Source: Butyrivibrio proteoclasticus B316 (lineage in GTDB: Bacteria; Bacillota; Clostridia; Lachnospirales; Lachnospiraceae). Taken from it: a DNA stretch of 64,000 bases. Below are positions 1 through 64,000 of this stretch, one piece after another. The position numbers and the translations under genes were made by a program. The stretch lies in the NCBI RefSeq assembly GCF_000145035.1, contig NC_014387.1:1664001-1728000 (forward strand), written 5' to 3'. Numbering within the stretch: the first letter of the stretch is position 1; each line of letters begins with the position of its first letter. Under the pieces are notes generated by a model. The model saw only the letters and a program-made list of their open reading frames with translations, made no database searches and was not told where the DNA came from.

Positions 1-720
1 GCAGGCGGTGTGCTTGCAGTAATGAGCGAACTCGTTAAGAAGAATCTTATCAATACAGATGTGATCACAGCCACAGGTAAGACTATCAAAGAAAACCTTG
101 AAGGTGTCAGAAACCTTAATCCTGAGGTGATCAGACCAATTGAGAACCCATATATGCAGTCAGGCGGAATAGCCGTTCTCAAGGGAAATATCGCTCCTGA
201 TACAGGTATTGTCAAAAAGTCAGCTGTTGCTCCTGAGATGATGACACATGAAGGACCTGCAAGAGTATTTGACTGTGAAGAAGATGCGATTTCTGCTATT
301 CTTGGGGGTAAGATTGTAGCAGGAGATGTTGTGGTTATCAGATATGAAGGACCTAAGGGTGGCCCAGGTATGAGAGAAATGCTCAATCCTACATCTGCAA
401 TTGCCGGTATGGGACTTGGCTCAACCGTAGCACTGATTACTGATGGAAGATTTTCCGGAGCGAGCCGCGGAGCCTCTATTGGACATGTGTCCCCTGAGGC
501 GGCTGTGGGTGGACCGATTGCTCTTATTGAAGAGGGAGATATTATCAGCATTGATATTCCTAACAATGCCCTTAATGTTAAGGTTTCTGATGAAGAACTA
601 GCTAAGAGAAGAGAAAAATGGCAGCCAAGAGAACCTAAGGTTAATACAGGTTATCTTGCTCGTTATAGAGAACTTGTTACATCAGGTAACAGAGGAGCTA
701 TTCTGGAAATTAAGAAATAA
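1..720 (+). CDS. ilvD: Dihydroxy-acid dehydratase, C-terminal part (5' end outside window)
   Basis: Dehydrates 2,3-dihydroxy-isovalerate and 2,3-dihydroxy-3-methylvalerate to the 2-keto acids of valine and isoleucine synthesis; a cytoplasmic Fe-S enzyme. The open frame enters from the window edge and about 239 codons are visible of a family length near 555. The C-terminal domain signature is clear: [20 protein letters not shown], then [19 protein letters not shown] and [11 protein letters not shown]. The first in-window ATG is internal to the gene. It lies 26 bp upstream of ilvB and is probably co-transcribed with it. No sign of damage in the visible part. Confidence 0.97.
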
Positions 721-746
721 TTTTGTCTTAGAAGGAGTATGAAAAA

Positions 747-2429
747 ATGCAGCTTACCGGAGCACAGATTGTTCTTGAATGTCTCAAGGAACAGGGAGTT
801 AACACAATCTTTGGATATCCTGGGGGAACTATATTAAATATTTATGACGAATTGTATAAGCAAAGTGATAACTTTTTGCACATTCTGACCAGCCATGAAC
901 AAGGGGCTGCCCATGCAGCTGATGGCTATGCTAGATCCACAGGAAAGGTTGGGGTTTGCTTTGCTACAAGCGGACCCGGTTCAACTAATCTCGTAACCGG
1001 AATTGCTACAGCATACATGGATTCTGTTCCCATGGTTGCTATAACCTGCAATGTTACCCTTCCTCTTTTGGGAAAGGATTCCTTTCAGGAGGTTGACATT
1101 GCCGGTATTACTATGCCGATTACCAAGCATGGGTACATTGTAAAAGATGTTAAAGAACTGGCTGATACTATTCGCAAGGCATTTAAGATTGCAAGAAGTG
1201 GAAGACCGGGACCTGTTCTGGTTGATATTACAAAAGATGTTACTGCCAAAACCTGTGATTTCAGACCTGTTGTAATAGCTGATGAAGAGCCGGCAAAGAC
1301 TTTTAAGACAGATGATATTAATACTGCTGTCAAGATGATCAAGGCTTCTAAAAGACCATATATTTATGTCGGTGGCGGGGCAGTAATTTCAGGAGCATCT
1401 GAGGAACTAAAGAAATTTGCTGAGCTTGTTCAGGCACCTGTTTGCGATACCTTAATGGGCAAAGGTGCTTTTGACGGTACCAATAAGCTTTATACCGGAA
1501 TGATAGGTATGCATGGTACTAAAACATCTAATTTTGGTGTAAGTGAATGTGATCTTTTAATAACTCTTGGTGCAAGATTTTCAGACAGAGTTACAGGTAA
1601 TGCCAAGACGTTTGCTTCTAAGGCCAAGATTCTTCAGATTGATATAGATGCTGCCGAGATCAACAAGAATATTCATGTTAATTATGCTATAGTTGGAGAC
1701 CTTAAGAAAGTTCTTGAGTGCATCAATTCCAAGCTTGATCAGATGGATCACAGCCAGTGGCTGGCTAAAATTGATGAGTATAAAGAAAAATATCCACTTT
1801 CCTATGATACAAGTAAACTTACCTGTCCTTATATTATCGAGGAACTTGATAAGCTGACTAAGGGAGATGCTATCATTACAACTGATGTTGGACAGCATCA
1901 AATGTGGGCTGCTCAGTATTATAAATATAGAGAGCCGAGAACTTTCCTTACAAGTGGAGGACTTGGCACAATGGGCTATGGCCTTGGAGCTTGCATAGGA
2001 GCCAAGGTCGCCAATCCCGATAAGCATGTGATCAATATTGCCGGTGACGGATGTTTTAGAATGAATATGAATGAACTTGCTACAGCGTCAAGATATGATC
2101 TTCCTGTTATTGAAATTGTTATAAATAACAGTGTTCTTGGCATGGTAAGACAGTGGCAGACTTTATTCTATGAACAGCACTATTCTCAGACAGTGTTCCA
2201 TGATAAAGTAGACTATTGCAAGGTTGCAGAGGGACTTGGCTGCATGGCTATTCGTGTGACCAAGAAGAGTGAAGTTGTTCCTGCACTCAAAAAAGCTCTA
2301 AAATCTGATAAACCTGTGCTTATTGATTGTATAATAGAAGAAGACGATAAGGTATTTCCTATGGTTCCAGCTGGAGCATCTATTAGTGATGCTTTTGATG
2401 AGAAGGATCTATCTTCTAAGTCTGAATGA
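747..2429 (+). CDS. ilvB: Acetolactate synthase, large (catalytic) subunit
   Basis: ThDP-dependent condensation of pyruvate with pyruvate or 2-ketobutyrate, the first common step of valine/leucine/isoleucine synthesis. The 560 residues match the usual length. The N-terminal domain has FGYPGGTILNIYDELY and the ThDP-activating Glu in SHEQGAAHAADGYAR (about residue 51). The C-terminal ThDP domain has GDGCFRMNMNELAT starting near residue 433 and ending in the INN motif. The start ATG has AAGGAG upstream (732-737). It follows ilvD by 26 bp. The gene for the regulatory subunit (ilvN) is not downstream, where an L,D-transpeptidase lies instead, so that subunit must be encoded elsewhere or be absent. 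Confidence 0.96.
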   Translation: MQLTGAQIVLECLKEQGVNTIFGYPGGTILNIYDELYKQSDNFLHILTSHEQGAAHAADGYARSTGKVGVCFATSGPGSTNLVTGIATAYMDSVPMVAITCNVTLPLLGKDSFQEVDIAGITMPITKHGYIVKDVKELADTIRKAFKIARSGRPGPVLVDITKDVTAKTCDFRPVVIADEEPAKTFKTDDINTAVKMIKASKRPYIYVGGGAVISGASEELKKFAELVQAPVCDTLMGKGAFDGTNKLYTGMIGMHGTKTSNFGVSECDLLITLGARFSDRVTGNAKTFASKAKILQIDIDAAEINKNIHVNYAIVGDLKKVLECINSKLDQMDHSQWLAKIDEYKEKYPLSYDTSKLTCPYIIEELDKLTKGDAIITTDVGQHQMWAAQYYKYREPRTFLTSGGLGTMGYGLGACIGAKVANPDKHVINIAGDGCFRMNMNELATASRYDLPVIEIVINNSVLGMVRQWQTLFYEQHYSQTVFHDKVDYCKVAEGLGCMAIRVTKKSEVVPALKKALKSDKPVLIDCIIEEDDKVFPMVPAGASISDAFDEKDLSSKSE

Positions 2430-2480
2430 TCACAGAAAGCTTTATTGTGTGAAATAAATGGTATTGTTTTGAGGAGCAAA

Positions 2481-4076
2481 ATGAAAAAAAGAGGCCTGAT
2501 AGCAGCGCTTATTATAGCGTGCGTTTTGGTTGCGGGTGGATCACTCTACGTATTCTTAAGTTTGTGGTACGAGGGTGTTTTTCCTGCGTTTATTTGGATC
2601 GGTGACATTTATTGCACCGGTAAGTCAATTGATGAGGTCAATGAGGAACTTGTTAATAAGTATCCTTATGATGGAATAAGAGTAATAGATATTTCAGGGG
2701 AAGAGCTCTTTATCTCAGCAGATGACATAGACATGCATTATTCATTTAAACCTTCTCTTGGTGTGATAATGGAGTGCAGAGGAGGATTTAAGTGGTGGCA
2801 GACTCTGTATCGCAAAAAGAATCTTGAAAGTGAAATAGCTCCAAACATTTCATTTGATGAGGATCTTCTTGCCTACAAGCTTCAGAATTGGGATGTACTT
2901 ACGTCCAATGATGAACTTTATGCCAAACTTGTTAAAGGGGATAATGGCTATGAAATCGAATCCAATTATGACAACTTCCCCATTATGCAAAATATAGTTT
3001 TTAATGTTTTGGATGCCATATACAGGTATCAGACAGAAATCGATCTTTCTAAGGTGTATGAGATACAGACTGGTACTGTAACTGAGTATTCCCAAAATAA
3101 CTATGAGGATATATCAAGCTTAATTGCCGTTGAACATGAGGACATAGTTCGTGAATTTGATAAGATTAACGAGCTTCAGTCCAAAGATATATCTTTTGGT
3201 ATTTTCAGTGAGAAGATTATAGTCACCCCTAATGATATATGCAGCTTTTTCCTTACTAGCGGAGATCTTGAGGAGGCACTTTCTGAAAAGAACACCAAAA
3301 AGGGCGATGGACAAGGTTTGTTTATTGTTGGTGGTGAAGAAAAAGAACTGTCTGAAGAAGATAGTTTTTATGACAACAACGGTCTCATAGAAGATGAAAA
3401 CGGTAATATCATAATATCCGAGAGCAGGATTTATGCCTATGCTGAGGAACTTGCTGATAAATATACCACAGGCTGGTGTATGGAACGCTATAGAAAGGGA
3501 GTTTCAGATATCATTCTCATTGGAAATGGTAAAAAAGGCGATGGGTCGCTTGTTGACAGAAATGCGGTATTTAAAAGTGTTAAGAATGCATTTCTTGTAA
3601 GCGGCAGCTTGGATACCGAGGAGAGAGCGGTAGATGCTTCTGAAGAAGGCACCGGGGATATTTTTGTGAAAGGCATTAGAGAGTTTAATGCCAAAGAAAT
3701 GCTCGGAAAAACATACATTGAAGTGGATATGAACAAACAGCACCTTTATTACTATGTGGATGGCATTCTCAATATGGATATGCCTGTTGTTACCGGCAAT
3801 GTTAATAGAGGACGCGCTACGCCTACCGGAATTTTTGATGTATACAATAAACGCTATCACACTTATTTGAGGGGCGCTGACTATGTGTCTTATGTGAATT
3901 ACTGGCTTGGTGTTAATAAAGGAGTTGGCATTCATGATGCAAACTGGCGCAGCAAATTTGGCGAAGAAATATATAAAACTGACGGATCTCATGGATGCAT
4001 AAATTGTCCTGAAGAAAAAGTATCACTTCTGTGGGAAGTTGTAGAGGTTGGGACACCTGTTGTCCTGTATTACTGA
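2481..4076 (+). CDS. L,D-transpeptidase (YkuD) with peptidoglycan-binding-like region, membrane anchored
   Basis: Likely cross-links peptidoglycan (3-3 bridges) or attaches proteins outside the membrane. I chose the ATG at 2481 because GAGGAG ends seven bases before it and the protein then starts MKKRG followed by a hydrophobic segment (about residues 4-27) that serves as signal anchor. A long extracytoplasmic region (about 30-400) resembles the PG_binding_4 domains that precede YkuD domains in Clostridia; that part is inferred. The C-terminal YkuD domain has HDANW and the catalytic SHGCIN motif with Cys at about residue 506. About 531 residues. It follows ilvB by 51 bp and ends before a strong terminator. 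Confidence 0.9.
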   Translation: MKKRGLIAALIIACVLVAGGSLYVFLSLWYEGVFPAFIWIGDIYCTGKSIDEVNEELVNKYPYDGIRVIDISGEELFISADDIDMHYSFKPSLGVIMECRGGFKWWQTLYRKKNLESEIAPNISFDEDLLAYKLQNWDVLTSNDELYAKLVKGDNGYEIESNYDNFPIMQNIVFNVLDAIYRYQTEIDLSKVYEIQTGTVTEYSQNNYEDISSLIAVEHEDIVREFDKINELQSKDISFGIFSEKIIVTPNDICSFFLTSGDLEEALSEKNTKKGDGQGLFIVGGEEKELSEEDSFYDNNGLIEDENGNIIISESRIYAYAEELADKYTTGWCMERYRKGVSDIILIGNGKKGDGSLVDRNAVFKSVKNAFLVSGSLDTEERAVDASEEGTGDIFVKGIREFNAKEMLGKTYIEVDMNKQHLYYYVDGILNMDMPVVTGNVNRGRATPTGIFDVYNKRYHTYLRGADYVSYVNYWLGVNKGVGIHDANWRSKFGEEIYKTDGSHGCINCPEEKVSLLWEVVEVGTPVVLYY

Positions 4077-4099
4077 TAAATACTTGAAGACTAAATTAT

Positions 4100-4139
4100 T
4101 ACTGGTAGTTTTTTTATCCGAAAACTACCAGTATTTTTT
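4100..4139 (+). terminator. Intrinsic terminator after the L,D-transpeptidase gene
   Basis: A perfect inverted repeat ACTGGTAGTTTT (4101-4112) / AAAACTACCAGT (4121-4132) with an 8-nt loop is followed by a run of T at 4134-4139. It closes the ilvD-ilvB-transpeptidase unit. Confidence 0.88.
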
Positions 4140-4152
4140 GTAAAATTACTAG

Positions 4153-4230
4153 AAATTTGTCAAAATAAATCATTTAATAACATTAATTATTGAATGACGA
4201 TATTGACAAATTTTTTTTTGATAATACAAT
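4153..4230 (+). promoter_or_regulatory. serC promoter with a dyad touching the -35 box
   Basis: TTGACA (4203-4208), a 16-bp spacer and TACAAT (4225-4230) form a good SigA promoter about 95 bp before serC. A perfect 10-bp inverted repeat, AAATTTGTCA (4153-4162) and TGACAAATTT (4204-4213), has its right arm on the -35 box. The arms are too far apart (41 bp) for a simple hairpin operator, but a looped or two-site operator is possible. The 249-bp gap between the upstream gene and serC holds this promoter, the preceding terminator and an A+T-rich leader. Confidence 0.6.
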
Positions 4231-4325
4231 GTTTTTAAGGCTTGAATTTATCAGTTTAAACGGATAAAGAATTTTATCTATTAATCGTTAATGTAGCCAA
4301 AATACATGATCAGGAGGAGTAATAT

Positions 4326-5405
4326 ATGTCACGAGTTTACAATTTTTCTGCCGGACCAGCAGTTTTACCTGAGGAGGTTCTCAAACAGGCTGCTGCAGAG
4401 ATGCTTGATTACAATGGATGTGGAATGTCTATCAACGAGATGAGCCACAGATCCAAGACCTTTGATAATGTTATCCAGACTGCTGAACAGGATATCAGAG
4501 ATCTTATGAATATCCCTGATAACTACAAGGTGCTATTTTTACAGGGCGGAGCAAGCCAACAGTTTGCAGCTATTCCCCTTAATCTTATGAAGAATAAGAA
4601 GGCTGCATACATTATCACCGGACAGTGGGCCAAGAAAGCTTATCAGGAAGCACAGAAATATGGCGAAGCTATAGAAGTGGCCTCGAGTGCAGACAAGACA
4701 TTCTCATATATCCCTGATTGTTCAGATCTGGATATTCCGGAAGATGCTGATTATGTATACATTTGCGAGAATAATACGATTTATGGAACTAAGTTTAAGA
4801 CACTTCCTAATACCAAGGGCCATATTCTTGTTTCGGATGTTTCATCCTGCTTTTTATCAGAACCTGTAGATGTTACCAAGTATGGCGTTATCTACGGTGG
4901 AGTTCAGAAAAACGTAGGACCAGCCGGACTTGTCATCAGCATTATCAGGGAAGACCTCATAACAGATGATGTTCCATCCTACACACCTACAATGCTCAAG
5001 TGGAAAACACAGGCAGATAACGGATCTTTATATAACACACCTAACTGCTGGAGCATTTATATGTGCGGCCTTGTGTTCAAATGGCTCAAAGAGCAGGGAG
5101 GCCTCGAGGAAATGAAGAAGAGAAATGAAGCCAAAGCCAAGATTCTCTATGATTATCTTGATCAGAGCAAGATGTTTAAGGGGACAGTAAGACCTGAGGA
5201 TCGTTCTCTTATGAATGTGCCATTTGTTACAGACAGCGAGGAGCTTAATGCTAAGTTTATAGCAGAAGCTACAAAGGCAGGCTTTGTAAGCCTTAAGGGA
5301 CACAGAACTGTAGGCGGAATGAGAGCAAGTATCTACAATGCAATGCCTATCGAGGGTGTTCAGAAGCTTGTTGACTTCATGGATGAATTTGAAAAGAACA
5401 ATTGA
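4326..5405 (+). CDS. serC: Phosphoserine aminotransferase
   Basis: PLP enzyme converting 3-phosphohydroxypyruvate and glutamate to phosphoserine in serine synthesis. 359 residues is the normal length. The N terminus RVYNFSAGPAVLPEEVL is diagnostic for SerC, the GGASQQF segment binds PLP phosphate, and the Schiff-base lysine is in GGVQKNVGPAG (about Lys195). The C terminus has the family HRTVGGMRASIYNAM motif. Start ATG with AGGAGGAG at 4312-4319. It is followed 23 bp later by serA, so the two consecutive steps of the pathway are encoded as an operon. Confidence 0.97.
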   Translation: MSRVYNFSAGPAVLPEEVLKQAAAEMLDYNGCGMSINEMSHRSKTFDNVIQTAEQDIRDLMNIPDNYKVLFLQGGASQQFAAIPLNLMKNKKAAYIITGQWAKKAYQEAQKYGEAIEVASSADKTFSYIPDCSDLDIPEDADYVYICENNTIYGTKFKTLPNTKGHILVSDVSSCFLSEPVDVTKYGVIYGGVQKNVGPAGLVISIIREDLITDDVPSYTPTMLKWKTQADNGSLYNTPNCWSIYMCGLVFKWLKEQGGLEEMKKRNEAKAKILYDYLDQSKMFKGTVRPEDRSLMNVPFVTDSEELNAKFIAEATKAGFVSLKGHRTVGGMRASIYNAMPIEGVQKLVDFMDEFEKNN

Positions 5406-5428
5406 TTGATATTTAGGAGGGAATAGAC

Positions 5429-6598
5429 GTGTACAAGTATAAATGCATGAATCCGATCGCCAAGATTGGTCTTAATAATTTTACTGACAAGTATGAGGCC
5501 GTAGATAATGTAGATGACGCTGACGGAATCCTTGTCAGAAGTGCTAACATGCTGGAAATGGATTTTTCTGATAACCTTCTTGCGATTGCACGCGCCGGTG
5601 CCGGCGTTAACAATATTCCGATTGATAAATGTGCCGGAAAAGGAATAGTTGTTTTTAACACTCCGGGAGCTAATGCTAACGGTGTTAAGGAAATGGTACT
5701 TGCTGCTATGTTACTTGCAAGCCGAGATATCATTGGCGGAACAGAGTGGGTTAAGGCAAATGCAGGTGATCCGGATATTGCTAAGCTTACAGAGAAGAGC
5801 AAAAAGAAATTTGCCGGAACTGAGATCTTTGGTAAAAAGCTTGGAATCATCGGACTTGGCGCTATTGGTGTAAGAGTCGCAAATGCGGCAAGACAGCTGG
5901 GCATGGAGGTATATGGATATGATCCATATCTTTCAATTGATGCGGCATGGAGACTGTCTTCAGATGTTAAGCATGTTACTAATGTTGATGATATTTACTC
6001 TAAGTGCGATATTATTACAATTCATGTTCCTGCCCTTGATTCTACAAAGGGTATGGTTAATGAGGCTGCTATTTCCAAGATGAAGAAGGGAGTGATCCTC
6101 ATCAACCTTGCAAGAGATATTCTTTGTAATGAAGCAGATGTTCTTGCGGGAATCAATTCCGGAAAGATCCGCAAATATGTAACTGATTTCCCAAATCCTA
6201 CTATTGCAGGACATGACGGATGCATTGTTATTCCTCACCTTGGAGCTTCAACTGAGGAATCTGAAGATAACTGTGCTGTTAAGGCGGTTCTTGAACTCAA
6301 GGATTATCTCGAAAATGGTAATATTAATAACTCTGTTAATCTTCCTAACTGTGATATGGGAGTGTGCGCCGGACCAAGACTTGCCATCATCCACAAGAAT
6401 GTAGCCAATATGATCAGTCAGTTTACATCATTCCTTGGAAATGCGGGTTACAATATCAAGGATATGAGCAATAAGTCAAGGGGAGACTATGCATATACAC
6501 TAATTGACCTTGAAGATGAGATTGAAGATGCAATTGTAAGTAAGATAGAAAAAATCGATGATGTAATAAGAGTGAGAATAGTTCGCAAGGACGTGTAA
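5429..6598 (+). CDS. serA: D-3-phosphoglycerate dehydrogenase, short form
   Basis: NAD-dependent oxidation of 3-phosphoglycerate to 3-phosphohydroxypyruvate, first step of serine synthesis. It starts with GTG at 5429 behind AGGAGG (5415-5420). Substrate-binding residues lie near ILVRSANM, the Rossmann motif GLGAIG at about residue 142, the conserved Arg in NLARDILCNE and the catalytic His in PHLGASTEESEDN. A C-terminal ACT-like segment (about 325-389) fits the 389-residue short class. Oddity: the Glu that pairs with the His in the E. coli enzyme (in FPTEP) has no clear counterpart, the same place reading TDFPNPT. I believe this is common in clostridial SerA. It lies 23 bp after serC. Confidence 0.94.
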   Translation: MYKYKCMNPIAKIGLNNFTDKYEAVDNVDDADGILVRSANMLEMDFSDNLLAIARAGAGVNNIPIDKCAGKGIVVFNTPGANANGVKEMVLAAMLLASRDIIGGTEWVKANAGDPDIAKLTEKSKKKFAGTEIFGKKLGIIGLGAIGVRVANAARQLGMEVYGYDPYLSIDAAWRLSSDVKHVTNVDDIYSKCDIITIHVPALDSTKGMVNEAAISKMKKGVILINLARDILCNEADVLAGINSGKIRKYVTDFPNPTIAGHDGCIVIPHLGASTEESEDNCAVKAVLELKDYLENGNINNSVNLPNCDMGVCAGPRLAIIHKNVANMISQFTSFLGNAGYNIKDMSNKSRGDYAYTLIDLEDEIEDAIVSKIEKIDDVIRVRIVRKDV

Positions 6599-6622
6599 AA
6601 TCACTTATTTATGCTATAATTA

Positions 6623-6654
6623 TCGGGTGGGAATCAGATTCCTGCCCGATTTTT
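6623..6654 (+). terminator. Intrinsic terminator after serA
   Basis: A 12-bp stem TCGGGTGGGAAT (6623-6634) / ATTCCTGCCCGA (6638-6649), with two G-U pairs and a 3-nt loop, is followed by five T (6650-6654). It separates serCA from the DUF1015 gene. Confidence 0.85.
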
Positions 6655-6720
6655 ACATTCGGACATCATTAATATTTTTATTATAGTTTGTTGTTTAGAC
6701 TTTTTGTTGGGAGGACTATT

Positions 6721-7959
6721 ATGGCTGATATCAAGCCTTTTAAGGCATTTAGACCGGCACAGGGTCTTGAGGGGAAAATAGCATCTTTACCTTATGATGT
6801 TTTTAACAGACAGGAAGCTTATGAAAAGGTACAAAGAGAGCCGGATTCATTTCTTGCTATAGACAGGCCTGAAACACAGTTTGAGCCGGGACATGATATG
6901 TATGCTCGGGAAGTTTATGACAAGGCCCGGGACATGCTACAGGCCAAAATGGCAGATGGCTCTTTTATACAGGATGAGAACCCTTGCTATTACATATATG
7001 AGCAGACTATGAATGGACGAACTCAGACTGGAATTGTCGCTTGTGCTTCCATTGATGATTATCTGGGTAATGTTATTAAAAAGCATGAGAACACCAGAGA
7101 GGAAAAGGAACAGGACAGGATAAATCATGTTTATACCTGTCAGGCTCAGACTGGCCCTATTTTTCTCTGCTACAGGAAGAATAAGCTGATCTCGGATCTT
7201 GTTGATAAGGTTAAAGAGGTTGATGAACCTATATATGATTTTGTTTCTGAAGATGGTGTCAGAAATAGGATCTTTATTATCTCTGATCTTGAGGAAACCG
7301 AGACTATTTGCAGGGTATTTACTACTATTAATTCTATTTATATAGCTGACGGACATCACAGATGTGCTTCTGCGGTCAAGGTTGGACTGAAAAAAAGAAA
7401 AGAGCTTGAAGGAAAAATTCGAGGAAAACTTGATTCTGACTATTTCCTGTCAGTTCTTTTCCCTGATGATGAGCTTATGATCATGGACTATAACAGAGTC
7501 GTCAAGGACCTTAATGGCTTATCTTCCAGCGAGTTTATGGATAAGCTAAAGAATTTGTTTGAAGTCACTGAGTCAGATGCTCAGGTTAAGCCATCTTGTA
7601 AAGGGGAATACGGGCTTTATCTTGACAATAAGTGGTACAGGCTTAATGCCAAAGATAGTATCAAATCATCGGATCCGGTAAAAGGGCTTGACGTATCGGT
7701 GCTACAGGATAATGTACTAGGACCGGTTCTTGGAATCGGAGATCCGAGGACAGATAAGAGAATAGATTTTGTTGGCGGCATCAGGGGACTTGATGAACTT
7801 GAAAAGAGATGCCATACAGACTGCAAACTTGCGTTTTCTCTTTATCCAACATCTATTTCCGAGCTGTTTGACGTGGCGGATGCAGGGCTTTTGATGCCTC
7901 CTAAGTCTACCTGGTTTGAGCCCAAGCTTCTTAGTGGCTTGTTTATACATGGCATTTGA
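6721..7959 (+). CDS. DUF1015 family protein
   Basis: Function unknown. The ATG at 6721 (MADIKPFKAFRPAQG) is chosen over an upstream in-frame start because it is preceded by GGGAGGA and because family members begin with this P-F-(K/R)-x-x-R-P pattern. It is about 412 residues, the usual length. Family signatures visible: SLPYDVFN near the N terminus, HENTREEKEQDR, and the central IADGHHRCASA motif, whose histidines suggest a metal or nucleotide site (inference). DUF1015 genes are frequently neighbours of serA/serC in Firmicutes, and here it follows serA by 122 bp, although a terminator lies between them. Confidence 0.85.
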   Translation: MADIKPFKAFRPAQGLEGKIASLPYDVFNRQEAYEKVQREPDSFLAIDRPETQFEPGHDMYAREVYDKARDMLQAKMADGSFIQDENPCYYIYEQTMNGRTQTGIVACASIDDYLGNVIKKHENTREEKEQDRINHVYTCQAQTGPIFLCYRKNKLISDLVDKVKEVDEPIYDFVSEDGVRNRIFIISDLEETETICRVFTTINSIYIADGHHRCASAVKVGLKKRKELEGKIRGKLDSDYFLSVLFPDDELMIMDYNRVVKDLNGLSSSEFMDKLKNLFEVTESDAQVKPSCKGEYGLYLDNKWYRLNAKDSIKSSDPVKGLDVSVLQDNVLGPVLGIGDPRTDKRIDFVGGIRGLDELEKRCHTDCKLAFSLYPTSISELFDVADAGLLMPPKSTWFEPKLLSGLFIHGI

Positions 7960-8036
7960 TTTTGTGTTAATAATATACACAATTAGTGATAAAATTATAT
8001 GAGTTCTGAAAAATATATCATCTGGAGGGGAATGCA

Positions 8037-10574
8037 GTGACAAGTAAACTGTATAAAATGATGAACTGGCCCGAGATTGAAGAGATTATCTATTCTGATG
8101 GCGATAATCCTCATAGAATACTCGGCGCACATAAAGTTGGGAGCAGTTATCTGATTCAGGCTTTTTATCCTGATGCAGATACTATTAAAGTGAGGGTTGA
8201 GCAGACAGGCAAGGAATATGAGATGGAACTTGCGGATGAGGCAGGTTTTTTTGCAGCGCTGATTCCTTATACTGATAAGCTCAAATATAAGTTTGTTATC
8301 AAGGACGCAGAGGGTAAGGAGATTGTCAAAGATGATCCCTATGCCTTCGGACCTCTTATGGATAGAGAGGATTTCATTAAATTCGGAAGTGGCATTCACT
8401 ACCATATTTATGAGAAACTTGGCGCTCATCCTATGGTCAGAAATTCAGTTGCAGGTACAGAGTTTGCTGTATGGGCGCCTTCTGCTGCAAGAGTCAGTGT
8501 TATTGGAGACTTTAACAATTGGGATGGCAGAACATGCCAGATGCACAGACTGGATCCTATAGGCATCTTTGAGATTTTTATTCCGGGAGCTGCGGAAGGT
8601 GATGGATACCAGTTTGAAATTAAGACCAGAAGCGGACTTGTCTATAAAAGACCGGATCCTTTTGCTTTTGAATCAAAAGGAGAAAATGGAGTTATTTCTG
8701 TTGTCAGAAGTCTGAAGCAGATCAGATGGACTGATGAGAAATGGCTTGCGCAGCGCAGCAAATTTGAACTCGATGAAGACCCGCTTTCAATTTGTGAGAT
8801 TTCTCTTGAGGCATTTGCTGACAGACATAATGATAAGAGCAGTATGAAGGAAATTACTGCCGATATTCTTGAGTATGTCAAGAACCATGGCTTTAACACT
8901 ATTGAACTTATGCCTGTAATGAAGCATCTTCCGGGACATTTTTATCATATCATGGACTTTTTTGCCCTGGATAATTCAAGCGGAAATACAAATGAGTTTA
9001 TGGAATTCGTTAATACCATGCATAATTCCGGTGTCAGAGTGATCCTTGACTGGGTTCCGACATTTTTCCCTAAGTCATCATGCGGGCTTAGTGATTTTGA
9101 CGGAAGGCCTCTGTTTGAGTATGAAGATCCCAGAATTGGAGTTCATCCCAAGTCAGGAGATATGATCTTTGACTATGGACGTAAGGAGGTTACTAACTTC
9201 CTTATTACAAACGCTCTTTACTGGATTGAGAATTTCCATATTGATGGTCTTAGAACATCCGACATTTCAAGAATTCTATACCTTGATTATGACAGAAAAC
9301 CCGGTGAGTGGCTGCCTAATATCTATGGCGGTAATGAGAATCTTGAGGCTCTTGAATTCCTCAAACAGTTCAATACTATTATTCACAAGAATAATCCGGG
9401 AATTATAACAATTACCAAAGAAACAGCCTGCTGGCCGCAGCTTACAGACAGTGTAGATGAGGGCGGACTTGGCTTTGACTTTAAGTGGAACAATGGTTGG
9501 ACAAGAGATTTCCTTTCATATATGCAAAATGATCCTCTATTTAGAGCAGGACATCACGATGAGCTGACATTCAGTCTCATATATAGCTATACTGAGAGGT
9601 TTGTACTAGCATTTACTCACGAGGATGTTGAAAAGGGACTCGAGGGCCTGTATTATCTGATGCCTGGTGATTCCTCACAGAAGATGGCTAATTTGCGACT
9701 TGCTCTTTCGTTTATGATGGTACACCCCGGACGTAAGCATCTGTACATGTCGCCTGATGCCCTTACAATTGATCAGTCTGTGTTTGTGGAGAATATCCTC
9801 AAAAAGCTTAATGAACTTTATTATGATCACGATGCTCTTCACGAACTTGATGGATCTGATAAGGGATTTGAATGGATCAACAATATGGCTTCTGATCAGT
9901 GCATGCTTTCATTTATCAGAAAGAGTACCGGTGACATGGAAACTCTTCTTGTTGTCGCTAATATGGCAGGAGTTGAGAGAGAATATGAGATTGGTGTTCC
10001 TGTAGATGGAAGATACACTGAGATATTTAACAGCGATAACCTCAGTTATGGCGGAACAGGTATCTTAAATGAAGGCAGGATTGAATCAAAGAGAAATGAT
10101 ATAGATGGCAGAAATTACAGCATTTCTATTAAGATTGCTCCTGTTTCTCTTGCTATCTTTAGCTTTACTCCTTATACAGAGCAGGAAAAGAAAATCCGTG
10201 CAATTAAGGAAGAAGAGGAAATAAGGAAAGAAAAAGAGCGCCAGGAAGCTTTAGAAGCTCTTAAGGAAAAACAGAGCCTCGAGGAGCAGAAACTCCTTGA
10301 ACAGCTCAAGCTCAAATATGAAAAAGAGCTTGCGGAGCAGGAAAAAGCTATTGAAGAAAAATATGAGAAGATTGAGGAAGAGAGAATCTTTAGCATTGTC
10401 ACAGATGCTGCCGTAAAGGGACTTAGCGCAGGAAAAAAGGCTGCGGACAGCAAAAAGACAGCTAAGTCTGCAGATAAGGTATCCAAGACATCATCCAGGA
10501 CCGGCTCAAAGGAAACTTCAAAAACAGCAAAAAAGCCTGTTCCTAAAAAGACAAGCGGTAAATCCAAGAAATAA
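8037..10574 (+). CDS. GlgB-like (GH13 branching-enzyme family) protein with substituted catalytic residues and a charged tail
   Basis: The overall layout is that of 1,4-alpha-glucan branching enzyme: an early-set beta domain (FAVWAPSAARVSVIGDFNNW), a GH13 barrel and a C-terminal beta domain. Against my recollection of E. coli GlgB, all key positions differ. The nucleophile region HIDALRVD reads HIDGLRTSD (Ser408), AEEST reads TKETA (Lys461), SHDEV reads THEDV (Glu529) and GHFP reads TFFP (Phe343). From about residue 715 a Glu/Lys-rich coiled coil runs into a Lys/Ser/Thr tail, giving 845 residues against about 640-730 normally. Start GTG behind GGAGGGG (8024-8030). It is followed by a terminator. 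Likely an inactive glucan-binding paralogue or an altered enzyme; a simple glgB label may mislead. Confidence 0.85.
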   Translation: MTSKLYKMMNWPEIEEIIYSDGDNPHRILGAHKVGSSYLIQAFYPDADTIKVRVEQTGKEYEMELADEAGFFAALIPYTDKLKYKFVIKDAEGKEIVKDDPYAFGPLMDREDFIKFGSGIHYHIYEKLGAHPMVRNSVAGTEFAVWAPSAARVSVIGDFNNWDGRTCQMHRLDPIGIFEIFIPGAAEGDGYQFEIKTRSGLVYKRPDPFAFESKGENGVISVVRSLKQIRWTDEKWLAQRSKFELDEDPLSICEISLEAFADRHNDKSSMKEITADILEYVKNHGFNTIELMPVMKHLPGHFYHIMDFFALDNSSGNTNEFMEFVNTMHNSGVRVILDWVPTFFPKSSCGLSDFDGRPLFEYEDPRIGVHPKSGDMIFDYGRKEVTNFLITNALYWIENFHIDGLRTSDISRILYLDYDRKPGEWLPNIYGGNENLEALEFLKQFNTIIHKNNPGIITITKETACWPQLTDSVDEGGLGFDFKWNNGWTRDFLSYMQNDPLFRAGHHDELTFSLIYSYTERFVLAFTHEDVEKGLEGLYYLMPGDSSQKMANLRLALSFMMVHPGRKHLYMSPDALTIDQSVFVENILKKLNELYYDHDALHELDGSDKGFEWINNMASDQCMLSFIRKSTGDMETLLVVANMAGVEREYEIGVPVDGRYTEIFNSDNLSYGGTGILNEGRIESKRNDIDGRNYSISIKIAPVSLAIFSFTPYTEQEKKIRAIKEEEEIRKEKERQEALEALKEKQSLEEQKLLEQLKLKYEKELAEQEKAIEEKYEKIEEERIFSIVTDAAVKGLSAGKKAADSKKTAKSADKVSKTSSRTGSKETSKTAKKPVPKKTSGKSKK

Positions 10575-10580
10575 TGACAT

Positions 10581-10617
10581 AAAATCCTCTGCAAGATAAG
10601 TTCTTGCAGAGGATTTT
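10581..10617 (+). terminator. Intrinsic terminator after the GlgB-like gene
   Basis: A perfect 16-bp stem AAAATCCTCTGCAAGA (10581-10596) / TCTTGCAGAGGATTTT (10602-10617) with a 5-nt loop. Its A- and T-tracts are symmetrical, so it could stop transcription on either strand. Confidence 0.85.
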
Positions 10618-10628
10618 ATAAGTTGCTC

Positions 10629-10657
10629 TTGTATATTGCATTTCTCAAATGTATAAT
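10629..10657 (+). promoter_or_regulatory. Promoter of the tRNA-Thr gene
   Basis: TTGTAT (10629-10634), a 17-bp spacer and TATAAT (10652-10657) lie 21 bp before the mature tRNA 5' end, the spacing expected for a short 5' leader. Confidence 0.6.
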
Positions 10658-10678
10658 AAAATTTGTGTTTTGACACAA

Positions 10679-10751
10679 GCTGGAATGGCGCAGTTGGTAG
10701 CGCAACTGATTCGTAATCAGTAGGTCGAGGGTTCGAGTCCCTTTTCCAGCT
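10679..10751 (+). tRNA. tRNA-Thr (anticodon CGT)
   Basis: Cloverleaf seen by eye. The acceptor arms are GCTGGAA and TTCCAGC, the D arm is GCGC-AGTTGGTA-GCGC, and the anticodon stem ACTGA/TCAGT holds the loop TTCGTAA, so the anticodon is CGT, reading ACG. The T arm is GAGGG-TTCGAGT-CCCTT. The discriminator base is T and CCA is not encoded. It is a single tRNA with its own promoter. Confidence 0.95.
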
Positions 10752-10783
10752 TCTTTATTTTTGTAAAAGTAAATAATATTTTG

Positions 10784-10859
10784 TGATATAATTTAATATG
10801 AATTAATGTTTCACAGAGCAAAATTGCCTTAGGTTTCATATTGTATGGAACGAGGCAAT
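10784..10859 (+). promoter_or_regulatory. apt promoter (extended -10) and leader hairpin
   Basis: TGATATAAT (10784-10792) is an extended -10 element 87 bp before apt. The leader contains a long stem: ATTGCCT (10823-10829) with AGGCAAT (10853-10859), enclosing GTTTCATA (10833-10840) with TATGGAAC (10844-10851). No T-tract follows, so it is not a simple terminator. The structure ends about 20 nt before the start codon, next to the ribosome site, and may affect translation or mRNA stability. Confidence 0.5.
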
Positions 10860-10878
10860 GATATAGAGAGGATGAGAA

Positions 10879-11403
10879 ATGAAAGATTTAAAAGATTACG
10901 TAAGAACAATACCTGATTTTCCTGAGAAAGGAATCATGTTCAGAGACATTACCTCTGTACTTCAGGATCCTGATGGCTTCCATCTTGCAATTGAGACAAT
11001 GCAGAATATGGTAGCTGATCTTGATTTTGATGTTGTACTTGGAGCAGAATCAAGAGGTTTTATCTTCAGTGCACCTATCGCTTACAACAGAGGCAAGGCA
11101 CTTGTTCCTGTACGTAAAAAAGGTAAGCTTCCATGCGAGACTATTGAGGTTGAGTACGACCTTGAGTATGGTAAGGCTGTCCTTGAGCTTCACAAGGATG
11201 CTATCAAACCTGGTCAGAAGGTTCTTCTTGTTGATGACCTTATGGCAACAGGCGGTACAATTGAAGCTATGATCAAGCTTGTTGAGAAACTTGGCGGAGA
11301 AGTTGCAGGTGTTGCAGTTCTCATGGAACTTAAGGGACTTAACGGTAGAGAGAGAATTAAGAATTACAGACTTGATGCAGCTATTAGCTATGAAGGGAAG
11401 TAA
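10879..11403 (+). CDS. apt: Adenine phosphoribosyltransferase
   Basis: Makes AMP and pyrophosphate from adenine and PRPP (purine salvage, cytoplasm). 174 residues is the typical size. The N terminus has IPDFPEKGIMFRDIT, typical of Apt. The flexible-loop region RKKGKLPCETIEVEYDLEYG and the PRPP-binding loop VLLVDDLMATGGT (about residues 115-127) are intact. Start ATG behind GAGAGGATGAG. It ends 4 bp before the rel gene, an arrangement (apt-relA) common in Firmicutes that ties purine salvage to (p)ppGpp metabolism. Confidence 0.97.
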   Translation: MKDLKDYVRTIPDFPEKGIMFRDITSVLQDPDGFHLAIETMQNMVADLDFDVVLGAESRGFIFSAPIAYNRGKALVPVRKKGKLPCETIEVEYDLEYGKAVLELHKDAIKPGQKVLLVDDLMATGGTIEAMIKLVEKLGGEVAGVAVLMELKGLNGRERIKNYRLDAAISYEGK

Positions 11404-11407
11404 TTAG

Positions 11408-13690
11408 ATGCCCCAGAATTTCGACGATGGTAAAATTGAAGCCATAGAGGAGTTCCTTACACCTGATACATTGTATGAAGGGCTTATCAAGAGGGTCAGG
11501 AAATATCATCCATCGGATGATATTTCCCTTATTGAAAAAGCATACAATCAGGCTGCGGAAGCTCATCAGGGACAGTTACGTAAATCAGGTGAACCTTACA
11601 TAATTCACCCTCTTTGCGTTGCTATAATCCTTGCTGACTTGGAAATGGATAAAGAGACCATAGCAGCAGGGCTTCTTCATGATGTCGTTGAAGATACCAT
11701 CTGCACCAAGGAAGAAATTCAGGAATCTTTTGGAGCTGATGTTGCTCTTTTGGTAGATGGAGTTACCAAACTGACAGCTTTGCAGTTGTCTACTGATAAC
11801 ACTAACAAGACTCAGGAACAGATTGATATGCAGGCTCAGAATCTGCGTAAAATGTTCCTTGCTATGGCTAAAGATATCAGAGTTATTCTGATCAAACTGG
11901 CCGACAGACTCCATAATATGAGGACTCTTGCGCATATGCCGCCTGAGAAGCAGCAGAGGATTGCCCAGGAGACTCTTGATATCTATTCGCCTATTGCAGG
12001 CAGACTTGGTATCAGCAGGATCAAGGTTGAACTTGATGACCTGTCTTTGAAATATCTTAAACCTGATGTTTACTATGATCTTGTAGATAAGGTTTCCATT
12101 AGAAAAAGTGAAAGAGAAAAATATGTAGAGGACATTTGCGAGAATGTCAGAGATGCCATTAAAACAGCCGGAATAGAAGGTGAAGTTAATGGCAGGGTTA
12201 AGCATTTCTTTAGTATTTATAAGAAAATGCGTAATCAGAATAAGACTCTTGATCAGATTTATGATCTGTTCGCTATCAGGATAATTGTAGCGACTGTCAA
12301 AGACTGTTATGCGGCTCTTGGCGTGATCCATGAAATGTACAAGCCTATTCCCGGCAGGTTCAAGGATTATATTGCCATGCCTAAGCCTAATATGTACCAG
12401 TCTCTTCACACTACACTTATAGGACAGACCGGACAGCCTTTTGAAATTCAGATCAGAACTTATGATATGCATAAGGCAGCTGAATACGGTATTGCTGCTC
12501 ACTGGAAATATAAGGAAACATCAGATGGCAAGAAGGCAGAGAATGGTGAAGAAGAGAAGCTTACCTGGCTGCGTCAGATCCTTGAATGGCAACAGGATAT
12601 GTCTGACAATCAGGAATTCATGAATCTTCTTAAGAGTGATCTTAACCTGTTTTCAGATGATGTTTATTGCTTTACACCTACAGGAGAAGTCAAAAACCTT
12701 CCTGCAGGCTCTACACCTATTGATTTTGCATATAGTGTTCACAGTGCTGTCGGCAACAAGATGATTGGCGCTAAAGTTAACGGCAAACTTGTTCCTATAG
12801 ATTACAAGATCCAGAATGGTGACAGAATAGAGATTGTTACCAGCCAGAATTCCAGAGGACCAAGTAGAGACTGGCTGTCTATTGCCAAGGCTACTTCTAC
12901 CAAGAACAAGATCAATCAATGGTTCAGACATGAGCTTAAGGAAGAGAATATTGCCAGAGGTAGAGAGCAGCTTATTGAATACTGTAAGAGTAAGGGCATA
13001 GATCTTTTTGCAATTACCAAACCTGAATATCAGGATATCATTACGAGAAAATATGGTTTCCATGACTGGGAAGCAATTCTTGCAGCTGTAGGTCACGGGG
13101 GACTTCGTGAAGGCCAGATCATCAACAAGATGCTGGAACTTGGCGACAAGGAGCATAAGAGGAATATTACTGATGAAGAGGTTCTTGCTGCTGTAGCTGA
13201 ATCCAATGTTACTCCTCAGGTTTCAAGCTCTGATAATGCCATTATTGTTAAGGGAGTTCACGATGTTGCAGTCAGATTCTCTAAATGCTGCAATCCTGTT
13301 CCGGGAGATGATATTTGCGGCTTTGTTACACGTGGCAGAGGAGTTTCTATTCATAGAAAAGACTGTGTCAATGTGATCAAGATGCAGGAAGAGGATAGAA
13401 CAAGACTCATCGAGGCTAAGTGGCAGTCCGATACCTCAGGTCCTGGCGGTAAATACGCTGCGACCATTAAGATTTTTGCCAATAACAGAAGCGGACTTCT
13501 TGCAGATATTTCCAGAACTTTGTCTGAGAAAGATATTGATATTATTTCTATGAATACCAGAACAAGCAAGCAGGGACTTGCTACAATGGAAACTTCTTTC
13601 CAGGTATCTTCAAGAGACCAGCTCCGCGAGATTGTTGATAAGATCAGACAGATAGATAGTGTTATTGACATAGAGAGAACTACAGGGTAA
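11408..13690 (+). CDS. relA: Bifunctional (p)ppGpp synthetase/hydrolase (Rel/SpoT family)
   Basis: Makes and degrades the stringent-response alarmone. 760 residues, complete architecture: an HD hydrolase domain with HPLCVAIILADLEMD and GLLHDVVEDT, so the His-Asp pair is kept; a synthetase domain with GRFKDYIAMPKPNMYQSLHT, the basic RFKD form typical of bifunctional enzymes; a TGS domain (about 410-470, VYCFTPTGEVKNLPAGSTPI); a conserved Cys-containing region (FSKCCNPVPGD); and a C-terminal ACT domain (about 685-760). The ATG at 11408 lies 4 bp after apt stops, with its ribosome site inside the end of apt, so the two genes are probably translationally coupled. Confidence 0.97.
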   Translation: MPQNFDDGKIEAIEEFLTPDTLYEGLIKRVRKYHPSDDISLIEKAYNQAAEAHQGQLRKSGEPYIIHPLCVAIILADLEMDKETIAAGLLHDVVEDTICTKEEIQESFGADVALLVDGVTKLTALQLSTDNTNKTQEQIDMQAQNLRKMFLAMAKDIRVILIKLADRLHNMRTLAHMPPEKQQRIAQETLDIYSPIAGRLGISRIKVELDDLSLKYLKPDVYYDLVDKVSIRKSEREKYVEDICENVRDAIKTAGIEGEVNGRVKHFFSIYKKMRNQNKTLDQIYDLFAIRIIVATVKDCYAALGVIHEMYKPIPGRFKDYIAMPKPNMYQSLHTTLIGQTGQPFEIQIRTYDMHKAAEYGIAAHWKYKETSDGKKAENGEEEKLTWLRQILEWQQDMSDNQEFMNLLKSDLNLFSDDVYCFTPTGEVKNLPAGSTPIDFAYSVHSAVGNKMIGAKVNGKLVPIDYKIQNGDRIEIVTSQNSRGPSRDWLSIAKATSTKNKINQWFRHELKEENIARGREQLIEYCKSKGIDLFAITKPEYQDIITRKYGFHDWEAILAAVGHGGLREGQIINKMLELGDKEHKRNITDEEVLAAVAESNVTPQVSSSDNAIIVKGVHDVAVRFSKCCNPVPGDDICGFVTRGRGVSIHRKDCVNVIKMQEEDRTRLIEAKWQSDTSGPGGKYAATIKIFANNRSGLLADISRTLSEKDIDIISMNTRTSKQGLATMETSFQVSSRDQLREIVDKIRQIDSVIDIERTTG

Positions 13691-13758
13691 TAGCTGTAGT
13701 TTTTCTTTTATTTGATTGAATATTATTGGAACAGATATTGGAAAGGGGTATAACTTAT

Positions 13759-14421
13759 ATGGCTGACAAGAATATACAGATTGCCTGCATGACTCTTGGT
13801 ATGGTCGGAACAAACTGTTTTTTTGTGTTTGATGAAGCTAAAACTGATGACAATGGCAAGAAGCACGGTGTATTATTTGACCCTGCGGATCAGGGACGCA
13901 GAATATATGATACCTTGACGGAGAAGGGCTTTGTTATTGACCTTATCCTTCTTACGCACGGTCATTTTGATCATATAGGTGGCGCAAATGAGCTAATAGA
14001 GTTAAGCGGAGCCAAACTCGGCTGTCATGAGAAAGAACAGGCCTTATGCCAGGATGCATATTTGAATCTGTCTAATGATTATGGAATGCATCTTAAGGTT
14101 AAACCGGATATCACTTATAAAGATGGTGATATTATAGAGGCTGCAGGATTAACTTTTAAGGTATTGTTTACTCCTGGCCATACATCAGGCGGATGTTGTT
14201 ATTACTGCGAGGAAGGCAAGTTTGTTATTGCGGGGGATACCCTCTTTGAAGAGTCGGTAGGAAGAACTGATTTCCCCACAAGTTCTACAAGTGAGCTTCT
14301 TCGTTCAATTAATGATAAACTATTTACTTTGCCGGATGACACGATTGTTTATCCCGGACATGGCGAGACAACATCTATAGGCCATGAAAAAGAGTACAAT
14401 CCATTTGTTCTTGGATGGTAA
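13759..14421 (+). CDS. Metallo-beta-lactamase-fold hydrolase (glyoxalase II-like)
   Basis: A cytoplasmic metal-dependent hydrolase whose substrate cannot be told from sequence; close relatives are annotated as hydroxyacylglutathione hydrolase-like. The ATG at 13759 is preferred because GAAAGGGG (13741-13748) precedes it and the protein then starts just before the core strand. Metal ligands: THGHFDHIGG (HxHxDH), GHTSGG, GDTLF and PGHGETT. About 220 residues, typical. It overlaps or adjoins hemZ, so the two are co-transcribed. Rel lies 68 bp upstream. Confidence 0.88.
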   Translation: MADKNIQIACMTLGMVGTNCFFVFDEAKTDDNGKKHGVLFDPADQGRRIYDTLTEKGFVIDLILLTHGHFDHIGGANELIELSGAKLGCHEKEQALCQDAYLNLSNDYGMHLKVKPDITYKDGDIIEAAGLTFKVLFTPGHTSGGCCYYCEEGKFVIAGDTLFEESVGRTDFPTSSTSELLRSINDKLFTLPDDTIVYPGHGETTSIGHEKEYNPFVLGW

Positions 14422-14447
14422 AAATATTAGAAATAAAGGTATATAAA

Positions 14448-15998
14448 GTGATTAGAGTAAATTTAAATATTGATAAGTACCAGTACGACATCCATTCTCT
14501 TTTTAAAGCTTTTTATGGGAATGAGGATGTCAAAGTTATAGTCTCCGGAAGTTCTAATGATGAAGGAGACTATTTTGCCCTCGTAAATATACTGACAGAG
14601 GAAGAAAGTCCTGATTTGGTAAGAGGAAAGGTTGTTGTTTCTGCGGGGCTTAATTCAAAAGAGATTGTTCCTGTTCAAAAGGAAGTTGCATACATCGATC
14701 ATCTTACTGTCAGTAAAAATGAAAACGCTTCTACAAGTGGAGATGCTTATACAGTAGACACAAGCAAAAATGCTGTTAAAAAGGCAATTTATCTGGCACT
14801 TAGAGAAGTAACCAAAAGAGATCTTCCATGGGGAAACCTTACCGGTATCAGACCAACCAGAATTGCCATGAACCTTATAGACAATGGCAAAAGCGATGAA
14901 GAAATCTTTGAGTACATGAAAAATACTTATTTTGTCAGCGATGAGAAGATAAGACTAAGCATTTCCATAGCCAGAAGAGAAAAAGAAGTATTAAAAGAAA
15001 TAGATTATGAAAACGGCTACAGCCTTTATATAGGAATACCGTTTTGCCCAACAACCTGTCTTTACTGCTCATTTACTTCCTATCCGATTGGAGCTTACAG
15101 CAAGATAGTTGACGATTATATTTCCTGCCTTGAAAAAGAGATTGATTATGTTGCTGAAAATTTTGAGGGAAAGACGCTTGATACTATTTATATAGGTGGC
15201 GGAACCCCTACAACTCTTGAGCCTCATCAGCTCGAAAGACTTATAGGATACCTACAGGATAAACTGGATACATCTCATGTCAAAGAGTTTACGGTTGAAT
15301 CAGGAAGACCTGACTCTATTACAAGAGAGAAATTAAAGACCATGAAGAAAATGGGAGTAACAAGAATATCTGTAAATCCCCAGACGATGAGAGATGAGAC
15401 GCTTCGTCTGATTGGCAGGAGACATACGGTAGCTCAGCTGATTGACTCTTTTCATATGGCCAGAGAAGAGGGCTTTGATAACATCAATATGGATATTATC
15501 CTGGGACTTCCGGGAGAAACCGCTGAAGATGTTGCTTATACAATGAGTGAGATCAAAAAACTTGATCCGGATGATCTAACAGTTCATTCACTTGCCATAA
15601 AAAGAGGATCTCGTCTTGCAGAAGTTCTTCATGAAAAAGAACTTAAGGGAGAACTGAAGGTTCCAATTCTGGAATCTATAAATAATACTGAAGAGATGAT
15701 GAATATAGCTTCAAGGGGAGCTGCAGAGTTGTCTTTAGAACCTTATTATCTCTACAGACAAAAGAATATCAGTGGAAACTTTGAAAATACAGGTTATGCC
15801 AGAAAAGGTAAAGCCGGAATATACAATATTCTCATCAATGAAGAAGTACAATCAATTGTTGCACTTGGCGCCGGCACTGTGACCAAGCGTGTTTATGGCA
15901 ATGGACGAATAGAACGATGCGACAATGTCAAGGACATAAAAATGTATATGGAAAATATACAGGAAATGATAGACAGAAAAAATATTTTGTTTAAATGA
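14448..15998 (+). CDS. hemZ: HemZ-type radical SAM protein (coproporphyrinogen dehydrogenase-like)
   Basis: Radical SAM enzyme of the HemN/HemZ family, expected to act on porphyrinogens or serve a related oxygen-independent role. The start is placed at GTG 14448, because family members begin with M-I-(R/K)-V-N-x-N and AAAGG precedes it; an upstream ATG at 14415 overlaps the preceding gene. About 516 residues. The [4Fe-4S]-SAM motif is CPTTCLYC (Cys200, 204, 207), followed by YIGGGTPTTLE and the HemN-like ESGRPDSI. It follows the hydrolase gene directly. No other haem genes are seen nearby, so its substrate is uncertain. Confidence 0.88.
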   Translation: MIRVNLNIDKYQYDIHSLFKAFYGNEDVKVIVSGSSNDEGDYFALVNILTEEESPDLVRGKVVVSAGLNSKEIVPVQKEVAYIDHLTVSKNENASTSGDAYTVDTSKNAVKKAIYLALREVTKRDLPWGNLTGIRPTRIAMNLIDNGKSDEEIFEYMKNTYFVSDEKIRLSISIARREKEVLKEIDYENGYSLYIGIPFCPTTCLYCSFTSYPIGAYSKIVDDYISCLEKEIDYVAENFEGKTLDTIYIGGGTPTTLEPHQLERLIGYLQDKLDTSHVKEFTVESGRPDSITREKLKTMKKMGVTRISVNPQTMRDETLRLIGRRHTVAQLIDSFHMAREEGFDNINMDIILGLPGETAEDVAYTMSEIKKLDPDDLTVHSLAIKRGSRLAEVLHEKELKGELKVPILESINNTEEMMNIASRGAAELSLEPYYLYRQKNISGNFENTGYARKGKAGIYNILINEEVQSIVALGAGTVTKRVYGNGRIERCDNVKDIKMYMENIQEMIDRKNILFK

Positions 15999-16012
15999 TG
16001 CATTTATGTAAC

Positions 16013-16037
16013 TTTTAAACAAAAATAAGGTTTAAAA
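16013..16037 (+). terminator. Possible weak terminator after hemZ
   Basis: TTTTAAAC (16013-16020) and GTTTAAAA (16030-16037) are perfect inverted arms of A+T-rich sequence followed by TTTC. The stem is weak. The rest of the 262-bp gap (15999-16260) is A+T-rich DNA carrying the next promoter. Confidence 0.3.
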
Positions 16038-16167
16038 TTTCTATAAAAGCTACGATACAACGATAATTGTTTGATAATTGCTTAAAATATATAAAAAAGA
16101 TTAAATAAATGGAAACCAAATATAAAATATTCAGTACCCCACATTGCATATTTTAAGACTTCTATCA

Positions 16168-16246
16168 TTGTTTTATATTGTGCAACATGCTATAATATTG
16201 TCAAAAATATGACGATATTGCTAGGAGTATGAGAAAAGGCAATATC
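16168..16246 (+). promoter_or_regulatory. Promoter, start-site dyad and leader hairpin before the DUF5692 gene
   Basis: TTGTTT (16168-16173), 17 bp and an extended -10 TGCTATAAT (16188-16196) make a strong promoter. A near-perfect dyad, ATATTGTCA (16195-16203) with TGACGATAT (16210-16218), sits on the expected start site, where a repressor could act. A second repeat, GATATTGC (16214-16221) with GCAATATC (16239-16246), shares an arm with the first and would form a leader hairpin just before the AAGGAGG ribosome site (16249-16255). Confidence 0.6.
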
Positions 16247-16260
16247 ACAAGGAGGTTTAT

Positions 16261-17379
16261 ATGCTATTCCAACTTTATAGCGATCATGCTGCGATGCAGT
16301 TAATCGGATGGGTGTTGGTATTCTGCGGACTTATTCTCATGAATGAGATTGGCCGTAGAACAAAGTTAGGTGGAATGATAGTTTTCGTTGTTATTCCATG
16401 TATTCTTACTGTTTACTTTATTTTGGCACATGTTGGTATGTTTGGAGGTGCACAGAATCCTACTGTTGCATTCATGGACGGATGGTTCCATTACTTCAAA
16501 CTTTATGCTGCTGATATCGGCTGCGTAGGCTTCATGATGATCAAGTACAAATGGGGCATTGGTAAAGAGAAATGGTTTGCCTGGTTCCCATGGTTCATCG
16601 TTGCTGCCAATATCATGATTGCTAATGTATCTGATATGGAGTCAGCACTTGCTGCTTACTCAATCACAGGCAACCTTACTGGTGCTTGGTGGGCTTCTAA
16701 CGAAGGCGTATTTATCTATGGCGGATGGTGGAACGTTGTTAACGCTATCGCAGGTCTTATCAATATTTTCTGTATGACAGGCTGCGTTCACCTCTACACA
16801 TCAAAAGACAAGAACAAGTCAGATATGCTCTGGCCTGATATGACAATCTGGTTCATCATTGCATATGATGTTTGGAACTTTGAGTACACATATCTCAACC
16901 TTCCTACACACTCATGGTATTGCGGTGTTGCACTCTTACTTGCTCCTACATTTGCTAATGCATTCTGGAACAAGGGAGCTTGGATCCAGAACCGTGCTAA
17001 TACACTTGCAATCTGGTGTATGTGGGCTCAGGTTGTTCCTGCATTCCAGCTTAGTTCTAAGTTTGCAGCAGCTCTTCCTTCAGTTTACGGCGGAGCAACT
17101 GCTAATGGAATTACTACAATGGACCTTTACGAGAAGGCTATTGCACTTTATAATGCAGGTAATGGTAAGACAGCAGAAGCTGGCCAGATCATCGAGAGCA
17201 TGGGTATCACAGCTGATCCTAGAATGCAGGGATTCGTTGCAATTCTCGCAATTGTTATTAACGTAATCTGCATCACAGAGATCATCAAGAGATCAGTTAA
17301 GCTTGGTAAGAACCCTTATGCTAACGAAGTATTTGGTGATACCAAAGATTTCAAATTAGCTATGGAGCGTGCAGAGTAA
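16261..17379 (+). CDS. DUF5692 family multi-spanning membrane protein
   Basis: Function unknown; I recognise the family only as a domain of unknown function. 372 residues with about eight hydrophobic segments (for example MQLIGWVLVFCGLILMNEIG near the N terminus, and one close to the C terminus), rich in Trp and with conserved-looking polar or charged residues inside membrane segments such as DVWNFEYTYLNLPTHSWYCG. Codon use is strongly biased to frequent codons, suggesting high expression. A ribosome site AAGGAGG precedes ATG. hypB starts 2 bp after its stop, so the membrane protein is tied to nickel-insertion GTPase expression. It could be a transporter or a membrane partner of a redox enzyme; neither is shown. 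Confidence 0.75.
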   Translation: MLFQLYSDHAAMQLIGWVLVFCGLILMNEIGRRTKLGGMIVFVVIPCILTVYFILAHVGMFGGAQNPTVAFMDGWFHYFKLYAADIGCVGFMMIKYKWGIGKEKWFAWFPWFIVAANIMIANVSDMESALAAYSITGNLTGAWWASNEGVFIYGGWWNVVNAIAGLINIFCMTGCVHLYTSKDKNKSDMLWPDMTIWFIIAYDVWNFEYTYLNLPTHSWYCGVALLLAPTFANAFWNKGAWIQNRANTLAIWCMWAQVVPAFQLSSKFAAALPSVYGGATANGITTMDLYEKAIALYNAGNGKTAEAGQIIESMGITADPRMQGFVAILAIVINVICITEIIKRSVKLGKNPYANEVFGDTKDFKLAMERAE

Positions 17380-17381
17380 TA

Positions 17382-18050
17382 ATGGATAATGTTAGAGTCA
17401 TCGAAGTAAAAAGAAGTATTTTTGAGAGTAATGATAAGGATGCGGATAAGCTCAGGCAAGAGCTTAAGGAGTCAAAGACTTTTCTTTTAAACCTTATGTC
17501 TTCTCCCGGATCAGGCAAGACTACAACCCTTACACGTACTATTGAACTTCTTAAGGACAAGTACAGAATAGGTGTTATGGAAGCAGATATTGATTCAGAT
17601 GTTGATGCCAAGACAATAGCAGCAACAGGAGTCAAGGCAATACAGCTACACACAGGCGGTATGTGCCATCTCGATGCTGATATGACACGTCAGGGAATCA
17701 AAGAGCTTGATACAAGTGATGTAGACTTTGCGATTCTTGAAAATGTTGGTAATCTGGTATGTCCTGCTGAATTTGATACAGGAAGTACCAAGAATGCGAT
17801 GATTCTTTCTGTTCCTGAAGGACATGATAAGCCACTTAAATATCCGCTTATGTTTTCTATTTGCGATGTAGTGCTTATCAATAAAATTGATGTAATGCCT
17901 TACTTTGACTTTGACCTTGAGAAATGCAAGGAGAATATTCTTTTCCGTAATCCTAATGCCAAGATCATTCCTATCTGCGCTAAGACAGGAGAGGGCATGC
18001 AGGAGTGGGCTGATTGGCTGTCAGCGAATATAGAAGAAGCTATTAAGTAA
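17382..18050 (+). CDS. hypB: Hydrogenase nickel incorporation GTPase HypB
   Basis: GTPase that, with HypA, delivers nickel to the active site of [NiFe] enzymes. 222 residues. The P-loop is SSPGSGKTT (about residues 43-51). The metal-binding and switch region has MCHLDADM (Cys-His of the G-domain site) and DFAILENVGNLVCPAEFD, the family hallmark, and INKID gives guanine specificity. The N-terminal CxxCGC high-affinity nickel motif of E. coli HypB and the His-rich stretch of others are absent, which is common in clostridial forms. It follows the DUF5692 gene by 2 bp. No hydrogenase or urease structural gene is in the window. Confidence 0.93.
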   Translation: MDNVRVIEVKRSIFESNDKDADKLRQELKESKTFLLNLMSSPGSGKTTTLTRTIELLKDKYRIGVMEADIDSDVDAKTIAATGVKAIQLHTGGMCHLDADMTRQGIKELDTSDVDFAILENVGNLVCPAEFDTGSTKNAMILSVPEGHDKPLKYPLMFSICDVVLINKIDVMPYFDFDLEKCKENILFRNPNAKIIPICAKTGEGMQEWADWLSANIEEAIK

Positions 18051-18077
18051 GCTTTATATCATTGTGGCAAATTACGG

Positions 18078-18129
18078 GCTGTGCGCAGGCAGGGACTATT
18101 ATAATCTTTGTTTGACGCACAGCTTTTTT
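18078..18129 (+). terminator. Terminator-like hairpin between hypB and hypA
   Basis: GCTGTGCG (18078-18085) and CGCACAGC (18116-18123) are perfect 8-bp arms followed by six T (18124-18129). The loop is long (30 nt) and includes TATAAT (18100-18105), so the element could be a partial terminator, or the loop could carry a promoter for hypA. Confidence 0.5.
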
Positions 18130-18166
18130 GACAAAATAAAATATTATTAGGAAATTAGGTAATAAA

Positions 18167-18511
18167 ATGCACGAACTTGGTGTTGTTTTTCGTATAATTG
18201 ATGATCTTACAGAACTTGGCAAAGAAAATGAGATTGAGAAGATCCACACGGTTACTCTTCAGCTTGGAGAAGTTTCAGGTGTTGTTCCATCTCTTTTAAC
18301 AGATGCCTGGAAATGGGCAGCTGACAGGACAGAGCTTATGAAAGGCGCAGAACTGATCATTGAGACTCTTCCGGCTGTCACATATTGTGAAGATTGTAAA
18401 TGCGAATACGAGACAGTTGCGCATGGTAAGATTTGTCCTAATTGCGGCAGTGAACACACCTATCTTTTAAGAGGAAATGAATTCCTGATCAAGGAGATAT
18501 CTGCTACATGA
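18167..18511 (+). CDS. hypA: Hydrogenase maturation nickel chaperone HypA
   Basis: Nickel-binding metallochaperone partner of HypB. 114 residues, normal length. It begins MHELG, keeping the His2/Glu3 nickel ligands. The zinc domain has CEDC (about residues 71-74) and CPNC (about 91-94), the two CxxC pairs of the structural Zn site. It lies 116 bp after hypB beyond a terminator-like hairpin and 35 bp before the Fe-S flavoprotein gene. Confidence 0.94.
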   Translation: MHELGVVFRIIDDLTELGKENEIEKIHTVTLQLGEVSGVVPSLLTDAWKWAADRTELMKGAELIIETLPAVTYCEDCKCEYETVAHGKICPNCGSEHTYLLRGNEFLIKEISAT

Positions 18512-18546
18512 GTAATGTTTTGTTTTGAAAGGATTAAGGTAGAGAG

Positions 18547-21405
18547 ATGGATAAAAATAATTTTGATATGAAGGATTTGATGACTCCATATTCTCTGGAT
18601 CCAAACCGTAATAAAGTGGATCCCAGAGCCGGAATCATTCCTGATTCAGTTGATATGAATGCTCCTTTCCGTGAGCCATTGGCTAAATTTTCCAAGACAG
18701 TTACGGACAGGAAAGAAATCAAGTTGGGGCTTGAGAAGATTACAAAAGAGAGCCCGGAGTACTGGGGCCTTTATAATCTGATAACAGATGAGCAGTGCGA
18801 AATTGCTCTTAAGATGGAAAAGCGTAAGCCTAAGACATTTGAAGAGATAGCTGCCCTTTGCCCTGAATATACCAAAGAGGAATTACAGAAGCAGCTTGAT
18901 GAAATGTCTTTTAACGGCGTTATCGAGTGGAATTATGAGAATGACAAACATGAGAAACAGTACGTTCTTCCAATGTATGTACCGGGATCAGCAGAATTTG
19001 GAAACATGAATCATAAGGTTCTTGAAGCTCATCCTGAGGCAGGAGCATTCTTTGAGAGAATGAGCCGTATTCCTCTTGAGGGACTTACTCACATGGTTCC
19101 TATGGGCGGGGCCGGTGTAGGTATGCATGTTATCCCTGTTGAGAAGGCTATTGAGATGCAGGGTGAGGCTATTAACCTTGAGAAGATTTCTTACTGGCTT
19201 GATTATTATGAAGGAAAGTATGCTGCTTCTCCATGCTCATGCAGAAGATCTAGAAAAACTTTTGATCAGGGATGCGCTGATGATCCAGAGGGTTGGTGTA
19301 TTGCTGTTGGTGATATGGCAGACTATGTTGTCGAGACACAGAAAGATGGCCGTTATATCACCAAAGAAGAGGCTCTTGAAATCTTTAAACAGGCTGAAGA
19401 AAACGGATTTGTTCACCAGATCACAAACATTGACGGACAGCACAAGATATTTGCTATCTGTAACTGTAACGTAAATGTATGTTATGCTCTTCGTACTTCT
19501 CAGCTCTTTAACACACCTAACATGTCACGTTCAGCTTATGTTGCTCATGTCAGCAAAGAAAAGTGCGTTGCCTGTGGACGCTGCGTAGAGGTTTGCCCGG
19601 CTGGTGCAGCTACACTTGGCCAGAAGCTTTGCAAGAAGGATGGAAGCGAAGTAGTTTATCCTAAGATGCCACTTCCTACAGAACAGAAATGGTCTCGTGA
19701 GATGTGGACTGAGGATTATAGAGACATTAACCGTATCAACACACACAAGACAGGTACAGCTCCTTGTAAGACTGCTTGTCCTGCACATCTTCCTGTACAG
19801 GGATACATCAAGATGGCTGCTCAGGGCAGATATGATGAAGCTCTTGCACTTATCAAGAAGTACAATCCGCTTCCTGCAGTCTGCGGACATGTATGTAACC
19901 GTCGTTGTGAAGATGCTTGTACAAGAGGAACTATCGATCAGGCTCTTGCTATAGATGAGATCAAGAAGTTTGTAGCTATGAGAGATCTTAAGTCTGAGAC
20001 AAGACATATTCCTAAGAAGGTAATCCCTAAGATTGATGGCGGCTTTGATGAGAAGGTAGCTATCATTGGTGCGGGCCCTGCAGGTATTTCATGTGCTTAT
20101 TATCTTGCTCTTAAGGGATACAAGCCAACACTCTTTGATAAGAACAAGAAACCGGGCGGAATGGTTACATACGGTATTCCTTCATTCGTAATGGAAAAAG
20201 ATGTAATTGAAGCCGAGGTTGATGTCCTTAGAGAGCTCGGCGTAGATATTCGCCTTGGTGTAGAGGTTGGTAAGGATATTACACTGAAACAGCTTCGTGA
20301 AGAAGGCTATAAGGCATTCTATATTGCTATTGGATGTCAGGGTGGCCGCGGAGTAAATGTACCTGGAGAGGACGCTCAGGGTGTTATCAAGGGTGTAGAT
20401 ATTCTTCACGATGTAATTGATGATGAGAGCTATAAGCTTACAGGAGATACAGTTGTAATTGGTGGCGGTAATGTTGCTATTGATGTTAGCCGTACAGCAA
20501 TACGTTGTGGTTCTCCTAAGATAACTCAGGTTTCTCTTGAAACCAGAGATATCATGCCTGCTCTTCCTGAGGAAATTGAACTTGCTGAATCTGAAGGAAT
20601 TGAGTTCAAGGGCGGCTGGGGACCTAAGGAAATCCTCACAGAAAACGGTAAGGTTAAGGGAATCGTATTTAAGAAATGTACTCAGGTTAAGAATGCTGAA
20701 GGACGTTTTGATCCTCAGTATGATGAGAATGAGACTATGGAAATTGCATGTTCAAATGTAATTCTTTCTGTTGGACAAGCAACTGTTTGGGGCAACCTTC
20801 TTGAAGGAGAAGCTGTAGAATTCAGAGGACCTGCTCCGGTTGCTGATAAGGTTACTTTCCAGACAACAGTTCCGGATATCTTCGTTGGCGGAGATATGTT
20901 CTACGGCCCAAGATTTGCTATTGATGCTATTGCCTGCGGAAGAGAAGGCGCGGAATCTATTCACAGATTTGTACAGCCTCATTCTTCACTTACAATAGGC
21001 CGTGATCCTAATTTCTTTATCGAGCTTGATAAAGACGACATTCAGATCAATGATTATGATCACGTAGGACGTCAGGTAGCCGGCAATACCAAGAGTGCTG
21101 ATGGCAAGCTTACATTCCGTGATACCAAGCTTGTATTTACTGAAGAACAGGTTAAAAAGGAATCTTCTCGTTGCCTTGGCTGCGGAGCTTCAATTATTGA
21201 CCCTAATAAGTGTGTGGGCTGCGGACTTTGCACAACTCGTTGTGAATTTGATGCTATCAAGCTTACGAGAGATAACCCTGATGCATCTACGATGAGAAAA
21301 GCGGAAGATAAGCTTAAATATATTCTTCCAAATGGATTAAAGCAGGCTGTTTCCAGACCTTTCGTTAAGAAAACATCTAAAGAAACTGCATGGCTTGATG
21401 AATAA
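18547..21405 (+). CDS. Multi-domain Fe-S/FAD NAD(P)-dependent oxidoreductase (GltD-like core)
   Basis: 952 residues; a soluble electron-transfer enzyme, substrate unknown. Order: an N-terminal region (about 1-330) with winged-helix-like sequence and two Cys clusters (SPCSCRRSRKTFDQGC and ICNCNVNVC); a ferredoxin motif CVACGRCVEVCP (about 340-351); a GltD-type Cys-rich domain (CKTACPAHLPVQGYI, CGHVCNRRCEDAC, about 415-475); an FAD Rossmann fold (AIIGAGPAGISCAYY from about 505); an NAD(P) fold (VVIGGGNVAIDVSR, about 636-650); the closing VGGDM FAD motif; and a C-terminal Fe-S pair region (CLGCG, CVGCGLCTTRCEF, about 877-903). It lies 35 bp after hypA. It resembles the small subunit of glutamate synthase or NfnB-like electron-bifurcating modules, but the N-terminal fusion is unusual. 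Confidence 0.85.
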   Translation: MDKNNFDMKDLMTPYSLDPNRNKVDPRAGIIPDSVDMNAPFREPLAKFSKTVTDRKEIKLGLEKITKESPEYWGLYNLITDEQCEIALKMEKRKPKTFEEIAALCPEYTKEELQKQLDEMSFNGVIEWNYENDKHEKQYVLPMYVPGSAEFGNMNHKVLEAHPEAGAFFERMSRIPLEGLTHMVPMGGAGVGMHVIPVEKAIEMQGEAINLEKISYWLDYYEGKYAASPCSCRRSRKTFDQGCADDPEGWCIAVGDMADYVVETQKDGRYITKEEALEIFKQAEENGFVHQITNIDGQHKIFAICNCNVNVCYALRTSQLFNTPNMSRSAYVAHVSKEKCVACGRCVEVCPAGAATLGQKLCKKDGSEVVYPKMPLPTEQKWSREMWTEDYRDINRINTHKTGTAPCKTACPAHLPVQGYIKMAAQGRYDEALALIKKYNPLPAVCGHVCNRRCEDACTRGTIDQALAIDEIKKFVAMRDLKSETRHIPKKVIPKIDGGFDEKVAIIGAGPAGISCAYYLALKGYKPTLFDKNKKPGGMVTYGIPSFVMEKDVIEAEVDVLRELGVDIRLGVEVGKDITLKQLREEGYKAFYIAIGCQGGRGVNVPGEDAQGVIKGVDILHDVIDDESYKLTGDTVVIGGGNVAIDVSRTAIRCGSPKITQVSLETRDIMPALPEEIELAESEGIEFKGGWGPKEILTENGKVKGIVFKKCTQVKNAEGRFDPQYDENETMEIACSNVILSVGQATVWGNLLEGEAVEFRGPAPVADKVTFQTTVPDIFVGGDMFYGPRFAIDAIACGREGAESIHRFVQPHSSLTIGRDPNFFIELDKDDIQINDYDHVGRQVAGNTKSADGKLTFRDTKLVFTEEQVKKESSRCLGCGASIIDPNKCVGCGLCTTRCEFDAIKLTRDNPDASTMRKAEDKLKYILPNGLKQAVSRPFVKKTSKETAWLDE

Positions 21406-21435
21406 TTATCTATATAAATGAGATAAAAAATTAGA

Positions 21436-21476
21436 AGATTAAGTCAAGTGTCATGATCATGCACTTGACTTAATCT
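21436..21476 (+). terminator. Terminator after the Fe-S flavoprotein gene
   Basis: A perfect 15-bp stem AGATTAAGTCAAGTG (21436-21450) / CACTTGACTTAATCT (21462-21476) with an 11-nt loop. Only a short T-rich tail follows. It lies in the 141-bp gap before topA, which otherwise shows only the GAAGGGG ribosome site. Confidence 0.75.
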
Positions 21477-21546
21477 TTAAAAATGTATATTAATAAGAAT
21501 TAGTGTTTGTAAACAATATTTTTATGAAGGGGTATTTTTATACATA

Positions 21547-23655
21547 ATGGCTTCAAAAACAACTACTACCAAGAAAAATTCACTTCTTATAGTTGAGTCA
21601 CCTACTAAGGTCAAGGCTATCAAGAAGTTTTTAGGTAATGGCTATGACGTAGCAGCCAGCAATGGTCATGTAAGAGATCTTCCCAAGAGCCAGATGGGCG
21701 TTGATGTTGAACATGATTTTGAACCTAAATATATAACTATCAGAGGCAAGGGAGATGTTCTTGCCGATCTTCGTAAGAAGGTCAAGAAGGCTGACCACGT
21801 GTACCTTGCAACTGACCCTGACCGCGAGGGAGAGGCTATTTCATGGCATCTTATCGCGGCTCTTAAGCTTGATGAGGCAGATGCCAAGATTCAGCGTGTT
21901 ACCTTTAATGAAATTACCAAGAACGCTGTTAAAGAGGCTATGAAGCATCCAAGAGATATTGATATGAATCTAGTAGATGCTCAGCAGGCCAGACGTGTTC
22001 TTGACAGAATGGTTGGTTATTCTATTTCACCACTTCTCTGGTCCAAGATAAAAAGAGGCCTTAGCGCCGGAAGAGTTCAGTCAGTTGCTCTTAGGATCAT
22101 CGCTGACAGAGAGGAAGAGATTGAATCCTTCATTCCTAGTGAGTATTGGACACTTGATGTTAATCTTGCTGCAGAAGGTGAGAAAAAACCTCTTGTTGCT
22201 CATTACTATGGCACAGGCAATGACAAAAAAGAAATTAAGTCCAAGGAAGAGCTTGATAAGATATGTGCATCTTTAAAAGGTGCCAAGTATGTAGTAAGTG
22301 ATGTTAAAAAGGGTGAGAGAAACAAGAAAGCTCCTCTTCCTTTTACTACATCTACGCTTCAGCAGGAAGCTTCCAAGGCTCTCAATTTCTCAACGCAGAA
22401 GACAATGCGTGTTGCGCAGCAGTTGTATGAAGGGATTGAGCTTGGCAAGCAGGGAACTGTCGGTCTTATTACATATCTTCGTACGGATTCGACACGTGTT
22501 TCTGACGAGGCTGTAGCTGCAGCTAATGCTTATATTTCTTCTAATTTTGGAGATAAATATTTATCTGAGGGTACTACTGCCAAGAAGAGCGACGCCAAGA
22601 TTCAGGATGCTCACGAAGCTATCAGACCTACCTATGTAGAAAACACACCTGTAGTGGTTAAGGAATTTTTATCAAGAGATCAGTTCAGATTGTATCAGCT
22701 TATCTGGAGAAGATTCATGGCCAGCCGTATGGCTCCTGCCAAGTATGAGACAACATCAGTCAAGATTGATGCCGGAGAGCATAGATTTACTGTAGCTGCT
22801 TCCAAGACTGTTTTTGATGGTTTCCTTAATGTTTATACAGATGAAGATGATCAGATTGAGAAAAATGTTCTCATGAAGAATCTTGATATTAATACTAAGC
22901 TTTCTTTTGACAGCTTTGACAGTGCACAGCATTTTACACAGCCGGCACCGCATTATACAGAGGCTTCTCTAGTACATGACCTTGAGGCTCTTGGAATTGG
23001 CAGACCGAGTACTTATGCTCCTACCATTTCTACGATCCTTGCAAGACACTATATTACCAAAGAGAATAAGGCAATCTTCATTACTGAGCTTGGCCAGGCT
23101 GTTAACAAGATGATGAATGATGCTTTTCCACAGATTGTTGATGTTAACTTTACATCTAACATGGAAGCTCTTCTTGATGGCATAGCTGATGGCAATGTTA
23201 AGTGGAAGACTGTAGTTGAGAATTTTTATCCTGATCTTAATGAAGCCGTAGAAGCTGCAGAAAAAGAGATGGAGAAGATTCAGGTACAGGATGAAGTTAC
23301 TGATGAAATCTGTCCTAACTGTGGCAGAAATATGGTCATCAAATATGGACCTCACGGTAAGTTCCTTGCTTGCCCCGGATTCCCTGAATGTAAGAATACA
23401 ATGCCTTATTTTGAGAAGATTGGTGTTGAGTGTCCTAAATGCGGTAAAGATCTAGTCCTTAAGAGAACCAGAAAAGGCAGAATCTATTATGGCTGCATTG
23501 GAAGTCCTGAATGTGACTTTATGTCATGGGCAAGACCTGTTAAAGAGAAATGTCCTAAGTGTGGCAAGTATATGGTTGCCAAGAGCAATAAGCTTGCCTG
23601 CAGCGATCAGGAATGCGGATTTTCATGCAATAAAGACGAATTGAAAAAAGAATAA
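21547..23655 (+). CDS. topA: DNA topoisomerase I
   Basis: Type IA topoisomerase that relaxes negative supercoils. 702 residues. The N-terminal Toprim domain has LLIVESPTKVKAIKKFLG and ATDPDREGEAISWHL with the acidic metal ligands. The active-site Tyr is in GLITYLRTDSTR (about Tyr310), followed by HEAIRPT and GIGRPSTYAPTI. The C-terminal tail holds three zinc-ribbon repeats starting CPNCGRNM, CPKCGKDL and CPKCGKYM, as usual in Firmicutes. Start ATG with GAAGGGG upstream. codY follows after a terminator, matching the topA-codY neighbourhood seen in other Firmicutes. Confidence 0.97.
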   Translation: MASKTTTTKKNSLLIVESPTKVKAIKKFLGNGYDVAASNGHVRDLPKSQMGVDVEHDFEPKYITIRGKGDVLADLRKKVKKADHVYLATDPDREGEAISWHLIAALKLDEADAKIQRVTFNEITKNAVKEAMKHPRDIDMNLVDAQQARRVLDRMVGYSISPLLWSKIKRGLSAGRVQSVALRIIADREEEIESFIPSEYWTLDVNLAAEGEKKPLVAHYYGTGNDKKEIKSKEELDKICASLKGAKYVVSDVKKGERNKKAPLPFTTSTLQQEASKALNFSTQKTMRVAQQLYEGIELGKQGTVGLITYLRTDSTRVSDEAVAAANAYISSNFGDKYLSEGTTAKKSDAKIQDAHEAIRPTYVENTPVVVKEFLSRDQFRLYQLIWRRFMASRMAPAKYETTSVKIDAGEHRFTVAASKTVFDGFLNVYTDEDDQIEKNVLMKNLDINTKLSFDSFDSAQHFTQPAPHYTEASLVHDLEALGIGRPSTYAPTISTILARHYITKENKAIFITELGQAVNKMMNDAFPQIVDVNFTSNMEALLDGIADGNVKWKTVVENFYPDLNEAVEAAEKEMEKIQVQDEVTDEICPNCGRNMVIKYGPHGKFLACPGFPECKNTMPYFEKIGVECPKCGKDLVLKRTRKGRIYYGCIGSPECDFMSWARPVKEKCPKCGKYMVAKSNKLACSDQECGFSCNKDELKKE

Positions 23656-23660
23656 ACATG

Positions 23661-23675
23661 AGTTTTCTGAAAATT
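23661..23675. promoter_or_regulatory. CodY-binding box
   Basis: AGTTTTCTGAAAATT matches the published CodY motif AATTTTCWGAAAATT at 14 of 15 positions. It lies just after the topA stop and about 36 bp upstream of the proposed codY -35 box, suggesting CodY autoregulation or interference with topA readthrough. Confidence 0.6.
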
Positions 23676-23695
23676 TAAGTGTATTTTAATAATTG

Positions 23696-23729
23696 TAGGC
23701 GCTTTAAGGTTTGAAGCGCCTATTTTTTT
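23696..23729 (+). terminator. Intrinsic terminator after topA
   Basis: TAGGCGCTT (23696-23704) / AAGCGCCTA (23714-23722), 9 bp perfect, loop of 9 nt, then seven T (23723-23729). Confidence 0.88.
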
Positions 23730-23739
23730 ATGCTATGAT
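23711..23739 (+). promoter_or_regulatory. Probable codY promoter overlapping the topA terminator
   Basis: TTGAAG (23711-23716), 17 bp and an extended -10 TGCTATGAT (23731-23739). The -35 box lies inside the 3' half of the topA terminator hairpin. Confidence 0.5.
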
Positions 23740-23820
23740 ACAAATAGCGTAGTAATGTTTTAAACGTATTTACGTTAATAATGTTACTAATGGGGAAATA
23801 ATCAAAAAAGGAGAATTCCG

Positions 23821-24600
23821 ATGAGTAGTGTACAGCTACTGGACAAGACACGTAAGATAGGTAAATTATTACACAACAGCAATTCAGGCAAGGTGGTTTT
23901 TAATGATATTTGCAGAGTGTTGTGTGACATTCTTGCTTCAAACATGTTTGTAATTAGTAAAAAAGGAAAGGTACTTGGTATTGGCGAGAGCGCAAACGTT
24001 GCTTCATTAAGCGACCTTTTGGTAGATAATGTCGGATCTTTTATTGATCCTATGTTAAACCAAAGGCTCCTGACCATTCTTTCCACCCAAGAGAATGTCA
24101 ATCTTGAGACACTTGGCTTTGAAGGAATCGACAGCTCTAAATTCCAGGCTATTATTACACCGATTGAGATAGCCGGAGAAAGACTTGGAACACTTTTTAT
24201 CTACAAGACAGATGCTCCGTATGATATTGATGATATTATCTTATGTGAGTATGGAACAACAGTAGTAGGGCTTGAGATGCTCCGTGCTGTGAATGAGGAG
24301 AGTGCTGAAGAGAGCAGAAAGCTTGCAGTTGTTAAATCAGCTATCAGTACACTTTCATTTTCAGAGATGCAGGCAATTATCCATATATTTGATGAACTTG
24401 ATGGAATGGAAGGCGTTCTTGTTGCCAGCAAGATTGCTGACAGAGTAGGAATTACCCGAAGCGTAATTGTAAATGCTCTCCGCAAGTTTGAAAGTGCAGG
24501 TGTTATAGAGTCTAGGTCCTCCGGTATGAAAGGAACTTATATCAAGGTTACCAACGACGTTGTATTTAATGAGATCAAGAAACTTAAGGCAGAGCTTTGA
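23821..24600 (+). CDS. codY: GTP- and branched-chain amino acid-sensing repressor CodY
   Basis: Global nutritional regulator: a dimer that binds DNA when isoleucine/valine and GTP are plentiful. 259 residues, usual length. The N-terminal GAF-like sensor begins MSSVQLLDKTRKIGKLLHNS, a family signature, and the C-terminal winged helix has ASKIADRVGITRSVIVNALR (about residues 201-220) followed by ESAGVIESRSSGMKGTYIKV. Start ATG with AAAGGAG upstream. It lies between topA and the flagellar cluster, as in Bacillus, where codY precedes flgB. The ilv genes in this window are classical CodY targets, though their promoter is outside. Confidence 0.97.
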   Translation: MSSVQLLDKTRKIGKLLHNSNSGKVVFNDICRVLCDILASNMFVISKKGKVLGIGESANVASLSDLLVDNVGSFIDPMLNQRLLTILSTQENVNLETLGFEGIDSSKFQAIITPIEIAGERLGTLFIYKTDAPYDIDDIILCEYGTTVVGLEMLRAVNEESAEESRKLAVVKSAISTLSFSEMQAIIHIFDELDGMEGVLVASKIADRVGITRSVIVNALRKFESAGVIESRSSGMKGTYIKVTNDVVFNEIKKLKAEL

Positions 24601-24698
24601 CTTTTAAAGTAATTAAGTAATTGGTTTCTTTGACCGATATTAACAACAGATAATAACATACATTTGTTTAAGTACATATAGAATGGATGGATGTTGAT

Positions 24699-24734
24699 GA
24701 AGGGATTTATCAGATAGATAAACCCCTTCTTTTT
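24699..24734 (+). terminator. Intrinsic terminator after codY
   Basis: GAAGGGATTTATC (24699-24711) / GATAAACCCCTTC (24717-24729), 13 positions with one mismatch and a 5-nt loop, followed by five T. It separates codY from the flagellar genes. Confidence 0.82.
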
Positions 24735-24869
24735 GTTTATACATCTTGTAGTTTTTCGGAATGATATACACAATATAAAGTATAATATGCTTGTATTTTG
24801 TTAGAAAAAATTTTATTATTAATATAATAACATTATTGTGTCTATATTCCGCATATTTTGGAGGTAGCC
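24735..24869 (+). promoter_or_regulatory. Upstream region of the flagellar cluster
   Basis: Very A+T-rich. TATAAT occurs at 24781-24786 and TATACA at 24765-24770, but neither has a convincing -35 box at 16-18 bp, and no SigD-type GCCGATAT is present. The promoter of the first flagellar block probably lies here; its exact position is not resolved. GGAGG (24860-24864) is the flgB ribosome site. Confidence 0.4.
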
Positions 24870-25265
24870 ATGATCAATAGTAACGCTTTTGATTACATCA
24901 ACGTACTGGATAAAGCTGCAGATGCTTCCTGGCTTCGAAATGAAGTTATAGCTAACAATATCGCCAATGTTGATACTCCCGGGTATAAGAGACAGGACCT
25001 TAATTTTGAGGATGAACTTGAAAGAGCTTTGGGTAATTCAAGATATGTTACCATGGATGCCAAGGTAGCCGGACTTAAGGAACGCGAGCTTAGGCCAAGA
25101 GTAATTAATGATTACTCTAATTTCTCTTACAGACTAGACAAGAACAATGTAGATATTGACACTGAGAATGTTACACTTGCTGCCAACCAGATCAAGTATC
25201 AGGGACTTATGGCAGGACTTAAATCTGAATTCTCAAACCTTCAGGCTGCATGCAAATCATCATAA
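24870..25265 (+). CDS. flgB: Flagellar basal-body rod protein FlgB
   Basis: Proximal rod subunit exported by the flagellar type III system. The start is ATG 24870, 5 bp after GGAGG; the in-frame TTG at 24858 lies upstream of that site. About 131 residues. The N-terminal rod signature VIANNIANVDTPGYKRQDL is present, and the C terminus (ENVTLAANQIKYQGL, LKSEFSNLQ) has the coiled-coil heptads that stack in the rod. First gene of the flagellar cluster, followed 41 bp later by flgC. Confidence 0.96.
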   Translation: MINSNAFDYINVLDKAADASWLRNEVIANNIANVDTPGYKRQDLNFEDELERALGNSRYVTMDAKVAGLKERELRPRVINDYSNFSYRLDKNNVDIDTENVTLAANQIKYQGLMAGLKSEFSNLQAACKSS

Positions 25266-25306
25266 TCTGCGAAGGTGATTCATGTTAGAAGCGAAAGGAG
25301 ACGAGC

Positions 25307-25756
25307 ATGAATATATTTGATTCTTTTAACATCAATTCATCAGGTATGACGGCTCAGAGATTCAGAATGGATATCATTTCTGAAAATATAGCCAACGCCA
25401 ATACAACCAGAACCAAGGATGGAGATACTCCTTATACCAGAAAGGTAGTAAGATTTGCTGAAAAGGGTACGCAGACTCCTTTTTCCAGAATATTAAATGA
25501 GAGACTTGATCATTACTCAGGCCGAGGCGTTAAGGTTACTCAGGTACAGGATGATACATGGACTCAGTATAATATAGTATATGACCCTTCACATCCCGAT
25601 GCGGATGCCAATGGTTATGTTACGTATCCTAATGTCAACACGGTTACTGAAATGACGAACCTGATTGATGCAAGCAGATCATATGAAGCAAATGCAACCG
25701 CGTTTGATGCAAGTAAGAATATAGCAGCAAGAGGTCTTGAACTAGGCCAAGGCTAA
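25307..25756 (+). CDS. flgC: Flagellar basal-body rod protein FlgC
   Basis: Proximal rod subunit. 149 residues, normal. N-terminal SSGMTAQRFRMDIISENIAN corresponds to the rod motif (A-N-I-A-N-xx-T). The C-terminal TEMTNLIDASRSYEANATAF is the conserved flg_bbr_C segment. Start ATG with GAAAGGAG upstream. It sits between flgB and fliE in the usual order. Confidence 0.96.
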   Translation: MNIFDSFNINSSGMTAQRFRMDIISENIANANTTRTKDGDTPYTRKVVRFAEKGTQTPFSRILNERLDHYSGRGVKVTQVQDDTWTQYNIVYDPSHPDADANGYVTYPNVNTVTEMTNLIDASRSYEANATAFDASKNIAARGLELGQG

Positions 25757-25804
25757 TTAGATGTGCTTTGAGTTAGTTTGTTTGTACATTTATGGAGGGG
25801 ATAA

Positions 25805-26143
25805 ATGGCATCTCTTGATATTTCTCAACTTAGAAATGTATCTTCTGACGTTATAAGAAACGCCGAGAAGGTCAACAGCAGAGTTTACAATGTTCTTGGT
25901 CCGCAGGATGACAACAACTCTTTTTCAAGTATATTTGGAAGAGCTATGGAGAACATCAATACGACCAATGCTTATCTGTCGGATGCAGAGAATGAGGAGA
26001 TTAAATGGGCTCTTGGGGAGACCAATAATACTCATGATCTGTCCATCGCGCTTCAGAAAGCTCAGACAGCTCTGCAATATACTATAGCGGTAAGAGACAG
26101 AGCACTTTCTGCATATAGAGAAATTACTCAGATGCAGATTTGA
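25805..26143 (+). CDS. fliE: Flagellar hook-basal body protein FliE
   Basis: Joins the MS ring to the proximal rod. 112 residues. The C-terminal half has the family pattern, with NTTNAYLSDAENEEIKWALG, HDLSIALQKAQTALQYTIAV and RDRALSAYREITQMQI, the last being the well-conserved FliE end. Start ATG behind GGAGGGG. It is followed by fliF after 65 bp. Confidence 0.95.
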   Translation: MASLDISQLRNVSSDVIRNAEKVNSRVYNVLGPQDDNNSFSSIFGRAMENINTTNAYLSDAENEEIKWALGETNNTHDLSIALQKAQTALQYTIAVRDRALSAYREITQMQI

Positions 26144-26208
26144 GCGATATAGGGATTTGAGGACAAGGAATTTTAGTTTTTTATTTTTTCATGAGGGGAG
26201 GGAGAATA

Positions 26209-27828
26209 ATGGCTGAAAGATTAAGAGCCGCGTGGCAAAAAGTTCTCGATTGGTGGAACCAGTTCACAGCCAAGCAGAAGACTTTGATAGTCGGCGCTGG
26301 TACTGTTGTGCTGCTCACTATTATCATTCTGGTTACAGTACTTAACCAGCCTCAGTATGTTCTATTGGCTCAGGCCACTTCGACCAAAGAAGCATCCGAA
26401 ATTAAGGATCTTCTTGATTCCAATTCAATTAACTACAAAATGTCTGATGACGGTTTGGAGTTTCGGGTCCTCAAAAAGGATCAGGCAAACGCCAACCTCA
26501 TTCTTGGTGCAAATGACATTCAATCGTATGCATACACAATTGATAATGTCACAGAAGGAAGCTTTTCTACGACTGAATACGACAAGCAAAAAAAGTATGT
26601 CAAATATCTTGAAAGTAAATTGGAACATGACATGCTTGCCAAGTTTGACACAATTGATTCAGCAAATGTCACTCTTCATATTCCTGACGATGACGGAACC
26701 CTTATAGGAAATAAAGATGAAGCTTCGGCATGGATCCTCTTAAATATCAATGATCCAAATGGCTTTGGAGAAGAAAATGCCAATTTCGTTGCTAAAGCTG
26801 TTGCTGCTTCCCTTGGAAAAAAATCTACCAACGATATTGTAATCCTGGACTATAGCGGAAATCTGTTGTTTTCAGGAAGTGAAGAAACAACAGATGCAGG
26901 AATAGCAAGTAATCAATTAAACCTCAAAACAAAGGCAGAACAAATAGTTAAAAATGAAGTCAAAAAGGTACTTCTTGGAACCAAATTATATGATGATATT
27001 CAGGTAGCCAGTAACCTTGTTCTTGATTTTTCCAAGGAAGAGAGAACAACACATAACTATACGCCTGCTGAAGATCAGACACAGGGTGTTTTGTCTCATG
27101 AATCAATTTATAATGCAGAGAATGTAAATGGTGTTAGTGGCATTCCGGGTACTGATACCAATGAAGATGATGAGACTACATATGTTACTCAGGATAATAC
27201 CAATTCATCATCAACGATTACAGAGGAGGACAGATCCTACTTACCTAACGAAGATATTACAACCAGGACCAATATCCCGGGCGCGATAAAATATGATGAA
27301 TCTTCGATTTCCGTTACAGCAATAAACTATGTTGTAATGAAGGAAGAAGACTATGATAAAGCAGCTAATGGCGATCTTGACTGGAAGGATTATAAAATTG
27401 CCAATACAGAGCCTGCTACTATGCAAGTTCCCGATGAAATGATAAATGTTGTAGCTAAAGCAACAGGAATTGCTGCAGGCAATGTAGCTATGGCTGCATA
27501 TACCCAGTATGTATTTATTGACAAGACCGGTGCAAATATTACAGTTACAGATATTCTGCAGATTGCAACTATCCTCATTATCCTAGGACTTCTTGCATTT
27601 ATCGTGATCAGGAGCATGTGGACATCCAAGAAGACAGAGGAAGAACCGGAACCGGAAGAACTTTCTGTTGAACAGCTTCTTGAGTCTACACCTGAGGAAA
27701 CTCTTGAGGATATTGAGATGGATACAGGCTCAGAGACTAAGAGGCTCATCGAGAAATTCGTTGATGAAAATCCTGAAGCTGCAGCTACACTTCTTCGTAA
27801 CTGGCTAAACGAGGACTATGGATTGTGA
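26209..27828 (+). CDS. fliF: Flagellar MS-ring protein FliF
   Basis: Builds the membrane ring that holds the rod, switch and export gate. ATG 26209 is chosen because GAGGGGAGGGAG directly precedes it; the ATG at 26191 lies within that purine tract. About 539 residues. The first membrane helix is near residues 24-46 and the second near 442-463, with a periplasmic ring region between (YVLLAQATSTKEASEIKDLL, YDKQKKYVKYLESKLEHDM, the YscJ/FliF domain). The cytoplasmic tail ends in ENPEAAATLLRNWLNEDYGL, the FliG-binding segment. Long acidic Asn/Thr-rich insertion in the middle is typical. Confidence 0.96.
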   Translation: MAERLRAAWQKVLDWWNQFTAKQKTLIVGAGTVVLLTIIILVTVLNQPQYVLLAQATSTKEASEIKDLLDSNSINYKMSDDGLEFRVLKKDQANANLILGANDIQSYAYTIDNVTEGSFSTTEYDKQKKYVKYLESKLEHDMLAKFDTIDSANVTLHIPDDDGTLIGNKDEASAWILLNINDPNGFGEENANFVAKAVAASLGKKSTNDIVILDYSGNLLFSGSEETTDAGIASNQLNLKTKAEQIVKNEVKKVLLGTKLYDDIQVASNLVLDFSKEERTTHNYTPAEDQTQGVLSHESIYNAENVNGVSGIPGTDTNEDDETTYVTQDNTNSSSTITEEDRSYLPNEDITTRTNIPGAIKYDESSISVTAINYVVMKEEDYDKAANGDLDWKDYKIANTEPATMQVPDEMINVVAKATGIAAGNVAMAAYTQYVFIDKTGANITVTDILQIATILIILGLLAFIVIRSMWTSKKTEEEPEPEELSVEQLLESTPEETLEDIEMDTGSETKRLIEKFVDENPEAAATLLRNWLNEDYGL

Positions 27829-27859
27829 GCAAAAATAAATTTTGTGGGGAGTATAGACT

Positions 27860-28918
27860 ATGGATGCTGATATAAATGCTAATGGTGGCGGTGGCGGCGG
27901 TGACCTTGCCTCCTTAACTGCCGGCTTTAGTGGCACTCAAAAAGCGGCGATCCTGTTAATTGCACTTGGACCGGAGAAATCATCCGCCATATTTAAACAT
28001 CTTAAGGAAGAAGAGATTGAGGAATTAACTCTTGAAATTGCCAATACCAGAAGTGTTACTTCACAGATAAAAGAGGCAGTTTTGGAAGAGTTCTATGGAG
28101 TTTGCCTTGCACAGCAGTATATCGCAGAAGGCGGTATCAACTATGCCAAGGAACTTCTTGAAAAAGCTCTTGGTGAAGATAAAGCTCTTGATGTTATCAG
28201 TAAGCTTACTGCTTCACTTCAGGTTAAGCCATTTGAGTTCATTCGTAAGACAGAGCCTTCTCAGATCCTTACCTTCATACAGGATGAGCATCCTCAGACA
28301 ATAGCTCTTATATTGTCTTATATGTCACCTGCCCAGAGCTCACTTATCCTTTCAGCTATTCCACCGGACAGGCAGGCTGATGTTGCAAAACGTATTGCTG
28401 CAATGGACAGGACCAGTCCTGATACCATAAAAGAGGTAGAGAAAGTGTTGGAATCAAAGCTATCATCTCTTGTAAACCAGGATTATACAATCGTTGGTGG
28501 TGTAGACGCGGTAGTAGAGATTTTGAATACAGTAGACCGTGCTACAGAGAAACATATCATGGAGACTCTCGAAATCGAAGAGCCGGAGCTTGCCGACGAG
28601 ATCAGAAAGAAGATGTTTGTATTCGAGGACGTTCTTCTTCTGGACGACAGATCTATTCAGAGAGTGCTGCGTGATGTTGAAAACAGTGACCTTGGACTTG
28701 CTCTTAAGGGCGCTACAGAGAATGTTCAGACAGCTATCTTTAATAACCTGTCCAAACGTCTTGCTGCTATGATCAAGGAAGATATGGACTTTATGGGTCC
28801 TGTACGTATGAAGGATGTTGAAGAAGCTCAGCAGAAGATAGTTAATGTTATCCGTAAGCTTGAGGATGCAGGCGAAATTGTTATCTCCAGAGGTGGAGGT
28901 GATGAGCTAGTTGTCTAA
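27860..28918 (+). CDS. fliG: Flagellar motor switch protein FliG
   Basis: Switch-complex subunit that engages the stator and sets rotation direction. 352 residues. N-terminal domain begins GTQKAAILLIALGPEKSS; the middle domain has EHPQTIALILSYMSPAQSS (the EHPQ motif that contacts FliM); the C-terminal domain ends in charged helices with the torque residues (LDDRSIQRVLRDVENSDLGLA). An unusual Gly-rich insert (NGGGGGGD) lies at the very N terminus. Its end overlaps the fliH start by 8 bp, so the two are translationally coupled. Confidence 0.97.
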   Translation: MDADINANGGGGGGDLASLTAGFSGTQKAAILLIALGPEKSSAIFKHLKEEEIEELTLEIANTRSVTSQIKEAVLEEFYGVCLAQQYIAEGGINYAKELLEKALGEDKALDVISKLTASLQVKPFEFIRKTEPSQILTFIQDEHPQTIALILSYMSPAQSSLILSAIPPDRQADVAKRIAAMDRTSPDTIKEVEKVLESKLSSLVNQDYTIVGGVDAVVEILNTVDRATEKHIMETLEIEEPELADEIRKKMFVFEDVLLLDDRSIQRVLRDVENSDLGLALKGATENVQTAIFNNLSKRLAAMIKEDMDFMGPVRMKDVEEAQQKIVNVIRKLEDAGEIVISRGGGDELVV

Positions 28919-29786
28919 TTTATTTAAAGGCGGTTTTGTTAACTACGATGACACCGAGAAGTTTGTTATTGATAGTAACGAACTTGCAAACCAGAAAATT
29001 GAAGCTTTTCAGGAGCGGGAGCTTAAACGTCAGCGTGCAATGATGTCTGAAGAAGAGGGCTATGCTCCTGAGGGCAATGATGGAGACTTTGTTCCCGGCA
29101 TAGATATGGAGCAATTATCTCAGCTTACTGAGGATCAAGGCATGATGGAACCATATCCTGATCCTCAATTTGATATGGAAGCGATGCAGGCTGAGATGGA
29201 TCTAAAGATCCAACAGGCACAGGAACAGGCTGATATGATCATTCAAAATGCGCAGGAACAGGCCAATCAGATAATTTCCCAGGCTCAGGAAGAAGGCCAC
29301 AGACAGGGCTATGAAGCCGGGTATCAGGAAGGCGTTCAGGCTGCGGAAGCTCTTAAGGCTGATATTGAACAGCAAAGAGGCGACCTTGAAGCTCAGTATC
29401 AGCAGATAGTTGATGGACTTGAACCTGAAATGGTTGATGTTCTCACCCAGATTTATGAGCATGTTTTTGGTGTGGAGCTTAGGGACGATAAAGAAATAAT
29501 CCTTCATCTTCTGAAATCAACCTTATCAAGAATTGAGCCGGGGAAAGACCTTATCGTACATGTTTCTTCTGATGACTATGACGATGTCATAGAAGAAAGA
29601 GAATCTTTAGAAGCGTGCATTACATCTCCAAACACAACGATGGAGATCATAGAGGACCCTCTTTTAAAAGAAAATGAATGTATGATTGAGTCTGACAGCG
29701 GTGTATTTGATTGTAGTCTTGGCGTTGAGCTTTCAGAATTATCCAGAAAGCTTAAGCTTTTATCTTTTGACAGAGCAAAGCGCTAA
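28911..29786 (+). CDS. fliH: Flagellar export stator protein FliH
   Basis: Regulates the FliI export ATPase and links it to the switch. It starts at TTG 28911, 7 bp after an ideal GGAGGTGAT ribosome site (28895-28903) located inside fliG. 291 residues. A long Gln/Glu-rich coiled coil (about 95-160, including AQEEGHRQGYEAGYQEGVQA with GxxxG-like spacing) precedes the globular C-terminal domain resembling the V-type ATPase E subunit. Identification rests on position between fliG and fliI plus this layout. Confidence 0.9.
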   Translation: MSNLFKGGFVNYDDTEKFVIDSNELANQKIEAFQERELKRQRAMMSEEEGYAPEGNDGDFVPGIDMEQLSQLTEDQGMMEPYPDPQFDMEAMQAEMDLKIQQAQEQADMIIQNAQEQANQIISQAQEEGHRQGYEAGYQEGVQAAEALKADIEQQRGDLEAQYQQIVDGLEPEMVDVLTQIYEHVFGVELRDDKEIILHLLKSTLSRIEPGKDLIVHVSSDDYDDVIEERESLEACITSPNTTMEIIEDPLLKENECMIESDSGVFDCSLGVELSELSRKLKLLSFDRAKR

Positions 29787-29806
29787 TAATATTTACAGGA
29801 GCCAAT

Positions 29807-31165
29807 ATGCTGACATCTCAGGTGGATCTTTCCAAGTACAAAAAGATGCAGAATGCTCCATTTTATCGTATGAGTGGTAAAGTGGTGAATGTTATTGGGC
29901 TTACCATCGAGTCTGCAGGACCTGATGCTAAGCTTGGTGATATATGCCTTATTTACCCCAAGAAAAAAGATAACGAAACCATGTCAGATTCCAAGGGCAG
30001 ACCTGCTATGGCTGAAGTTGTCGGCTTTAAAGACAACCATGTTCAGCTCATGCCCTACGAAAATACAAGCGGAATAGGAAATGGAAGTATAGTAGAAAAC
30101 ACAGATTCTCCGCTAAGAGTTAATGTAGGCGAAGGACTTCTTGGCCAGACACTTGACGGGCTTGGAAGAATTGATGGAACAAGCTACGGAAAAGGCGTTA
30201 TGCTAGAAGATGGCGTTGCCTATTCTGTTGAGAATCAGCCACCGGATCCTATGACCAGGGACCCTATTTCAGAGGTTTTGTCCCTTGGGGTAAAGGCAGT
30301 AGATGGACTTCTGACAGTTGGTAAAGGACAACGTATCGGTATTTTTGCTGGGTCTGGTGTTGGTAAGAGTACACTTCTTGGAATGTTTGCCAGAAATACA
30401 CAGGCGGATATAAATGTTATTGCACTTATAGGAGAGCGAGGCAGAGAGGTTAGAGAATTTATAGAGCGTGACCTTGGAGAAGAAGGCATGAAGAGATCAA
30501 TAGTTGTCTGTGCCACATCGGACAAGCCTGCTCTTGAGCGCCTTAAGGCTGCCAAAACGGCAACTTCTATAGCAGAGTATTTTAGAGATAAGGGCAAAGA
30601 CGTTCTGCTTATGATGGATTCTCTTACCAGATTTTCCATGGCTCAAAGAGAAATTGGGCTTGCAAGTGGTGAGCCTCCTGTATCCAGAGGATATCCTCCA
30701 AGCGTTTATGCTGAGATGCCCAAGCTCTTGGAACGTGCCGGAAGATCAAGAAAAGGTTCCATTACAGGCTTATATACCGTTCTTGTAGATGGCGATGACA
30801 TGAACGAACCTATCACGGATACTGCCCGTGGTATTCTTGACGGACATATAGTATTAAATCGTAAGCTTGCGCAAAAAAACCATTATCCGGCTATAGATGT
30901 ACTTGCCAGTATTTCAAGATGTATGTCGGCAATAGCAGATCCGGAGCATAAAAAAGCTGCAGGAAAACTTAAAAATGTTCTTGCAACTTATAATGACGCC
31001 GAGGATCTTATAAATATCGGAGCATACAGAAGCGGAGCAAATAAGAATATAGATTATGCTGTTTCCAAGATCGAACAGGTAAATGCTTTTCTGACACAGG
31101 AAACAGATGAGAAGTTCAGTTTTGAAGAAATTCGGGATATGCTGATTGATATGTTTAATGATTAA
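29807..31165 (+). CDS. fliI: Flagellum-specific export ATPase FliI
   Basis: F1-beta-like ATPase that helps feed substrates to the flagellar export gate. 452 residues. Walker A GSGVGKST (near residue 182), ALIGERGREVREF, Walker B region DVLLMMDSLTRF, and RGYPPSVYAEMPKLLERAG, all typical of FliI/YscN. The N terminus VVNVIGLTIESAGPDAKLGD is the family beta-barrel domain. ATG 29807 behind CAGGAG. It lies between fliH and fliJ. Confidence 0.97.
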   Translation: MLTSQVDLSKYKKMQNAPFYRMSGKVVNVIGLTIESAGPDAKLGDICLIYPKKKDNETMSDSKGRPAMAEVVGFKDNHVQLMPYENTSGIGNGSIVENTDSPLRVNVGEGLLGQTLDGLGRIDGTSYGKGVMLEDGVAYSVENQPPDPMTRDPISEVLSLGVKAVDGLLTVGKGQRIGIFAGSGVGKSTLLGMFARNTQADINVIALIGERGREVREFIERDLGEEGMKRSIVVCATSDKPALERLKAAKTATSIAEYFRDKGKDVLLMMDSLTRFSMAQREIGLASGEPPVSRGYPPSVYAEMPKLLERAGRSRKGSITGLYTVLVDGDDMNEPITDTARGILDGHIVLNRKLAQKNHYPAIDVLASISRCMSAIADPEHKKAAGKLKNVLATYNDAEDLINIGAYRSGANKNIDYAVSKIEQVNAFLTQETDEKFSFEEIRDMLIDMFND

Positions 31166-31173
31166 GAGTATTT

Positions 31174-31626
31174 ATGGCAAGATTTGTATACAGGATGCAG
31201 AGCGTCCTTAATATCAAACAAAAAACTGAGGGGCAGATCAAGATGGAATTTGCTGCTGCTCAGGCTGAACTTAATAAGCAGATTGATATATTTGATGAAT
31301 ATGTCAGAAGAAAAGAGGCTTATCTTGCAGAGGCAGAAGAACTTAGAAATGCAGAAGTTCTAAAACTTCAGGATATTCTTGACAATCAGTATGCAACAGC
31401 TCAGATGGATGTTATGATCGCTTCCCAGTCCAAAGTTGTTGCCCAGCATCAGGAAATTGTTGAGAAGGTCAGAATAAGACTTACAAGAGCCATTCAGGAG
31501 CGCAAGATGCAGGAAACACTAAGAGAGCGCGCCTATGCTGAATGGGTAGAGGAAGAGAAGCAGGAAGAAGCTAAAGAGAACGACCAGCGCACGAGTTTTA
31601 CTTATACACAGAGACAGCGCGAATAA
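31174..31626 (+). CDS. fliJ: Flagellar export chaperone FliJ
   Basis: A small, wholly helical coiled-coil protein expected to act as the gamma-like stalk of the FliI hexamer and as a chaperone escort. 150 residues. It begins MARFVYRMQSVLNIKQKTEG, a typical FliJ start (F-x-Y-R-x-x-x-V-L), and continues as charged heptads. It starts 8 bp after fliI stops. Confidence 0.9.
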   Translation: MARFVYRMQSVLNIKQKTEGQIKMEFAAAQAELNKQIDIFDEYVRRKEAYLAEAEELRNAEVLKLQDILDNQYATAQMDVMIASQSKVVAQHQEIVEKVRIRLTRAIQERKMQETLRERAYAEWVEEEKQEEAKENDQRTSFTYTQRQRE

Positions 31627-31649
31627 CAAATCAAGTGTGAGGGGAATAA

Positions 31650-32576
31650 ATGGCCGATCAGATTGAAGATCCAAAAGCCGCCAAAGCCAAACTTAAAGCG
31701 GATAAAAAAGAATATCAGAAACAGTTAAAGGCTCAAAGAAAAGAAGCCAAGGAAAAGGCTCAGGAATTTGCCGATAGGACTGCGGAAATTAACGGCGATA
31801 ATGCCGGCGGTTTTGCTACTATTGTCATTACATTTTTGATCATTCTCATATGGCTTGCTATCATGGCTCTTTTAATAAAGCTTGATGTAGGTGGCTTTGG
31901 TTCAGATATCCTGGCTCCAATTATAGGAGATATCCCGGGACTAAACCTTATCCTTCCGGATAATGCCACCAAACAATCAGAGCAGCCAACAGATATAAGC
32001 TCTGCTGAAAGCTCTAATTCATCACTAAATAGCATGGAAGAAGCAAACGCTTATATTAAGAGACTTGAGCAGGCGCTTCAGGAGGAAATGACCAAGAACA
32101 GCAGCTATGCATCTTCTATAGAAAAACTTGAGGCTGAGGTAGCAAGACTTGAGCCCTTTGAAAGACAACAAAAAGAGTTCTATGAGGAAAGAGCCAGCTT
32201 TTATGCAAGTGTTGTTTATGGTGACTATGCGCCGGATGCTGCTGCCTATGCTTCCTACTATGCCATGATCGATCCCGAAACAGCCGAAAGACTCTATCAG
32301 GAAGTTGTTCAGGGAAAGCTTGATGATGAAGCTATAAAAGCCTTTGCTACAACCTATTCGGGAATGAAAGCCAAACAGGCTGCGCAGATATTTGATGAAA
32401 TGATCAATGAGAACCAGATACAGCTTGTTGCAAGGATTCTTGCGCAGATGACAATAGAGAACAGAGGAGATGTGCTTGCTCAAATGGAAAAGCCTAACGC
32501 TGCCAAGCTTACTCAGCTCCTTGAGCCATCTGCTTTGGAAAAAGAATCTACACAGGTCACAGGAGAAAAGAAATAA
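31650..32576 (+). CDS. MotE-like membrane protein (FlbB/YlxF family)
   Basis: Putative flagellar chaperone or stator-associated protein. 308 residues: a charged N-terminal cytoplasmic helix (Lys/Ala/Glu-rich, about 1-45), one membrane helix (about 53-75, ATIVITFLIILIWLAIMALL), a Ser/Asn-rich linker, a coiled coil (about 130-175) and a C-terminal MgtE-N/FliG-like helical domain (MKAKQAAQIFDEM, LARILAQM and following helices). This is the layout of MotE proteins encoded after fliJ in Firmicutes and Alphaproteobacteria. It is the last gene before a terminator. Confidence 0.75.
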   Translation: MADQIEDPKAAKAKLKADKKEYQKQLKAQRKEAKEKAQEFADRTAEINGDNAGGFATIVITFLIILIWLAIMALLIKLDVGGFGSDILAPIIGDIPGLNLILPDNATKQSEQPTDISSAESSNSSLNSMEEANAYIKRLEQALQEEMTKNSSYASSIEKLEAEVARLEPFERQQKEFYEERASFYASVVYGDYAPDAAAYASYYAMIDPETAERLYQEVVQGKLDDEAIKAFATTYSGMKAKQAAQIFDEMINENQIQLVARILAQMTIENRGDVLAQMEKPNAAKLTQLLEPSALEKESTQVTGEKK

Positions 32577-32600
32577 TATTAAATAATTATAAATATTTAA

Positions 32601-32630
32601 AAACTTCACCCGGTCGGGTGAAGTTTTTTT
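32601..32630 (+). terminator. Intrinsic terminator after the motE-like gene
   Basis: AAACTTCACCCG (32601-32612) and CGGGTGAAGTTT (32615-32626) form a perfect 11-12-bp stem with a very tight loop, and the T-run reaches 32630. It lies inside the flagellar cluster and overlaps the next promoter. Confidence 0.88.
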
Positions 32631-32645
32631 GTGCTCTGCCGATAT
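32619..32645 (+). promoter_or_regulatory. SigD/FliA-type promoter for fliK
   Basis: TGAAGTTT (32619-32626), exactly 11 bp, then GCCGATAT (32638-32645). Compared with the FliA/SigD consensus TAAAGTTT-N11-GCCGATAA, 7 of 8 bases match in each box with ideal spacing. The -35 box is part of the terminator stem and T-run. Confidence 0.7.
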
Positions 32646-32694
32646 ACAAGTTGAGAATCTATGCACCTTGAATAACTAAAAAAGGAGGTACTTG

Positions 32695-34239
32695 ATGAGC
32701 AGTACTACTAATGGAATAGGCACTTTGATGCCTGTTAAAACAAGTACTGCAGCGACATCTGTTTCAAAAGTAGAATTTACAACAAAAAGCTCGAATAAAG
32801 TCCAGTCCGGCTTTGATGGAATATTAAGTAAGGTTTCTGACACCATGATAAATGCCAGAACAGTAGACGTGAAAAAAACGCTTTCCAAGGGAGTTGATCC
32901 TAAGAAGGCAGGCCTTACGGAAAATATCAATCAAAGAAATGACCAGACAAAAGCTAATGATAATACCTCAAAGCTTAATGATGCTAAGACTAATAATACA
33001 AATACTGACAATGACTCAAAGGTTTCTGATGAAAACATAAAAGAACCATTAGGGAAAGAGATAAATTCTACGAATATACAAGAGACAGATAGCACGGAAG
33101 CAAATAATAAGCTGCAGAAGGCTATAGAAGAAGGTGGTAAGGAAATCATTTCTGATATAGCAAAGGCACTTGATATTTCAGAGGAAGAAATACTAAATGC
33201 AATGCAACTGCTTGGACTAACATTTGCAGATCTTTTAACTCCTCAGAATACAATGCAACTGGTTAATGAACTTGGTGGACAGGATAAGGCGCTTGATCTG
33301 ATAACGGATTCAGATCTAAATACATTTATGCAGGACCTCTATGAGGGTGCAGAGGGTATGAAGAGCGAACTTATGAATGAGTTTGACTTATCCGAGGAAG
33401 AGTTTGACCAGATAGTAGCTGATAACAAGGAAGATTTGGGAACGCATATTCAAAATGCTAAAGAAAAAGTTCCGGAAATAATTGTTAATGAGGCTGCTCA
33501 GGATCTGAACAAAGAACTGACTGCACCACAGTCTAAGGATTCCGCTCCTGAAATTAAAATTGAAGAGATTACTTCTGAGACAGAAACAGAAGAGATTTTT
33601 AAACCTGTAGAAACAAGCTCGCAGACAAGTAAGAATAACTTAGGAAACAGCGAAGGCAGCTTATCAGGTAATGATCAAAGTCCAAATCTCTTTAACCAGC
33701 TTATCAATAATCAAACAGATAATATTGATGTTGTACCTACAGGGCCTGCTGCCTATACAGACAAGGCACAGGTTGAGAATATCATCAGGCAGATTGCAGA
33801 CAGGATTACTGTTACACAGGCTGCTGATGAGCATAGCATTGAAATGCAGCTGCATCCTGCAAGCCTTGGCAATGTAAACATACTCCTGACCAGCAGTAAG
33901 GAAGGAATTGTAGCCAAGTTTACAGCTCAGAATGAAATTGTTAAAGAAGCTGTTGAAAGCCAGATGATGACGCTTCAGCAAAAGTTTAATGAGCAGGGCA
34001 TTAAGGTTACATCGATTGAAGTTACGATTGCAAGCCATGCATTTGAACAAAATCTCCAGCAGGGAGATGGCGGAAATGACGCTTACAACGAGAGGCAGGC
34101 TAAAAAAAGCAGATCGCTTCGAAGGATCAATCTATCTGAGATTGATGATGTGGCGGAGGAAGAAAACCTTTCTGATGCTGACAGGATTGCAGCACAGATG
34201 ATGGCAGCAAACGGTAACTCAGTTGATTATAGTGCCTGA
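32695..34239 (+). CDS. fliK: Flagellar hook-length control protein FliK
   Basis: Exported molecular ruler that ends hook growth and switches export specificity. ATG 32695 follows AAGGAGGT (32682-32689). About 515 residues. The N-terminal two thirds is Asn/Asp/Lys/Thr-rich and likely disordered (ruler part). The C-terminal domain (about 365-460) has the Flg_hook pattern SIEMQLHPASLGNVNILLTS followed by IVAKFTAQNEIVKEAVESQM and LQQKFNEQGIKV. Its position before flgD and flgE is the standard one. Confidence 0.92.
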   Translation: MSSTTNGIGTLMPVKTSTAATSVSKVEFTTKSSNKVQSGFDGILSKVSDTMINARTVDVKKTLSKGVDPKKAGLTENINQRNDQTKANDNTSKLNDAKTNNTNTDNDSKVSDENIKEPLGKEINSTNIQETDSTEANNKLQKAIEEGGKEIISDIAKALDISEEEILNAMQLLGLTFADLLTPQNTMQLVNELGGQDKALDLITDSDLNTFMQDLYEGAEGMKSELMNEFDLSEEEFDQIVADNKEDLGTHIQNAKEKVPEIIVNEAAQDLNKELTAPQSKDSAPEIKIEEITSETETEEIFKPVETSSQTSKNNLGNSEGSLSGNDQSPNLFNQLINNQTDNIDVVPTGPAAYTDKAQVENIIRQIADRITVTQAADEHSIEMQLHPASLGNVNILLTSSKEGIVAKFTAQNEIVKEAVESQMMTLQQKFNEQGIKVTSIEVTIASHAFEQNLQQGDGGNDAYNERQAKKSRSLRRINLSEIDDVAEEENLSDADRIAAQMMAANGNSVDYSA

Positions 34240-34267
34240 GATAATTTCTTTTAATTTGATTTATGAT

Positions 34268-34297
34268 TGCTGCTATGGAGGAAACTTCATAGCAGCA
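34268..34297 (+). promoter_or_regulatory. Stable GAAA-capped hairpin between fliK and flgD
   Basis: TGCTGCTATG (34268-34277) pairs perfectly with CATAGCAGCA (34288-34297), and the inner bases extend the stem by three pairs to close on a GAAA tetraloop (34281-34284). No T-run follows, and the flgD start is 17 bp downstream. It suggests an RNA element acting on stability, processing or translation rather than a terminator. Confidence 0.6.
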
Positions 34298-34313
34298 TAG
34301 AAAGGTAAATGTT

Positions 34314-35027
34314 ATGGCAGATATAAATCAGGTTAGTGCTGTTATAAAAAATGGTGAAGTAGCTAATACTGTTAAAGAAGATGCTACAAAAAATGCTACT
34401 GCCGGTTATGATAAAGATTCATTCCTTAAGATACTTGTTGCTCAGATGAAGTATCAGGATCCTATGGAGCCTACATCAAATACAGAGTATATCAATCAGT
34501 ACGCAACCTTTACTCAGGTCGAGCAGCTCAGTAATATGGCTAATTCAATGGCTCTTTCAAGAGCATCAGAGATGGTTGGCAAGACTGTAAGAGTTACTCA
34601 GTATAATCCTGACAACGGCAAGACAACTGAGGTTGTTGGCGTTGTTGATTTTGTTACCTACAATGCAAATAAGGCATATCTCAACATTGAAGGCACCAAC
34701 TACAATGTCGAGGATGTTACAGAAGTATTTGATACTGATTATACAGATGCCAAGGCAGTTGTTAAGGACTTCCAGGAAGCCATCGATAACCTTCCAAGTA
34801 ACGTTGATTTTGTAAATGAGCAGGATCATGGTCTTACAATCGATACAATGTATGACTTCTACATGAACAAGATGGATAAGAAGGCCAGAAATATGATGGA
34901 TCCCAATTATGTTACATCCCTTCAGCAGTATGTTCACAGAATCGATGATATCCGCGGCGATGAGCACAGAACCTTTAAGATTGATGATACTTCTTCTACC
35001 AAGAAAGAAGAATCAAAGACTGAATAA
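34314..35027 (+). CDS. flgD: Flagellar hook assembly (capping) protein FlgD
   Basis: Scaffold cap for hook polymerisation. 237 residues. The conserved N-terminal block reads KDSFLKILVAQMKYQDPMEP, followed by NTEYINQYATFTQVEQLSNM. The centre (EMVGKTVRVTQYN, VVGVVDFVTYNANKAYLNIE) is the FlgD beta domain. The C-terminal third is a charged extension beyond the core. ATG 34314 lies just after a stable mRNA hairpin. Confidence 0.95.
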   Translation: MADINQVSAVIKNGEVANTVKEDATKNATAGYDKDSFLKILVAQMKYQDPMEPTSNTEYINQYATFTQVEQLSNMANSMALSRASEMVGKTVRVTQYNPDNGKTTEVVGVVDFVTYNANKAYLNIEGTNYNVEDVTEVFDTDYTDAKAVVKDFQEAIDNLPSNVDFVNEQDHGLTIDTMYDFYMNKMDKKARNMMDPNYVTSLQQYVHRIDDIRGDEHRTFKIDDTSSTKKEESKTE

Positions 35028-35075
35028 GTCTTTAATAAGTAACTGTTAATTTTGTTTTTATCCGGAGACAAGAAC

Positions 35076-35501
35076 ATGACAATTGATGAACTTAGATTTT
35101 CTTCAATAGGTCAGGTCCAGGATCAGTACTTAAACCCGAAAGTACCTGCTACTGGTAATAAGAAACCTCTGCCAACAGGTGAAGGTTCTTTTGCTCAGGT
35201 ACTAAATAAAATTCAGGAACAAGCCGATAATAGTAATGTAGCAAGAGGAAATATTAAATTTTCCAAACATGCTGCAAACAGGCTACATGATAGAAGCATA
35301 GAGCTGACAAATGATCAGATGCTCAGATTAAATCAGGGTGCAAAAGAGGCGTCTGAAAAAGGTATAAAAGATTCTCTCATTTTAATTGATCAGCTGGCAT
35401 TTATCGTTAATGTTCCTAACAACACAGTTGTAACTGCAATGGATCAGACCGAAACTAAAAATAACGTATTTACAAATATCGACGGTGCAGTGATTGCATG
35501 A
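35076..35501 (+). CDS. Flagellar operon protein of the TIGR02530 family
   Basis: Small protein of unknown role consistently encoded between flgD and flgE in Firmicutes. ATG 35076 (MTIDELRFSSIGQVQDQYL) follows GGAGA. About 141 residues. Family core: IKFSKHAANRLHDRSIELTN and DSLILIDQLAFIVNVPNNTV, followed by VVTAMD. It may help hook assembly; that is inference from position only. Confidence 0.85.
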   Translation: MTIDELRFSSIGQVQDQYLNPKVPATGNKKPLPTGEGSFAQVLNKIQEQADNSNVARGNIKFSKHAANRLHDRSIELTNDQMLRLNQGAKEASEKGIKDSLILIDQLAFIVNVPNNTVVTAMDQTETKNNVFTNIDGAVIA

Positions 35502-35708
35502 TTGGACCGAAGTGCCGACCAAGGGTTAACGGTTATCGAATATAACTGTTATTACCGGCATCAGGAGATCTTAGATTCCCGACCGATAGAAGGAATCATC
35601 CGCATTTTCACGCATCCGTCCAAAATTTAAGTGAAAACTGTAACCGGGATTACTATCAAAAAAGTTCCCGTATACTGTCACTTGATCATTTTTGGAGGAC
35701 TTTGCCTT
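35502..35708 (+). promoter_or_regulatory. Structured 207-nt leader upstream of flgE
   Basis: No gene is supported here. Several inverted repeats stack up: TGCCG (35513-35517) with CGGCA (35556-35560) enclosing TAACGGTTAT (35527-35536) with ATAACTGTTA (35542-35551); GATTCC (35574-35579) with GGAATC (35592-35597); TTTTCAC (35605-35611) with GTGAAAA (35631-35637); and CGGGA/TCCCG around 35645-35671. The flgE ribosome site GGAGG (35694-35698) follows. An in-frame GTG at 35631 could add 26 residues to FlgE, but they have no family match and no ribosome site. Confidence 0.6.
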
Positions 35709-38700
35709 ATGATGAGATCATTATATTCTGGTGTTGCTGGTCTTAAGACCCACCAGACCAAGATGGATGTTATTGGTAACAACATTGCCAACGTTAACAC
35801 CACATCTTTTAAATCACAGTCTATTACATTCTCAGACCTTATGTATCAGACAACTCAGACAGCATCAGGTGCCACAGAGACCAAGGGTGGTGTAAATGCA
35901 CGCCAGATCGGTCTTGGTGCCAAGTCAGGTGCTATCAATACAGCGATTACTTCTCAGGGAGCTACTCAGACAACAAATAACCCATTTGATATCATGATAA
36001 CTGGTGAGTCTTTCTTTATCGTTAATAACGGTAATGAGAACCTCTATACAAGAGATGGCTCTTTCTACGTAGACGGTGCCGGAAACCTTGCGATGCAGTC
36101 TAATGGTTATCTTGTACAGGGCTGGAAGGCAGTAGAAGACAGAGATACTGGAGAAATTACAATCAGTAAGGGTGAGCTTACAGGACTTCAGATCATGAGC
36201 CCTGAGAACAGCACATATTCACCAGCATCAACAACATCATCATTATTCAGCGGAAATATTGATGATTTCGATTCAAACCTAACTTCTGATGATGGTAAGA
36301 CTATTACTCTTGAGTTCTATGACAACAAGGGTTATCTCTATACAGGAAAATTTACACTTAAGGATACAGAAACTGAGCACTTATTTGCTCTTACACTTAC
36401 AGATATTATCGATTCTAACGGAAAGTCTATCAATGACAATCCAGAAGGAATAGACAGACTTAGCCTTATTACTCTTGGAGATCAGACCAATACTAAGGCA
36501 AGATCACAGACAACAAAAGTTCAGCAGGGATACACACCAGTACAGTCTGTAGACTCAACTAAGATTACAATCAACAAGGATGGCGGCGATATCAAATATG
36601 ATAACGTTGCTAAGCATGGTAATCTTGTTGACCTTATGAGTTCAGCAACAACTAATGCTAAGACAGCAAACCTCCTTCAGGATGCTTATGATCTGTCTGA
36701 TGACAAGATCAAAGAGCTCTATGGTGAGACTCTCTTCAAGGAAGCTGAATACGATATAGCTACTAATGGCGATATTACAGTAACATTTGCGAAGCCAGAT
36801 CTTTCATCACTTCCTTATGATGCAAATACTTTCCAACAGGTAGATTTTGGAACAAAGAATACTGATGAGTACTTCACAAATGCTGCTTCTCAGAAGGCAT
36901 ATAAAGTTCCTTCATCTCAAGGCGGCAAGAAAGATGCATCAGATCTTACAACAGATTTTCTTAAGGATGTATTTAATATCACAACAGATTATACAGCAAC
37001 TGATGCCAGCGGAAAGGCATTATATTCTTACACTTACGGAAGTGGTAAGCTTTCAATATACAAGAATATAGAACTAAATCCTACAACAACTTCAGGTAGA
37101 CCAATTGCTGATATATATACAGCCGGTTCTTCAGCAGATATTTCACAGTATTTTGGAACATCTTCCAGTGCAGCAGATACTCTTCATACTGTTATTGAAA
37201 ACTGGGCTTCTACAGCAGGAAATGATATAAGCAAGCTTTCTTATACATATTCTGCAAGTGGAGAACTTACAATTACTCAGAAAGTAACTCAGCCGGCTGA
37301 TAATTATACTGATGAAGCTCAGCTTACAGGAGTTGTATCAGCAGATGCTACTGTTTTAGATGGGAAACTAGTAAAAGGAACAGATGGATATACGACTTAT
37401 GCAGATGTTTTAGCTATTGCTCAGGATACAACCCCTACATATTCTGCTGAAGAGATAGCAACAGCACAGGCAGTTGTTGATAAAATGGACGATATATATG
37501 CAACATTAGGTACAACTACTACTGCAGCAGACGTTTCTGGTCTTTCATTTAAGTTTGGAACGTTAACTGGAACTCCTGCTATAGTTGTTAAATATCCTTC
37601 AACAGAAGAAGTAGAGAAGGGATTCCCAGATGCAGCTTTATCATCAACAACGTATGTTGCAAGAGCTGTTGAGTATGATAAAGCTTATGTAAGTGACTAC
37701 ACAAAGACAACACCATCTTATGTATATCAGAACAGAAGTACCTATGGAACATCTTATTACGTACTTGATAATGCGCTTACAAGAGATGATGTTACAGCTA
37801 CAAATATCAACGCAGATTTTCTTAAAGCAGTATTTGCTGGAAAATCTGCTGATATTCAAGACTTTATAAACAATATGGGAACTGGAACCTTCACAATGTC
37901 GATATCAAAAGAAGGTTACGTTACATTCTTGCACAAAGAAACAAGCGGAACACCACATAGTAAGCTTGAAAAGTATACTATTGATACTAATGAAGATGGA
38001 ACAATCAGATATTCCACATCTGCAGCTTATGAAGATGTACCTGCAACAGGAAATATCAGCGATCTTTTAGAGACAGCCAAGGGCGAATATGCAGGTCTTT
38101 TGAAGAAAGTATATGGAATATCTGATGAGGCAGCTGATGCCTTCGGTATTGATGGAACATACTCAATCGATAATACACCTGGATCATCAAACTACGGAGC
38201 AATGACACTCAATGTTGGTAAGCATTCTATTACACTTGAGTTCAAACCAGAAAATGGTGTTATTGGAGCTGTTGACGGAAACACAGATGCAGCAATGACT
38301 GTTGACCTTCACTTTGATCAAACTGAGGGCTATGGACTTGAGCCATTCGGTTTCCAGGCATCTGCTACTAACGCTGATGAGCAGGATAGAGCAGGAAATA
38401 TTACAATTGATTTCTCTACAGTAACTAACTACAACACTAACGGATCATCAACAATCAAGGCAGTTAAGGGTGATAAGAAGAGTCTTAACACAGGACGAGC
38501 AGTTGGTGAGATGAATGGCGTTTCAATTTCAACAGATGGACAGATCTATGCTACATATTCAAATGGCCAGACCAAACTCCTTGGACAGATTGCATCTGCA
38601 GAGTTTGCTAACGCATCAGGTCTTTCTAAAGAGGGTGACAACCTCTATGCATCAACTCTTAACTCAGGTGAAGCTACAGTACAGGATATCACAACTGATG

Positions 38701-38858
38701 GCGGCTATATGAATACAGGAGTACTTGAAATGTCCAACGTAGACCTTTCATCACAGTTTACTGAGATGATCACAACTCAGCGTGGATTCCAGGCAAACAG
38801 CCGTATCATCACAGTATCAGATACACTTCTTGAGGAACTTACAAACCTTAAGAGATAA
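35709..38858 (+). CDS. flgE: Flagellar hook protein FlgE, greatly enlarged
   Basis: Forms the universal joint between rod and filament. ATG 35709 lies 10 bp after GGAGG. The ends are canonical: MMRSLYSGVAGLKTHQTKMD then VIGNNIANVNTTSFKSQ, and at the C terminus GVLEMSNVDLSSQFTEMITT, QRGFQANSRIITVSDTLLEE and LTNLKR. At about 1,049 residues it is more than twice the usual 400 or so. The excess is a Thr/Ser/Asp/Ala-rich central region (about 280-860) with internally similar segments (GNLVDLM..LLQDAYDLSDD against GNISDLL..LLKKVYGISDE). This probably forms extra surface domains on the hook. Followed by a terminator. Confidence 0.95.
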   Translation: MMRSLYSGVAGLKTHQTKMDVIGNNIANVNTTSFKSQSITFSDLMYQTTQTASGATETKGGVNARQIGLGAKSGAINTAITSQGATQTTNNPFDIMITGESFFIVNNGNENLYTRDGSFYVDGAGNLAMQSNGYLVQGWKAVEDRDTGEITISKGELTGLQIMSPENSTYSPASTTSSLFSGNIDDFDSNLTSDDGKTITLEFYDNKGYLYTGKFTLKDTETEHLFALTLTDIIDSNGKSINDNPEGIDRLSLITLGDQTNTKARSQTTKVQQGYTPVQSVDSTKITINKDGGDIKYDNVAKHGNLVDLMSSATTNAKTANLLQDAYDLSDDKIKELYGETLFKEAEYDIATNGDITVTFAKPDLSSLPYDANTFQQVDFGTKNTDEYFTNAASQKAYKVPSSQGGKKDASDLTTDFLKDVFNITTDYTATDASGKALYSYTYGSGKLSIYKNIELNPTTTSGRPIADIYTAGSSADISQYFGTSSSAADTLHTVIENWASTAGNDISKLSYTYSASGELTITQKVTQPADNYTDEAQLTGVVSADATVLDGKLVKGTDGYTTYADVLAIAQDTTPTYSAEEIATAQAVVDKMDDIYATLGTTTTAADVSGLSFKFGTLTGTPAIVVKYPSTEEVEKGFPDAALSSTTYVARAVEYDKAYVSDYTKTTPSYVYQNRSTYGTSYYVLDNALTRDDVTATNINADFLKAVFAGKSADIQDFINNMGTGTFTMSISKEGYVTFLHKETSGTPHSKLEKYTIDTNEDGTIRYSTSAAYEDVPATGNISDLLETAKGEYAGLLKKVYGISDEAADAFGIDGTYSIDNTPGSSNYGAMTLNVGKHSITLEFKPENGVIGAVDGNTDAAMTVDLHFDQTEGYGLEPFGFQASATNADEQDRAGNITIDFSTVTNYNTNGSSTIKAVKGDKKSLNTGRAVGEMNGVSISTDGQIYATYSNGQTKLLGQIASAEFANASGLSKEGDNLYASTLNSGEATVQDITTDGGYMNTGVLEMSNVDLSSQFTEMITTQRGFQANSRIITVSDTLLEELTNLKR

Positions 38859-38893
38859 TAAGATAGTAAATTAAATGATCATAGGCAAAGCTT

Positions 38894-38925
38894 CAGCCCT
38901 GTATCTTCGGTCGGATACAGGGCTG
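38894..38925 (+). terminator. Terminator after flgE
   Basis: CAGCCCTGTATC (38894-38905) / GATACAGGGCTG (38914-38925), 12 bp perfect, with an 8-nt loop beginning TTCGG. The T-tail is weak. It lies between convergent genes and may serve flgE. Confidence 0.75.
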
Positions 38926-38991
38926 TATTAATGCATTTACTAACACTTTGGATTATTCATTTAGTTATCGTTATTAGGTGAGTCATTTGCT

Positions 38992-39846
38992 TCAATGTTT
39001 TGTAAAAAATACCTGAAGTGCATGATATAGATGTAGCTGCCAGGCTTTCATATCGTGAACACCGCCAGGAATTATGAAAAAGTCATAGTTTACATCTTTT
39101 TTAAGATATGGAGACTGTGCAAGAGCTCTTTCCATGATCTCTTTATGCTCTTCAAAGGCTATGTCTTTATCACCATTAGCACAGAACATATAGTCAAGCA
39201 CAAGGCCTTTATCGTGTCCTTCGGCAAGTGTCTTACAGATTCTCTCAACTTCAAGGTCATGATCACCGAAAGGCCCGCAGCAGCCGGAAAATGGGCCATA
39301 GTAGGAGAATAGATCAAAGTTATTGTAAAATGCAGCTCTGTAAGTTGTCATAGATCCGAGAGACAGACCGGCAAAGGCTCTGTGATTTCTGGTCTTAATG
39401 AGATTTTCCTCAGTTACATCGCCTTTTGCATAGCTGCTATAGTGACTCTCTACTGCTGGTATAAGGTCATTTCTAAGCTCATATCTAAAGTTCTCACATA
39501 TTCCTTCATCATGAGTATTTTTGCTTTCCTCATCGTGATAGAAGGTAGGTGTCACAATGATGCATGGTTTGCAGATGCCTTTAGCCATCATGTTGTCGAG
39601 GATGGTAACTGTATCCGGGAACATTTTAAGCCACCACTCCTGCATGAATCCACCTCCGTGCAGAAGGTAGAGGATATTATAGCTCTGAGATTTATCGTAT
39701 CCGTATGGAAGATATACATAGGCTCTTTTATTAAGCTTTCTATGACTGTCGTCGTAGGTCTCAGATGTGTACTCGAAGAGCTCGACAGTTCCTTTATTAG
39801 TGCATTCTGTTAGCATTTCCTTTGGCATTTCATAAACGTAATTCAT
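38992..39846 (-). CDS. CE1-type esterase (feruloyl/acetyl esterase-like)
   Basis: An alpha/beta-hydrolase of the putative-esterase (Esterase D/Fes, CE1) family; in rumen and gut Lachnospiraceae such enzymes deacylate hemicellulose fragments, but the substrate here is not shown. 284 residues. RAYVYLPYGYDKSQSYNILYLL leads to the oxyanion segment HGGG; the nucleophile elbow is GLSLGSMTT; the catalytic His is in GGVHDMKAW. No signal peptide, so it is intracellular. On the minus strand, AGGAG lies before ATG. It is the only minus-strand gene and splits the flagellar cluster, suggesting an insertion or rearrangement at this point. Confidence 0.87.
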   Translation of the reverse strand: MNYVYEMPKEMLTECTNKGTVELFEYTSETYDDSHRKLNKRAYVYLPYGYDKSQSYNILYLLHGGGFMQEWWLKMFPDTVTILDNMMAKGICKPCIIVTPTFYHDEESKNTHDEGICENFRYELRNDLIPAVESHYSSYAKGDVTEENLIKTRNHRAFAGLSLGSMTTYRAAFYNNFDLFSYYGPFSGCCGPFGDHDLEVERICKTLAEGHDKGLVLDYMFCANGDKDIAFEEHKEIMERALAQSPYLKKDVNYDFFIIPGGVHDMKAWQLHLYHALQVFFTKH

Positions 39847-40374
39847 AAGCTTAAACTCCTGATGTTTTGTTTTTTGGTTTATATGGTTAATTATATGTTT
39901 TCTTCATATGGATATCCTCTAACTTATTGCGATAAAATTGGTAGCTATTGCTTTGCTATAATCAAAATAACGTCAATACGAACTATTGCCATAAATAAAC
40001 GGTATAACGCTTATAACAGCCGCATAAAATCTATATAATCAAGTAATGTTATCGAAATAAAATAGATAATATCGATATCCCCACAAAAATGATTTGTAAA
40101 AAAGTAGTGTACAGTGCATTTAAAAGTGGTAAAATGAAATTAAATACCACAATATATAGTGTTTGTGGTCGCTAAATATCACAAAAACAATTGCGATAGC
40201 AATATTATTGCAACATAATTTCATAACAAATTAACAAAAATGAAATTATGCACCATTTATGACTAAAATGTGAACAAACTCTAGAGCTTTTATGTACGAA
40301 AAGTGGTAAAATTAATGCATGTAGAAATAAAATTTCACTAAATATTGAAAATTTGGGGAGAGGTGAAATTTAAA
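39847..40374. other. 528-bp non-coding region between the divergent esterase and flbD
   Basis: A+T-rich, no supported gene. It contains a 14-bp direct repeat AAAAGTGGTAAAAT at 40122-40135 and 40299-40312, each carrying an extended -10-like TGGTAAAAT; another extended -10, TGCTATAAT, at 39954-39962; and an 11-bp inverted repeat CATAATTTCAT (40214-40224) / ATGAAATTATG (40240-40250). It probably holds the promoters of the esterase and of the flbD-mot block. No SigD-type promoter was found. Confidence 0.55.
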
Positions 40375-40551
40375 ATGCAAAAAAGTGTATTGATGCTGAC
40401 CAAGCTGGATACCAGAAAAATTCTTATAAATGTTCAGAATATCCAGACGGTAGAAGCGAATCCTGATACAGTTATCTTTTTGGATGGGGGCAAGAAAATC
40501 CTGGTTAAGGAGAGTCTTGAAGAGATTTACGAAATGCTTCAGGATAACTGA
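40375..40551 (+). CDS. flbD: FlbD family flagellar protein
   Basis: A short protein found upstream of motA in Firmicutes and spirochaetes; role unclear. The ATG at 40375 is chosen so that the protein begins MQKSVLMLTKLD, as in family members; a preceding AGGTGA is the ribosome site. 58 residues. Family features: LINVQNIQTVEANPDTVIFL and GGKKILVKESLEEI. It is 70 bp upstream of motA. Confidence 0.85.
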   Translation: MQKSVLMLTKLDTRKILINVQNIQTVEANPDTVIFLDGGKKILVKESLEEIYEMLQDN

Positions 40552-40621
40552 AGTTTTGAATGTGTATGCGGTTTTCTTATTTACGTAAGATTGTACTAAT
40601 CTAACGAAAGGGGTAAATGTT

Positions 40622-41425
40622 GTGGATATTGCGTCATTACTTGGTGTAGGACTATGTTTCGTCTTCATGATCCTCAGTATCGTGTTCTCGGCTGGCATTG
40701 CCGGTGTTCAATACTTTTTGGATGCGCCCTCTGCCATGATCACTTTTGGTGGTGCGCTTATGGCGGTTTTGGCTTCGAGAAGTATGCCGAGCTTTATAAA
40801 CGGACTTAAGTCATACACGCTGATCTACAAGATGCCTGCTGACGATACAAAGGGCACTATCAAACAGATCATCGATTTGTCCAATACTGCTCGTAAGGAA
40901 GGACTTCTTGCTCTTGAAGAAGCTGCAGGAAATCTTGAAGATGCTTTTATGAAAAAAGGTGTTGGCCTTATAGTTGATGGTACTGAGCCTGAACTTGTTA
41001 AGAGTATTTTAGAGGCTGAGATCGATGCCATGTCAGAACGACATAAATCAAATTATTCCTTCTTCGGTGACCTGGCCGGAATGGGACCTTCCTGGGGTAT
41101 GATCGGTACCCTTCTTGGTCTGGTTCTGATGCTTCAGAACATGTCAGATCCTTCGTCTATCGGACCGTCCATGGCGGTTGCCCTCATTACTACTTTCTAT
41201 GGATCAGTTCTTGCCAACTGGTTCTGTTATCCCGCAGAAAATAAACTCAAAGCCAGAGACAATGCAGAATATATGGCAAAGAGTATTGTCATAGAGGGAT
41301 TATTGTCCATTCAGGCTGGAGAAAACCCTCGAGTTACAGAAGAGAAGCTTAAATCATTCCTGTCACCTGCTGATAGAGCAGCATATGAGGCTGAAAATGG
41401 CACTGGCGATGGAGGCGGAGAATAA
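40622..41425 (+). CDS. motA: Flagellar motor stator protein MotA
   Basis: Proton- or sodium-channel stator subunit. It starts with GTG 40622 after GAAAGGGG. 267 residues, four membrane helices (two near the N terminus, two at about 150-205). The conserved GMGPSWGMIGTLLGLVLML motif carries the Pro that couples ion flow to torque, and the cytoplasmic loop carries the charged residues that meet FliG. Its stop overlaps the motB ATG by one base (TAATG), so the two are coupled. Confidence 0.96.
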   Translation: MDIASLLGVGLCFVFMILSIVFSAGIAGVQYFLDAPSAMITFGGALMAVLASRSMPSFINGLKSYTLIYKMPADDTKGTIKQIIDLSNTARKEGLLALEEAAGNLEDAFMKKGVGLIVDGTEPELVKSILEAEIDAMSERHKSNYSFFGDLAGMGPSWGMIGTLLGLVLMLQNMSDPSSIGPSMAVALITTFYGSVLANWFCYPAENKLKARDNAEYMAKSIVIEGLLSIQAGENPRVTEEKLKSFLSPADRAAYEAENGTGDGGGE

Positions 41426-42258
41426 TGGCAAAGAAACCGGAAGAAATAAAACCTGGATTGCCGGCCTGGCAGGGTACATTCGGCGACCTGATGAATCTGC
41501 TTCTTTGTTTCTTCGTTTTGCTTTTCTCAATGGCCAGTATGGATGCAGCCAAATTTGAAGAGGTTGCAGCATCCTTCAGTTCAGCTTTCAGCATCTTTTC
41601 AGGTGGCGAGATGGCTATAGGAAAAGGAGCTCTGATAGGCGATGGTGTATCGCAGCTTACTGAATTATCTTCCTACATCACTTCAATGGGACTTGCTCAG
41701 GCAGGTGATGATGCAGATGAAGAAAGAGATGCAGTTGGAGAGATGGATCAAAAAGAGCTGATGGAGGCGGCGGAAGAAGAACAGCTTGAAGCTTCACAAA
41801 AGCTTGCTGAGAAAATACAGGCAGAGCTTGAAGAAGGAGATATAGAGGACGTGGTTTCTCTGAATTATACGAGCCAGTTTGTACAGCTTACTATTCAGGG
41901 TTCAATATTGTTTGATTCAGGTAAAGTTGAAATAAAATCTGATGCGATTCCTGTAATTGATAAGGTTGGACAGATTCTTGAATCCTATGCCGGAGGAACT
42001 GTTGATATAGAGGGACATACAGATAATGTTCCTATGTCGTCCGGAGGAAAATACGCTAATAACGATGAGCTCAGCTCGGGGAGAGCGCTGGCAGTATTTA
42101 ATTATCTGGTAGAGAATACAACGCTTGATCCTGCAAACCTTATCCATACCGGAAGAGGTGAGTACGATCCCATAGCAGATAACTCCACAGATGAAGGCAG
42201 ATCCAGAAACAGACGAGTAGAGATTAAGATCTATAATCCACTTAGTTCATCATATTAA
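41425..42258 (+). CDS. motB: Flagellar motor stator protein MotB
   Basis: Peptidoglycan-anchored stator subunit. 277 residues. N-terminal membrane helix GDLMNLLLCFFVLLFSMA with the ion-carrying Asp at its start, an acidic plug/linker region (about 85-140) and an OmpA-like peptidoglycan-binding domain (ILFDSGKVEIKSDAIPVIDK, DIEGHTDNVPM, SSGRALAVFNYL, EGRSRNRRVEIKI). One-base overlap with motA. 22 bp to fliL. Confidence 0.96.
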   Translation: MAKKPEEIKPGLPAWQGTFGDLMNLLLCFFVLLFSMASMDAAKFEEVAASFSSAFSIFSGGEMAIGKGALIGDGVSQLTELSSYITSMGLAQAGDDADEERDAVGEMDQKELMEAAEEEQLEASQKLAEKIQAELEEGDIEDVVSLNYTSQFVQLTIQGSILFDSGKVEIKSDAIPVIDKVGQILESYAGGTVDIEGHTDNVPMSSGGKYANNDELSSGRALAVFNYLVENTTLDPANLIHTGRGEYDPIADNSTDEGRSRNRRVEIKIYNPLSSSY

Positions 42259-42280
42259 ATTGTGAAGGGGACAAAATAAA

Positions 42281-42820
42281 ATGAAAAAGAATTTGTTATC
42301 AATCATTATTCTGGCACTTCTTGTTGTGAATATTGGCATGACAGCCTTTATGATGCTAAGTGTTATGACTACCAATTCACAGACAGCCAAACTTATCTCT
42401 GATATAGCGGCAGCTCTTGAGCTTGAAGCTAATGGCGGTAATACAGGTGGATTCTCTGGATCAGCTTCAGGAAACGTTGGAGTTTCCAATATTGCTACCT
42501 TTGGTTTTACCGGAGATGATCAGCTTACGATCAACTTAAAGCCAGGATCTGATGGTAAGGCCCACTACATGCTGGTTGAAGTTGTATTTTCTATGAACAC
42601 TGCAAGTGCAGACTATGCGACACTTGGAACTTCTGAGTCTCTTGCGGGCATGAGAGAACTTATCAAAGGTAAAGTCACCAATACACTTTCTTCATATACC
42701 ATCGAAGAACTACAGGCAGATGATGGTCCTGCCAAAGAAAAGATTCTTGAAGAGGTTCAGGAACTCTACAACTCGAACTTTATTTATGATGTAACATTCT
42801 CAAGCGTTCTGTATCAGTAA
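42281..42820 (+). CDS. fliL: Flagellar basal body-associated protein FliL
   Basis: Single-pass protein that surrounds or supports the stator. 179 residues: one N-terminal helix (about 6-28, LLSIIILALLVVNIGMTAFM) and an extracytoplasmic domain with TINLKPGSDGKAHYMLVEVV, RELIKGKVTNTLSSYTIEEL and a C-terminal VTFSSVLYQ, matching FliL. Gly/Ser-rich linker after the helix. Placed between motB and fliM as usual. Confidence 0.9.
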   Translation: MKKNLLSIIILALLVVNIGMTAFMMLSVMTTNSQTAKLISDIAAALELEANGGNTGGFSGSASGNVGVSNIATFGFTGDDQLTINLKPGSDGKAHYMLVEVVFSMNTASADYATLGTSESLAGMRELIKGKVTNTLSSYTIEELQADDGPAKEKILEEVQELYNSNFIYDVTFSSVLYQ

Positions 42821-42886
42821 ATTTGATCGCTGGGATTTTCATATTCTCTATACGCTAATTAGTATCGGGAGAGAGGAGAAAAAAGA

Positions 42887-43870
42887 TTGAGTGAAGTCCT
42901 GTCACAAAACGAAATAGATAGTCTGCTGGCAGCACTCAGTACAGGTGAGCTGGATGTAGATCAAATGCAGGCGGCTGACGAAAAGAAAGTCAAAGATTAT
43001 GACTTCAAACGTCCTGCCAAGTTCTCCAAAGAGCATCTACGAACTCTTGAGATGATCTACGAACATTATGGAAGACTTTTGTCGACAACGCTTCCCTTGT
43101 ACCTGCGTAAGAATGTACAGGTTTCGGTTGCTAACTCGGAGACAGTTACTTATTCGGAGTTTAGTAATGCGTTGTCTAACCCTGTTATTCTTGGAGTTAT
43201 TAATTTCCTGCCACTTCAGGGAACTATAATTCTGGAATTACAGGCCAATATTGGTTTTTCCTTTATTGACAGAATGCTTGGAGGTGAAGGGGGAACTCTT
43301 GATAAGCCCAGACCCTTTACTGACATTGAGATGCCACTTATAGAAAAGCTTGTCACCATCTGTATGCAGCTGATGGTTGAACCTTGGCAGAACGTTGTAG
43401 CTATCAATCCTGTTATGGAAAGAATTGAGACAAACCCGCAGTTTGCTCAGGTTATTTCTCCGACAGATATGATCGCTATTGTAACTCTTAATATCAAGAT
43501 TGGTGATACGGAAGGTCTTATGAATGTCTGTCTTCCTTACTTCACACTTGAGTCTGTCATGGATAAGCTCAATACCAAGTTCTGGTTCTCGACTATGCAG
43601 AAAAATGCAGATGAGGATTATGAGGACACACTTGAGAGCATGGTTAAAAGAGTTGATGTTCCCGTCAAAGCCATTCTTGGTAAGTGCAATGTCTCAGTAA
43701 GCGATTTTGTTCATTTGCAGGCAGGGGACATTATAAGGCTTGATAACAGAGTAAATACAGATATGCAGGTATATGTAGGAAATATTTTCAAGTTTACTGC
43801 ACTGCCTGGTACTGCCAAAGATAAATATGCCGTAAGAATAACTTCGGTTGTAAGAGAGGAGGACGAGTAG
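42887..43870 (+). CDS. fliM: Flagellar motor switch protein FliM
   Basis: Switch subunit that binds CheY-P. It starts at TTG 42887 behind GAGAGGAG. 327 residues. The N-terminal LSQNEIDSLLAAL is the CheY-P binding peptide. The middle CheC-like domain includes FLPLQGTIILELQANIGFSF and DRMLGGEGG (LGG motif for FliG), and the C-terminal SpoA domain includes VKAILGKCNVSVSDFVHLQ with GDIIRLDN. Very close to fliY (4 bp), with which it forms the C-ring. Confidence 0.96.
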   Translation: MSEVLSQNEIDSLLAALSTGELDVDQMQAADEKKVKDYDFKRPAKFSKEHLRTLEMIYEHYGRLLSTTLPLYLRKNVQVSVANSETVTYSEFSNALSNPVILGVINFLPLQGTIILELQANIGFSFIDRMLGGEGGTLDKPRPFTDIEMPLIEKLVTICMQLMVEPWQNVVAINPVMERIETNPQFAQVISPTDMIAIVTLNIKIGDTEGLMNVCLPYFTLESVMDKLNTKFWFSTMQKNADEDYEDTLESMVKRVDVPVKAILGKCNVSVSDFVHLQAGDIIRLDNRVNTDMQVYVGNIFKFTALPGTAKDKYAVRITSVVREEDE

Positions 43871-43874
43871 CAGC

Positions 43875-45113
43875 ATGGATGGAATGTTATCACAAGATGA
43901 AATTAATGCTTTGCTAGCCGGAATGGATACTTCAGGCGGTGACGCCGGCGGGGATGCTCCTGCTGATGCACCGGCAGCTGATGACGCCTCTGCTGCTCCT
44001 GTTGGGGGTGGCTCTATAGATGAATCTCTTTTGACGGATTCAGAAAAAGATGCGATTGGTGAGGTTGCCAATATCAGTATGGGATCATCAGCAACTACGC
44101 TGTATTCCCTGGTTAATCAGAAGGTTAATATTACTACTCCTCAGGTTGAACTTGCAAACTGGGAGCATGTAATTGATAACTATGAAAGACCTTGTGTATT
44201 TATCCAGATCAAGTACACAGTTGGTCTTGATGGAACTAACATCCTTATCCTCAAGGAACACGATGTTATGGTTATCACCGACCTTATGATGGGCGGTGAT
44301 GGTACAAATACAGAGGGTGAGATCGGTGAACTGCAGTTGTCAGCTATTTCTGAGGCTATGAACCAGATGATGGGTGCTGCAGCGACATCTCTTTCTACAA
44401 TGATCAATCAAAAGGTAGATATCAGCCCGCCACAGGCGACGCTTCTTGATATGATCAATGATGATCCTTCTGACATCGCAGAATTCCTGACGGGAACCTT
44501 CGTAAGGATTTCTTTCAAGATGCAGGTCGGAGATCTTGTGGATTCAACTCTTATGCAGCTGTATCCTATAGATTTTGCCAAGACTTTGAAGGATACAGTT
44601 ATTACCGGTGATAGTGGCGGCGGAGATTCTGCACCTGCTCCTGAACCGGCACCGGCGCCGGCACCTACGCCACCTCCAGCAGCCGGTCCTATGCCTGATG
44701 CAGCAGGAATGCCTCAGATGGACCCGAATATGATGGCTGGTGGAATGCCTCAGATGGGTATGGGCATGGGAATGCCTCAAATGGGCATGCCTATGCAGAT
44801 GATGCCGCAGATGATGAATATGAATATTCAGCCGGCTCAGTTCCAGAATTTTGCCGGTGGAACAACCATCATGGCAGGCGGCGAGAATATAGGTATCATC
44901 AAGGATGTTCCTCTTGAAGTTACTGTTGAGCTCGGAAGAACAGCCAAGCCTATTGCAGATATTCTCGATTTTGCTCCTGGCACTATCATAGAGCTTGATA
45001 AGGTTGCAGGTGAACCTGTTGATGTTCTTGTTAACGGTAAATTTGTAGCCAAAGGAGAGGTTGTAGTTATTGAAGAAAGCTTCGGCGTCAGAGTTACAGA
45101 AATAGTACAGTAA
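43875..45113 (+). CDS. fliY: Flagellar switch phosphatase FliY (CheC-like plus FliN domain)
   Basis: C-ring protein that dephosphorylates CheY-P. 412 residues. It begins MDGMLSQDEINALLAGMD, a second CheY-binding-type peptide. The CheC-like domain (about 50-230) keeps both active-site patterns, DAIGEVANISMGSSATTL and SEAMNQMMGAAATSL. A Pro/Ala stretch followed by an extraordinary Met/Gly/Pro/Gln-rich linker (about 255-325) leads to the FliN/SpoA domain (DVPLEVTVELGRTAKPIADI, PGTIIELDKVAGEPVDVLVN). The 5' end is 4 bp after fliM. Confidence 0.95.
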   Translation: MDGMLSQDEINALLAGMDTSGGDAGGDAPADAPAADDASAAPVGGGSIDESLLTDSEKDAIGEVANISMGSSATTLYSLVNQKVNITTPQVELANWEHVIDNYERPCVFIQIKYTVGLDGTNILILKEHDVMVITDLMMGGDGTNTEGEIGELQLSAISEAMNQMMGAAATSLSTMINQKVDISPPQATLLDMINDDPSDIAEFLTGTFVRISFKMQVGDLVDSTLMQLYPIDFAKTLKDTVITGDSGGGDSAPAPEPAPAPAPTPPPAAGPMPDAAGMPQMDPNMMAGGMPQMGMGMGMPQMGMPMQMMPQMMNMNIQPAQFQNFAGGTTIMAGGENIGIIKDVPLEVTVELGRTAKPIADILDFAPGTIIELDKVAGEPVDVLVNGKFVAKGEVVVIEESFGVRVTEIVQ

Positions 45114-45130
45114 CGCCGATTGGGGATAAT

Positions 45131-45478
45131 ATGGGACTTGATTCTTACTTGCAGTTTATTTCGGTTTTGATAATTTTCATTCTTGTTCTTGCAGCTACTT
45201 TGTATGTCACCAAATGGATGGCTAATTATCAGAAAGGCTCTAATTCCAGCAGAAATATTGAGATAATTGATACCTGCAAGATATCTACCAACAAGTATAT
45301 TCAGATCATTCGAATTGGCGATAAGTATCTTTCAATCGCTGTTTCGAATGATCAGATTACAAACCTCGGGGAGGTTGATCCTTCTGAACTTGTACAAGAG
45401 CAGACAGGAGAAAACCTTGGCTTTAAAGAGATTTTCGACAAAATAAAGGGTGAGAAAAAGGACAATAATGGTAAATAA
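45131..45478 (+). CDS. fliO: Flagellar biosynthesis protein FliO
   Basis: Small membrane protein needed for assembly of the export gate (FliP). 115 residues: one N-terminal helix (about 8-28, FISVLIIFILVLAATLYVTK) and a cytoplasmic beta domain (IEIIDTCKISTNKYIQIIRI, DKYLSIAVSND) typical of FliO/FliZ. The gene ends within or next to the start of fliP. A cheY gene is often found between fliY and fliO in relatives but is absent here. Confidence 0.9.
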   Translation: MGLDSYLQFISVLIIFILVLAATLYVTKWMANYQKGSNSSRNIEIIDTCKISTNKYIQIIRIGDKYLSIAVSNDQITNLGEVDPSELVQEQTGENLGFKEIFDKIKGEKKDNNGK

Positions 45479-46412
45479 GAGGGGCGAGAGAGTTTACCAA
45501 AATAATAAGGGGTTTGGACTGGCCAGGGTATTTGCTGCAATAGCTTTATCTTTTGGCCTGGTTTGTATCCTCTTTGTTTCTACTTCTGTTACAGCTAAGG
45601 CTACACAAAATGTTATATCTGATACCACGCCCACTGATCCTACCACTGACGAAGAAAGTCATTTGACCGGTACTCAGGGAGAGAGGACCAATATTAATGA
45701 GCCTGGTTCTAGCGAGGATCCGGAGGACCTTAAGGAACTAAACATTGCTAATACTGTTACGGTAACCTATGACAATGGTAATGGTTCACTTAATGGTGCA
45801 CTCAGGATTCTGATCACACTTACACTTATTTCCCTTGCACCAACACTTTTGGTGATGATGACCTCTTTTACGAGAATCATCGTCGCACTTCATTTTACAA
45901 GAACTGCCATAGGTACCCAAACTTCACCGCCTAATCTGGTGATGCTTGGGATAGCTTTGTTTATGACACTTTTCATAATGCAGCCAACGCTTACTACTGT
46001 TTATAACGAAGCTGTTATACCTTTTGAAAATGGTGAAATGGATCAGCAGGAGTTTTTTGAAGAGGCCATGGATCCTTTTAGACAGTTTATGTACGGGCAG
46101 ACACAGAAAAAAGATGTGATCCTATTTATGAATATTGATGGAATAGAATGGGATGGAGAACTTGATAGTATTCCAAATGTGGTCCTGATCCCCAGTTTTA
46201 TAGTCAGTGAGCTTAGAACAGCATTCATAATCGGATTTATGATCTATATTCCTTTTATTGTTATAGACATGGTTGTGGCATCGGTTCTTATGAGTATGGG
46301 TATGATGATGCTGCCGCCAACAACAATTTCACTTCCGTTTAAGATATTGTTATTCGTACTTGCAGACGGATGGAGCCTTATTATAGGCAATCTTGTTAAA
46401 TCTTTTTACTAA
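45468..46412 (+). CDS. fliP: Flagellar export gate protein FliP
   Basis: Core of the type III export gate. The ATG at 45468, with AAGG just upstream, is preferred over a GTG at 45450; both overlap the end of fliO. About 314 residues against roughly 220-250 in most species. The surplus is an N-terminal signal-type helix (FAAIALSFGLVCILFVS) and an acidic Thr/Pro/Ser-rich segment of about 60 residues. The core is canonical: SLAPTLLVMMTSFTRIIVAL, LGIALFMTLFIMQP, FIVIDMVVASVLMSMGMMML and PPTTISLPFKI. Confidence 0.95.
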   Translation: MVNKRGERVYQNNKGFGLARVFAAIALSFGLVCILFVSTSVTAKATQNVISDTTPTDPTTDEESHLTGTQGERTNINEPGSSEDPEDLKELNIANTVTVTYDNGNGSLNGALRILITLTLISLAPTLLVMMTSFTRIIVALHFTRTAIGTQTSPPNLVMLGIALFMTLFIMQPTLTTVYNEAVIPFENGEMDQQEFFEEAMDPFRQFMYGQTQKKDVILFMNIDGIEWDGELDSIPNVVLIPSFIVSELRTAFIIGFMIYIPFIVIDMVVASVLMSMGMMMLPPTTISLPFKILLFVLADGWSLIIGNLVKSFY

Positions 46413-46433
46413 GAATGAGAGGAGGATGGGCAT

Positions 46434-46706
46434 ATGATTACGATAGGTGATATCAATGAGATTATCAGTTCGGCACTTTTCATGGTAATAAAAATGTCTC
46501 TGCCTGTACTTCTTACCTCAATGATCATTGGACTTGTTATCTCAATCTTTCAGACTGTTACATCCATCCAGGAACAGACCCTTACTTTTGTTCCTAAAGT
46601 TCTGGGAGTTTTTGTTATGATCATGATTCTTGGTAACTGGATGGCAACAGAATTAGCTGGATTTATAACTACGCTGTGGTCTGACTTTTCTCAGTATGTC
46701 AGGTAG
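46434..46706 (+). CDS. fliQ: Flagellar export gate protein FliQ
   Basis: Two-helix subunit of the export gate. 90 residues, normal. It has SLPVLLTSMIIGLVISIFQT and VTSIQEQTLTFVPKVLGVFV, the family signatures. ATG behind GAGGAGG. Between fliP and fliR. Confidence 0.96.
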   Translation: MITIGDINEIISSALFMVIKMSLPVLLTSMIIGLVISIFQTVTSIQEQTLTFVPKVLGVFVMIMILGNWMATELAGFITTLWSDFSQYVR

Positions 46707-46721
46707 AAAACAGGGGGCTGC

Positions 46722-47507
46722 ATGCTTGATTACAGTTTTAGTTACGGAGATTTAGAAATTTTTCTTCTGATATTTGTCAGGGTTGCGAGTTTTATCTTTA
46801 TTGCACCATTTTTTGGAGGAAGACAAACGCCTAACCTTGTGAAGATTGGATTTGGACTCTTACTTTCGATCATGCTCTATGGAGCTGTTCCTTTTGAAGC
46901 CCCGTCCTATAACACAATCATCGGATATACAGTGATCGTGTTAAAAGAGGTTTTGGCAGGTTTCCTCATAGGATATGCAGTTCAGTTGTGCGAGCTTATA
47001 TCTGCTTTTGCTGGAACCATAGTTGATATGCAGGTTGGTCTTTCTATGGTCAATATTTTTGATCCTAATACCAACGAACAGGTCACTATTACAGGAAGCC
47101 TTTATTCGCAGGTTCTGACAATGATGCTCATACTTACTGGCATGTATCAGTATATACTCAAGGCTTTGGCTGATACTTTTTATCTGATACCAATAAATGG
47201 AGCAGTAATAAACGCTGACAGGCTTCTTGCATCCATAATGGAGTTTCTTAGAGATTATATAGTTATTGGTTTCAGGATATGCCTGCCAATCTTTATCATT
47301 ACTTTTATTACAAATGTAATCCTTGGTGTTCTTGCTAAGGTATCTCCACAGATGAATATGTTCGCTGTTGGAATTCAGATAAAGATTATTATTGGACTGC
47401 TTATTATGTTTATTACAGTTACCATGTTAAACGATGCATCAAACTTTGTTTTTATAAACATGAAGGAGCTGATGGAACATTTTGTATATAGTTTGCAGAG
47501 CAGCTGA
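46722..47507 (+). CDS. fliR: Flagellar export gate protein FliR
   Basis: Completes the FliP/Q/R helical gate. 261 residues with about six membrane segments. ARVASFIFIAPFFGGRQTPN near the N terminus (family reads R-x-x-x-x-x-x-x-P-x-F-G), then VLKEVLAGFLIGYAVQL and GLSMVNIFDPNTNEQVT. Its 3' end overlaps the proposed flhB start by 26 bp. Confidence 0.95.
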   Translation: MLDYSFSYGDLEIFLLIFVRVASFIFIAPFFGGRQTPNLVKIGFGLLLSIMLYGAVPFEAPSYNTIIGYTVIVLKEVLAGFLIGYAVQLCELISAFAGTIVDMQVGLSMVNIFDPNTNEQVTITGSLYSQVLTMMLILTGMYQYILKALADTFYLIPINGAVINADRLLASIMEFLRDYIVIGFRICLPIFIITFITNVILGVLAKVSPQMNMFAVGIQIKIIIGLLIMFITVTMLNDASNFVFINMKELMEHFVYSLQSS

Positions 47508-48633
47508 TGCTGAGACAAAACTTTTAATTCCATATAACCTTCAGTTTTTCGCAGAAGATGCAAATGGCGCGGAGAAGTCAGAAGAACCTACCAGTAAAAA
47601 GCTTGATGACGCCAGAAAAGAAGGTCAGGTTGCCAAGAGCCAGGAGGTTGCCACTGCATTTTCATTACTTGCTTTTTTCCTGATACTCAGGTTTGGCTAT
47701 GGCTTTATGGGCGAAAACTTCGAAGCTATATTCGGGAGTGTGTATAACACTATCCCTTTTGTAGCCAGGATGTATGATGGCTTTTTGCCTGTAAATTATA
47801 TTTATAGCACTATTAATAAAGCTCTTTTAACAGTACTTTTGATCTGCGCTCCGTTTTTTATTTTTGGATTTCTGATTGCGTTTTTATGTGATCTTGTTCA
47901 GGTTGGCTTTAAGCCTACTTCCAAGCCGCTTCAGCCTAAATTGTCCAAGCTGAATCCTATCAGCGGTATGAAAAAGATCTTTTCAACCAGAAAGATATTT
48001 GACCTGTTAAAGTCCATCTTGAAGCTTGTGATCATGGGAGTTGTGATCATTTCGTACTTTAGTAATAGGCAGGAGTCCATATTTCTTTTATATGACATAC
48101 CGCTCAAGCAGGCTATCGGCCTTATGGGGAGCTTCATAATAGATCTTGGCATTCGCATTGCGGCAGCTTATATGATAATTGCTTTTGCGGATCTTATATA
48201 CCAGAGACGCAAGTTCCACAAAGATATGATGATGACCAAGCAGGAAGTCAAGGATGAGTTCAAGAATACTGAAGGTAATCCTGAAGTCAAATCGGCTCAG
48301 AAACGCCGTATGATGCAGGCTTCCAGAAGACGTATGATGCAGGAACTTCCCAAGGCAGACGTTGTTATCACGAACCCTACTCATTATGCAGTTGCTATCA
48401 GGTATGATGCAGAGGAAGCAGATGCTCCTATAGTTGTAGCCAAGGGTGCTGATTACATTGCTCAGAAGATCAAGGAAGTTGCTAAAGAAAACAACGTAGA
48501 AATCGTGGAAAACAAGCCCCTTGCCAGGATGCTATATGCAAATGTTGAAATTGGTGAGATGGTTCCTCCCGAGCTCTATAAGGCTGTGGCAGAAGTACTT
48601 GCTTATGTTTATCACCTTAAGGGCAAGGCGTGA
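47482..48633 (+). CDS. flhB: Flagellar export switch protein FlhB
   Basis: Export apparatus protein that self-cleaves to switch from hook to filament substrates. 383 residues if it starts at TTG 47482, the only plausible in-frame start before LIPYNLQFFAEDANG, which family members carry; it lies inside fliR. Four membrane helices follow EEPTSKKLDDARKEGQVAKS. The autocleavage motif NPTHYAVAIRY is intact (Asn298, Pro299). The start codon is somewhat uncertain because the ribosome site (GGAG at 47464-47467) is far. Confidence 0.93.
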   Translation: MYIVCRAADAETKLLIPYNLQFFAEDANGAEKSEEPTSKKLDDARKEGQVAKSQEVATAFSLLAFFLILRFGYGFMGENFEAIFGSVYNTIPFVARMYDGFLPVNYIYSTINKALLTVLLICAPFFIFGFLIAFLCDLVQVGFKPTSKPLQPKLSKLNPISGMKKIFSTRKIFDLLKSILKLVIMGVVIISYFSNRQESIFLLYDIPLKQAIGLMGSFIIDLGIRIAAAYMIIAFADLIYQRRKFHKDMMMTKQEVKDEFKNTEGNPEVKSAQKRRMMQASRRRMMQELPKADVVITNPTHYAVAIRYDAEEADAPIVVAKGADYIAQKIKEVAKENNVEIVENKPLARMLYANVEIGEMVPPELYKAVAEVLAYVYHLKGKA

Positions 48634-48679
48634 TATAGAGACAGTATATTAAGACTATCAGGGAAAGGAGGATCGGCAT

Positions 48680-50737
48680 ATGGATAGAAAAAAGATCGTA
48701 AACAGAATATATGACTATGGTCTGGCTCTTTATATTGTTGCGGCGGTTGTAATGCTGATCATTCCTTTAAAGGATTGGCTTTTAGATATACTCCTTGCTT
48801 TTGATATGGCCCTTTCATTTGTGATCATGTTTACATCAATGTTTGCGACGGATGTACTGGAAATGTCATTTTTCCCGACAATCCTTCTTTTTACAACCAT
48901 TTTCAGAATTGCACTTAATGTGTCTTCCACAAGACTCATTCTTACAGAAGGAAGCGCCGGAGAAGTTATTACAGTTTTTGGAAGTTTCGTTGGTGGCGGC
49001 GACCTTATCGTCGGAGCAATTGTATATGTAATTTTGATCATCGTTCAGCTGATGGTCATCAACAAAGGTTCTGAACGAGTAGCTGAAGTTAGTGCAAGAT
49101 TTACTCTTGATGCTATGCCCGGTAAGCAGATGGCTATTGATGCAGACCTTAACACCGGTGCTATAACTGATGCAGAGGCCAAGAAAAGGCGAGATAAGAT
49201 CCAGGAAGAGGCAAGCTTTTTCGGAGCCATGGATGGTGCTACCAAGTATGTAAAGGGCGATGCTACAGCTGGTCTTATCATTACAGCAACAAACCTCATT
49301 GGCGGAATTGCCATGGGTGTTCTCAGGAAGGGAATGGATGTAAATACGGCCATAAATACCTATTCAATCCTTACCATGGGTGATGGACTGGTAAGCTCGA
49401 TCCCTTCGCTGATGATATCTATGTCCACAGGTATTCTTGTTACAAAGGGCTCGAAAGAAGCAGACTTTGGCCACCTTCTTATCAATCAGCTCTTTGGAAT
49501 GCCGAAAACTCTTTATCTTGTAGGCGGCGTAGTGGCAGGACTTGGTATTTTTTCACCGCTTCCAACGCTTTTGTATGTTACTTTCGGAGCAGGATTTATT
49601 TTACTTGGAAGGATAACATCCCAGACAATAGAAGAGGTTGCTGTTGAATCGGAGGTCGCAACTCCTGAAGAACAGCAGGCAGAAGAAATTAGGCAGCCTG
49701 AGAATGTAACGAGTCTATTGCAGGTAGATCCTATCGAGCTTGAGTTTGGTTATGGAATCATTCCTCTTGCCGATGTTAATCAGGGCGGAGACCTTTTGGA
49801 CCGAGTTGTTATGATAAGGCGACAGGTTGCGCTTGAACTAGGTACTGTGGTTCCCATCATTCGACTGAGAGATAATATTCAGTTGAATCCTAATCAATAT
49901 ATCATTAAAATTAAAGGTATACAGGTGAGTGATGGAGAAATCCTGTTTGACCATTATATGGCCATGAATCCCGGACATGTAGAGGATGAGATCACGGGTA
50001 TTCCTACATTTGAACCTTCATTCCATCTGCCGGCTATCTGGATTACGGAAAGCCAGCGAGAGAGAGCGGAGAGTCTTGGATATACAGTTGTTGATCCTCC
50101 ATCAATCATTGCTACTCATCTTACTGAGATCATCAGAGAGCACATTGCTGAGCTTATGACCAGACAGGATGTTCAGAATCTCGTTGATAATCTCAAGGAA
50201 AATCATCCGGCTCTTGTGGACGAGCTTGTGCCTAAGCTCATGAGCCTTGGTGAGATTGAGAAAGTATTACAGAATCTGTTAAAAGAGGGAGTTTCTATCA
50301 GAGACCTCGTTACTATATTCGAAACCCTTGCTGATTTTGCACCGTCTACGCATGATCCCGATATTCTTACGGAATACGTCAGACAGAGTCTGAAACGTGC
50401 AATTTCAAGTAAGTACTTTATGCCAGGAGAGACTACCAGCGTTGTTACACTGGATCCTAAGATAGAACAGGAAATAATGAGCAGTGTCAAGCAGACTGAG
50501 ACAGGAGCTTATCTGACTCTTGATCCTGCAAGAACCAAGGCAATTCTAAATGCTGTCGGGGAACAGGTAAAGAAACTTGAAGAGGCTGGCAGGCTTGCGA
50601 TCATTATGGCTTCTCCTATAGTACGAATGTACTTTAAGAAGATGACAGAAGATTACTACAAAGATTTGATTGTGATTTCTTACAACGAAGTGGAACCTAA
50701 CATTGAATTACAATCTGTGGGGATGGTAACGGCTTAA
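48680..50737 (+). CDS. flhA: Flagellar export gate protein FlhA
   Basis: Large export-gate subunit; its cytoplasmic ring docks chaperone-substrate complexes. 685 residues: about eight membrane helices in the first 320, with RIALNVSSTRLILTEG and the charged FHIPEP loop DAMPGKQMAIDADLNTGAI, and a cytoplasmic domain (LELGYGIIP-type sequence LEFGYGIIPLADVNQGGDLL). ATG behind AAAGGAGG. Followed by flhF after 1 bp. Confidence 0.97.
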   Translation: MDRKKIVNRIYDYGLALYIVAAVVMLIIPLKDWLLDILLAFDMALSFVIMFTSMFATDVLEMSFFPTILLFTTIFRIALNVSSTRLILTEGSAGEVITVFGSFVGGGDLIVGAIVYVILIIVQLMVINKGSERVAEVSARFTLDAMPGKQMAIDADLNTGAITDAEAKKRRDKIQEEASFFGAMDGATKYVKGDATAGLIITATNLIGGIAMGVLRKGMDVNTAINTYSILTMGDGLVSSIPSLMISMSTGILVTKGSKEADFGHLLINQLFGMPKTLYLVGGVVAGLGIFSPLPTLLYVTFGAGFILLGRITSQTIEEVAVESEVATPEEQQAEEIRQPENVTSLLQVDPIELEFGYGIIPLADVNQGGDLLDRVVMIRRQVALELGTVVPIIRLRDNIQLNPNQYIIKIKGIQVSDGEILFDHYMAMNPGHVEDEITGIPTFEPSFHLPAIWITESQRERAESLGYTVVDPPSIIATHLTEIIREHIAELMTRQDVQNLVDNLKENHPALVDELVPKLMSLGEIEKVLQNLLKEGVSIRDLVTIFETLADFAPSTHDPDILTEYVRQSLKRAISSKYFMPGETTSVVTLDPKIEQEIMSSVKQTETGAYLTLDPARTKAILNAVGEQVKKLEEAGRLAIIMASPIVRMYFKKMTEDYYKDLIVISYNEVEPNIELQSVGMVTA

Positions 50738-50738
50738 T

Positions 50739-52007
50739 ATGATTATCAAAAAGTATGTTGGAAAAACTGAGAGTGAGGCAACTGAAGAAGCTAAGAAGGA
50801 GCTGGGGCAGAACATTGTAGTGATGAATGTGAGACCTCTTAAAAAGAATGGTTTCTTTTCACTGTTTCAGGCTCAAAAGATCGAGGTTACTGTAGCTTTG
50901 GAAGAAGAGACAGAAAGGCCTGTGACAAGGACTCTGACACCTGACAGGAATTCCAAACCTGTAGGAAGAAATCCTCTTGTAGAAGGTAGTCAGATTGACA
51001 TAGTCAAGCCTGTGATCAAGGTCAATAAGTCTCCGGATATTATTGATGAGGGCAGCGCCATAGAAGAAAAGCTTGATAACCTTAGTAATCTTCTTGAAAA
51101 AAATATTAAATTTAACGAAAAAGATGATGTTAAGGACAAGGCTTTGGAGCCTGAAAAAGAGACAACTTCTAAGGCTTCTCCATCAGGAAGTGATATTTCT
51201 GACGAGACGATGTCCTTCATTAAATTGTTGTATAATACTCTTATAGAGAATGAAGTTGATGAGATTTATGTAAATCAGCTTACAGATGAAGTGGAAAAAA
51301 TTAGTAAACCTGGTATGCCATTTGATTTTGCACTTGCAAATGTATACCAGAAAATGGTTCTCAAATTTGGTAAATCAGAGCCTATTGAGCCTATCGAACA
51401 AGGGCAGGGACCAAGAGCGGAGATTTTCATAGGTCCTACAGGTGTCGGCAAAACTACTACTATCGCCAAGCTTGCATCTGAACTCTCTGTCACCCAGAAA
51501 AAGAAAGTTGCTCTTGTTACGGTTGATACATACAGAATAGCTGCTGCCGAACAGCTTCGTACCTATGCATCTATTCTGGAAATACCATTTAGGGTTATCT
51601 ATTCAGTTGATGAAATGAAACAGGTTGCTGAAGACTTTAAAGACTATGACTATATCATGGTTGATACAGCAGGCCATTCCCAGCATAACGATGAACTTAA
51701 GAGTGATATTGAAGCTTATATCAGAACTCTTGAGGATCTTATGGACTGCGAGAATTATCTTGTTTTGTCAGCAACTACCAAGTACAGAGATCTTATAGAG
51801 ATAGCTGATTCCTACTCAGAACTTGTTGCTTATAAGCTTATCTTTACCAAGATGGACGAAACAGGGGCTAAAGGTAATGTTTATAATATGAGAATGCACA
51901 CCGGAGCACCTGTTGCCTATATTACTAACGGACAGAATGTCCCAGATGATATTGCTGTTTTTGATGCACAGCGTATTGTCAAGAATCTATTGGGTGGAAA
52001 AAGTTAA
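50739..52007 (+). CDS. flhF: Flagellar placement GTPase FlhF
   Basis: SRP-type GTPase that determines where and how many flagella form. 422 residues. N-terminal basic region MIIKKYVGKTESEATEEAKK (family start), a variable linker, then the NG domain: P-loop GPTGVGKTTTIAKLASEL (about 231-248), VDTYRIAAAEQLRTYA, DYIMVDTAGHSQHN and TKMDETGAKG. ATG one base after flhA stop, 11 bp before flhG. Confidence 0.96.
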   Translation: MIIKKYVGKTESEATEEAKKELGQNIVVMNVRPLKKNGFFSLFQAQKIEVTVALEEETERPVTRTLTPDRNSKPVGRNPLVEGSQIDIVKPVIKVNKSPDIIDEGSAIEEKLDNLSNLLEKNIKFNEKDDVKDKALEPEKETTSKASPSGSDISDETMSFIKLLYNTLIENEVDEIYVNQLTDEVEKISKPGMPFDFALANVYQKMVLKFGKSEPIEPIEQGQGPRAEIFIGPTGVGKTTTIAKLASELSVTQKKKVALVTVDTYRIAAAEQLRTYASILEIPFRVIYSVDEMKQVAEDFKDYDYIMVDTAGHSQHNDELKSDIEAYIRTLEDLMDCENYLVLSATTKYRDLIEIADSYSELVAYKLIFTKMDETGAKGNVYNMRMHTGAPVAYITNGQNVPDDIAVFDAQRIVKNLLGGKS

Positions 52008-52018
52008 CGGGGGACTTT

Positions 52019-52948
52019 ATGGATCAGGCTCAACAGCTTCGCAATATTATTAAGAATACAAACAAGCCTCAAAGACCTCTTGCCAGGATCATCACAGTTA
52101 CAAGTGGTAAAGGTGGTGTAGGTAAGTCCAATGTGGCTATTAATCTTGCCATACAGTTTCGTAAGATGGGGAAAAGAGTTATAATTCTCGATGCAGACTT
52201 TGGTCTGGCAAATATTGAGATAATGTTTGGAACTGTTCCCAAGCACAATTTGTGTGATCTTATTTATCAGGGCAAGAATATCAAAGATATCATCACCTGG
52301 GGACCGGAAGGTGTTGGCTTTATATCTGGCGGCTCAGGTATATCCGGAATGTATAACCTTAGCAGGGACTATCTGGTATATATAATAGTCAATCTGGCTG
52401 AGCTTGATGCAATTGCGGACGTTATCATTGTAGATACCGGTGCGGGAATATCGAGTGCGGTAATGGAATTTTTGGTTGCAAGTGGTGAGGTTATTCTTGT
52501 TACTACTCCAGAGCCTACTTCAATTACGGATTCGTATTCTCTTTTAAAAGCACTTAATCAGTCTCCGAGGTTTTCCAGAGAGGATACAAAAGTTAAGGTA
52601 GTATCCAACAGGGTGACATCTGAAGAGGAAGGGCAACAGCTCTTTAATAAGCTTAATGCTGTTGTTGCAAGGTATCTTAAGCTTCCACTTACTTATATGG
52701 GAGCCATACCACAGGATCCTATGCTTGCAAGAAGCGTAATGCAGCAATCTCCGGTTTCTCTTCAGTACCCAAATGCCAAGTCGGTAAGAGCTTTTGAGGC
52801 AATTGCCGGTAAACTGATGAACCCGGGGAATACTGCCGAAGTCAAGCATAGAGGAATGGCTGCTTTCTTTTCACATATTATTACAGGAAGAAAACTTAGT
52901 AGTACACCAACTCAGAATTTGAGCAGTTCACCAAATTTACCAGCTTAA
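52019..52948 (+). CDS. flhG: MinD-like ATPase FlhG (YlxH)
   Basis: ParA/MinD-type ATPase that works with FlhF to limit flagellar number. 309 residues. The N terminus DQAQQLRNII is the short motif that stimulates FlhF in characterised homologues. Deviant Walker A SGKGGVGKSN, DADFGLANIEIMFG, and DTGAGISSAVMEFL; no clear DNA-binding motif. The C-terminal 60 residues are Ser/Thr-rich. Ends 39 bp before the PilZ gene. Confidence 0.95.
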   Translation: MDQAQQLRNIIKNTNKPQRPLARIITVTSGKGGVGKSNVAINLAIQFRKMGKRVIILDADFGLANIEIMFGTVPKHNLCDLIYQGKNIKDIITWGPEGVGFISGGSGISGMYNLSRDYLVYIIVNLAELDAIADVIIVDTGAGISSAVMEFLVASGEVILVTTPEPTSITDSYSLLKALNQSPRFSREDTKVKVVSNRVTSEEEGQQLFNKLNAVVARYLKLPLTYMGAIPQDPMLARSVMQQSPVSLQYPNAKSVRAFEAIAGKLMNPGNTAEVKHRGMAAFFSHIITGRKLSSTPTQNLSSSPNLPA

Positions 52949-52987
52949 TCTTTTCCAAACACTATAGCGAATGGAGAATAATACAAA

Positions 52988-53710
52988 ATGCTTGCTGATT
53001 ATATTGCACCCGGTAACCGTGTCGAGCTCAAGGCTACGGGCAAGATGTGGATGGATGAAGATGCCAGAACAAGGCATATTTATATGAGCAAAGTAATGGA
53101 CATTACTTCAGATGACAGGATAGAAGTTCTGATGCCATATGAGAAAGGCAGAATAGTTCTTTTACCTGTTGATGGAGAATATAGTCTATGCTTTTACAGT
53201 ACTAAGGGCTTATTTCAATGCTTTTGCAGGATAGTTGACAGGTACAGAAGTGACAACATGTATATTCTGGTTCTGGACCTCACAAGTGAGCTTGCCAAGC
53301 TTCAAAGACGTGAGTATTACAGATTCAGTTGTGCATTGGAGCTTAAATCAAGGCTGTGCACACCTGAGGAAGTTGATGCTTTTGAAAAGAACCGGAGATA
53401 TCTTGTTGATCCGGGAGAGAATCTTCAGAAAAGTGTTGTTGTTGACATAAGCGGTGGCGGTTTACGATTTGTCGCTAATTTCAGCTATGAGGAAGGAAAT
53501 ACGATTTATTGTTCATACAGACTACCGGGAAATGCCAATGACAAAGAGTACGAGATGCTGTGCAATGTGCTTAAAGTCACAGAGCTGGAAAGCAGGCCGG
53601 GACTCTTTGAACACCGCATACAATACATATATATAGACGAGAATTCCAGAGAAGATATCATTCACTTTATTTTTGAAGAAGAACGAAAAATAAGAAAGAA
53701 GCAAACGTAA
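52988..53710 (+). CDS. PilZ-domain flagellar brake protein (YcgR-like)
   Basis: Likely binds cyclic di-GMP and slows or biases the motor. 240 residues. The N-terminal YcgR-N-like beta domain (about 5-95) precedes a PilZ domain with the c-di-GMP motifs RREYYR (RxxxR, near residue 105) and DISGGGLRF (DxSxxG, near 155). It is placed between flhG and cheB, with no gap before cheB, so it is co-expressed with the chemotaxis output. Confidence 0.88.
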   Translation: MLADYIAPGNRVELKATGKMWMDEDARTRHIYMSKVMDITSDDRIEVLMPYEKGRIVLLPVDGEYSLCFYSTKGLFQCFCRIVDRYRSDNMYILVLDLTSELAKLQRREYYRFSCALELKSRLCTPEEVDAFEKNRRYLVDPGENLQKSVVVDISGGGLRFVANFSYEEGNTIYCSYRLPGNANDKEYEMLCNVLKVTELESRPGLFEHRIQYIYIDENSREDIIHFIFEEERKIRKKQT

Positions 53711-54781
53711 ATGAGAAAAATTTTATTAATTGATGACTCTGCACTTATGAGAACTGTACTGAGTGATATTATTAACTCAGATGCTAGATTCCAGGTAGTT
53801 GATAAGGCTAAAGACGGAGTTGAAGGTCTGGAACTCCTCAAAAAGAATACGTATGACGCAGTAGTTCTTGACATTAACATGCCGAGAATGGACGGTATTA
53901 CGATGCTAAAGGAGCTTCAGAAACTCAAGATCAAGGCCAAGATCATGATGGCCAGCACCGATACAAAAGAAGGTGCTAAGGTCACTATGGACTGTCTTGA
54001 TCTGGGTGCACTTGATTTCGTTCATAAACCTGACAGGGCTTCCGAGTGTAGAGGAGAAGATTTTACCAAGATTTTCATTAACACTCTGGCGGCTGTAGCA
54101 GAATCAAGAGCTCCTGTCAGTACGAAGGCCTTCTCAATTGAGGATGTTAAGGAAACTAGAAAGGTAATCGATCTTGTCAGTAAATCTGCAAACAAGATTA
54201 CCGGTAACAGGATTGTTGCAATCGCAAGCTCCACCGGAGGCCCCAGAGCGCTTCAATCAGTTATTCCTAAACTTCCCAAGAATCTGAAAACGCCTGTTGT
54301 ATTGGTACAGCATATGCCGGAAGGCTTCACAGCTTCTCTTGCCGAGAGACTTGATTCACTTAGTGAAGTCAAGGTCAAGGAGGCGGCTGAAGGAGATGTC
54401 CTTACCGCAGGAACGGTATACATCTCGCGAGGCGGCAAGCATATGCATATAGTGAAGAGTGGGGGGAAGAGCACGATTCACTATGTTGATGGTCCTACAA
54501 GAGAAGGCGTTAGACCATGTGCGAACTTCATGTATGAATCCCTTATGGATTCGGATTTCGACGAGATCTGTTGCGTCGTACTCACAGGAATGGGAGCAGA
54601 TGGTACAGAGGGAATCAAGAATCTAAAGTCTAAGAAAAAAGTTTTTGTTATCGGTCAGGAAGAAAGCACCTGCACTGTATACGGGATGCCTAAGGCAGTA
54701 GCAACAGCTGGGCTTGTAGATCAGGTTGTTAAACTTGAGAACGTTGCTCAGGAAATAATAATGCGTGTCGGTGTGAATTGA
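53711..54781 (+). CDS. cheB: Chemotaxis protein-glutamate methylesterase CheB
   Basis: Demethylates and deamidates chemoreceptors. 356 residues. The receiver domain has LLIDDSALMRTVL and the phospho-acceptor Asp54 in VVLDINMPRMDG, with K at the end (HKPD). The methylesterase domain has the Ser-His-Asp triad in ASSTGGPRAL, VQHMPEGFTASLAERL and GMGADGTEGI. The partner methyltransferase gene cheR is not in the window. The start immediately follows the PilZ gene stop. Confidence 0.96.
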   Translation: MRKILLIDDSALMRTVLSDIINSDARFQVVDKAKDGVEGLELLKKNTYDAVVLDINMPRMDGITMLKELQKLKIKAKIMMASTDTKEGAKVTMDCLDLGALDFVHKPDRASECRGEDFTKIFINTLAAVAESRAPVSTKAFSIEDVKETRKVIDLVSKSANKITGNRIVAIASSTGGPRALQSVIPKLPKNLKTPVVLVQHMPEGFTASLAERLDSLSEVKVKEAAEGDVLTAGTVYISRGGKHMHIVKSGGKSTIHYVDGPTREGVRPCANFMYESLMDSDFDEICCVVLTGMGADGTEGIKNLKSKKKVFVIGQEESTCTVYGMPKAVATAGLVDQVVKLENVAQEIIMRVGVN

Positions 54782-54822
54782 GGGATTACAAAACTTTTTA
54801 TCTTTTCTTTATATTCATAAAA

Positions 54823-54850
54823 TAAATTCCTCCATTCATAAAACCGATAT
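54823..54850 (+). promoter_or_regulatory. SigD/FliA-type promoter for cheA
   Basis: TAAA (54823-54826), 16 bp, then ACCGATAT (54843-54850), which differs from the GCCGATAT box at one base. It lies about 70 bp before cheA in the 141-bp gap after cheB. The gap holds no clear terminator. Confidence 0.6.
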
Positions 54851-54922
54851 ATAGTTCAAAAGTATGCTGTTAAACGTATGCATTTTGACTACTATCACTT
54901 TTCTTATGGAGGTAAATAGGTT

Positions 54923-57049
54923 ATGGATGTTTCCCAGTATCTAAGTGTCTTTCTTGATGAAGCAAAAGAGCACCTTCAGTCTCTTAATGACAACATCATG
55001 ACTCTTGAGCAGGATCCTGAGAATGAGGATTGTATCAACGAGATTTTCAGATCGGCCCATTCTATGAAAGGTATGGCTGGAACTATGGGCTATACCAGAA
55101 TGCAGAACCTTACTCATGATATGGAGGATGTTTTCTCAGATGTTCGTGCAGGTAAGATTAAGATCAAATCTGCTGATATCGACGTTCTCCTTCAGTGTCT
55201 TGATGCTATTCAGGGCTATGTTGATAATATTACAGAGAATCAGGATGAGGGTACTGACGAGCATCAGAACATAATTAAATCCCTTGCTGATATTAGAAAT
55301 GGCGGCGCAAGTGGCGGCGACGCTGCTCCGGCAGCACCTGCAGCAGAAGCAGCAGCTCCTAAGGAGGAAGCAGCTTCTGCAGACGGACCGGCTCCTGGCG
55401 CTGATGGAACTCAGGATTACAGGGCTATTCGCCTTGATCCGTCTGTTAAATCTACATTAGAGGAAGCAAAATCACAGGGCAAGAAGCTCTACGGTGTGAC
55501 TGTTCACATTGAAGAGTCTTGCATTCTTAAGGCTGCGAGAGGCTTCCTTGTATTCAAAGGTCTCGAAGAAATCGGCGAGATTGCTGTTTCCGAGCCAAAT
55601 ACCCAGGATATTGAAGATGAAAAATTTGAATATTCTTTCAGTCTTATTCTGATCACTGATGAAAGTAAAGAGAAGATTGAAGAGATTGTTAAGGCAGTTT
55701 CTGAAGTAGAGAGCTGTGAGGTTGGCGAGTATGATCCTAGTGGCGCTAAGCCCGCTGAGGAAAAAGAAGCTGCTCCTGCAGCAGAAGCACCTGCAGCGCC
55801 TGCACAGGCACCAGCAGCTGCAGCTCCTGCAGCAAATAAGCCAGCACCTGCAGCAGGTAGCGGCGGCGGAGCTGGCGGCAAGAAGCCTGTTGGCAAGCCT
55901 GTAGTAAACAGAACTGTCCGTGTAGATATTGAAAAGCTCGATGTTCTTATGAACCTTGTATCTGAGCTTATCATAGCCAAGAACTCACTTATTTCTGCAG
56001 CCAATACATCAGGTGTTAGTAACGTAAACGAGCAGATTGAATACCTTGAGAGTGTAACCACAAACCTTCACGAATCTGTCATGAAAGTTCGAATGGTTCC
56101 TATCGAGAGTGTACTTCAGAAATTCCCTCGTATGATCCGTGATCTTAATAAGACCCTTAATAAGAAAATGGAACTTACAATGACTGGTGAAGACACAGAA
56201 ATGGACCGTACCGTTGTTGATGAGATTGGTGATCCTTTGATGCACCTTATCAGAAACAGTGCCGACCACGGTATTGAGAATGCTGAACTTCGTGCGCAGC
56301 GTGGTAAGCCTGAAGTTGGACAGATTTTCCTTCATGCCTTCCAGGATGGTAACAGCGTTGTTATCGAGGTTGGTGATGATGGTAACGGTATTGATGCAGA
56401 AGCAGTCAAGAATAAAGCTATTGAAAAGGGCGTTGTTTCTCCTGAACAGGCAGCTCTTTTAACAGAAAAACAGTGTGTTGAACTCTTATTCCATCCCGGA
56501 TTCTCAACAGCTAAGGTTGTATCTGAAATTTCAGGAAGAGGTGTTGGACTTGACGTTGTTAAATCCAAAGTAGAGTCTCTTTCCGGTGAAGTTACAGTTA
56601 AGACCAAGCTTGGTGAAGGATCCACATGGGTTATCAGACTTCCTCTTACACTTGCTATTATCCAGGCTCTGATGGTTATCATCGGTCAGGAAAAATACGC
56701 TATTCCTCTGGATTCAATTCAGAGTATTGAGGATGTATCGCCTAAAGATATCAAGTTTGTTGAGAACAAGGAAGTTATCAATCTTCGTGGAAGCGTGCTT
56801 CCTCTTGTAAGACTTAATGAAGTTCTTGATACAAATTCAACAAGAGAACCTGATGAAGACATGGTTGTTGTTATCGCAAGAAAAGGCGATCAGCTTGCAG
56901 GTCTTGTAATTGATGAACTTATGGGTCAGCAGGAAATCGTTATTAAGCCGCTTGGCAAATACACAAATAAATGTAAGCTCATAAGCGGCGCTACAATTCT
57001 TGGAGATGGTGAGATTGCACTTATCCTTGATACTAACTCAATTTTCTGA
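54923..57049 (+). CDS. cheA: Chemotaxis histidine kinase CheA
   Basis: Receptor-coupled kinase. 708 residues. P1 with phospho-His46 in IFRSAHSMKGMAGTMGY; an Ala/Pro-rich linker; P2 (about 158-275); a second Ala/Pro/Gly-rich linker; P3 dimerisation (VDIEKLDVLMNLVSELIIAK); P4 kinase with N box HLIRNSADHGIE, G1 VGDDGNGID, G2 GRGVGLDVV; and P5 CheW-like (ALMVIIGQEKYAIPLDSIQS). ATG with GGAGG upstream. First gene of a probable SigD-controlled unit. Confidence 0.97.
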   Translation: MDVSQYLSVFLDEAKEHLQSLNDNIMTLEQDPENEDCINEIFRSAHSMKGMAGTMGYTRMQNLTHDMEDVFSDVRAGKIKIKSADIDVLLQCLDAIQGYVDNITENQDEGTDEHQNIIKSLADIRNGGASGGDAAPAAPAAEAAAPKEEAASADGPAPGADGTQDYRAIRLDPSVKSTLEEAKSQGKKLYGVTVHIEESCILKAARGFLVFKGLEEIGEIAVSEPNTQDIEDEKFEYSFSLILITDESKEKIEEIVKAVSEVESCEVGEYDPSGAKPAEEKEAAPAAEAPAAPAQAPAAAAPAANKPAPAAGSGGGAGGKKPVGKPVVNRTVRVDIEKLDVLMNLVSELIIAKNSLISAANTSGVSNVNEQIEYLESVTTNLHESVMKVRMVPIESVLQKFPRMIRDLNKTLNKKMELTMTGEDTEMDRTVVDEIGDPLMHLIRNSADHGIENAELRAQRGKPEVGQIFLHAFQDGNSVVIEVGDDGNGIDAEAVKNKAIEKGVVSPEQAALLTEKQCVELLFHPGFSTAKVVSEISGRGVGLDVVKSKVESLSGEVTVKTKLGEGSTWVIRLPLTLAIIQALMVIIGQEKYAIPLDSIQSIEDVSPKDIKFVENKEVINLRGSVLPLVRLNEVLDTNSTREPDEDMVVVIARKGDQLAGLVIDELMGQQEIVIKPLGKYTNKCKLISGATILGDGEIALILDTNSIF

Positions 57050-57093
57050 TAGTTACTATAGTCCGTTAACTTTTAGAAAGGAAGAAGAGCGAA

Positions 57094-57588
57094 ATGAATG
57101 AACTTAGAGATACAGCTGATGTAGGAGAACTTATTCAGTATATTGTTATCAAGATTGATGACGAAGAATATGGTATTAACATCAAATTTATCGATAATAT
57201 CGTTAGAATGCAGCAGATAACCAGAGTCCCTAAGGTTGATGATTATCTCAAGGGTGTTATCAATATCCGAGGTGAGATAGTTCCTGTTATGAGTGTTCGT
57301 ATGAAGATGGGACTTACAGAGGATGAGATTACCAATAAATCAAGAATCATTATACTTAAGACCGAGGGCGGCGATCTTGTAGGAATTATTGTAGATCAGG
57401 TTAATCAGGTTCTGACACTTGGGTCTAACAATATTGAAAAGATGCGCTATGACGACAAGAAAGAAAAAGCAAACGCCGGCTTTGTAAGTGGTGTTGGACA
57501 TTATGATGGTGGCCTTGTTTCAATTCTCGATCTGGAGGCTGTTGTTTCTGAGAAGGTAGAAAAAGAGAAGGCATCAAACGCCAGCTAA
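57094..57588 (+). CDS. cheW: Chemotaxis coupling protein CheW
   Basis: Adaptor joining chemoreceptors to CheA. 164 residues, a single SH3-like CheW domain: QYIVIKIDDEEYGINIKFID, then VPKVDDYLKGVINIRGEIVP, the most conserved part, and VGIIVDQVNQVLTL. ATG behind AAAGGAAG. 44 bp after cheA and 14 bp before cheC. Confidence 0.97.
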   Translation: MNELRDTADVGELIQYIVIKIDDEEYGINIKFIDNIVRMQQITRVPKVDDYLKGVINIRGEIVPVMSVRMKMGLTEDEITNKSRIIILKTEGGDLVGIIVDQVNQVLTLGSNNIEKMRYDDKKEKANAGFVSGVGHYDGGLVSILDLEAVVSEKVEKEKASNAS

Positions 57589-57602
57589 TTGGAGGATAAA
57601 GA

Positions 57603-58235
57603 ATGGGTGATATGAGTTTGGACAATTTGTCCAGCCAGTACTTTGACGTTCTCAAAGAGCTGGGCAATATTGGTGCAGGTAATGCAACTACTGCACTGGC
57701 TCAGATGATAGGAACCAAGGTAGATATGGCTGTACCGCAGGTACGACTTCTTGATTTTAAAGACGTCGGAGACATGATGGGCGGAGCTGAGCAAATAATG
57801 GCTGGCATTTATCTTGCAGTTGAAGGAGACATTGATGGTGCAATCATGTTTCTTTTAAATAAGACTGCTGCCAGACACCTTGTAGACAAGCTTATGGGAA
57901 CGGGATCTAAGCCGGATGAAGCAGATTTTGATGAGGTTGAGCTATCTGCGCTAAAAGAAGTAGGAAATATCATCACCGGATCGTATCTTAACTCGCTTTC
58001 CATGATGACTAACCTTAAGCTTGTGCCTTCTATTCCGTATGTTGCAATTGATATGGCAGCTGCTATTTTGAGCGTTCCTGCCATTCAGTTTGGAATGATG
58101 GGCGATAATATCCTTCTTATTGAGACTCAGTTTTTTGATGAACTTAAACTTAGCGGATATTTTATTCTTTTACCTGATGTTGACGGTTATGCTAAGATTC
58201 TTTCTTCACTTGGAATTGGTGATATTAGTGGATAA
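57603..58235 (+). CDS. cheC: CheY-P phosphatase CheC
   Basis: Dephosphorylates CheY-P and is stimulated by CheD. 210 residues with both catalytic repeats: KELGNIGAGNATTALAQM near residue 18 and LKEVGNIITGSYLNSLSMM near residue 117, each with the E-x-x-N pair. No SpoA/FliN domain, which separates it from FliY of this same cluster. Next to cheD, its usual partner. Confidence 0.96.
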   Translation: MGDMSLDNLSSQYFDVLKELGNIGAGNATTALAQMIGTKVDMAVPQVRLLDFKDVGDMMGGAEQIMAGIYLAVEGDIDGAIMFLLNKTAARHLVDKLMGTGSKPDEADFDEVELSALKEVGNIITGSYLNSLSMMTNLKLVPSIPYVAIDMAAAILSVPAIQFGMMGDNILLIETQFFDELKLSGYFILLPDVDGYAKILSSLGIGDISG

Positions 58236-58250
58236 GCGAAGGGGCGATTT

Positions 58251-58736
58251 ATGAGTCAAATAATAAAGGTTGGTATGGCTGATCTGAATATTTGTGTTAG
58301 CCCCGATGGAATAACTACGCTTGGACTTGGATCCTGCGTGGGAATTGCAGTGCGAGATCCCGTTACTAAGATAGGCGGCTTGGCACACGTAATGTTACCG
58401 GACTCAACAGAGATAAAGAATAACTCAAACATCCCTAAATTCGCTGATACCGGCATAGAAGAGTTGATCAGGCAGATAGTTGCTAAAGGAGCCAGCAGAC
58501 AAAGGCTTGTTGCTAAGATAGCAGGCGGAGCTCAGATGTTTGCGTTCCAATCAAATAACAGCACTATGCGTGTTGGCGACAGAAATGTTCAGGCTTCTCT
58601 TAAAAAACTCAAAGAGATGAACATTCCGGTTCTGGCACAGGATACCGGTGATTCTTACGGGAGAACAGTTATCTTTTACCCGGAGAATGGTAATTTTGTA
58701 ATCAGAGCGGTTGGAAAACCAGAAAAGATTATATGA
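58251..58736 (+). CDS. cheD: Chemoreceptor glutamine deamidase CheD
   Basis: Deamidates receptor Gln residues and activates CheC. 161 residues. The catalytic Cys is in LGLGSCVGIAVRD (about residue 28), the His in GGLAHVMLP and the Thr/Ser positions in GGAQMF and GRTVIFYPENGNF. ATG 15 bp after cheC stop. Its stop overlaps the next gene start by 4 bp. Confidence 0.96.
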   Translation: MSQIIKVGMADLNICVSPDGITTLGLGSCVGIAVRDPVTKIGGLAHVMLPDSTEIKNNSNIPKFADTGIEELIRQIVAKGASRQRLVAKIAGGAQMFAFQSNNSTMRVGDRNVQASLKKLKEMNIPVLAQDTGDSYGRTVIFYPENGNFVIRAVGKPEKII

Positions 58737-59086
58737 ATACCGATACTGAAGAATTAAAAAAATGTAATACAAAACTGATCACGCCACTGATAGTGCTTAG
58801 TTGTACTGCGATAATTGCAATATTTACGTACTTTGAGCACTATCCGGTGGGGGATTGGTTTGTTATTGTTTGTACCTCTGTAGTTATTTTTCTGATCCTG
58901 GGGCTTATTGTCGAAAAGATGATAACTAAATTTGTTGACATCAACTATGAAAAAGCTTTGGCTGAAATTGAGGAGGCAAAACGTCTCGAGGAAGAAGCCA
59001 GAGCAGCGATGGAAGCAGAAGGTGCAGAGGTTGGGGATGGCCTAAATGTTGTTCCTGAAGACCAGGATAATCCCTCTTTATTCTAA
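58733..59086 (+). CDS. Two-helix membrane protein of unknown function in the che operon
   Basis: I do not recognise a named family. 117 residues: a short N terminus, two membrane helices (about 15-33 and 38-60, GDWFVIVCTSVVIFLILGLI), then a cytoplasmic Glu/Ala/Lys-rich coiled coil (about 65-98) and an acidic tail. The ATG overlaps the cheD stop (ATGA), a strong sign of coupled translation and that the gene is real. It lies directly before sigD. A membrane scaffold or regulator in motility is possible but unproven. Confidence 0.75.
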   Translation: MNTDTEELKKCNTKLITPLIVLSCTAIIAIFTYFEHYPVGDWFVIVCTSVVIFLILGLIVEKMITKFVDINYEKALAEIEEAKRLEEEARAAMEAEGAEVGDGLNVVPEDQDNPSLF

Positions 59087-59112
59087 AATACTATATTATT
59101 GGGGACTAGATC

Positions 59113-59886
59113 ATGGATGAAGCGGCAAAAAACAAATTATGGGAAGAATATCATAATACCAAATCAGCTGAGGTCAGAGAAAAGCTGATACTGGAGTATG
59201 CTCCGCTGGTTAAGCTTGTTGCAGGCAGACTTAGCATGTACCTTGGCTTCAATGTCGAATATGATGATCTTGTAGGCTATGGAATATTTGGTCTCATTGA
59301 TGCTATCGACAAGTTTGACCTCATGAAGGATGTTAAGTTTGAAACTTATGCAAGCCTTCGTATTCGTGGTGCAATTCTGGATCAGATCAGGAAGATGGAT
59401 TGGATTCCAAGGACCATAAGGCAGAGACAGAAAAAAATCGAGGCTGCTATAAGAGAAATTGAAAGAGACGGTGGCCACGTTGCAACGGATGCTGAAATTG
59501 CGGCAAAGATGCAGATTTCAGAAGATGAATATGCAAACTGGCAGAACCAGATGAAAGTGACCGGAGTAGTTTCTCTTAATGAATTTATGGACCAGGGGGC
59601 TGATATTCCTGAAGATTCCAATAACCGTTCTTCCGGCTTTGTTAAACCTGAAGAAGCAATAGAAAAAGAAGAGCTTAAGAAGATGCTTGCGCAGTCTCTT
59701 GAGTCTCTTACAGATAAAGAGAAAAAAGTAATTCTTTTGTACTATTATGAGGAACTGACACTTAAAGAAATAAGTCAGGTTTTGGAGGTATCTGAATCCA
59801 GAGTATCCCAGCTTCATACCAAAGCGCTTCAGAAAATGCGTGAAAAACTTGGCGATTATCTGGGAATTCTGACTAATCCAAGATGA
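59113..59886 (+). CDS. sigD: Flagellar sigma factor SigD (FliA/WhiG family)
   Basis: RNA polymerase sigma factor for late motility genes. 257 residues. Region 2 with YAPLVKLVAGRLSMYLG and VEYDDLVGYGIFGLIDAIDK; region 3 with DQIRKMDWIPRTIRQRQKKI, a FliA hallmark; region 4 with ESLTDKEKKVILLYYYEELT, LKEISQVLEVSESRVSQLHT. ATG behind a GGGGA site. It is embedded in a unit preceded by a SigD-type promoter at 54,823-54,850. No anti-sigma FlgM gene is visible here. Confidence 0.97.
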   Translation: MDEAAKNKLWEEYHNTKSAEVREKLILEYAPLVKLVAGRLSMYLGFNVEYDDLVGYGIFGLIDAIDKFDLMKDVKFETYASLRIRGAILDQIRKMDWIPRTIRQRQKKIEAAIREIERDGGHVATDAEIAAKMQISEDEYANWQNQMKVTGVVSLNEFMDQGADIPEDSNNRSSGFVKPEEAIEKEELKKMLAQSLESLTDKEKKVILLYYYEELTLKEISQVLEVSESRVSQLHTKALQKMREKLGDYLGILTNPR

Positions 59887-59907
59887 TTATTACTAGAGGT
59901 TGACGCA

Positions 59908-61485
59908 ATGAATGGGTATTTTCAGCTGGTTATAACTGATCATGGGACAGGAATAAAGGTTTTTAAACCTACTGATGATGGTTTGCCCCTTGAGGTGAAC
60001 TGTGTCAGGGATTATCTTGATGATAAAAAAATTGAATATGATGTCGTTAAGATTAGTGAAGCTGTGACAAATCAGGAAGAAGAGGTTGTCATTTTTACAG
60101 AAGCTCAGATTATGCCTGAGCGCGAATGCTGTATTTTTGAATCCTCCAAGGACCGAATGACTGTCACAGCTGTTTTTTATCCTCCCACTGAGGGGGCAGA
60201 ACTGATGACTGAAGAAGAAGTCCTTAGTTCACTTGCTTATAGGAAAATAGTATATGGCATACAAAAAGATGTAATTCATGATTTTTTTGAACACAGAAAG
60301 TATTGTACGGAGATAGTTGTTGCTCAGGGTAAGCCTGTTAAACAGGGCCAAAATGCCAGAGTTGAATATCATTTCAATGTAAACTTGAGACCTAAACCAG
60401 CTCTTCGTGAAGATGGAAGCGTTGATTATCACAATCTCAACCTTATAAACAATGTCAATGCAGGAGATCTTCTTGCGACTCTGCATAAGGAAGTCCCGGG
60501 TGAAGCAGGTATCAATACACTTGGTGAGAATATAAAAGCTGCCTCTGTCAAAACTACATTTATCAAATATGGCAAGAACACGATCTTGTCTGAAGATAAG
60601 ATGACGCTTACAGCTGAAAAGGCAGGCCATGTAACCATAAAAGAAGGAAAAGTCGTTGTATCTGACGTTCTAACAGTAGAGAATGTAGATCTTTCAACCG
60701 GAAATATTGATTATGAAGGCAGCGTCGTTGTAAAAGGCGTTATATCAACCGGCTTTAGTGTCAAGGCCGGAAGTAACATTGTTGTTAAGGGCATTGTTGA
60801 AGGAGCCACTCTTGAAGCGGGTGCTGACGTAATACTTGAATGCGGAGCAAAAGCCGGAGGAAATATAACAGCCGGAGGAAACATAATTGCCAAGTTTGTA
60901 GAAAATGCGACTCTTACAGCAAAGGGATCGATTACAAGTGAATGTATCCTTCATTCTAATGTGATTTCCGGAACAGAAATAAATGTAACCGGTAAAAGAG
61001 GCTTTATAGCTGGCGGCAAGGTAATCGCCGCTGACAAGATCCAGGCCAAGATTCTTGGATCTGATATGGGAGCTAATACTATCATAGAAGTCGGAGCTGA
61101 TCCTCAGGTAAAATTAAGGCTAAAAGAGCTTCAGAAAAATATGGCCGCAGCACAGAAAAACCTGGAAAGTATAAAGCCAACGATAGAAGGCTTTTCAAAG
61201 ATGCTCAAGGCAGGTGCCAAATTTACACCTGATCAGGTTGCCAATGTTCAGAAATTAATGGCTATGAATAAAACTTTAACTAAGCAGCTTCAGGATAACT
61301 CTGAAGAGTATTCAGAATTAATGGAGAAACTTGCGGAACAAAAGGAGGCGGTTGTAATCGTTGAAGGTACTGCTTATCCCGGTACCACTGTCAATATTGG
61401 AGAGCTGTCAATGATAGTTAAAAAGCCTGTTCAATATAGCAGATTTGTTGTAAAAGATGGAGATGTAAGGTTGGCTCCAATATAA
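59908..61485 (+). CDS. FapA-like protein (DUF342)
   Basis: Function uncertain; DUF342/FapA proteins are found next to sigD in many Firmicutes. 525 residues. The N terminus (about 1-180) is a mixed domain; residues about 190-390 form repeating short beta strands rich in Gly (GNIDYEGSVVVKGVISTGF, GATLEAGADVILECGAKAGG, NITAGGNIIAKFVENATLTA), likely a right-handed beta-helix; a coiled coil (about 405-480) follows. ATG 21 bp after sigD. Confidence 0.82.
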   Translation: MNGYFQLVITDHGTGIKVFKPTDDGLPLEVNCVRDYLDDKKIEYDVVKISEAVTNQEEEVVIFTEAQIMPERECCIFESSKDRMTVTAVFYPPTEGAELMTEEEVLSSLAYRKIVYGIQKDVIHDFFEHRKYCTEIVVAQGKPVKQGQNARVEYHFNVNLRPKPALREDGSVDYHNLNLINNVNAGDLLATLHKEVPGEAGINTLGENIKAASVKTTFIKYGKNTILSEDKMTLTAEKAGHVTIKEGKVVVSDVLTVENVDLSTGNIDYEGSVVVKGVISTGFSVKAGSNIVVKGIVEGATLEAGADVILECGAKAGGNITAGGNIIAKFVENATLTAKGSITSECILHSNVISGTEINVTGKRGFIAGGKVIAADKIQAKILGSDMGANTIIEVGADPQVKLRLKELQKNMAAAQKNLESIKPTIEGFSKMLKAGAKFTPDQVANVQKLMAMNKTLTKQLQDNSEEYSELMEKLAEQKEAVVIVEGTAYPGTTVNIGELSMIVKKPVQYSRFVVKDGDVRLAPI

Positions 61486-61490
61486 TTTTA

Positions 61491-61555
61491 GCCGATATAA
61501 ATAATATAAAGGAAAAATAGGTCTCTTCATGTTATAATAAGCTTGGAAGGAGGGG
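61491..61555 (+). promoter_or_regulatory. Possible promoter region before the 130-residue ORF
   Basis: GCCGATAT (61491-61498) is a perfect SigD -10 box but lacks a -35 at the proper distance. An extended -10, TGTTATAAT (61530-61538), lies just before the GGAAGGAGGGG ribosome site. Either might start transcription; neither is complete. Confidence 0.3.
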
Positions 61556-61561
61556 TCTACC

Positions 61562-61954
61562 ATGTCAATAAACAGGATTGATTTTGGCGTGATGGCTGCC
61601 AGTAGCGAAGTCGGTACAATAAAGGCCGCAGAAGATGCAAGGCCTTTAATGGATCAGCGCAATTTCCAGGCTCAGTTTAATCAGGAAGTAGACAATCAGC
61701 GTAGTCAGGTTACTCAAAAAGAAGATGTTGGTTCGGGGGAACTTAACTCTGATGCTCAGGACAAGGGGAGTAATGAGTATATGGGTGACGGAGGCCGTAA
61801 CAGACGTGGAAACCATAACGGCAATGACAAAAGTGCAATACTAGAAAAACAGCTGTCTACCGAGAAAATGGAGAAGATTGCGGGGCATGTACTTGATAGG
61901 AATGGTAAGCCAGTCAATTTTGGTATTTCGTCAGGTTTTGATTTGAAGATATGA
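61562..61954 (+). CDS. Small hypothetical protein after the FapA-like gene
   Basis: No family recognised. 130 residues, hydrophilic, rich in Gln, Asn, Asp and Gly in the centre (likely disordered), with a more ordered C-terminal part (SAILEKQLSTEKMEKIAGHV, LDRNGKPVNFGISSGFDLKI). Start ATG has an excellent GGAAGGAGGGG ribosome site. Its position between the FapA-like gene and DUF6115 gene, same strand and codon style as neighbours, supports it as real and motility-linked. Confidence 0.7.
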   Translation: MSINRIDFGVMAASSEVGTIKAAEDARPLMDQRNFQAQFNQEVDNQRSQVTQKEDVGSGELNSDAQDKGSNEYMGDGGRNRRGNHNGNDKSAILEKQLSTEKMEKIAGHVLDRNGKPVNFGISSGFDLKI

Positions 61955-62005
61955 TTATATTGTTATATAATTATATGTAGTTATTGAGGGGATTTGGGCG
62001 GAGAT

Positions 62006-62965
62006 ATGATAAGCATTACTGAGGTTATTCTAATAGTTGCAGGTTTTGCAGCTATCATATTAGGGTACCTTCTACCAGCCGGTAAGGAAATGGACGAGGA
62101 GGACAAAATGCTCATGGAGAGGGAGATTCGTGAGCTTGTTCGTCGTGAGGTTGAAGATCAGAAGGAAACCATCGAAAACATGGTGGATGACACCGTGGAC
62201 AATTCTCTTGATCGCACAGAACGTGCGATGGAACGCATTTCTAATGAAAAACTCTCTGCAATAAATGAATATTCTGATACTGTCATCAATGATATTCATA
62301 AAAATCATGATGAAGTTATGTTTATGTACGACATGCTCAATGATAAACATAAAAACCTTACCAGTGTGGTGTCTGAAGTTACCAAGAAAACTGATGAGGC
62401 TAAGCAGGCTGTCAAGGATGCAGAAGCTACAGTTAGAGATGCTGAGGCTACAGCAAGGGAAGCCAAGGTCGCTACATCAAACCTTAACAGTATTACATCC
62501 AAAAAAGAAAATGTAAGAGCCATTCTTCTTGATGAAGATGAAGACAGACTTAGCGGAATCAGAATTCCCTATAATGAGAAAAAAGATTCTATTACTGTTC
62601 ATGTTAAACCGGAAGAGCCTGAGCCAGAAAATAGCGGTTATGTCTCTGAAGAAAATATTCAGGAGCTTAAGGATATTGCAGCTGAAGTTATTACCAAAGA
62701 TCAGGCAAGCGGACTGCATGTCATAGGCAATAAGGGTGAACAGGCTTCTGCCAAGGTTGTTCCTATTGCTGAGGCAAGAGCAGCTAATCCTGACAGAAAC
62801 ATGATGGAGCTTACAGCCAATGATCCGATTTCACAGAACAGAAGGATCATAGAAATGCATAAAGCCGGCAAATCTAATATGGTCATAGCGAGAGAACTTG
62901 GCCTTGGTATTGGAGAAGTCAAGCTCGTTATTGATCTTTCAAACAAGCATAGAAAAGTTAAATAA
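62006..62965 (+). CDS. DUF6115-like membrane-anchored coiled-coil protein
   Basis: Role unknown. ATG 62006 is preferred, so that the protein starts MISITEVILIVAGFAAIILG, one membrane helix; an in-frame TTG at 61994 is possible, and the spacing to the purine-rich sites is awkward for both. About 319 residues. A long coiled coil (about 30-170) follows, then an acidic stretch, and a C-terminal helix-turn-helix-like segment NRRIIEMHKAGKSNMVIARE, LGLGIGEVKLVIDLSNKH. Proteins of this shape occur after sigD in Clostridia in the place of SwrB in Bacillus; functional equivalence is only a guess. Confidence 0.72.
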   Translation: MISITEVILIVAGFAAIILGYLLPAGKEMDEEDKMLMEREIRELVRREVEDQKETIENMVDDTVDNSLDRTERAMERISNEKLSAINEYSDTVINDIHKNHDEVMFMYDMLNDKHKNLTSVVSEVTKKTDEAKQAVKDAEATVRDAEATAREAKVATSNLNSITSKKENVRAILLDEDEDRLSGIRIPYNEKKDSITVHVKPEEPEPENSGYVSEENIQELKDIAAEVITKDQASGLHVIGNKGEQASAKVVPIAEARAANPDRNMMELTANDPISQNRRIIEMHKAGKSNMVIARELGLGIGEVKLVIDLSNKHRKVK

Positions 62966-62988
62966 AATATTTTAAGGATAAAACAGGT

Positions 62989-63774
62989 ATGAAGTTAAAG
63001 TATTACCTTCGCGGTATGGGGATTGGAATAATACTTACTGCGATAGTTATGGGGTTTGCCCTTGGCGGCAGAAAGACAACTATCAGCGATGCTGAAGTTA
63101 TAGAAAGAGCCAAGGCTCTTGGCATGATTGATGGAAACGGAGTCCTTGATTCAGGTACTGATAGTAACGAGGTTAGTTTGGATGATTCACTTACACCCGG
63201 TTCGGCATTGGCTCAGGAAGGAACAGAAGTATCTCAGGAAATCGACAAAGAAATCTCTTCGTCAGGTGAATATGTTTCGGACATGGCTTCTGAAACGGAG
63301 GAAAGAGAAGATTCGCAAGCAGAAATTTCAACAGTTCAAAATGAGAATTCAGGAGCTGAAAGCACCAAAGAAAAAAATGAAGCTTCAAACGGAAAAAGCG
63401 GAATAAATAAGGCTGAGGAAAACCAGGCTGCAGCAATAAAGTCTGCAGATGAGACAGCTGTAGCAGAAGAAATTGCCGCAGATAATAAAAGTTCAGCAAC
63501 TACTGATTCGTCAGTACAAGAGGCGCCTAAGCCATCAGAAAGTCAGGCTGTTGGTAATAAAACAACTGTTACCAAAAATGTTACAATTCCGAGCGGACTA
63601 GGATCAGAAGGTGTTGCAAGAGTTCTTTATAATGCAGGAGTTGTGGATGATGCGGTGACCTTTAATAACTACCTTGTTGAACGTAAGATGGACAGGAGCA
63701 TCAGGGCCGGGCAGAAGACATTTCCTGCGGGTTCATCTTATGAAGATATTGCAAGAATAATATGTCAGGGTTAA
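62989..63774 (+). CDS. MltG/YceG N-terminal-domain-like membrane protein lacking the catalytic domain
   Basis: 261 residues. A membrane helix (about 8-28, GMGIGIILTAIVMGFALGG), a long Ser/Glu/Ala/Thr-rich disordered stretch (about 45-185), then a C-terminal segment like the LysM-type subdomain of MltG (VTIPSGLGSEGVARVLYNAG, NNYLVERKMDRSIRAG, FPAGSSYEDIARIICQG). The catalytic transglycosylase domain with its Glu is absent, so it is unlikely to cut glycan strands. Last gene before the terminator at 63,773. Confidence 0.75.
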   Translation: MKLKYYLRGMGIGIILTAIVMGFALGGRKTTISDAEVIERAKALGMIDGNGVLDSGTDSNEVSLDDSLTPGSALAQEGTEVSQEIDKEISSSGEYVSDMASETEEREDSQAEISTVQNENSGAESTKEKNEASNGKSGINKAEENQAAAIKSADETAVAEEIAADNKSSATTDSSVQEAPKPSESQAVGNKTTVTKNVTIPSGLGSEGVARVLYNAGVVDDAVTFNNYLVERKMDRSIRAGQKTFPAGSSYEDIARIICQG

Positions 63775-63814
63775 GAGACAATACATGTTTTAAGTCATGG
63801 TTGTCTCTTTTTTT
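63773..63814 (+). terminator. Intrinsic terminator ending the motility cluster
   Basis: AAGAGACAA (63773-63781) / TTGTCTCTT (63801-63809) with an inner CATG/CATG pairing, followed by T to 63814. The 5' arm begins at the stop codon of the last gene. Confidence 0.85.
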
Positions 63815-63836
63815 GCTATTTTTTGCCAAAAAAGTG

Positions 63837-63865
63837 TTGAAATGTATGGTTTGCTATGCTAATAT
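63837..63865 (+). promoter_or_regulatory. Promoter of the next transcription unit
   Basis: TTGAAA (63837-63842), 17 bp and an extended -10 TGCTAATAT (63857-63865). Transcription would start near 63872. Confidence 0.65.
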
Positions 63866-63871
63866 TAGAGA

Positions 63872-64000
63872 GCTGTTGATTTAAGGGATATTTATGCCCT
63901 GAATTGCAGACTGTCTTTTGACAGTAACACAAATATGCACGTATATCTAATTCTCATTCCGGTGTCGGCAGATGCTGCTGATCAGTATGAGAGTCTCGCA
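63872..64000 (+). promoter_or_regulatory. Structured 5' leader of a gene beyond the window (rpsB?)
   Basis: No supported start codon in about 129 nt. Short hairpins are visible: AGGG/CCCT near 63883-63899, CTGTC-TTTT-GACAG (63911-63924), TCTCAT (63952-63957) with ATGAGA (63987-63992) enclosing GCAG-ATG-CTGC (63968-63978). In Bacillus the gene after sigD-swrB is rpsB, which can have an autoregulatory leader. The identification is an inference from gene order only. Confidence 0.35.

Follow-up and report, generated by a model that had tools for sequence, protein, structure and literature searches.

Gene organization and domain architecture

The window, a 64,000-nucleotide stretch of the Butyrivibrio proteoclasticus B316 genome (4.40 Mb in four contigs), carries on its plus strand (8037-10574) an intact single frame of 845 codons beginning with GTG, the product of which we call GlgB2. 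Pfam matches and an AlphaFold2 model place GlgB_N, CBM48, GH13 barrel and C-domain in the same order as in a branching enzyme. Homology to the Cyanothece branching enzyme 5gqz is far above chance (E 1.7e-150), and the close homologues bearing an organism name in the match list are from Butyrivibrio. CBM48 scores 94 bits in Pfam; the GH13 match is weak (46.6 bits) and covers residues 275-341 only. The features of the locus are the following.

4326..5405, +, serC, phosphoserine aminotransferase, conserved neighbourhood (profile matches, locus comparison)
5429..6598, +, serA, phosphoglycerate dehydrogenase, conserved neighbourhood (Pfam domains, context)
6688..7959, +, DUF1015 protein, immediately upstream of GlgB2 (Pfam, locus comparison)
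8037..10574, +, GlgB2, GlgB-family protein with a dismantled GH13 active site, 845 aa (single ORF, GTG start)
8046..8141, +, best-conserved stretch, residues 4-35, LYKxMNWPEIEEIIYS...PHRILGAHKVG (congener identity)
8067..8342, +, GlgB_N domain, residues 11-102 (Pfam PF22019)
8415..8666, +, CBM48, residues 127-210, candidate glucan-binding module (Pfam PF02922)
8784..9836, +, degenerate GH13 (beta/alpha)8 barrel, residues ~250-600 (Pfam and model)
9063..9065, +, Phe343 replacing the region-I His; F 36, Y 5, T 4, L 1, S 1 in 47 Butyrivibrio loci (alignment)
9258..9260, +, Ser408 replacing the nucleophile Asp; S 32, P 7, T 6, A 2 in 47 Butyrivibrio loci (alignment)
9261..9263, +, Asp409, in 47/47 Butyrivibrio loci (alignment)
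9417..9419, +, Lys461 replacing the acid/base Glu; K 42, R 5 in 47 Butyrivibrio loci (alignment)
9621..9623, +, Glu529 replacing the stabilising Asp; E 43, D 4 in 47 Butyrivibrio loci (alignment)
9732..9782, +, shortened loop after barrel strand 8, residues 566-582 (alignment)
9873..10163, +, Alpha-amylase_C beta domain, residues 613-709 (Pfam PF02806)
10179..10406, +, long charged helix, residues 715-790 (model and sequence statistics)
10416..10571, +, Lys/Ser/Ala/Thr tail, residues 794-845, pLDDT under 50 (very low) (composition, model)

A first AlphaFold2 model, built on 26 near relatives, was of low quality near the active site, with a mean pLDDT of 64.9. The model from a 79-row alignment (82.5), which was the only one used for structure searching, has helices at residues 3-8 and 11-18 of the conserved N-terminal stretch.

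GlgB2 adjoins serine genes, not glycogen genes. The name serA leans on Pfam domains and context, since its best NCBIfam models fall below their cut-offs. DUF1015 lies within 500 bp upstream of GlgB2 in 41 of the 47 Butyrivibrio loci examined, and serA, serC or DUF1015 is found upstream on the same strand in 25 of the first 40 loci examined outside the genus. Genes with intact catalytic residues occupy this serine/DUF1015 locus as well (22 of the 34 among those first 40), so the location predates catalytic loss and is no pointer to a new job. For DUF1015, searches found no relative of solved structure and nothing related in the open-access literature.

The second, intact glgB that the preliminary description proposed to look for is present elsewhere in the genome (GlgB1, C1:71286-73172), together with GlgA and two GlgC/GlgD-type pairs; all 20 Butyrivibrio GlgB1 examined carry HDED at the catalytic positions. 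Glycogen inclusions have been reported in B316 (PMC2914790). The main text of the B316 cytosolic proteome paper makes no mention of glgB or branching (PMC5217386).

The active site

We take the GH13 catalytic residues to be the nucleophile Asp, the acid/base Glu, the stabilising Asp and the region-I His. In alignments with 5gqz and with the intact GlgB1 of the same genome, these positions are occupied by S408, K461, E529 and F343, respectively, just as the preliminary description had read them from the sequence. The motifs around all four are free of gaps in both alignments, and hence the substituted residues sit at the catalytic positions. The YAPT region, also said to have been lost, reads FALD. 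In the AlphaFold2 model S408 is placed at the end of barrel strand 4, K461 at the end of strand 5 and E529 shortly past strand 7, strand numbers being our own assignment.

The substitutions are shared by homologues: among GlgB2 and its best-listed 120 homologues, K461, E529 and F343 occur in 121/121 and S408 in 111/121, and residue 408 is never Asp in the 47 Butyrivibrio loci. The loop after strand 8 is 17 residues long in all 47, 16 shorter than usual; in 96 of the 98 out-of-genus loci with all three catalytic carboxylates it has at least 33 residues. Seven positions that are at least 95% conserved in those 98 loci carry another conserved residue in Butyrivibrio, e.g. A409D, G419D and M486N; position 409 is Ala in 97% of the 98. 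Judged from these alignments, GlgB2 is almost certainly dead as a branching enzyme, and the conservation of the protein across the genus, despite its dismantled active site, suggests a structural or regulatory job in place of chemistry.

Conservation and selection in Butyrivibrio

GlgB2 was found in 75 of 79 genus genomes, the four without it being 60-72% complete, and two GlgB matches were found in 74 of 79. The catalytic positions were examined in 47 of the 75 GlgB2-bearing genomes, plus one further (FSKE). The 47 frames are 797-871 aa long; 46 are full length, with 82-156 residues past the core, and one is truncated where its contig stops.

In comparisons with 16 congeners, GlgB2 has a dN/dS of 0.037-0.086 with a median of 0.070 (14 of 16 pairs with defined dS), compared with 0.016-0.024 for GlgB1 (4 of 16 pairs usable) and 0.035-0.085 for DUF1015 (4 of 15 pairs usable); in most cases dS is close to saturation or beyond it, and the ratios are therefore approximate. 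Median dN is 0.153 for GlgB2, 0.062 for GlgB1 and 0.182 for DUF1015. The regions of GlgB2 differ: residues 1-110 have a median of 0.168, CBM48 plus barrel 0.111 and the helix 0.128. Defined dS was obtained for 15, 3 and 7 of the 16 pairs in CBM48 plus barrel, helix and tail, respectively. A very low dN/dS for the helix (0.009) was set aside, because it comes from three pairs only; helix dN is about that of the barrel.

Residues 4-35 are the best-kept stretch of the protein, at a median of 0.91 identity to 17 deep Butyrivibrio; other regions measured lie at 0.49-0.65. Close relatives that retain the catalytic residues also have part of the motif found here at the N-terminus (KLYK-LMNW, then PH..LG), so that it predates the loss. 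The full-length frames and the low dN/dS agree with the earlier view that selection has kept the gene, and with catalytic loss in 47/47 Butyrivibrio and an intact GlgB1 elsewhere in the genome they support its description as a conserved pseudoenzyme under purifying selection.

The C-terminal helix and tail

In the AlphaFold2 model residues 715-790 are a single long helix, which bears out one half of the coiled coil described previously. The other half, a heptad repeat, does not rise above shuffled sequences (1789 of 2000 as good; 2522 of 5000 in a second test), and a heptad coiled coil is thus unsupported. Nor does E-K spacing identify a single alpha-helix, 1356 of 2000 shuffles doing as well. 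In the second half of the helix an 11-residue hydrophobic repeat was matched by 45 of 5000 shuffles, a figure uncorrected across several tests.

The last 52 residues have a net charge of +15, and the sequence of the tail drifts between congeners (median dN 0.534). At least 50 residues past the core are present in 54 of the 98 out-of-genus loci with all three carboxylates, and the tails inspected among these are charged and Lys-rich. Such tails are accordingly older than the loss in Butyrivibrio, and the preliminary proposal that the tail had been added along with a change of function falls. Seven of the 22 degenerate out-of-genus genes have fewer than 10 residues past the core, so the tail is not required everywhere. 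Its charge is what would speak for the nucleic-acid binding that had also been suggested.

Relatives outside the genus and repeated loss

Of 299 family genomes searched, 198 gave a match at 1e-150 and 101 gave none at that cut-off. From 116 of 196 matching genomes, in which places were listed in part, we collected 120 out-of-genus genes bearing GlgB_N. All three carboxylates are present in 98 of these, and at least one is lost in 22, which is not an unbiased rate because one batch favoured the lowest-scoring listed rows. Eighty collection records chosen by closeness to an intact relative comprise 79 HDED and one RDED. A class-wide sample of GlgB from outside the family (14 loci, L337-L350) has HDED and 0-26 residues past the core.

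Two genes, L127 and L140, retain three carboxylates by alignment but have short loops and no region-IV His; they are counted as intact in the carboxylate counts, the conserved-position and tail-length comparisons, the first tree and the Fisher test, and as degenerate in the consensus-identity comparison and the second-copy tree. Another group (L177, L068, P0123-P0126 and P0140) keeps nucleophile and acid/base, with Q where the region-I His would be; its stabiliser position is E, A, Q or T, and from these residues it looks like an intermediate state. On one 82-row GlgB2 tree the L177/L068 group is sister to Butyrivibrio (support 91). On a tree of second copies, G310, the genome of L068, stands beside Butyrivibrio, and G215, the genome of L177, groups with G341 instead.

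The number of losses depends on the tree: six changes or 10 all-lost clades on the GlgB2 FastTree, nine changes on an 82-row tree and four on an 81-row tree with L127 left out. Placing every lost row in a single clade is rejected only marginally (AU p 0.048). Since long branches draw the lost rows together on GlgB2 trees, catalytic status was also mapped on the second-copy tree (70 rows, mostly GlgB1, from genomes with a fetched second copy; 11 Butyrivibrio and 21 lost rows, including G119 and G314). This tree, which stands in for a species tree and in which a few copies of 750-770 aa may be GlgB2-like duplicates, has no long end branch flagged and gives 14 changes, at least seven of them forced by well-supported branches. 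That catalysis was lost more than once is well supported by these phylogenies, and the losses probably occurred several times independently.

Each of the 22 out-of-genus genomes whose GlgB2 is degenerate has a further GlgB; second copies were fetched for 19 of them and all are HDED. Seventeen of the 116 genomes have a single GlgB, in every case intact (17 of the 94 non-degenerate; Fisher p 0.04, relatedness ignored).

Domain retention after catalytic loss

Identity to a consensus built from 96 intact loci was compared for those 96, for 47 Butyrivibrio and for 24 other degenerate rows. For GlgB_N the values are 0.55, 0.53 and 0.53, respectively; for CBM48 0.75, 0.63 and 0.67; for the barrel 0.79, 0.48 and 0.54; and for the C-domain 0.63, 0.45 and 0.56. 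After the loss the barrel, normally the best-kept part, drifts, and GlgB_N holds its level. In the gene L129 the barrel has dropped below Pfam detection at E 0.001, with CBM48 at 108 bits and GlgB_N at 96 bits.

Two observations tell against the simple view that glucan binding has been preserved in full: CBM48 falls somewhat, and residues 1-110, the GlgB_N region, are no slower than CBM48 plus barrel in close congeners. Within that region only the first 32 residues stand out as slow.

Proposed function

The domain-specific retention leads us to infer a non-catalytic function. In our favoured reading, to which we assign a probability of about 0.6, GlgB2 is a second GlgB paralogue of Lachnospiraceae and serves as a non-catalytic glucan-binding scaffold or partner in glycogen metabolism. 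Glucan binding, partners and scaffold role are all deduced: with CBM48 and GlgB_N retained, binding of glucan is plausible, and glycogen is a likely ligand.

The scheme would run as follows. GlgB2 would descend from a branching enzyme in which a C-terminal extension was already present. In the Butyrivibrio ancestor the nucleophile and acid/base would have been replaced, the stabiliser mostly by Glu, and the cleft loop shortened, the branching reaction being carried on by intact GlgB1. GlgB_N and CBM48 would hold the glycogen particle, and partners such as GlgB1 or GlgA might be held by the N-terminal segment, which is nearly invariant, together with the long helix and the basic tail, the last as a charged anchor. 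GlgB2 would thereby set where or how partner enzymes work, as has been proposed for ISA2 with ISA1.

Several observations were counted against a scaffold: GlgB2 evolves faster than GlgB1 (median dN 0.153 vs 0.062); CBM48 drifts from 0.75 to 0.63 in Butyrivibrio, and dN of GlgB_N (residues 1-110) is 0.168 vs 0.111; the neighbourhood is one of serine genes; the tail is under 10 residues in 7/22 degenerate out-of-genus genes; dS is mostly close to saturation or beyond it; and the main text of PMC5217386 is without glgB.

More tentatively, at somewhat short of even odds, we suggest that, even before catalysis was first lost, the Lachnospiraceae GlgB2 had a non-enzymatic job, docking on glycogen particles and partner proteins by means of GlgB_N, CBM48 and the N-terminal segment. 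Catalysis would then have been dispensable and lost repeatedly wherever GlgB1 was present, leaving dead-barrel organisers of glycogen that are still named branching enzymes in databases.

Two other readings concern whether GlgB2 is a pseudoenzyme with a function at all. It is very improbable that it is still an enzyme, acting through neighbouring carboxylates or in a new reaction. Asp409 is invariant in the 47 Butyrivibrio loci, which indicates that it matters, and it occurs along with E462 in all 121 of the close proteins (GlgB2 and its best-listed 120 homologues). However, Asp409 is one residue beyond the nucleophile position, E462 is the ordinary second Glu of an EES motif, and residue 530 varies among D, N and E in the same 121. 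Given gap-free motifs, the loss of the region-I His and a strand-8 loop that lacks 16 residues in every one of the 47 loci, catalysis by Asp409, Glu462 or Asp530 was rejected; the preliminary description had singled out these three as residues that a structural alignment might place in the active site. Retention by chance of a dying gene is extremely improbable. The barrel has indeed departed far more from the family consensus than it has in intact loci, and 14 of the 75 genus matches list stop codons within the matched stretch, but those that were read have a full-length frame. The gene is full length in 46 of 47 loci, the other lying at a contig end, dN/dS is about 0.07, residues 4-35 are nearly invariant and the replacement residues are fixed genus-wide, all of which argues strongly against decay.

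The remaining alternatives accept a non-catalytic protein and differ in what it works with. GlgB2 might form a hetero-oligomer with GlgB1 and serve as its non-catalytic subunit, by analogy with ISA2 and ISA1; we consider this rather unlikely. In its favour, another GlgB is present in 22/22 degenerate-GlgB2 genomes, and the 17/17 single-GlgB genomes are intact, but redundancy is enough to account for such a distribution, relatedness is left out of the Fisher test and some of the genomes are incomplete. Bacterial GlgB is, moreover, usually described as working alone. The precedent on the other side is ISA2 (PMC12510319). It is quite unlikely that the job lies outside glycogen, with the GlgB fold as a platform for a regulator tied to the serC-serA-DUF1015 neighbourhood, for instance, or for a Lys-rich tail binding nucleic acid or polyphosphate. 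The upstream serine and DUF1015 genes, so frequent within and outside the genus, and the strongly basic tail would fit such a role; but catalytically intact genes share this locus, and GlgB_N is as near to the family consensus as before, with most of that closeness retained in CBM48 as well.

Annotation and significance

GlgB2 passes two NCBI curated branching-enzyme cut-offs (TIGR01515 and NF008967), so automatic annotation tends to call it active. In B. hungatei an 824-aa glgB2 is listed as a branching enzyme (PMC5716241); its name, length and domains suggest an orthologue of B316 GlgB2. The numbers of branching enzymes counted in gut and rumen genomes may be too high. No report of a catalytically dead bacterial GlgB was found among the titles and abstract openings of the open-access literature searched.

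If the scaffold reading is true, a glycogen-storing rumen genus would provide a bacterial counterpart to the non-catalytic starch-enzyme relatives proposed as organisers of plant starch. A single gene that often occupies the same locus and has probably lost catalysis several separate times makes a natural experiment in which the surviving parts point to the non-catalytic function.

Comparison with known systems

The closest known proteins are the GlgB GH13 enzymes (5gqu-5gr6 of Cyanothece, 3k1d of M. tuberculosis and 1m7x of E. coli), from which GlgB2 differs in four replaced catalytic-site residues, a shorter strand-8 loop, and an appended long helix and basic tail. The plant protein ISA2 also belongs to GH13. 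Like GlgB2 it is a non-catalytic paralogue that has been retained alongside an active enzyme of alpha-glucan metabolism, and it is reported to bind ISA1 (PMC12510319). ISA2, however, is of the debranching family with reported ISA1 binding, whereas GlgB2 is of the branching family and its partners are surmised.

Arabidopsis At5g39790, later named PTST, is not known to have a GH13 barrel. It combines a carbohydrate-binding domain with a coiled-coil segment and is proposed as a starch scaffold (PMC2653042). GlgB2 resembles it in part, having CBM48 (94 bits, candidate binding), but the two are not related over their whole length; of a PTST-like coiled coil GlgB2 offers the modelled helix 715-790, no heptad signal and a weak 11-residue repeat.

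Nearest in kind are the catalytically intact GlgB2 of other Lachnospiraceae, such as Parablautia intestinalis (L281), Eisenbergiella porci (L266) and Anaerobium acetethylicum (L296). These share with B316 GlgB2 the four Pfam domains (in the two scanned, L044 and L035), a similar N-terminal motif, the same locus in many cases and, in part, the charged tail; unlike it, they keep the three catalytic carboxylates, in 80 of 80 records.

Partly degraded active sites outside Butyrivibrio

Two of the GlgB2 proteins encoded outside the genus, those of loci L177 and L068 (genomes G215 and G310), retain the nucleophile and the acid/base residue, with the region-I His replaced by Gln and the stabilising Asp by Glu or Thr. 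These active sites may represent a half-way state of active-site loss. In the GlgB2 proteins of two further out-of-genus loci, L127 and L140, the loop following barrel strand 8 is reduced to 16 and 11 residues, respectively, and the region-IV His is missing; all three carboxylates are present by alignment. Judged by motifs alone, both of these proteins would pass as active.

The Lys-rich tail

In the GlgB2 from the out-of-genus locus L063, whose catalytic residues are intact, the 3′ part of the ORF encodes a repetitive tail, rich in Lys and with a repeat length of about 10 residues. In the window, the Lys-rich tail of GlgB2 is mirrored on the opposite strand, where the following ORF is probably an artefact of composition:

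10172-10594, minus strand, antisense ORF of 140 aa

Other genes of the B316 genome

Two tandem gene pairs of the GlgC/GlgD type are located on contig C1 of the same genome, and in each of them one member lies above the GlgD cut-off and the other below it:

C1:387275-389627, tandem GlgC/GlgD-type pair
C1:1280432-1282671, tandem GlgC/GlgD-type pair

Seven ORFs were scanned in the following part of the window, among them those for FliF, the export ATPase, FliK, a hook or rod protein, a CheC/FliN-type protein, FHIPEP and CheA:

26191-57049, flagellar and chemotaxis genes

The hook-like protein (35631-38858) is long, at 1075 aa.

The DUF1015 neighbour

GlgB2 is adjoined in the window by:

6688-7959, gene for a DUF1015 protein

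A search for a solved relative of this protein found none. The two genes are neighbours at 41 of the 47 loci in Butyrivibrio, and other Lachnospiraceae show this pairing as well; serA often accompanies it.
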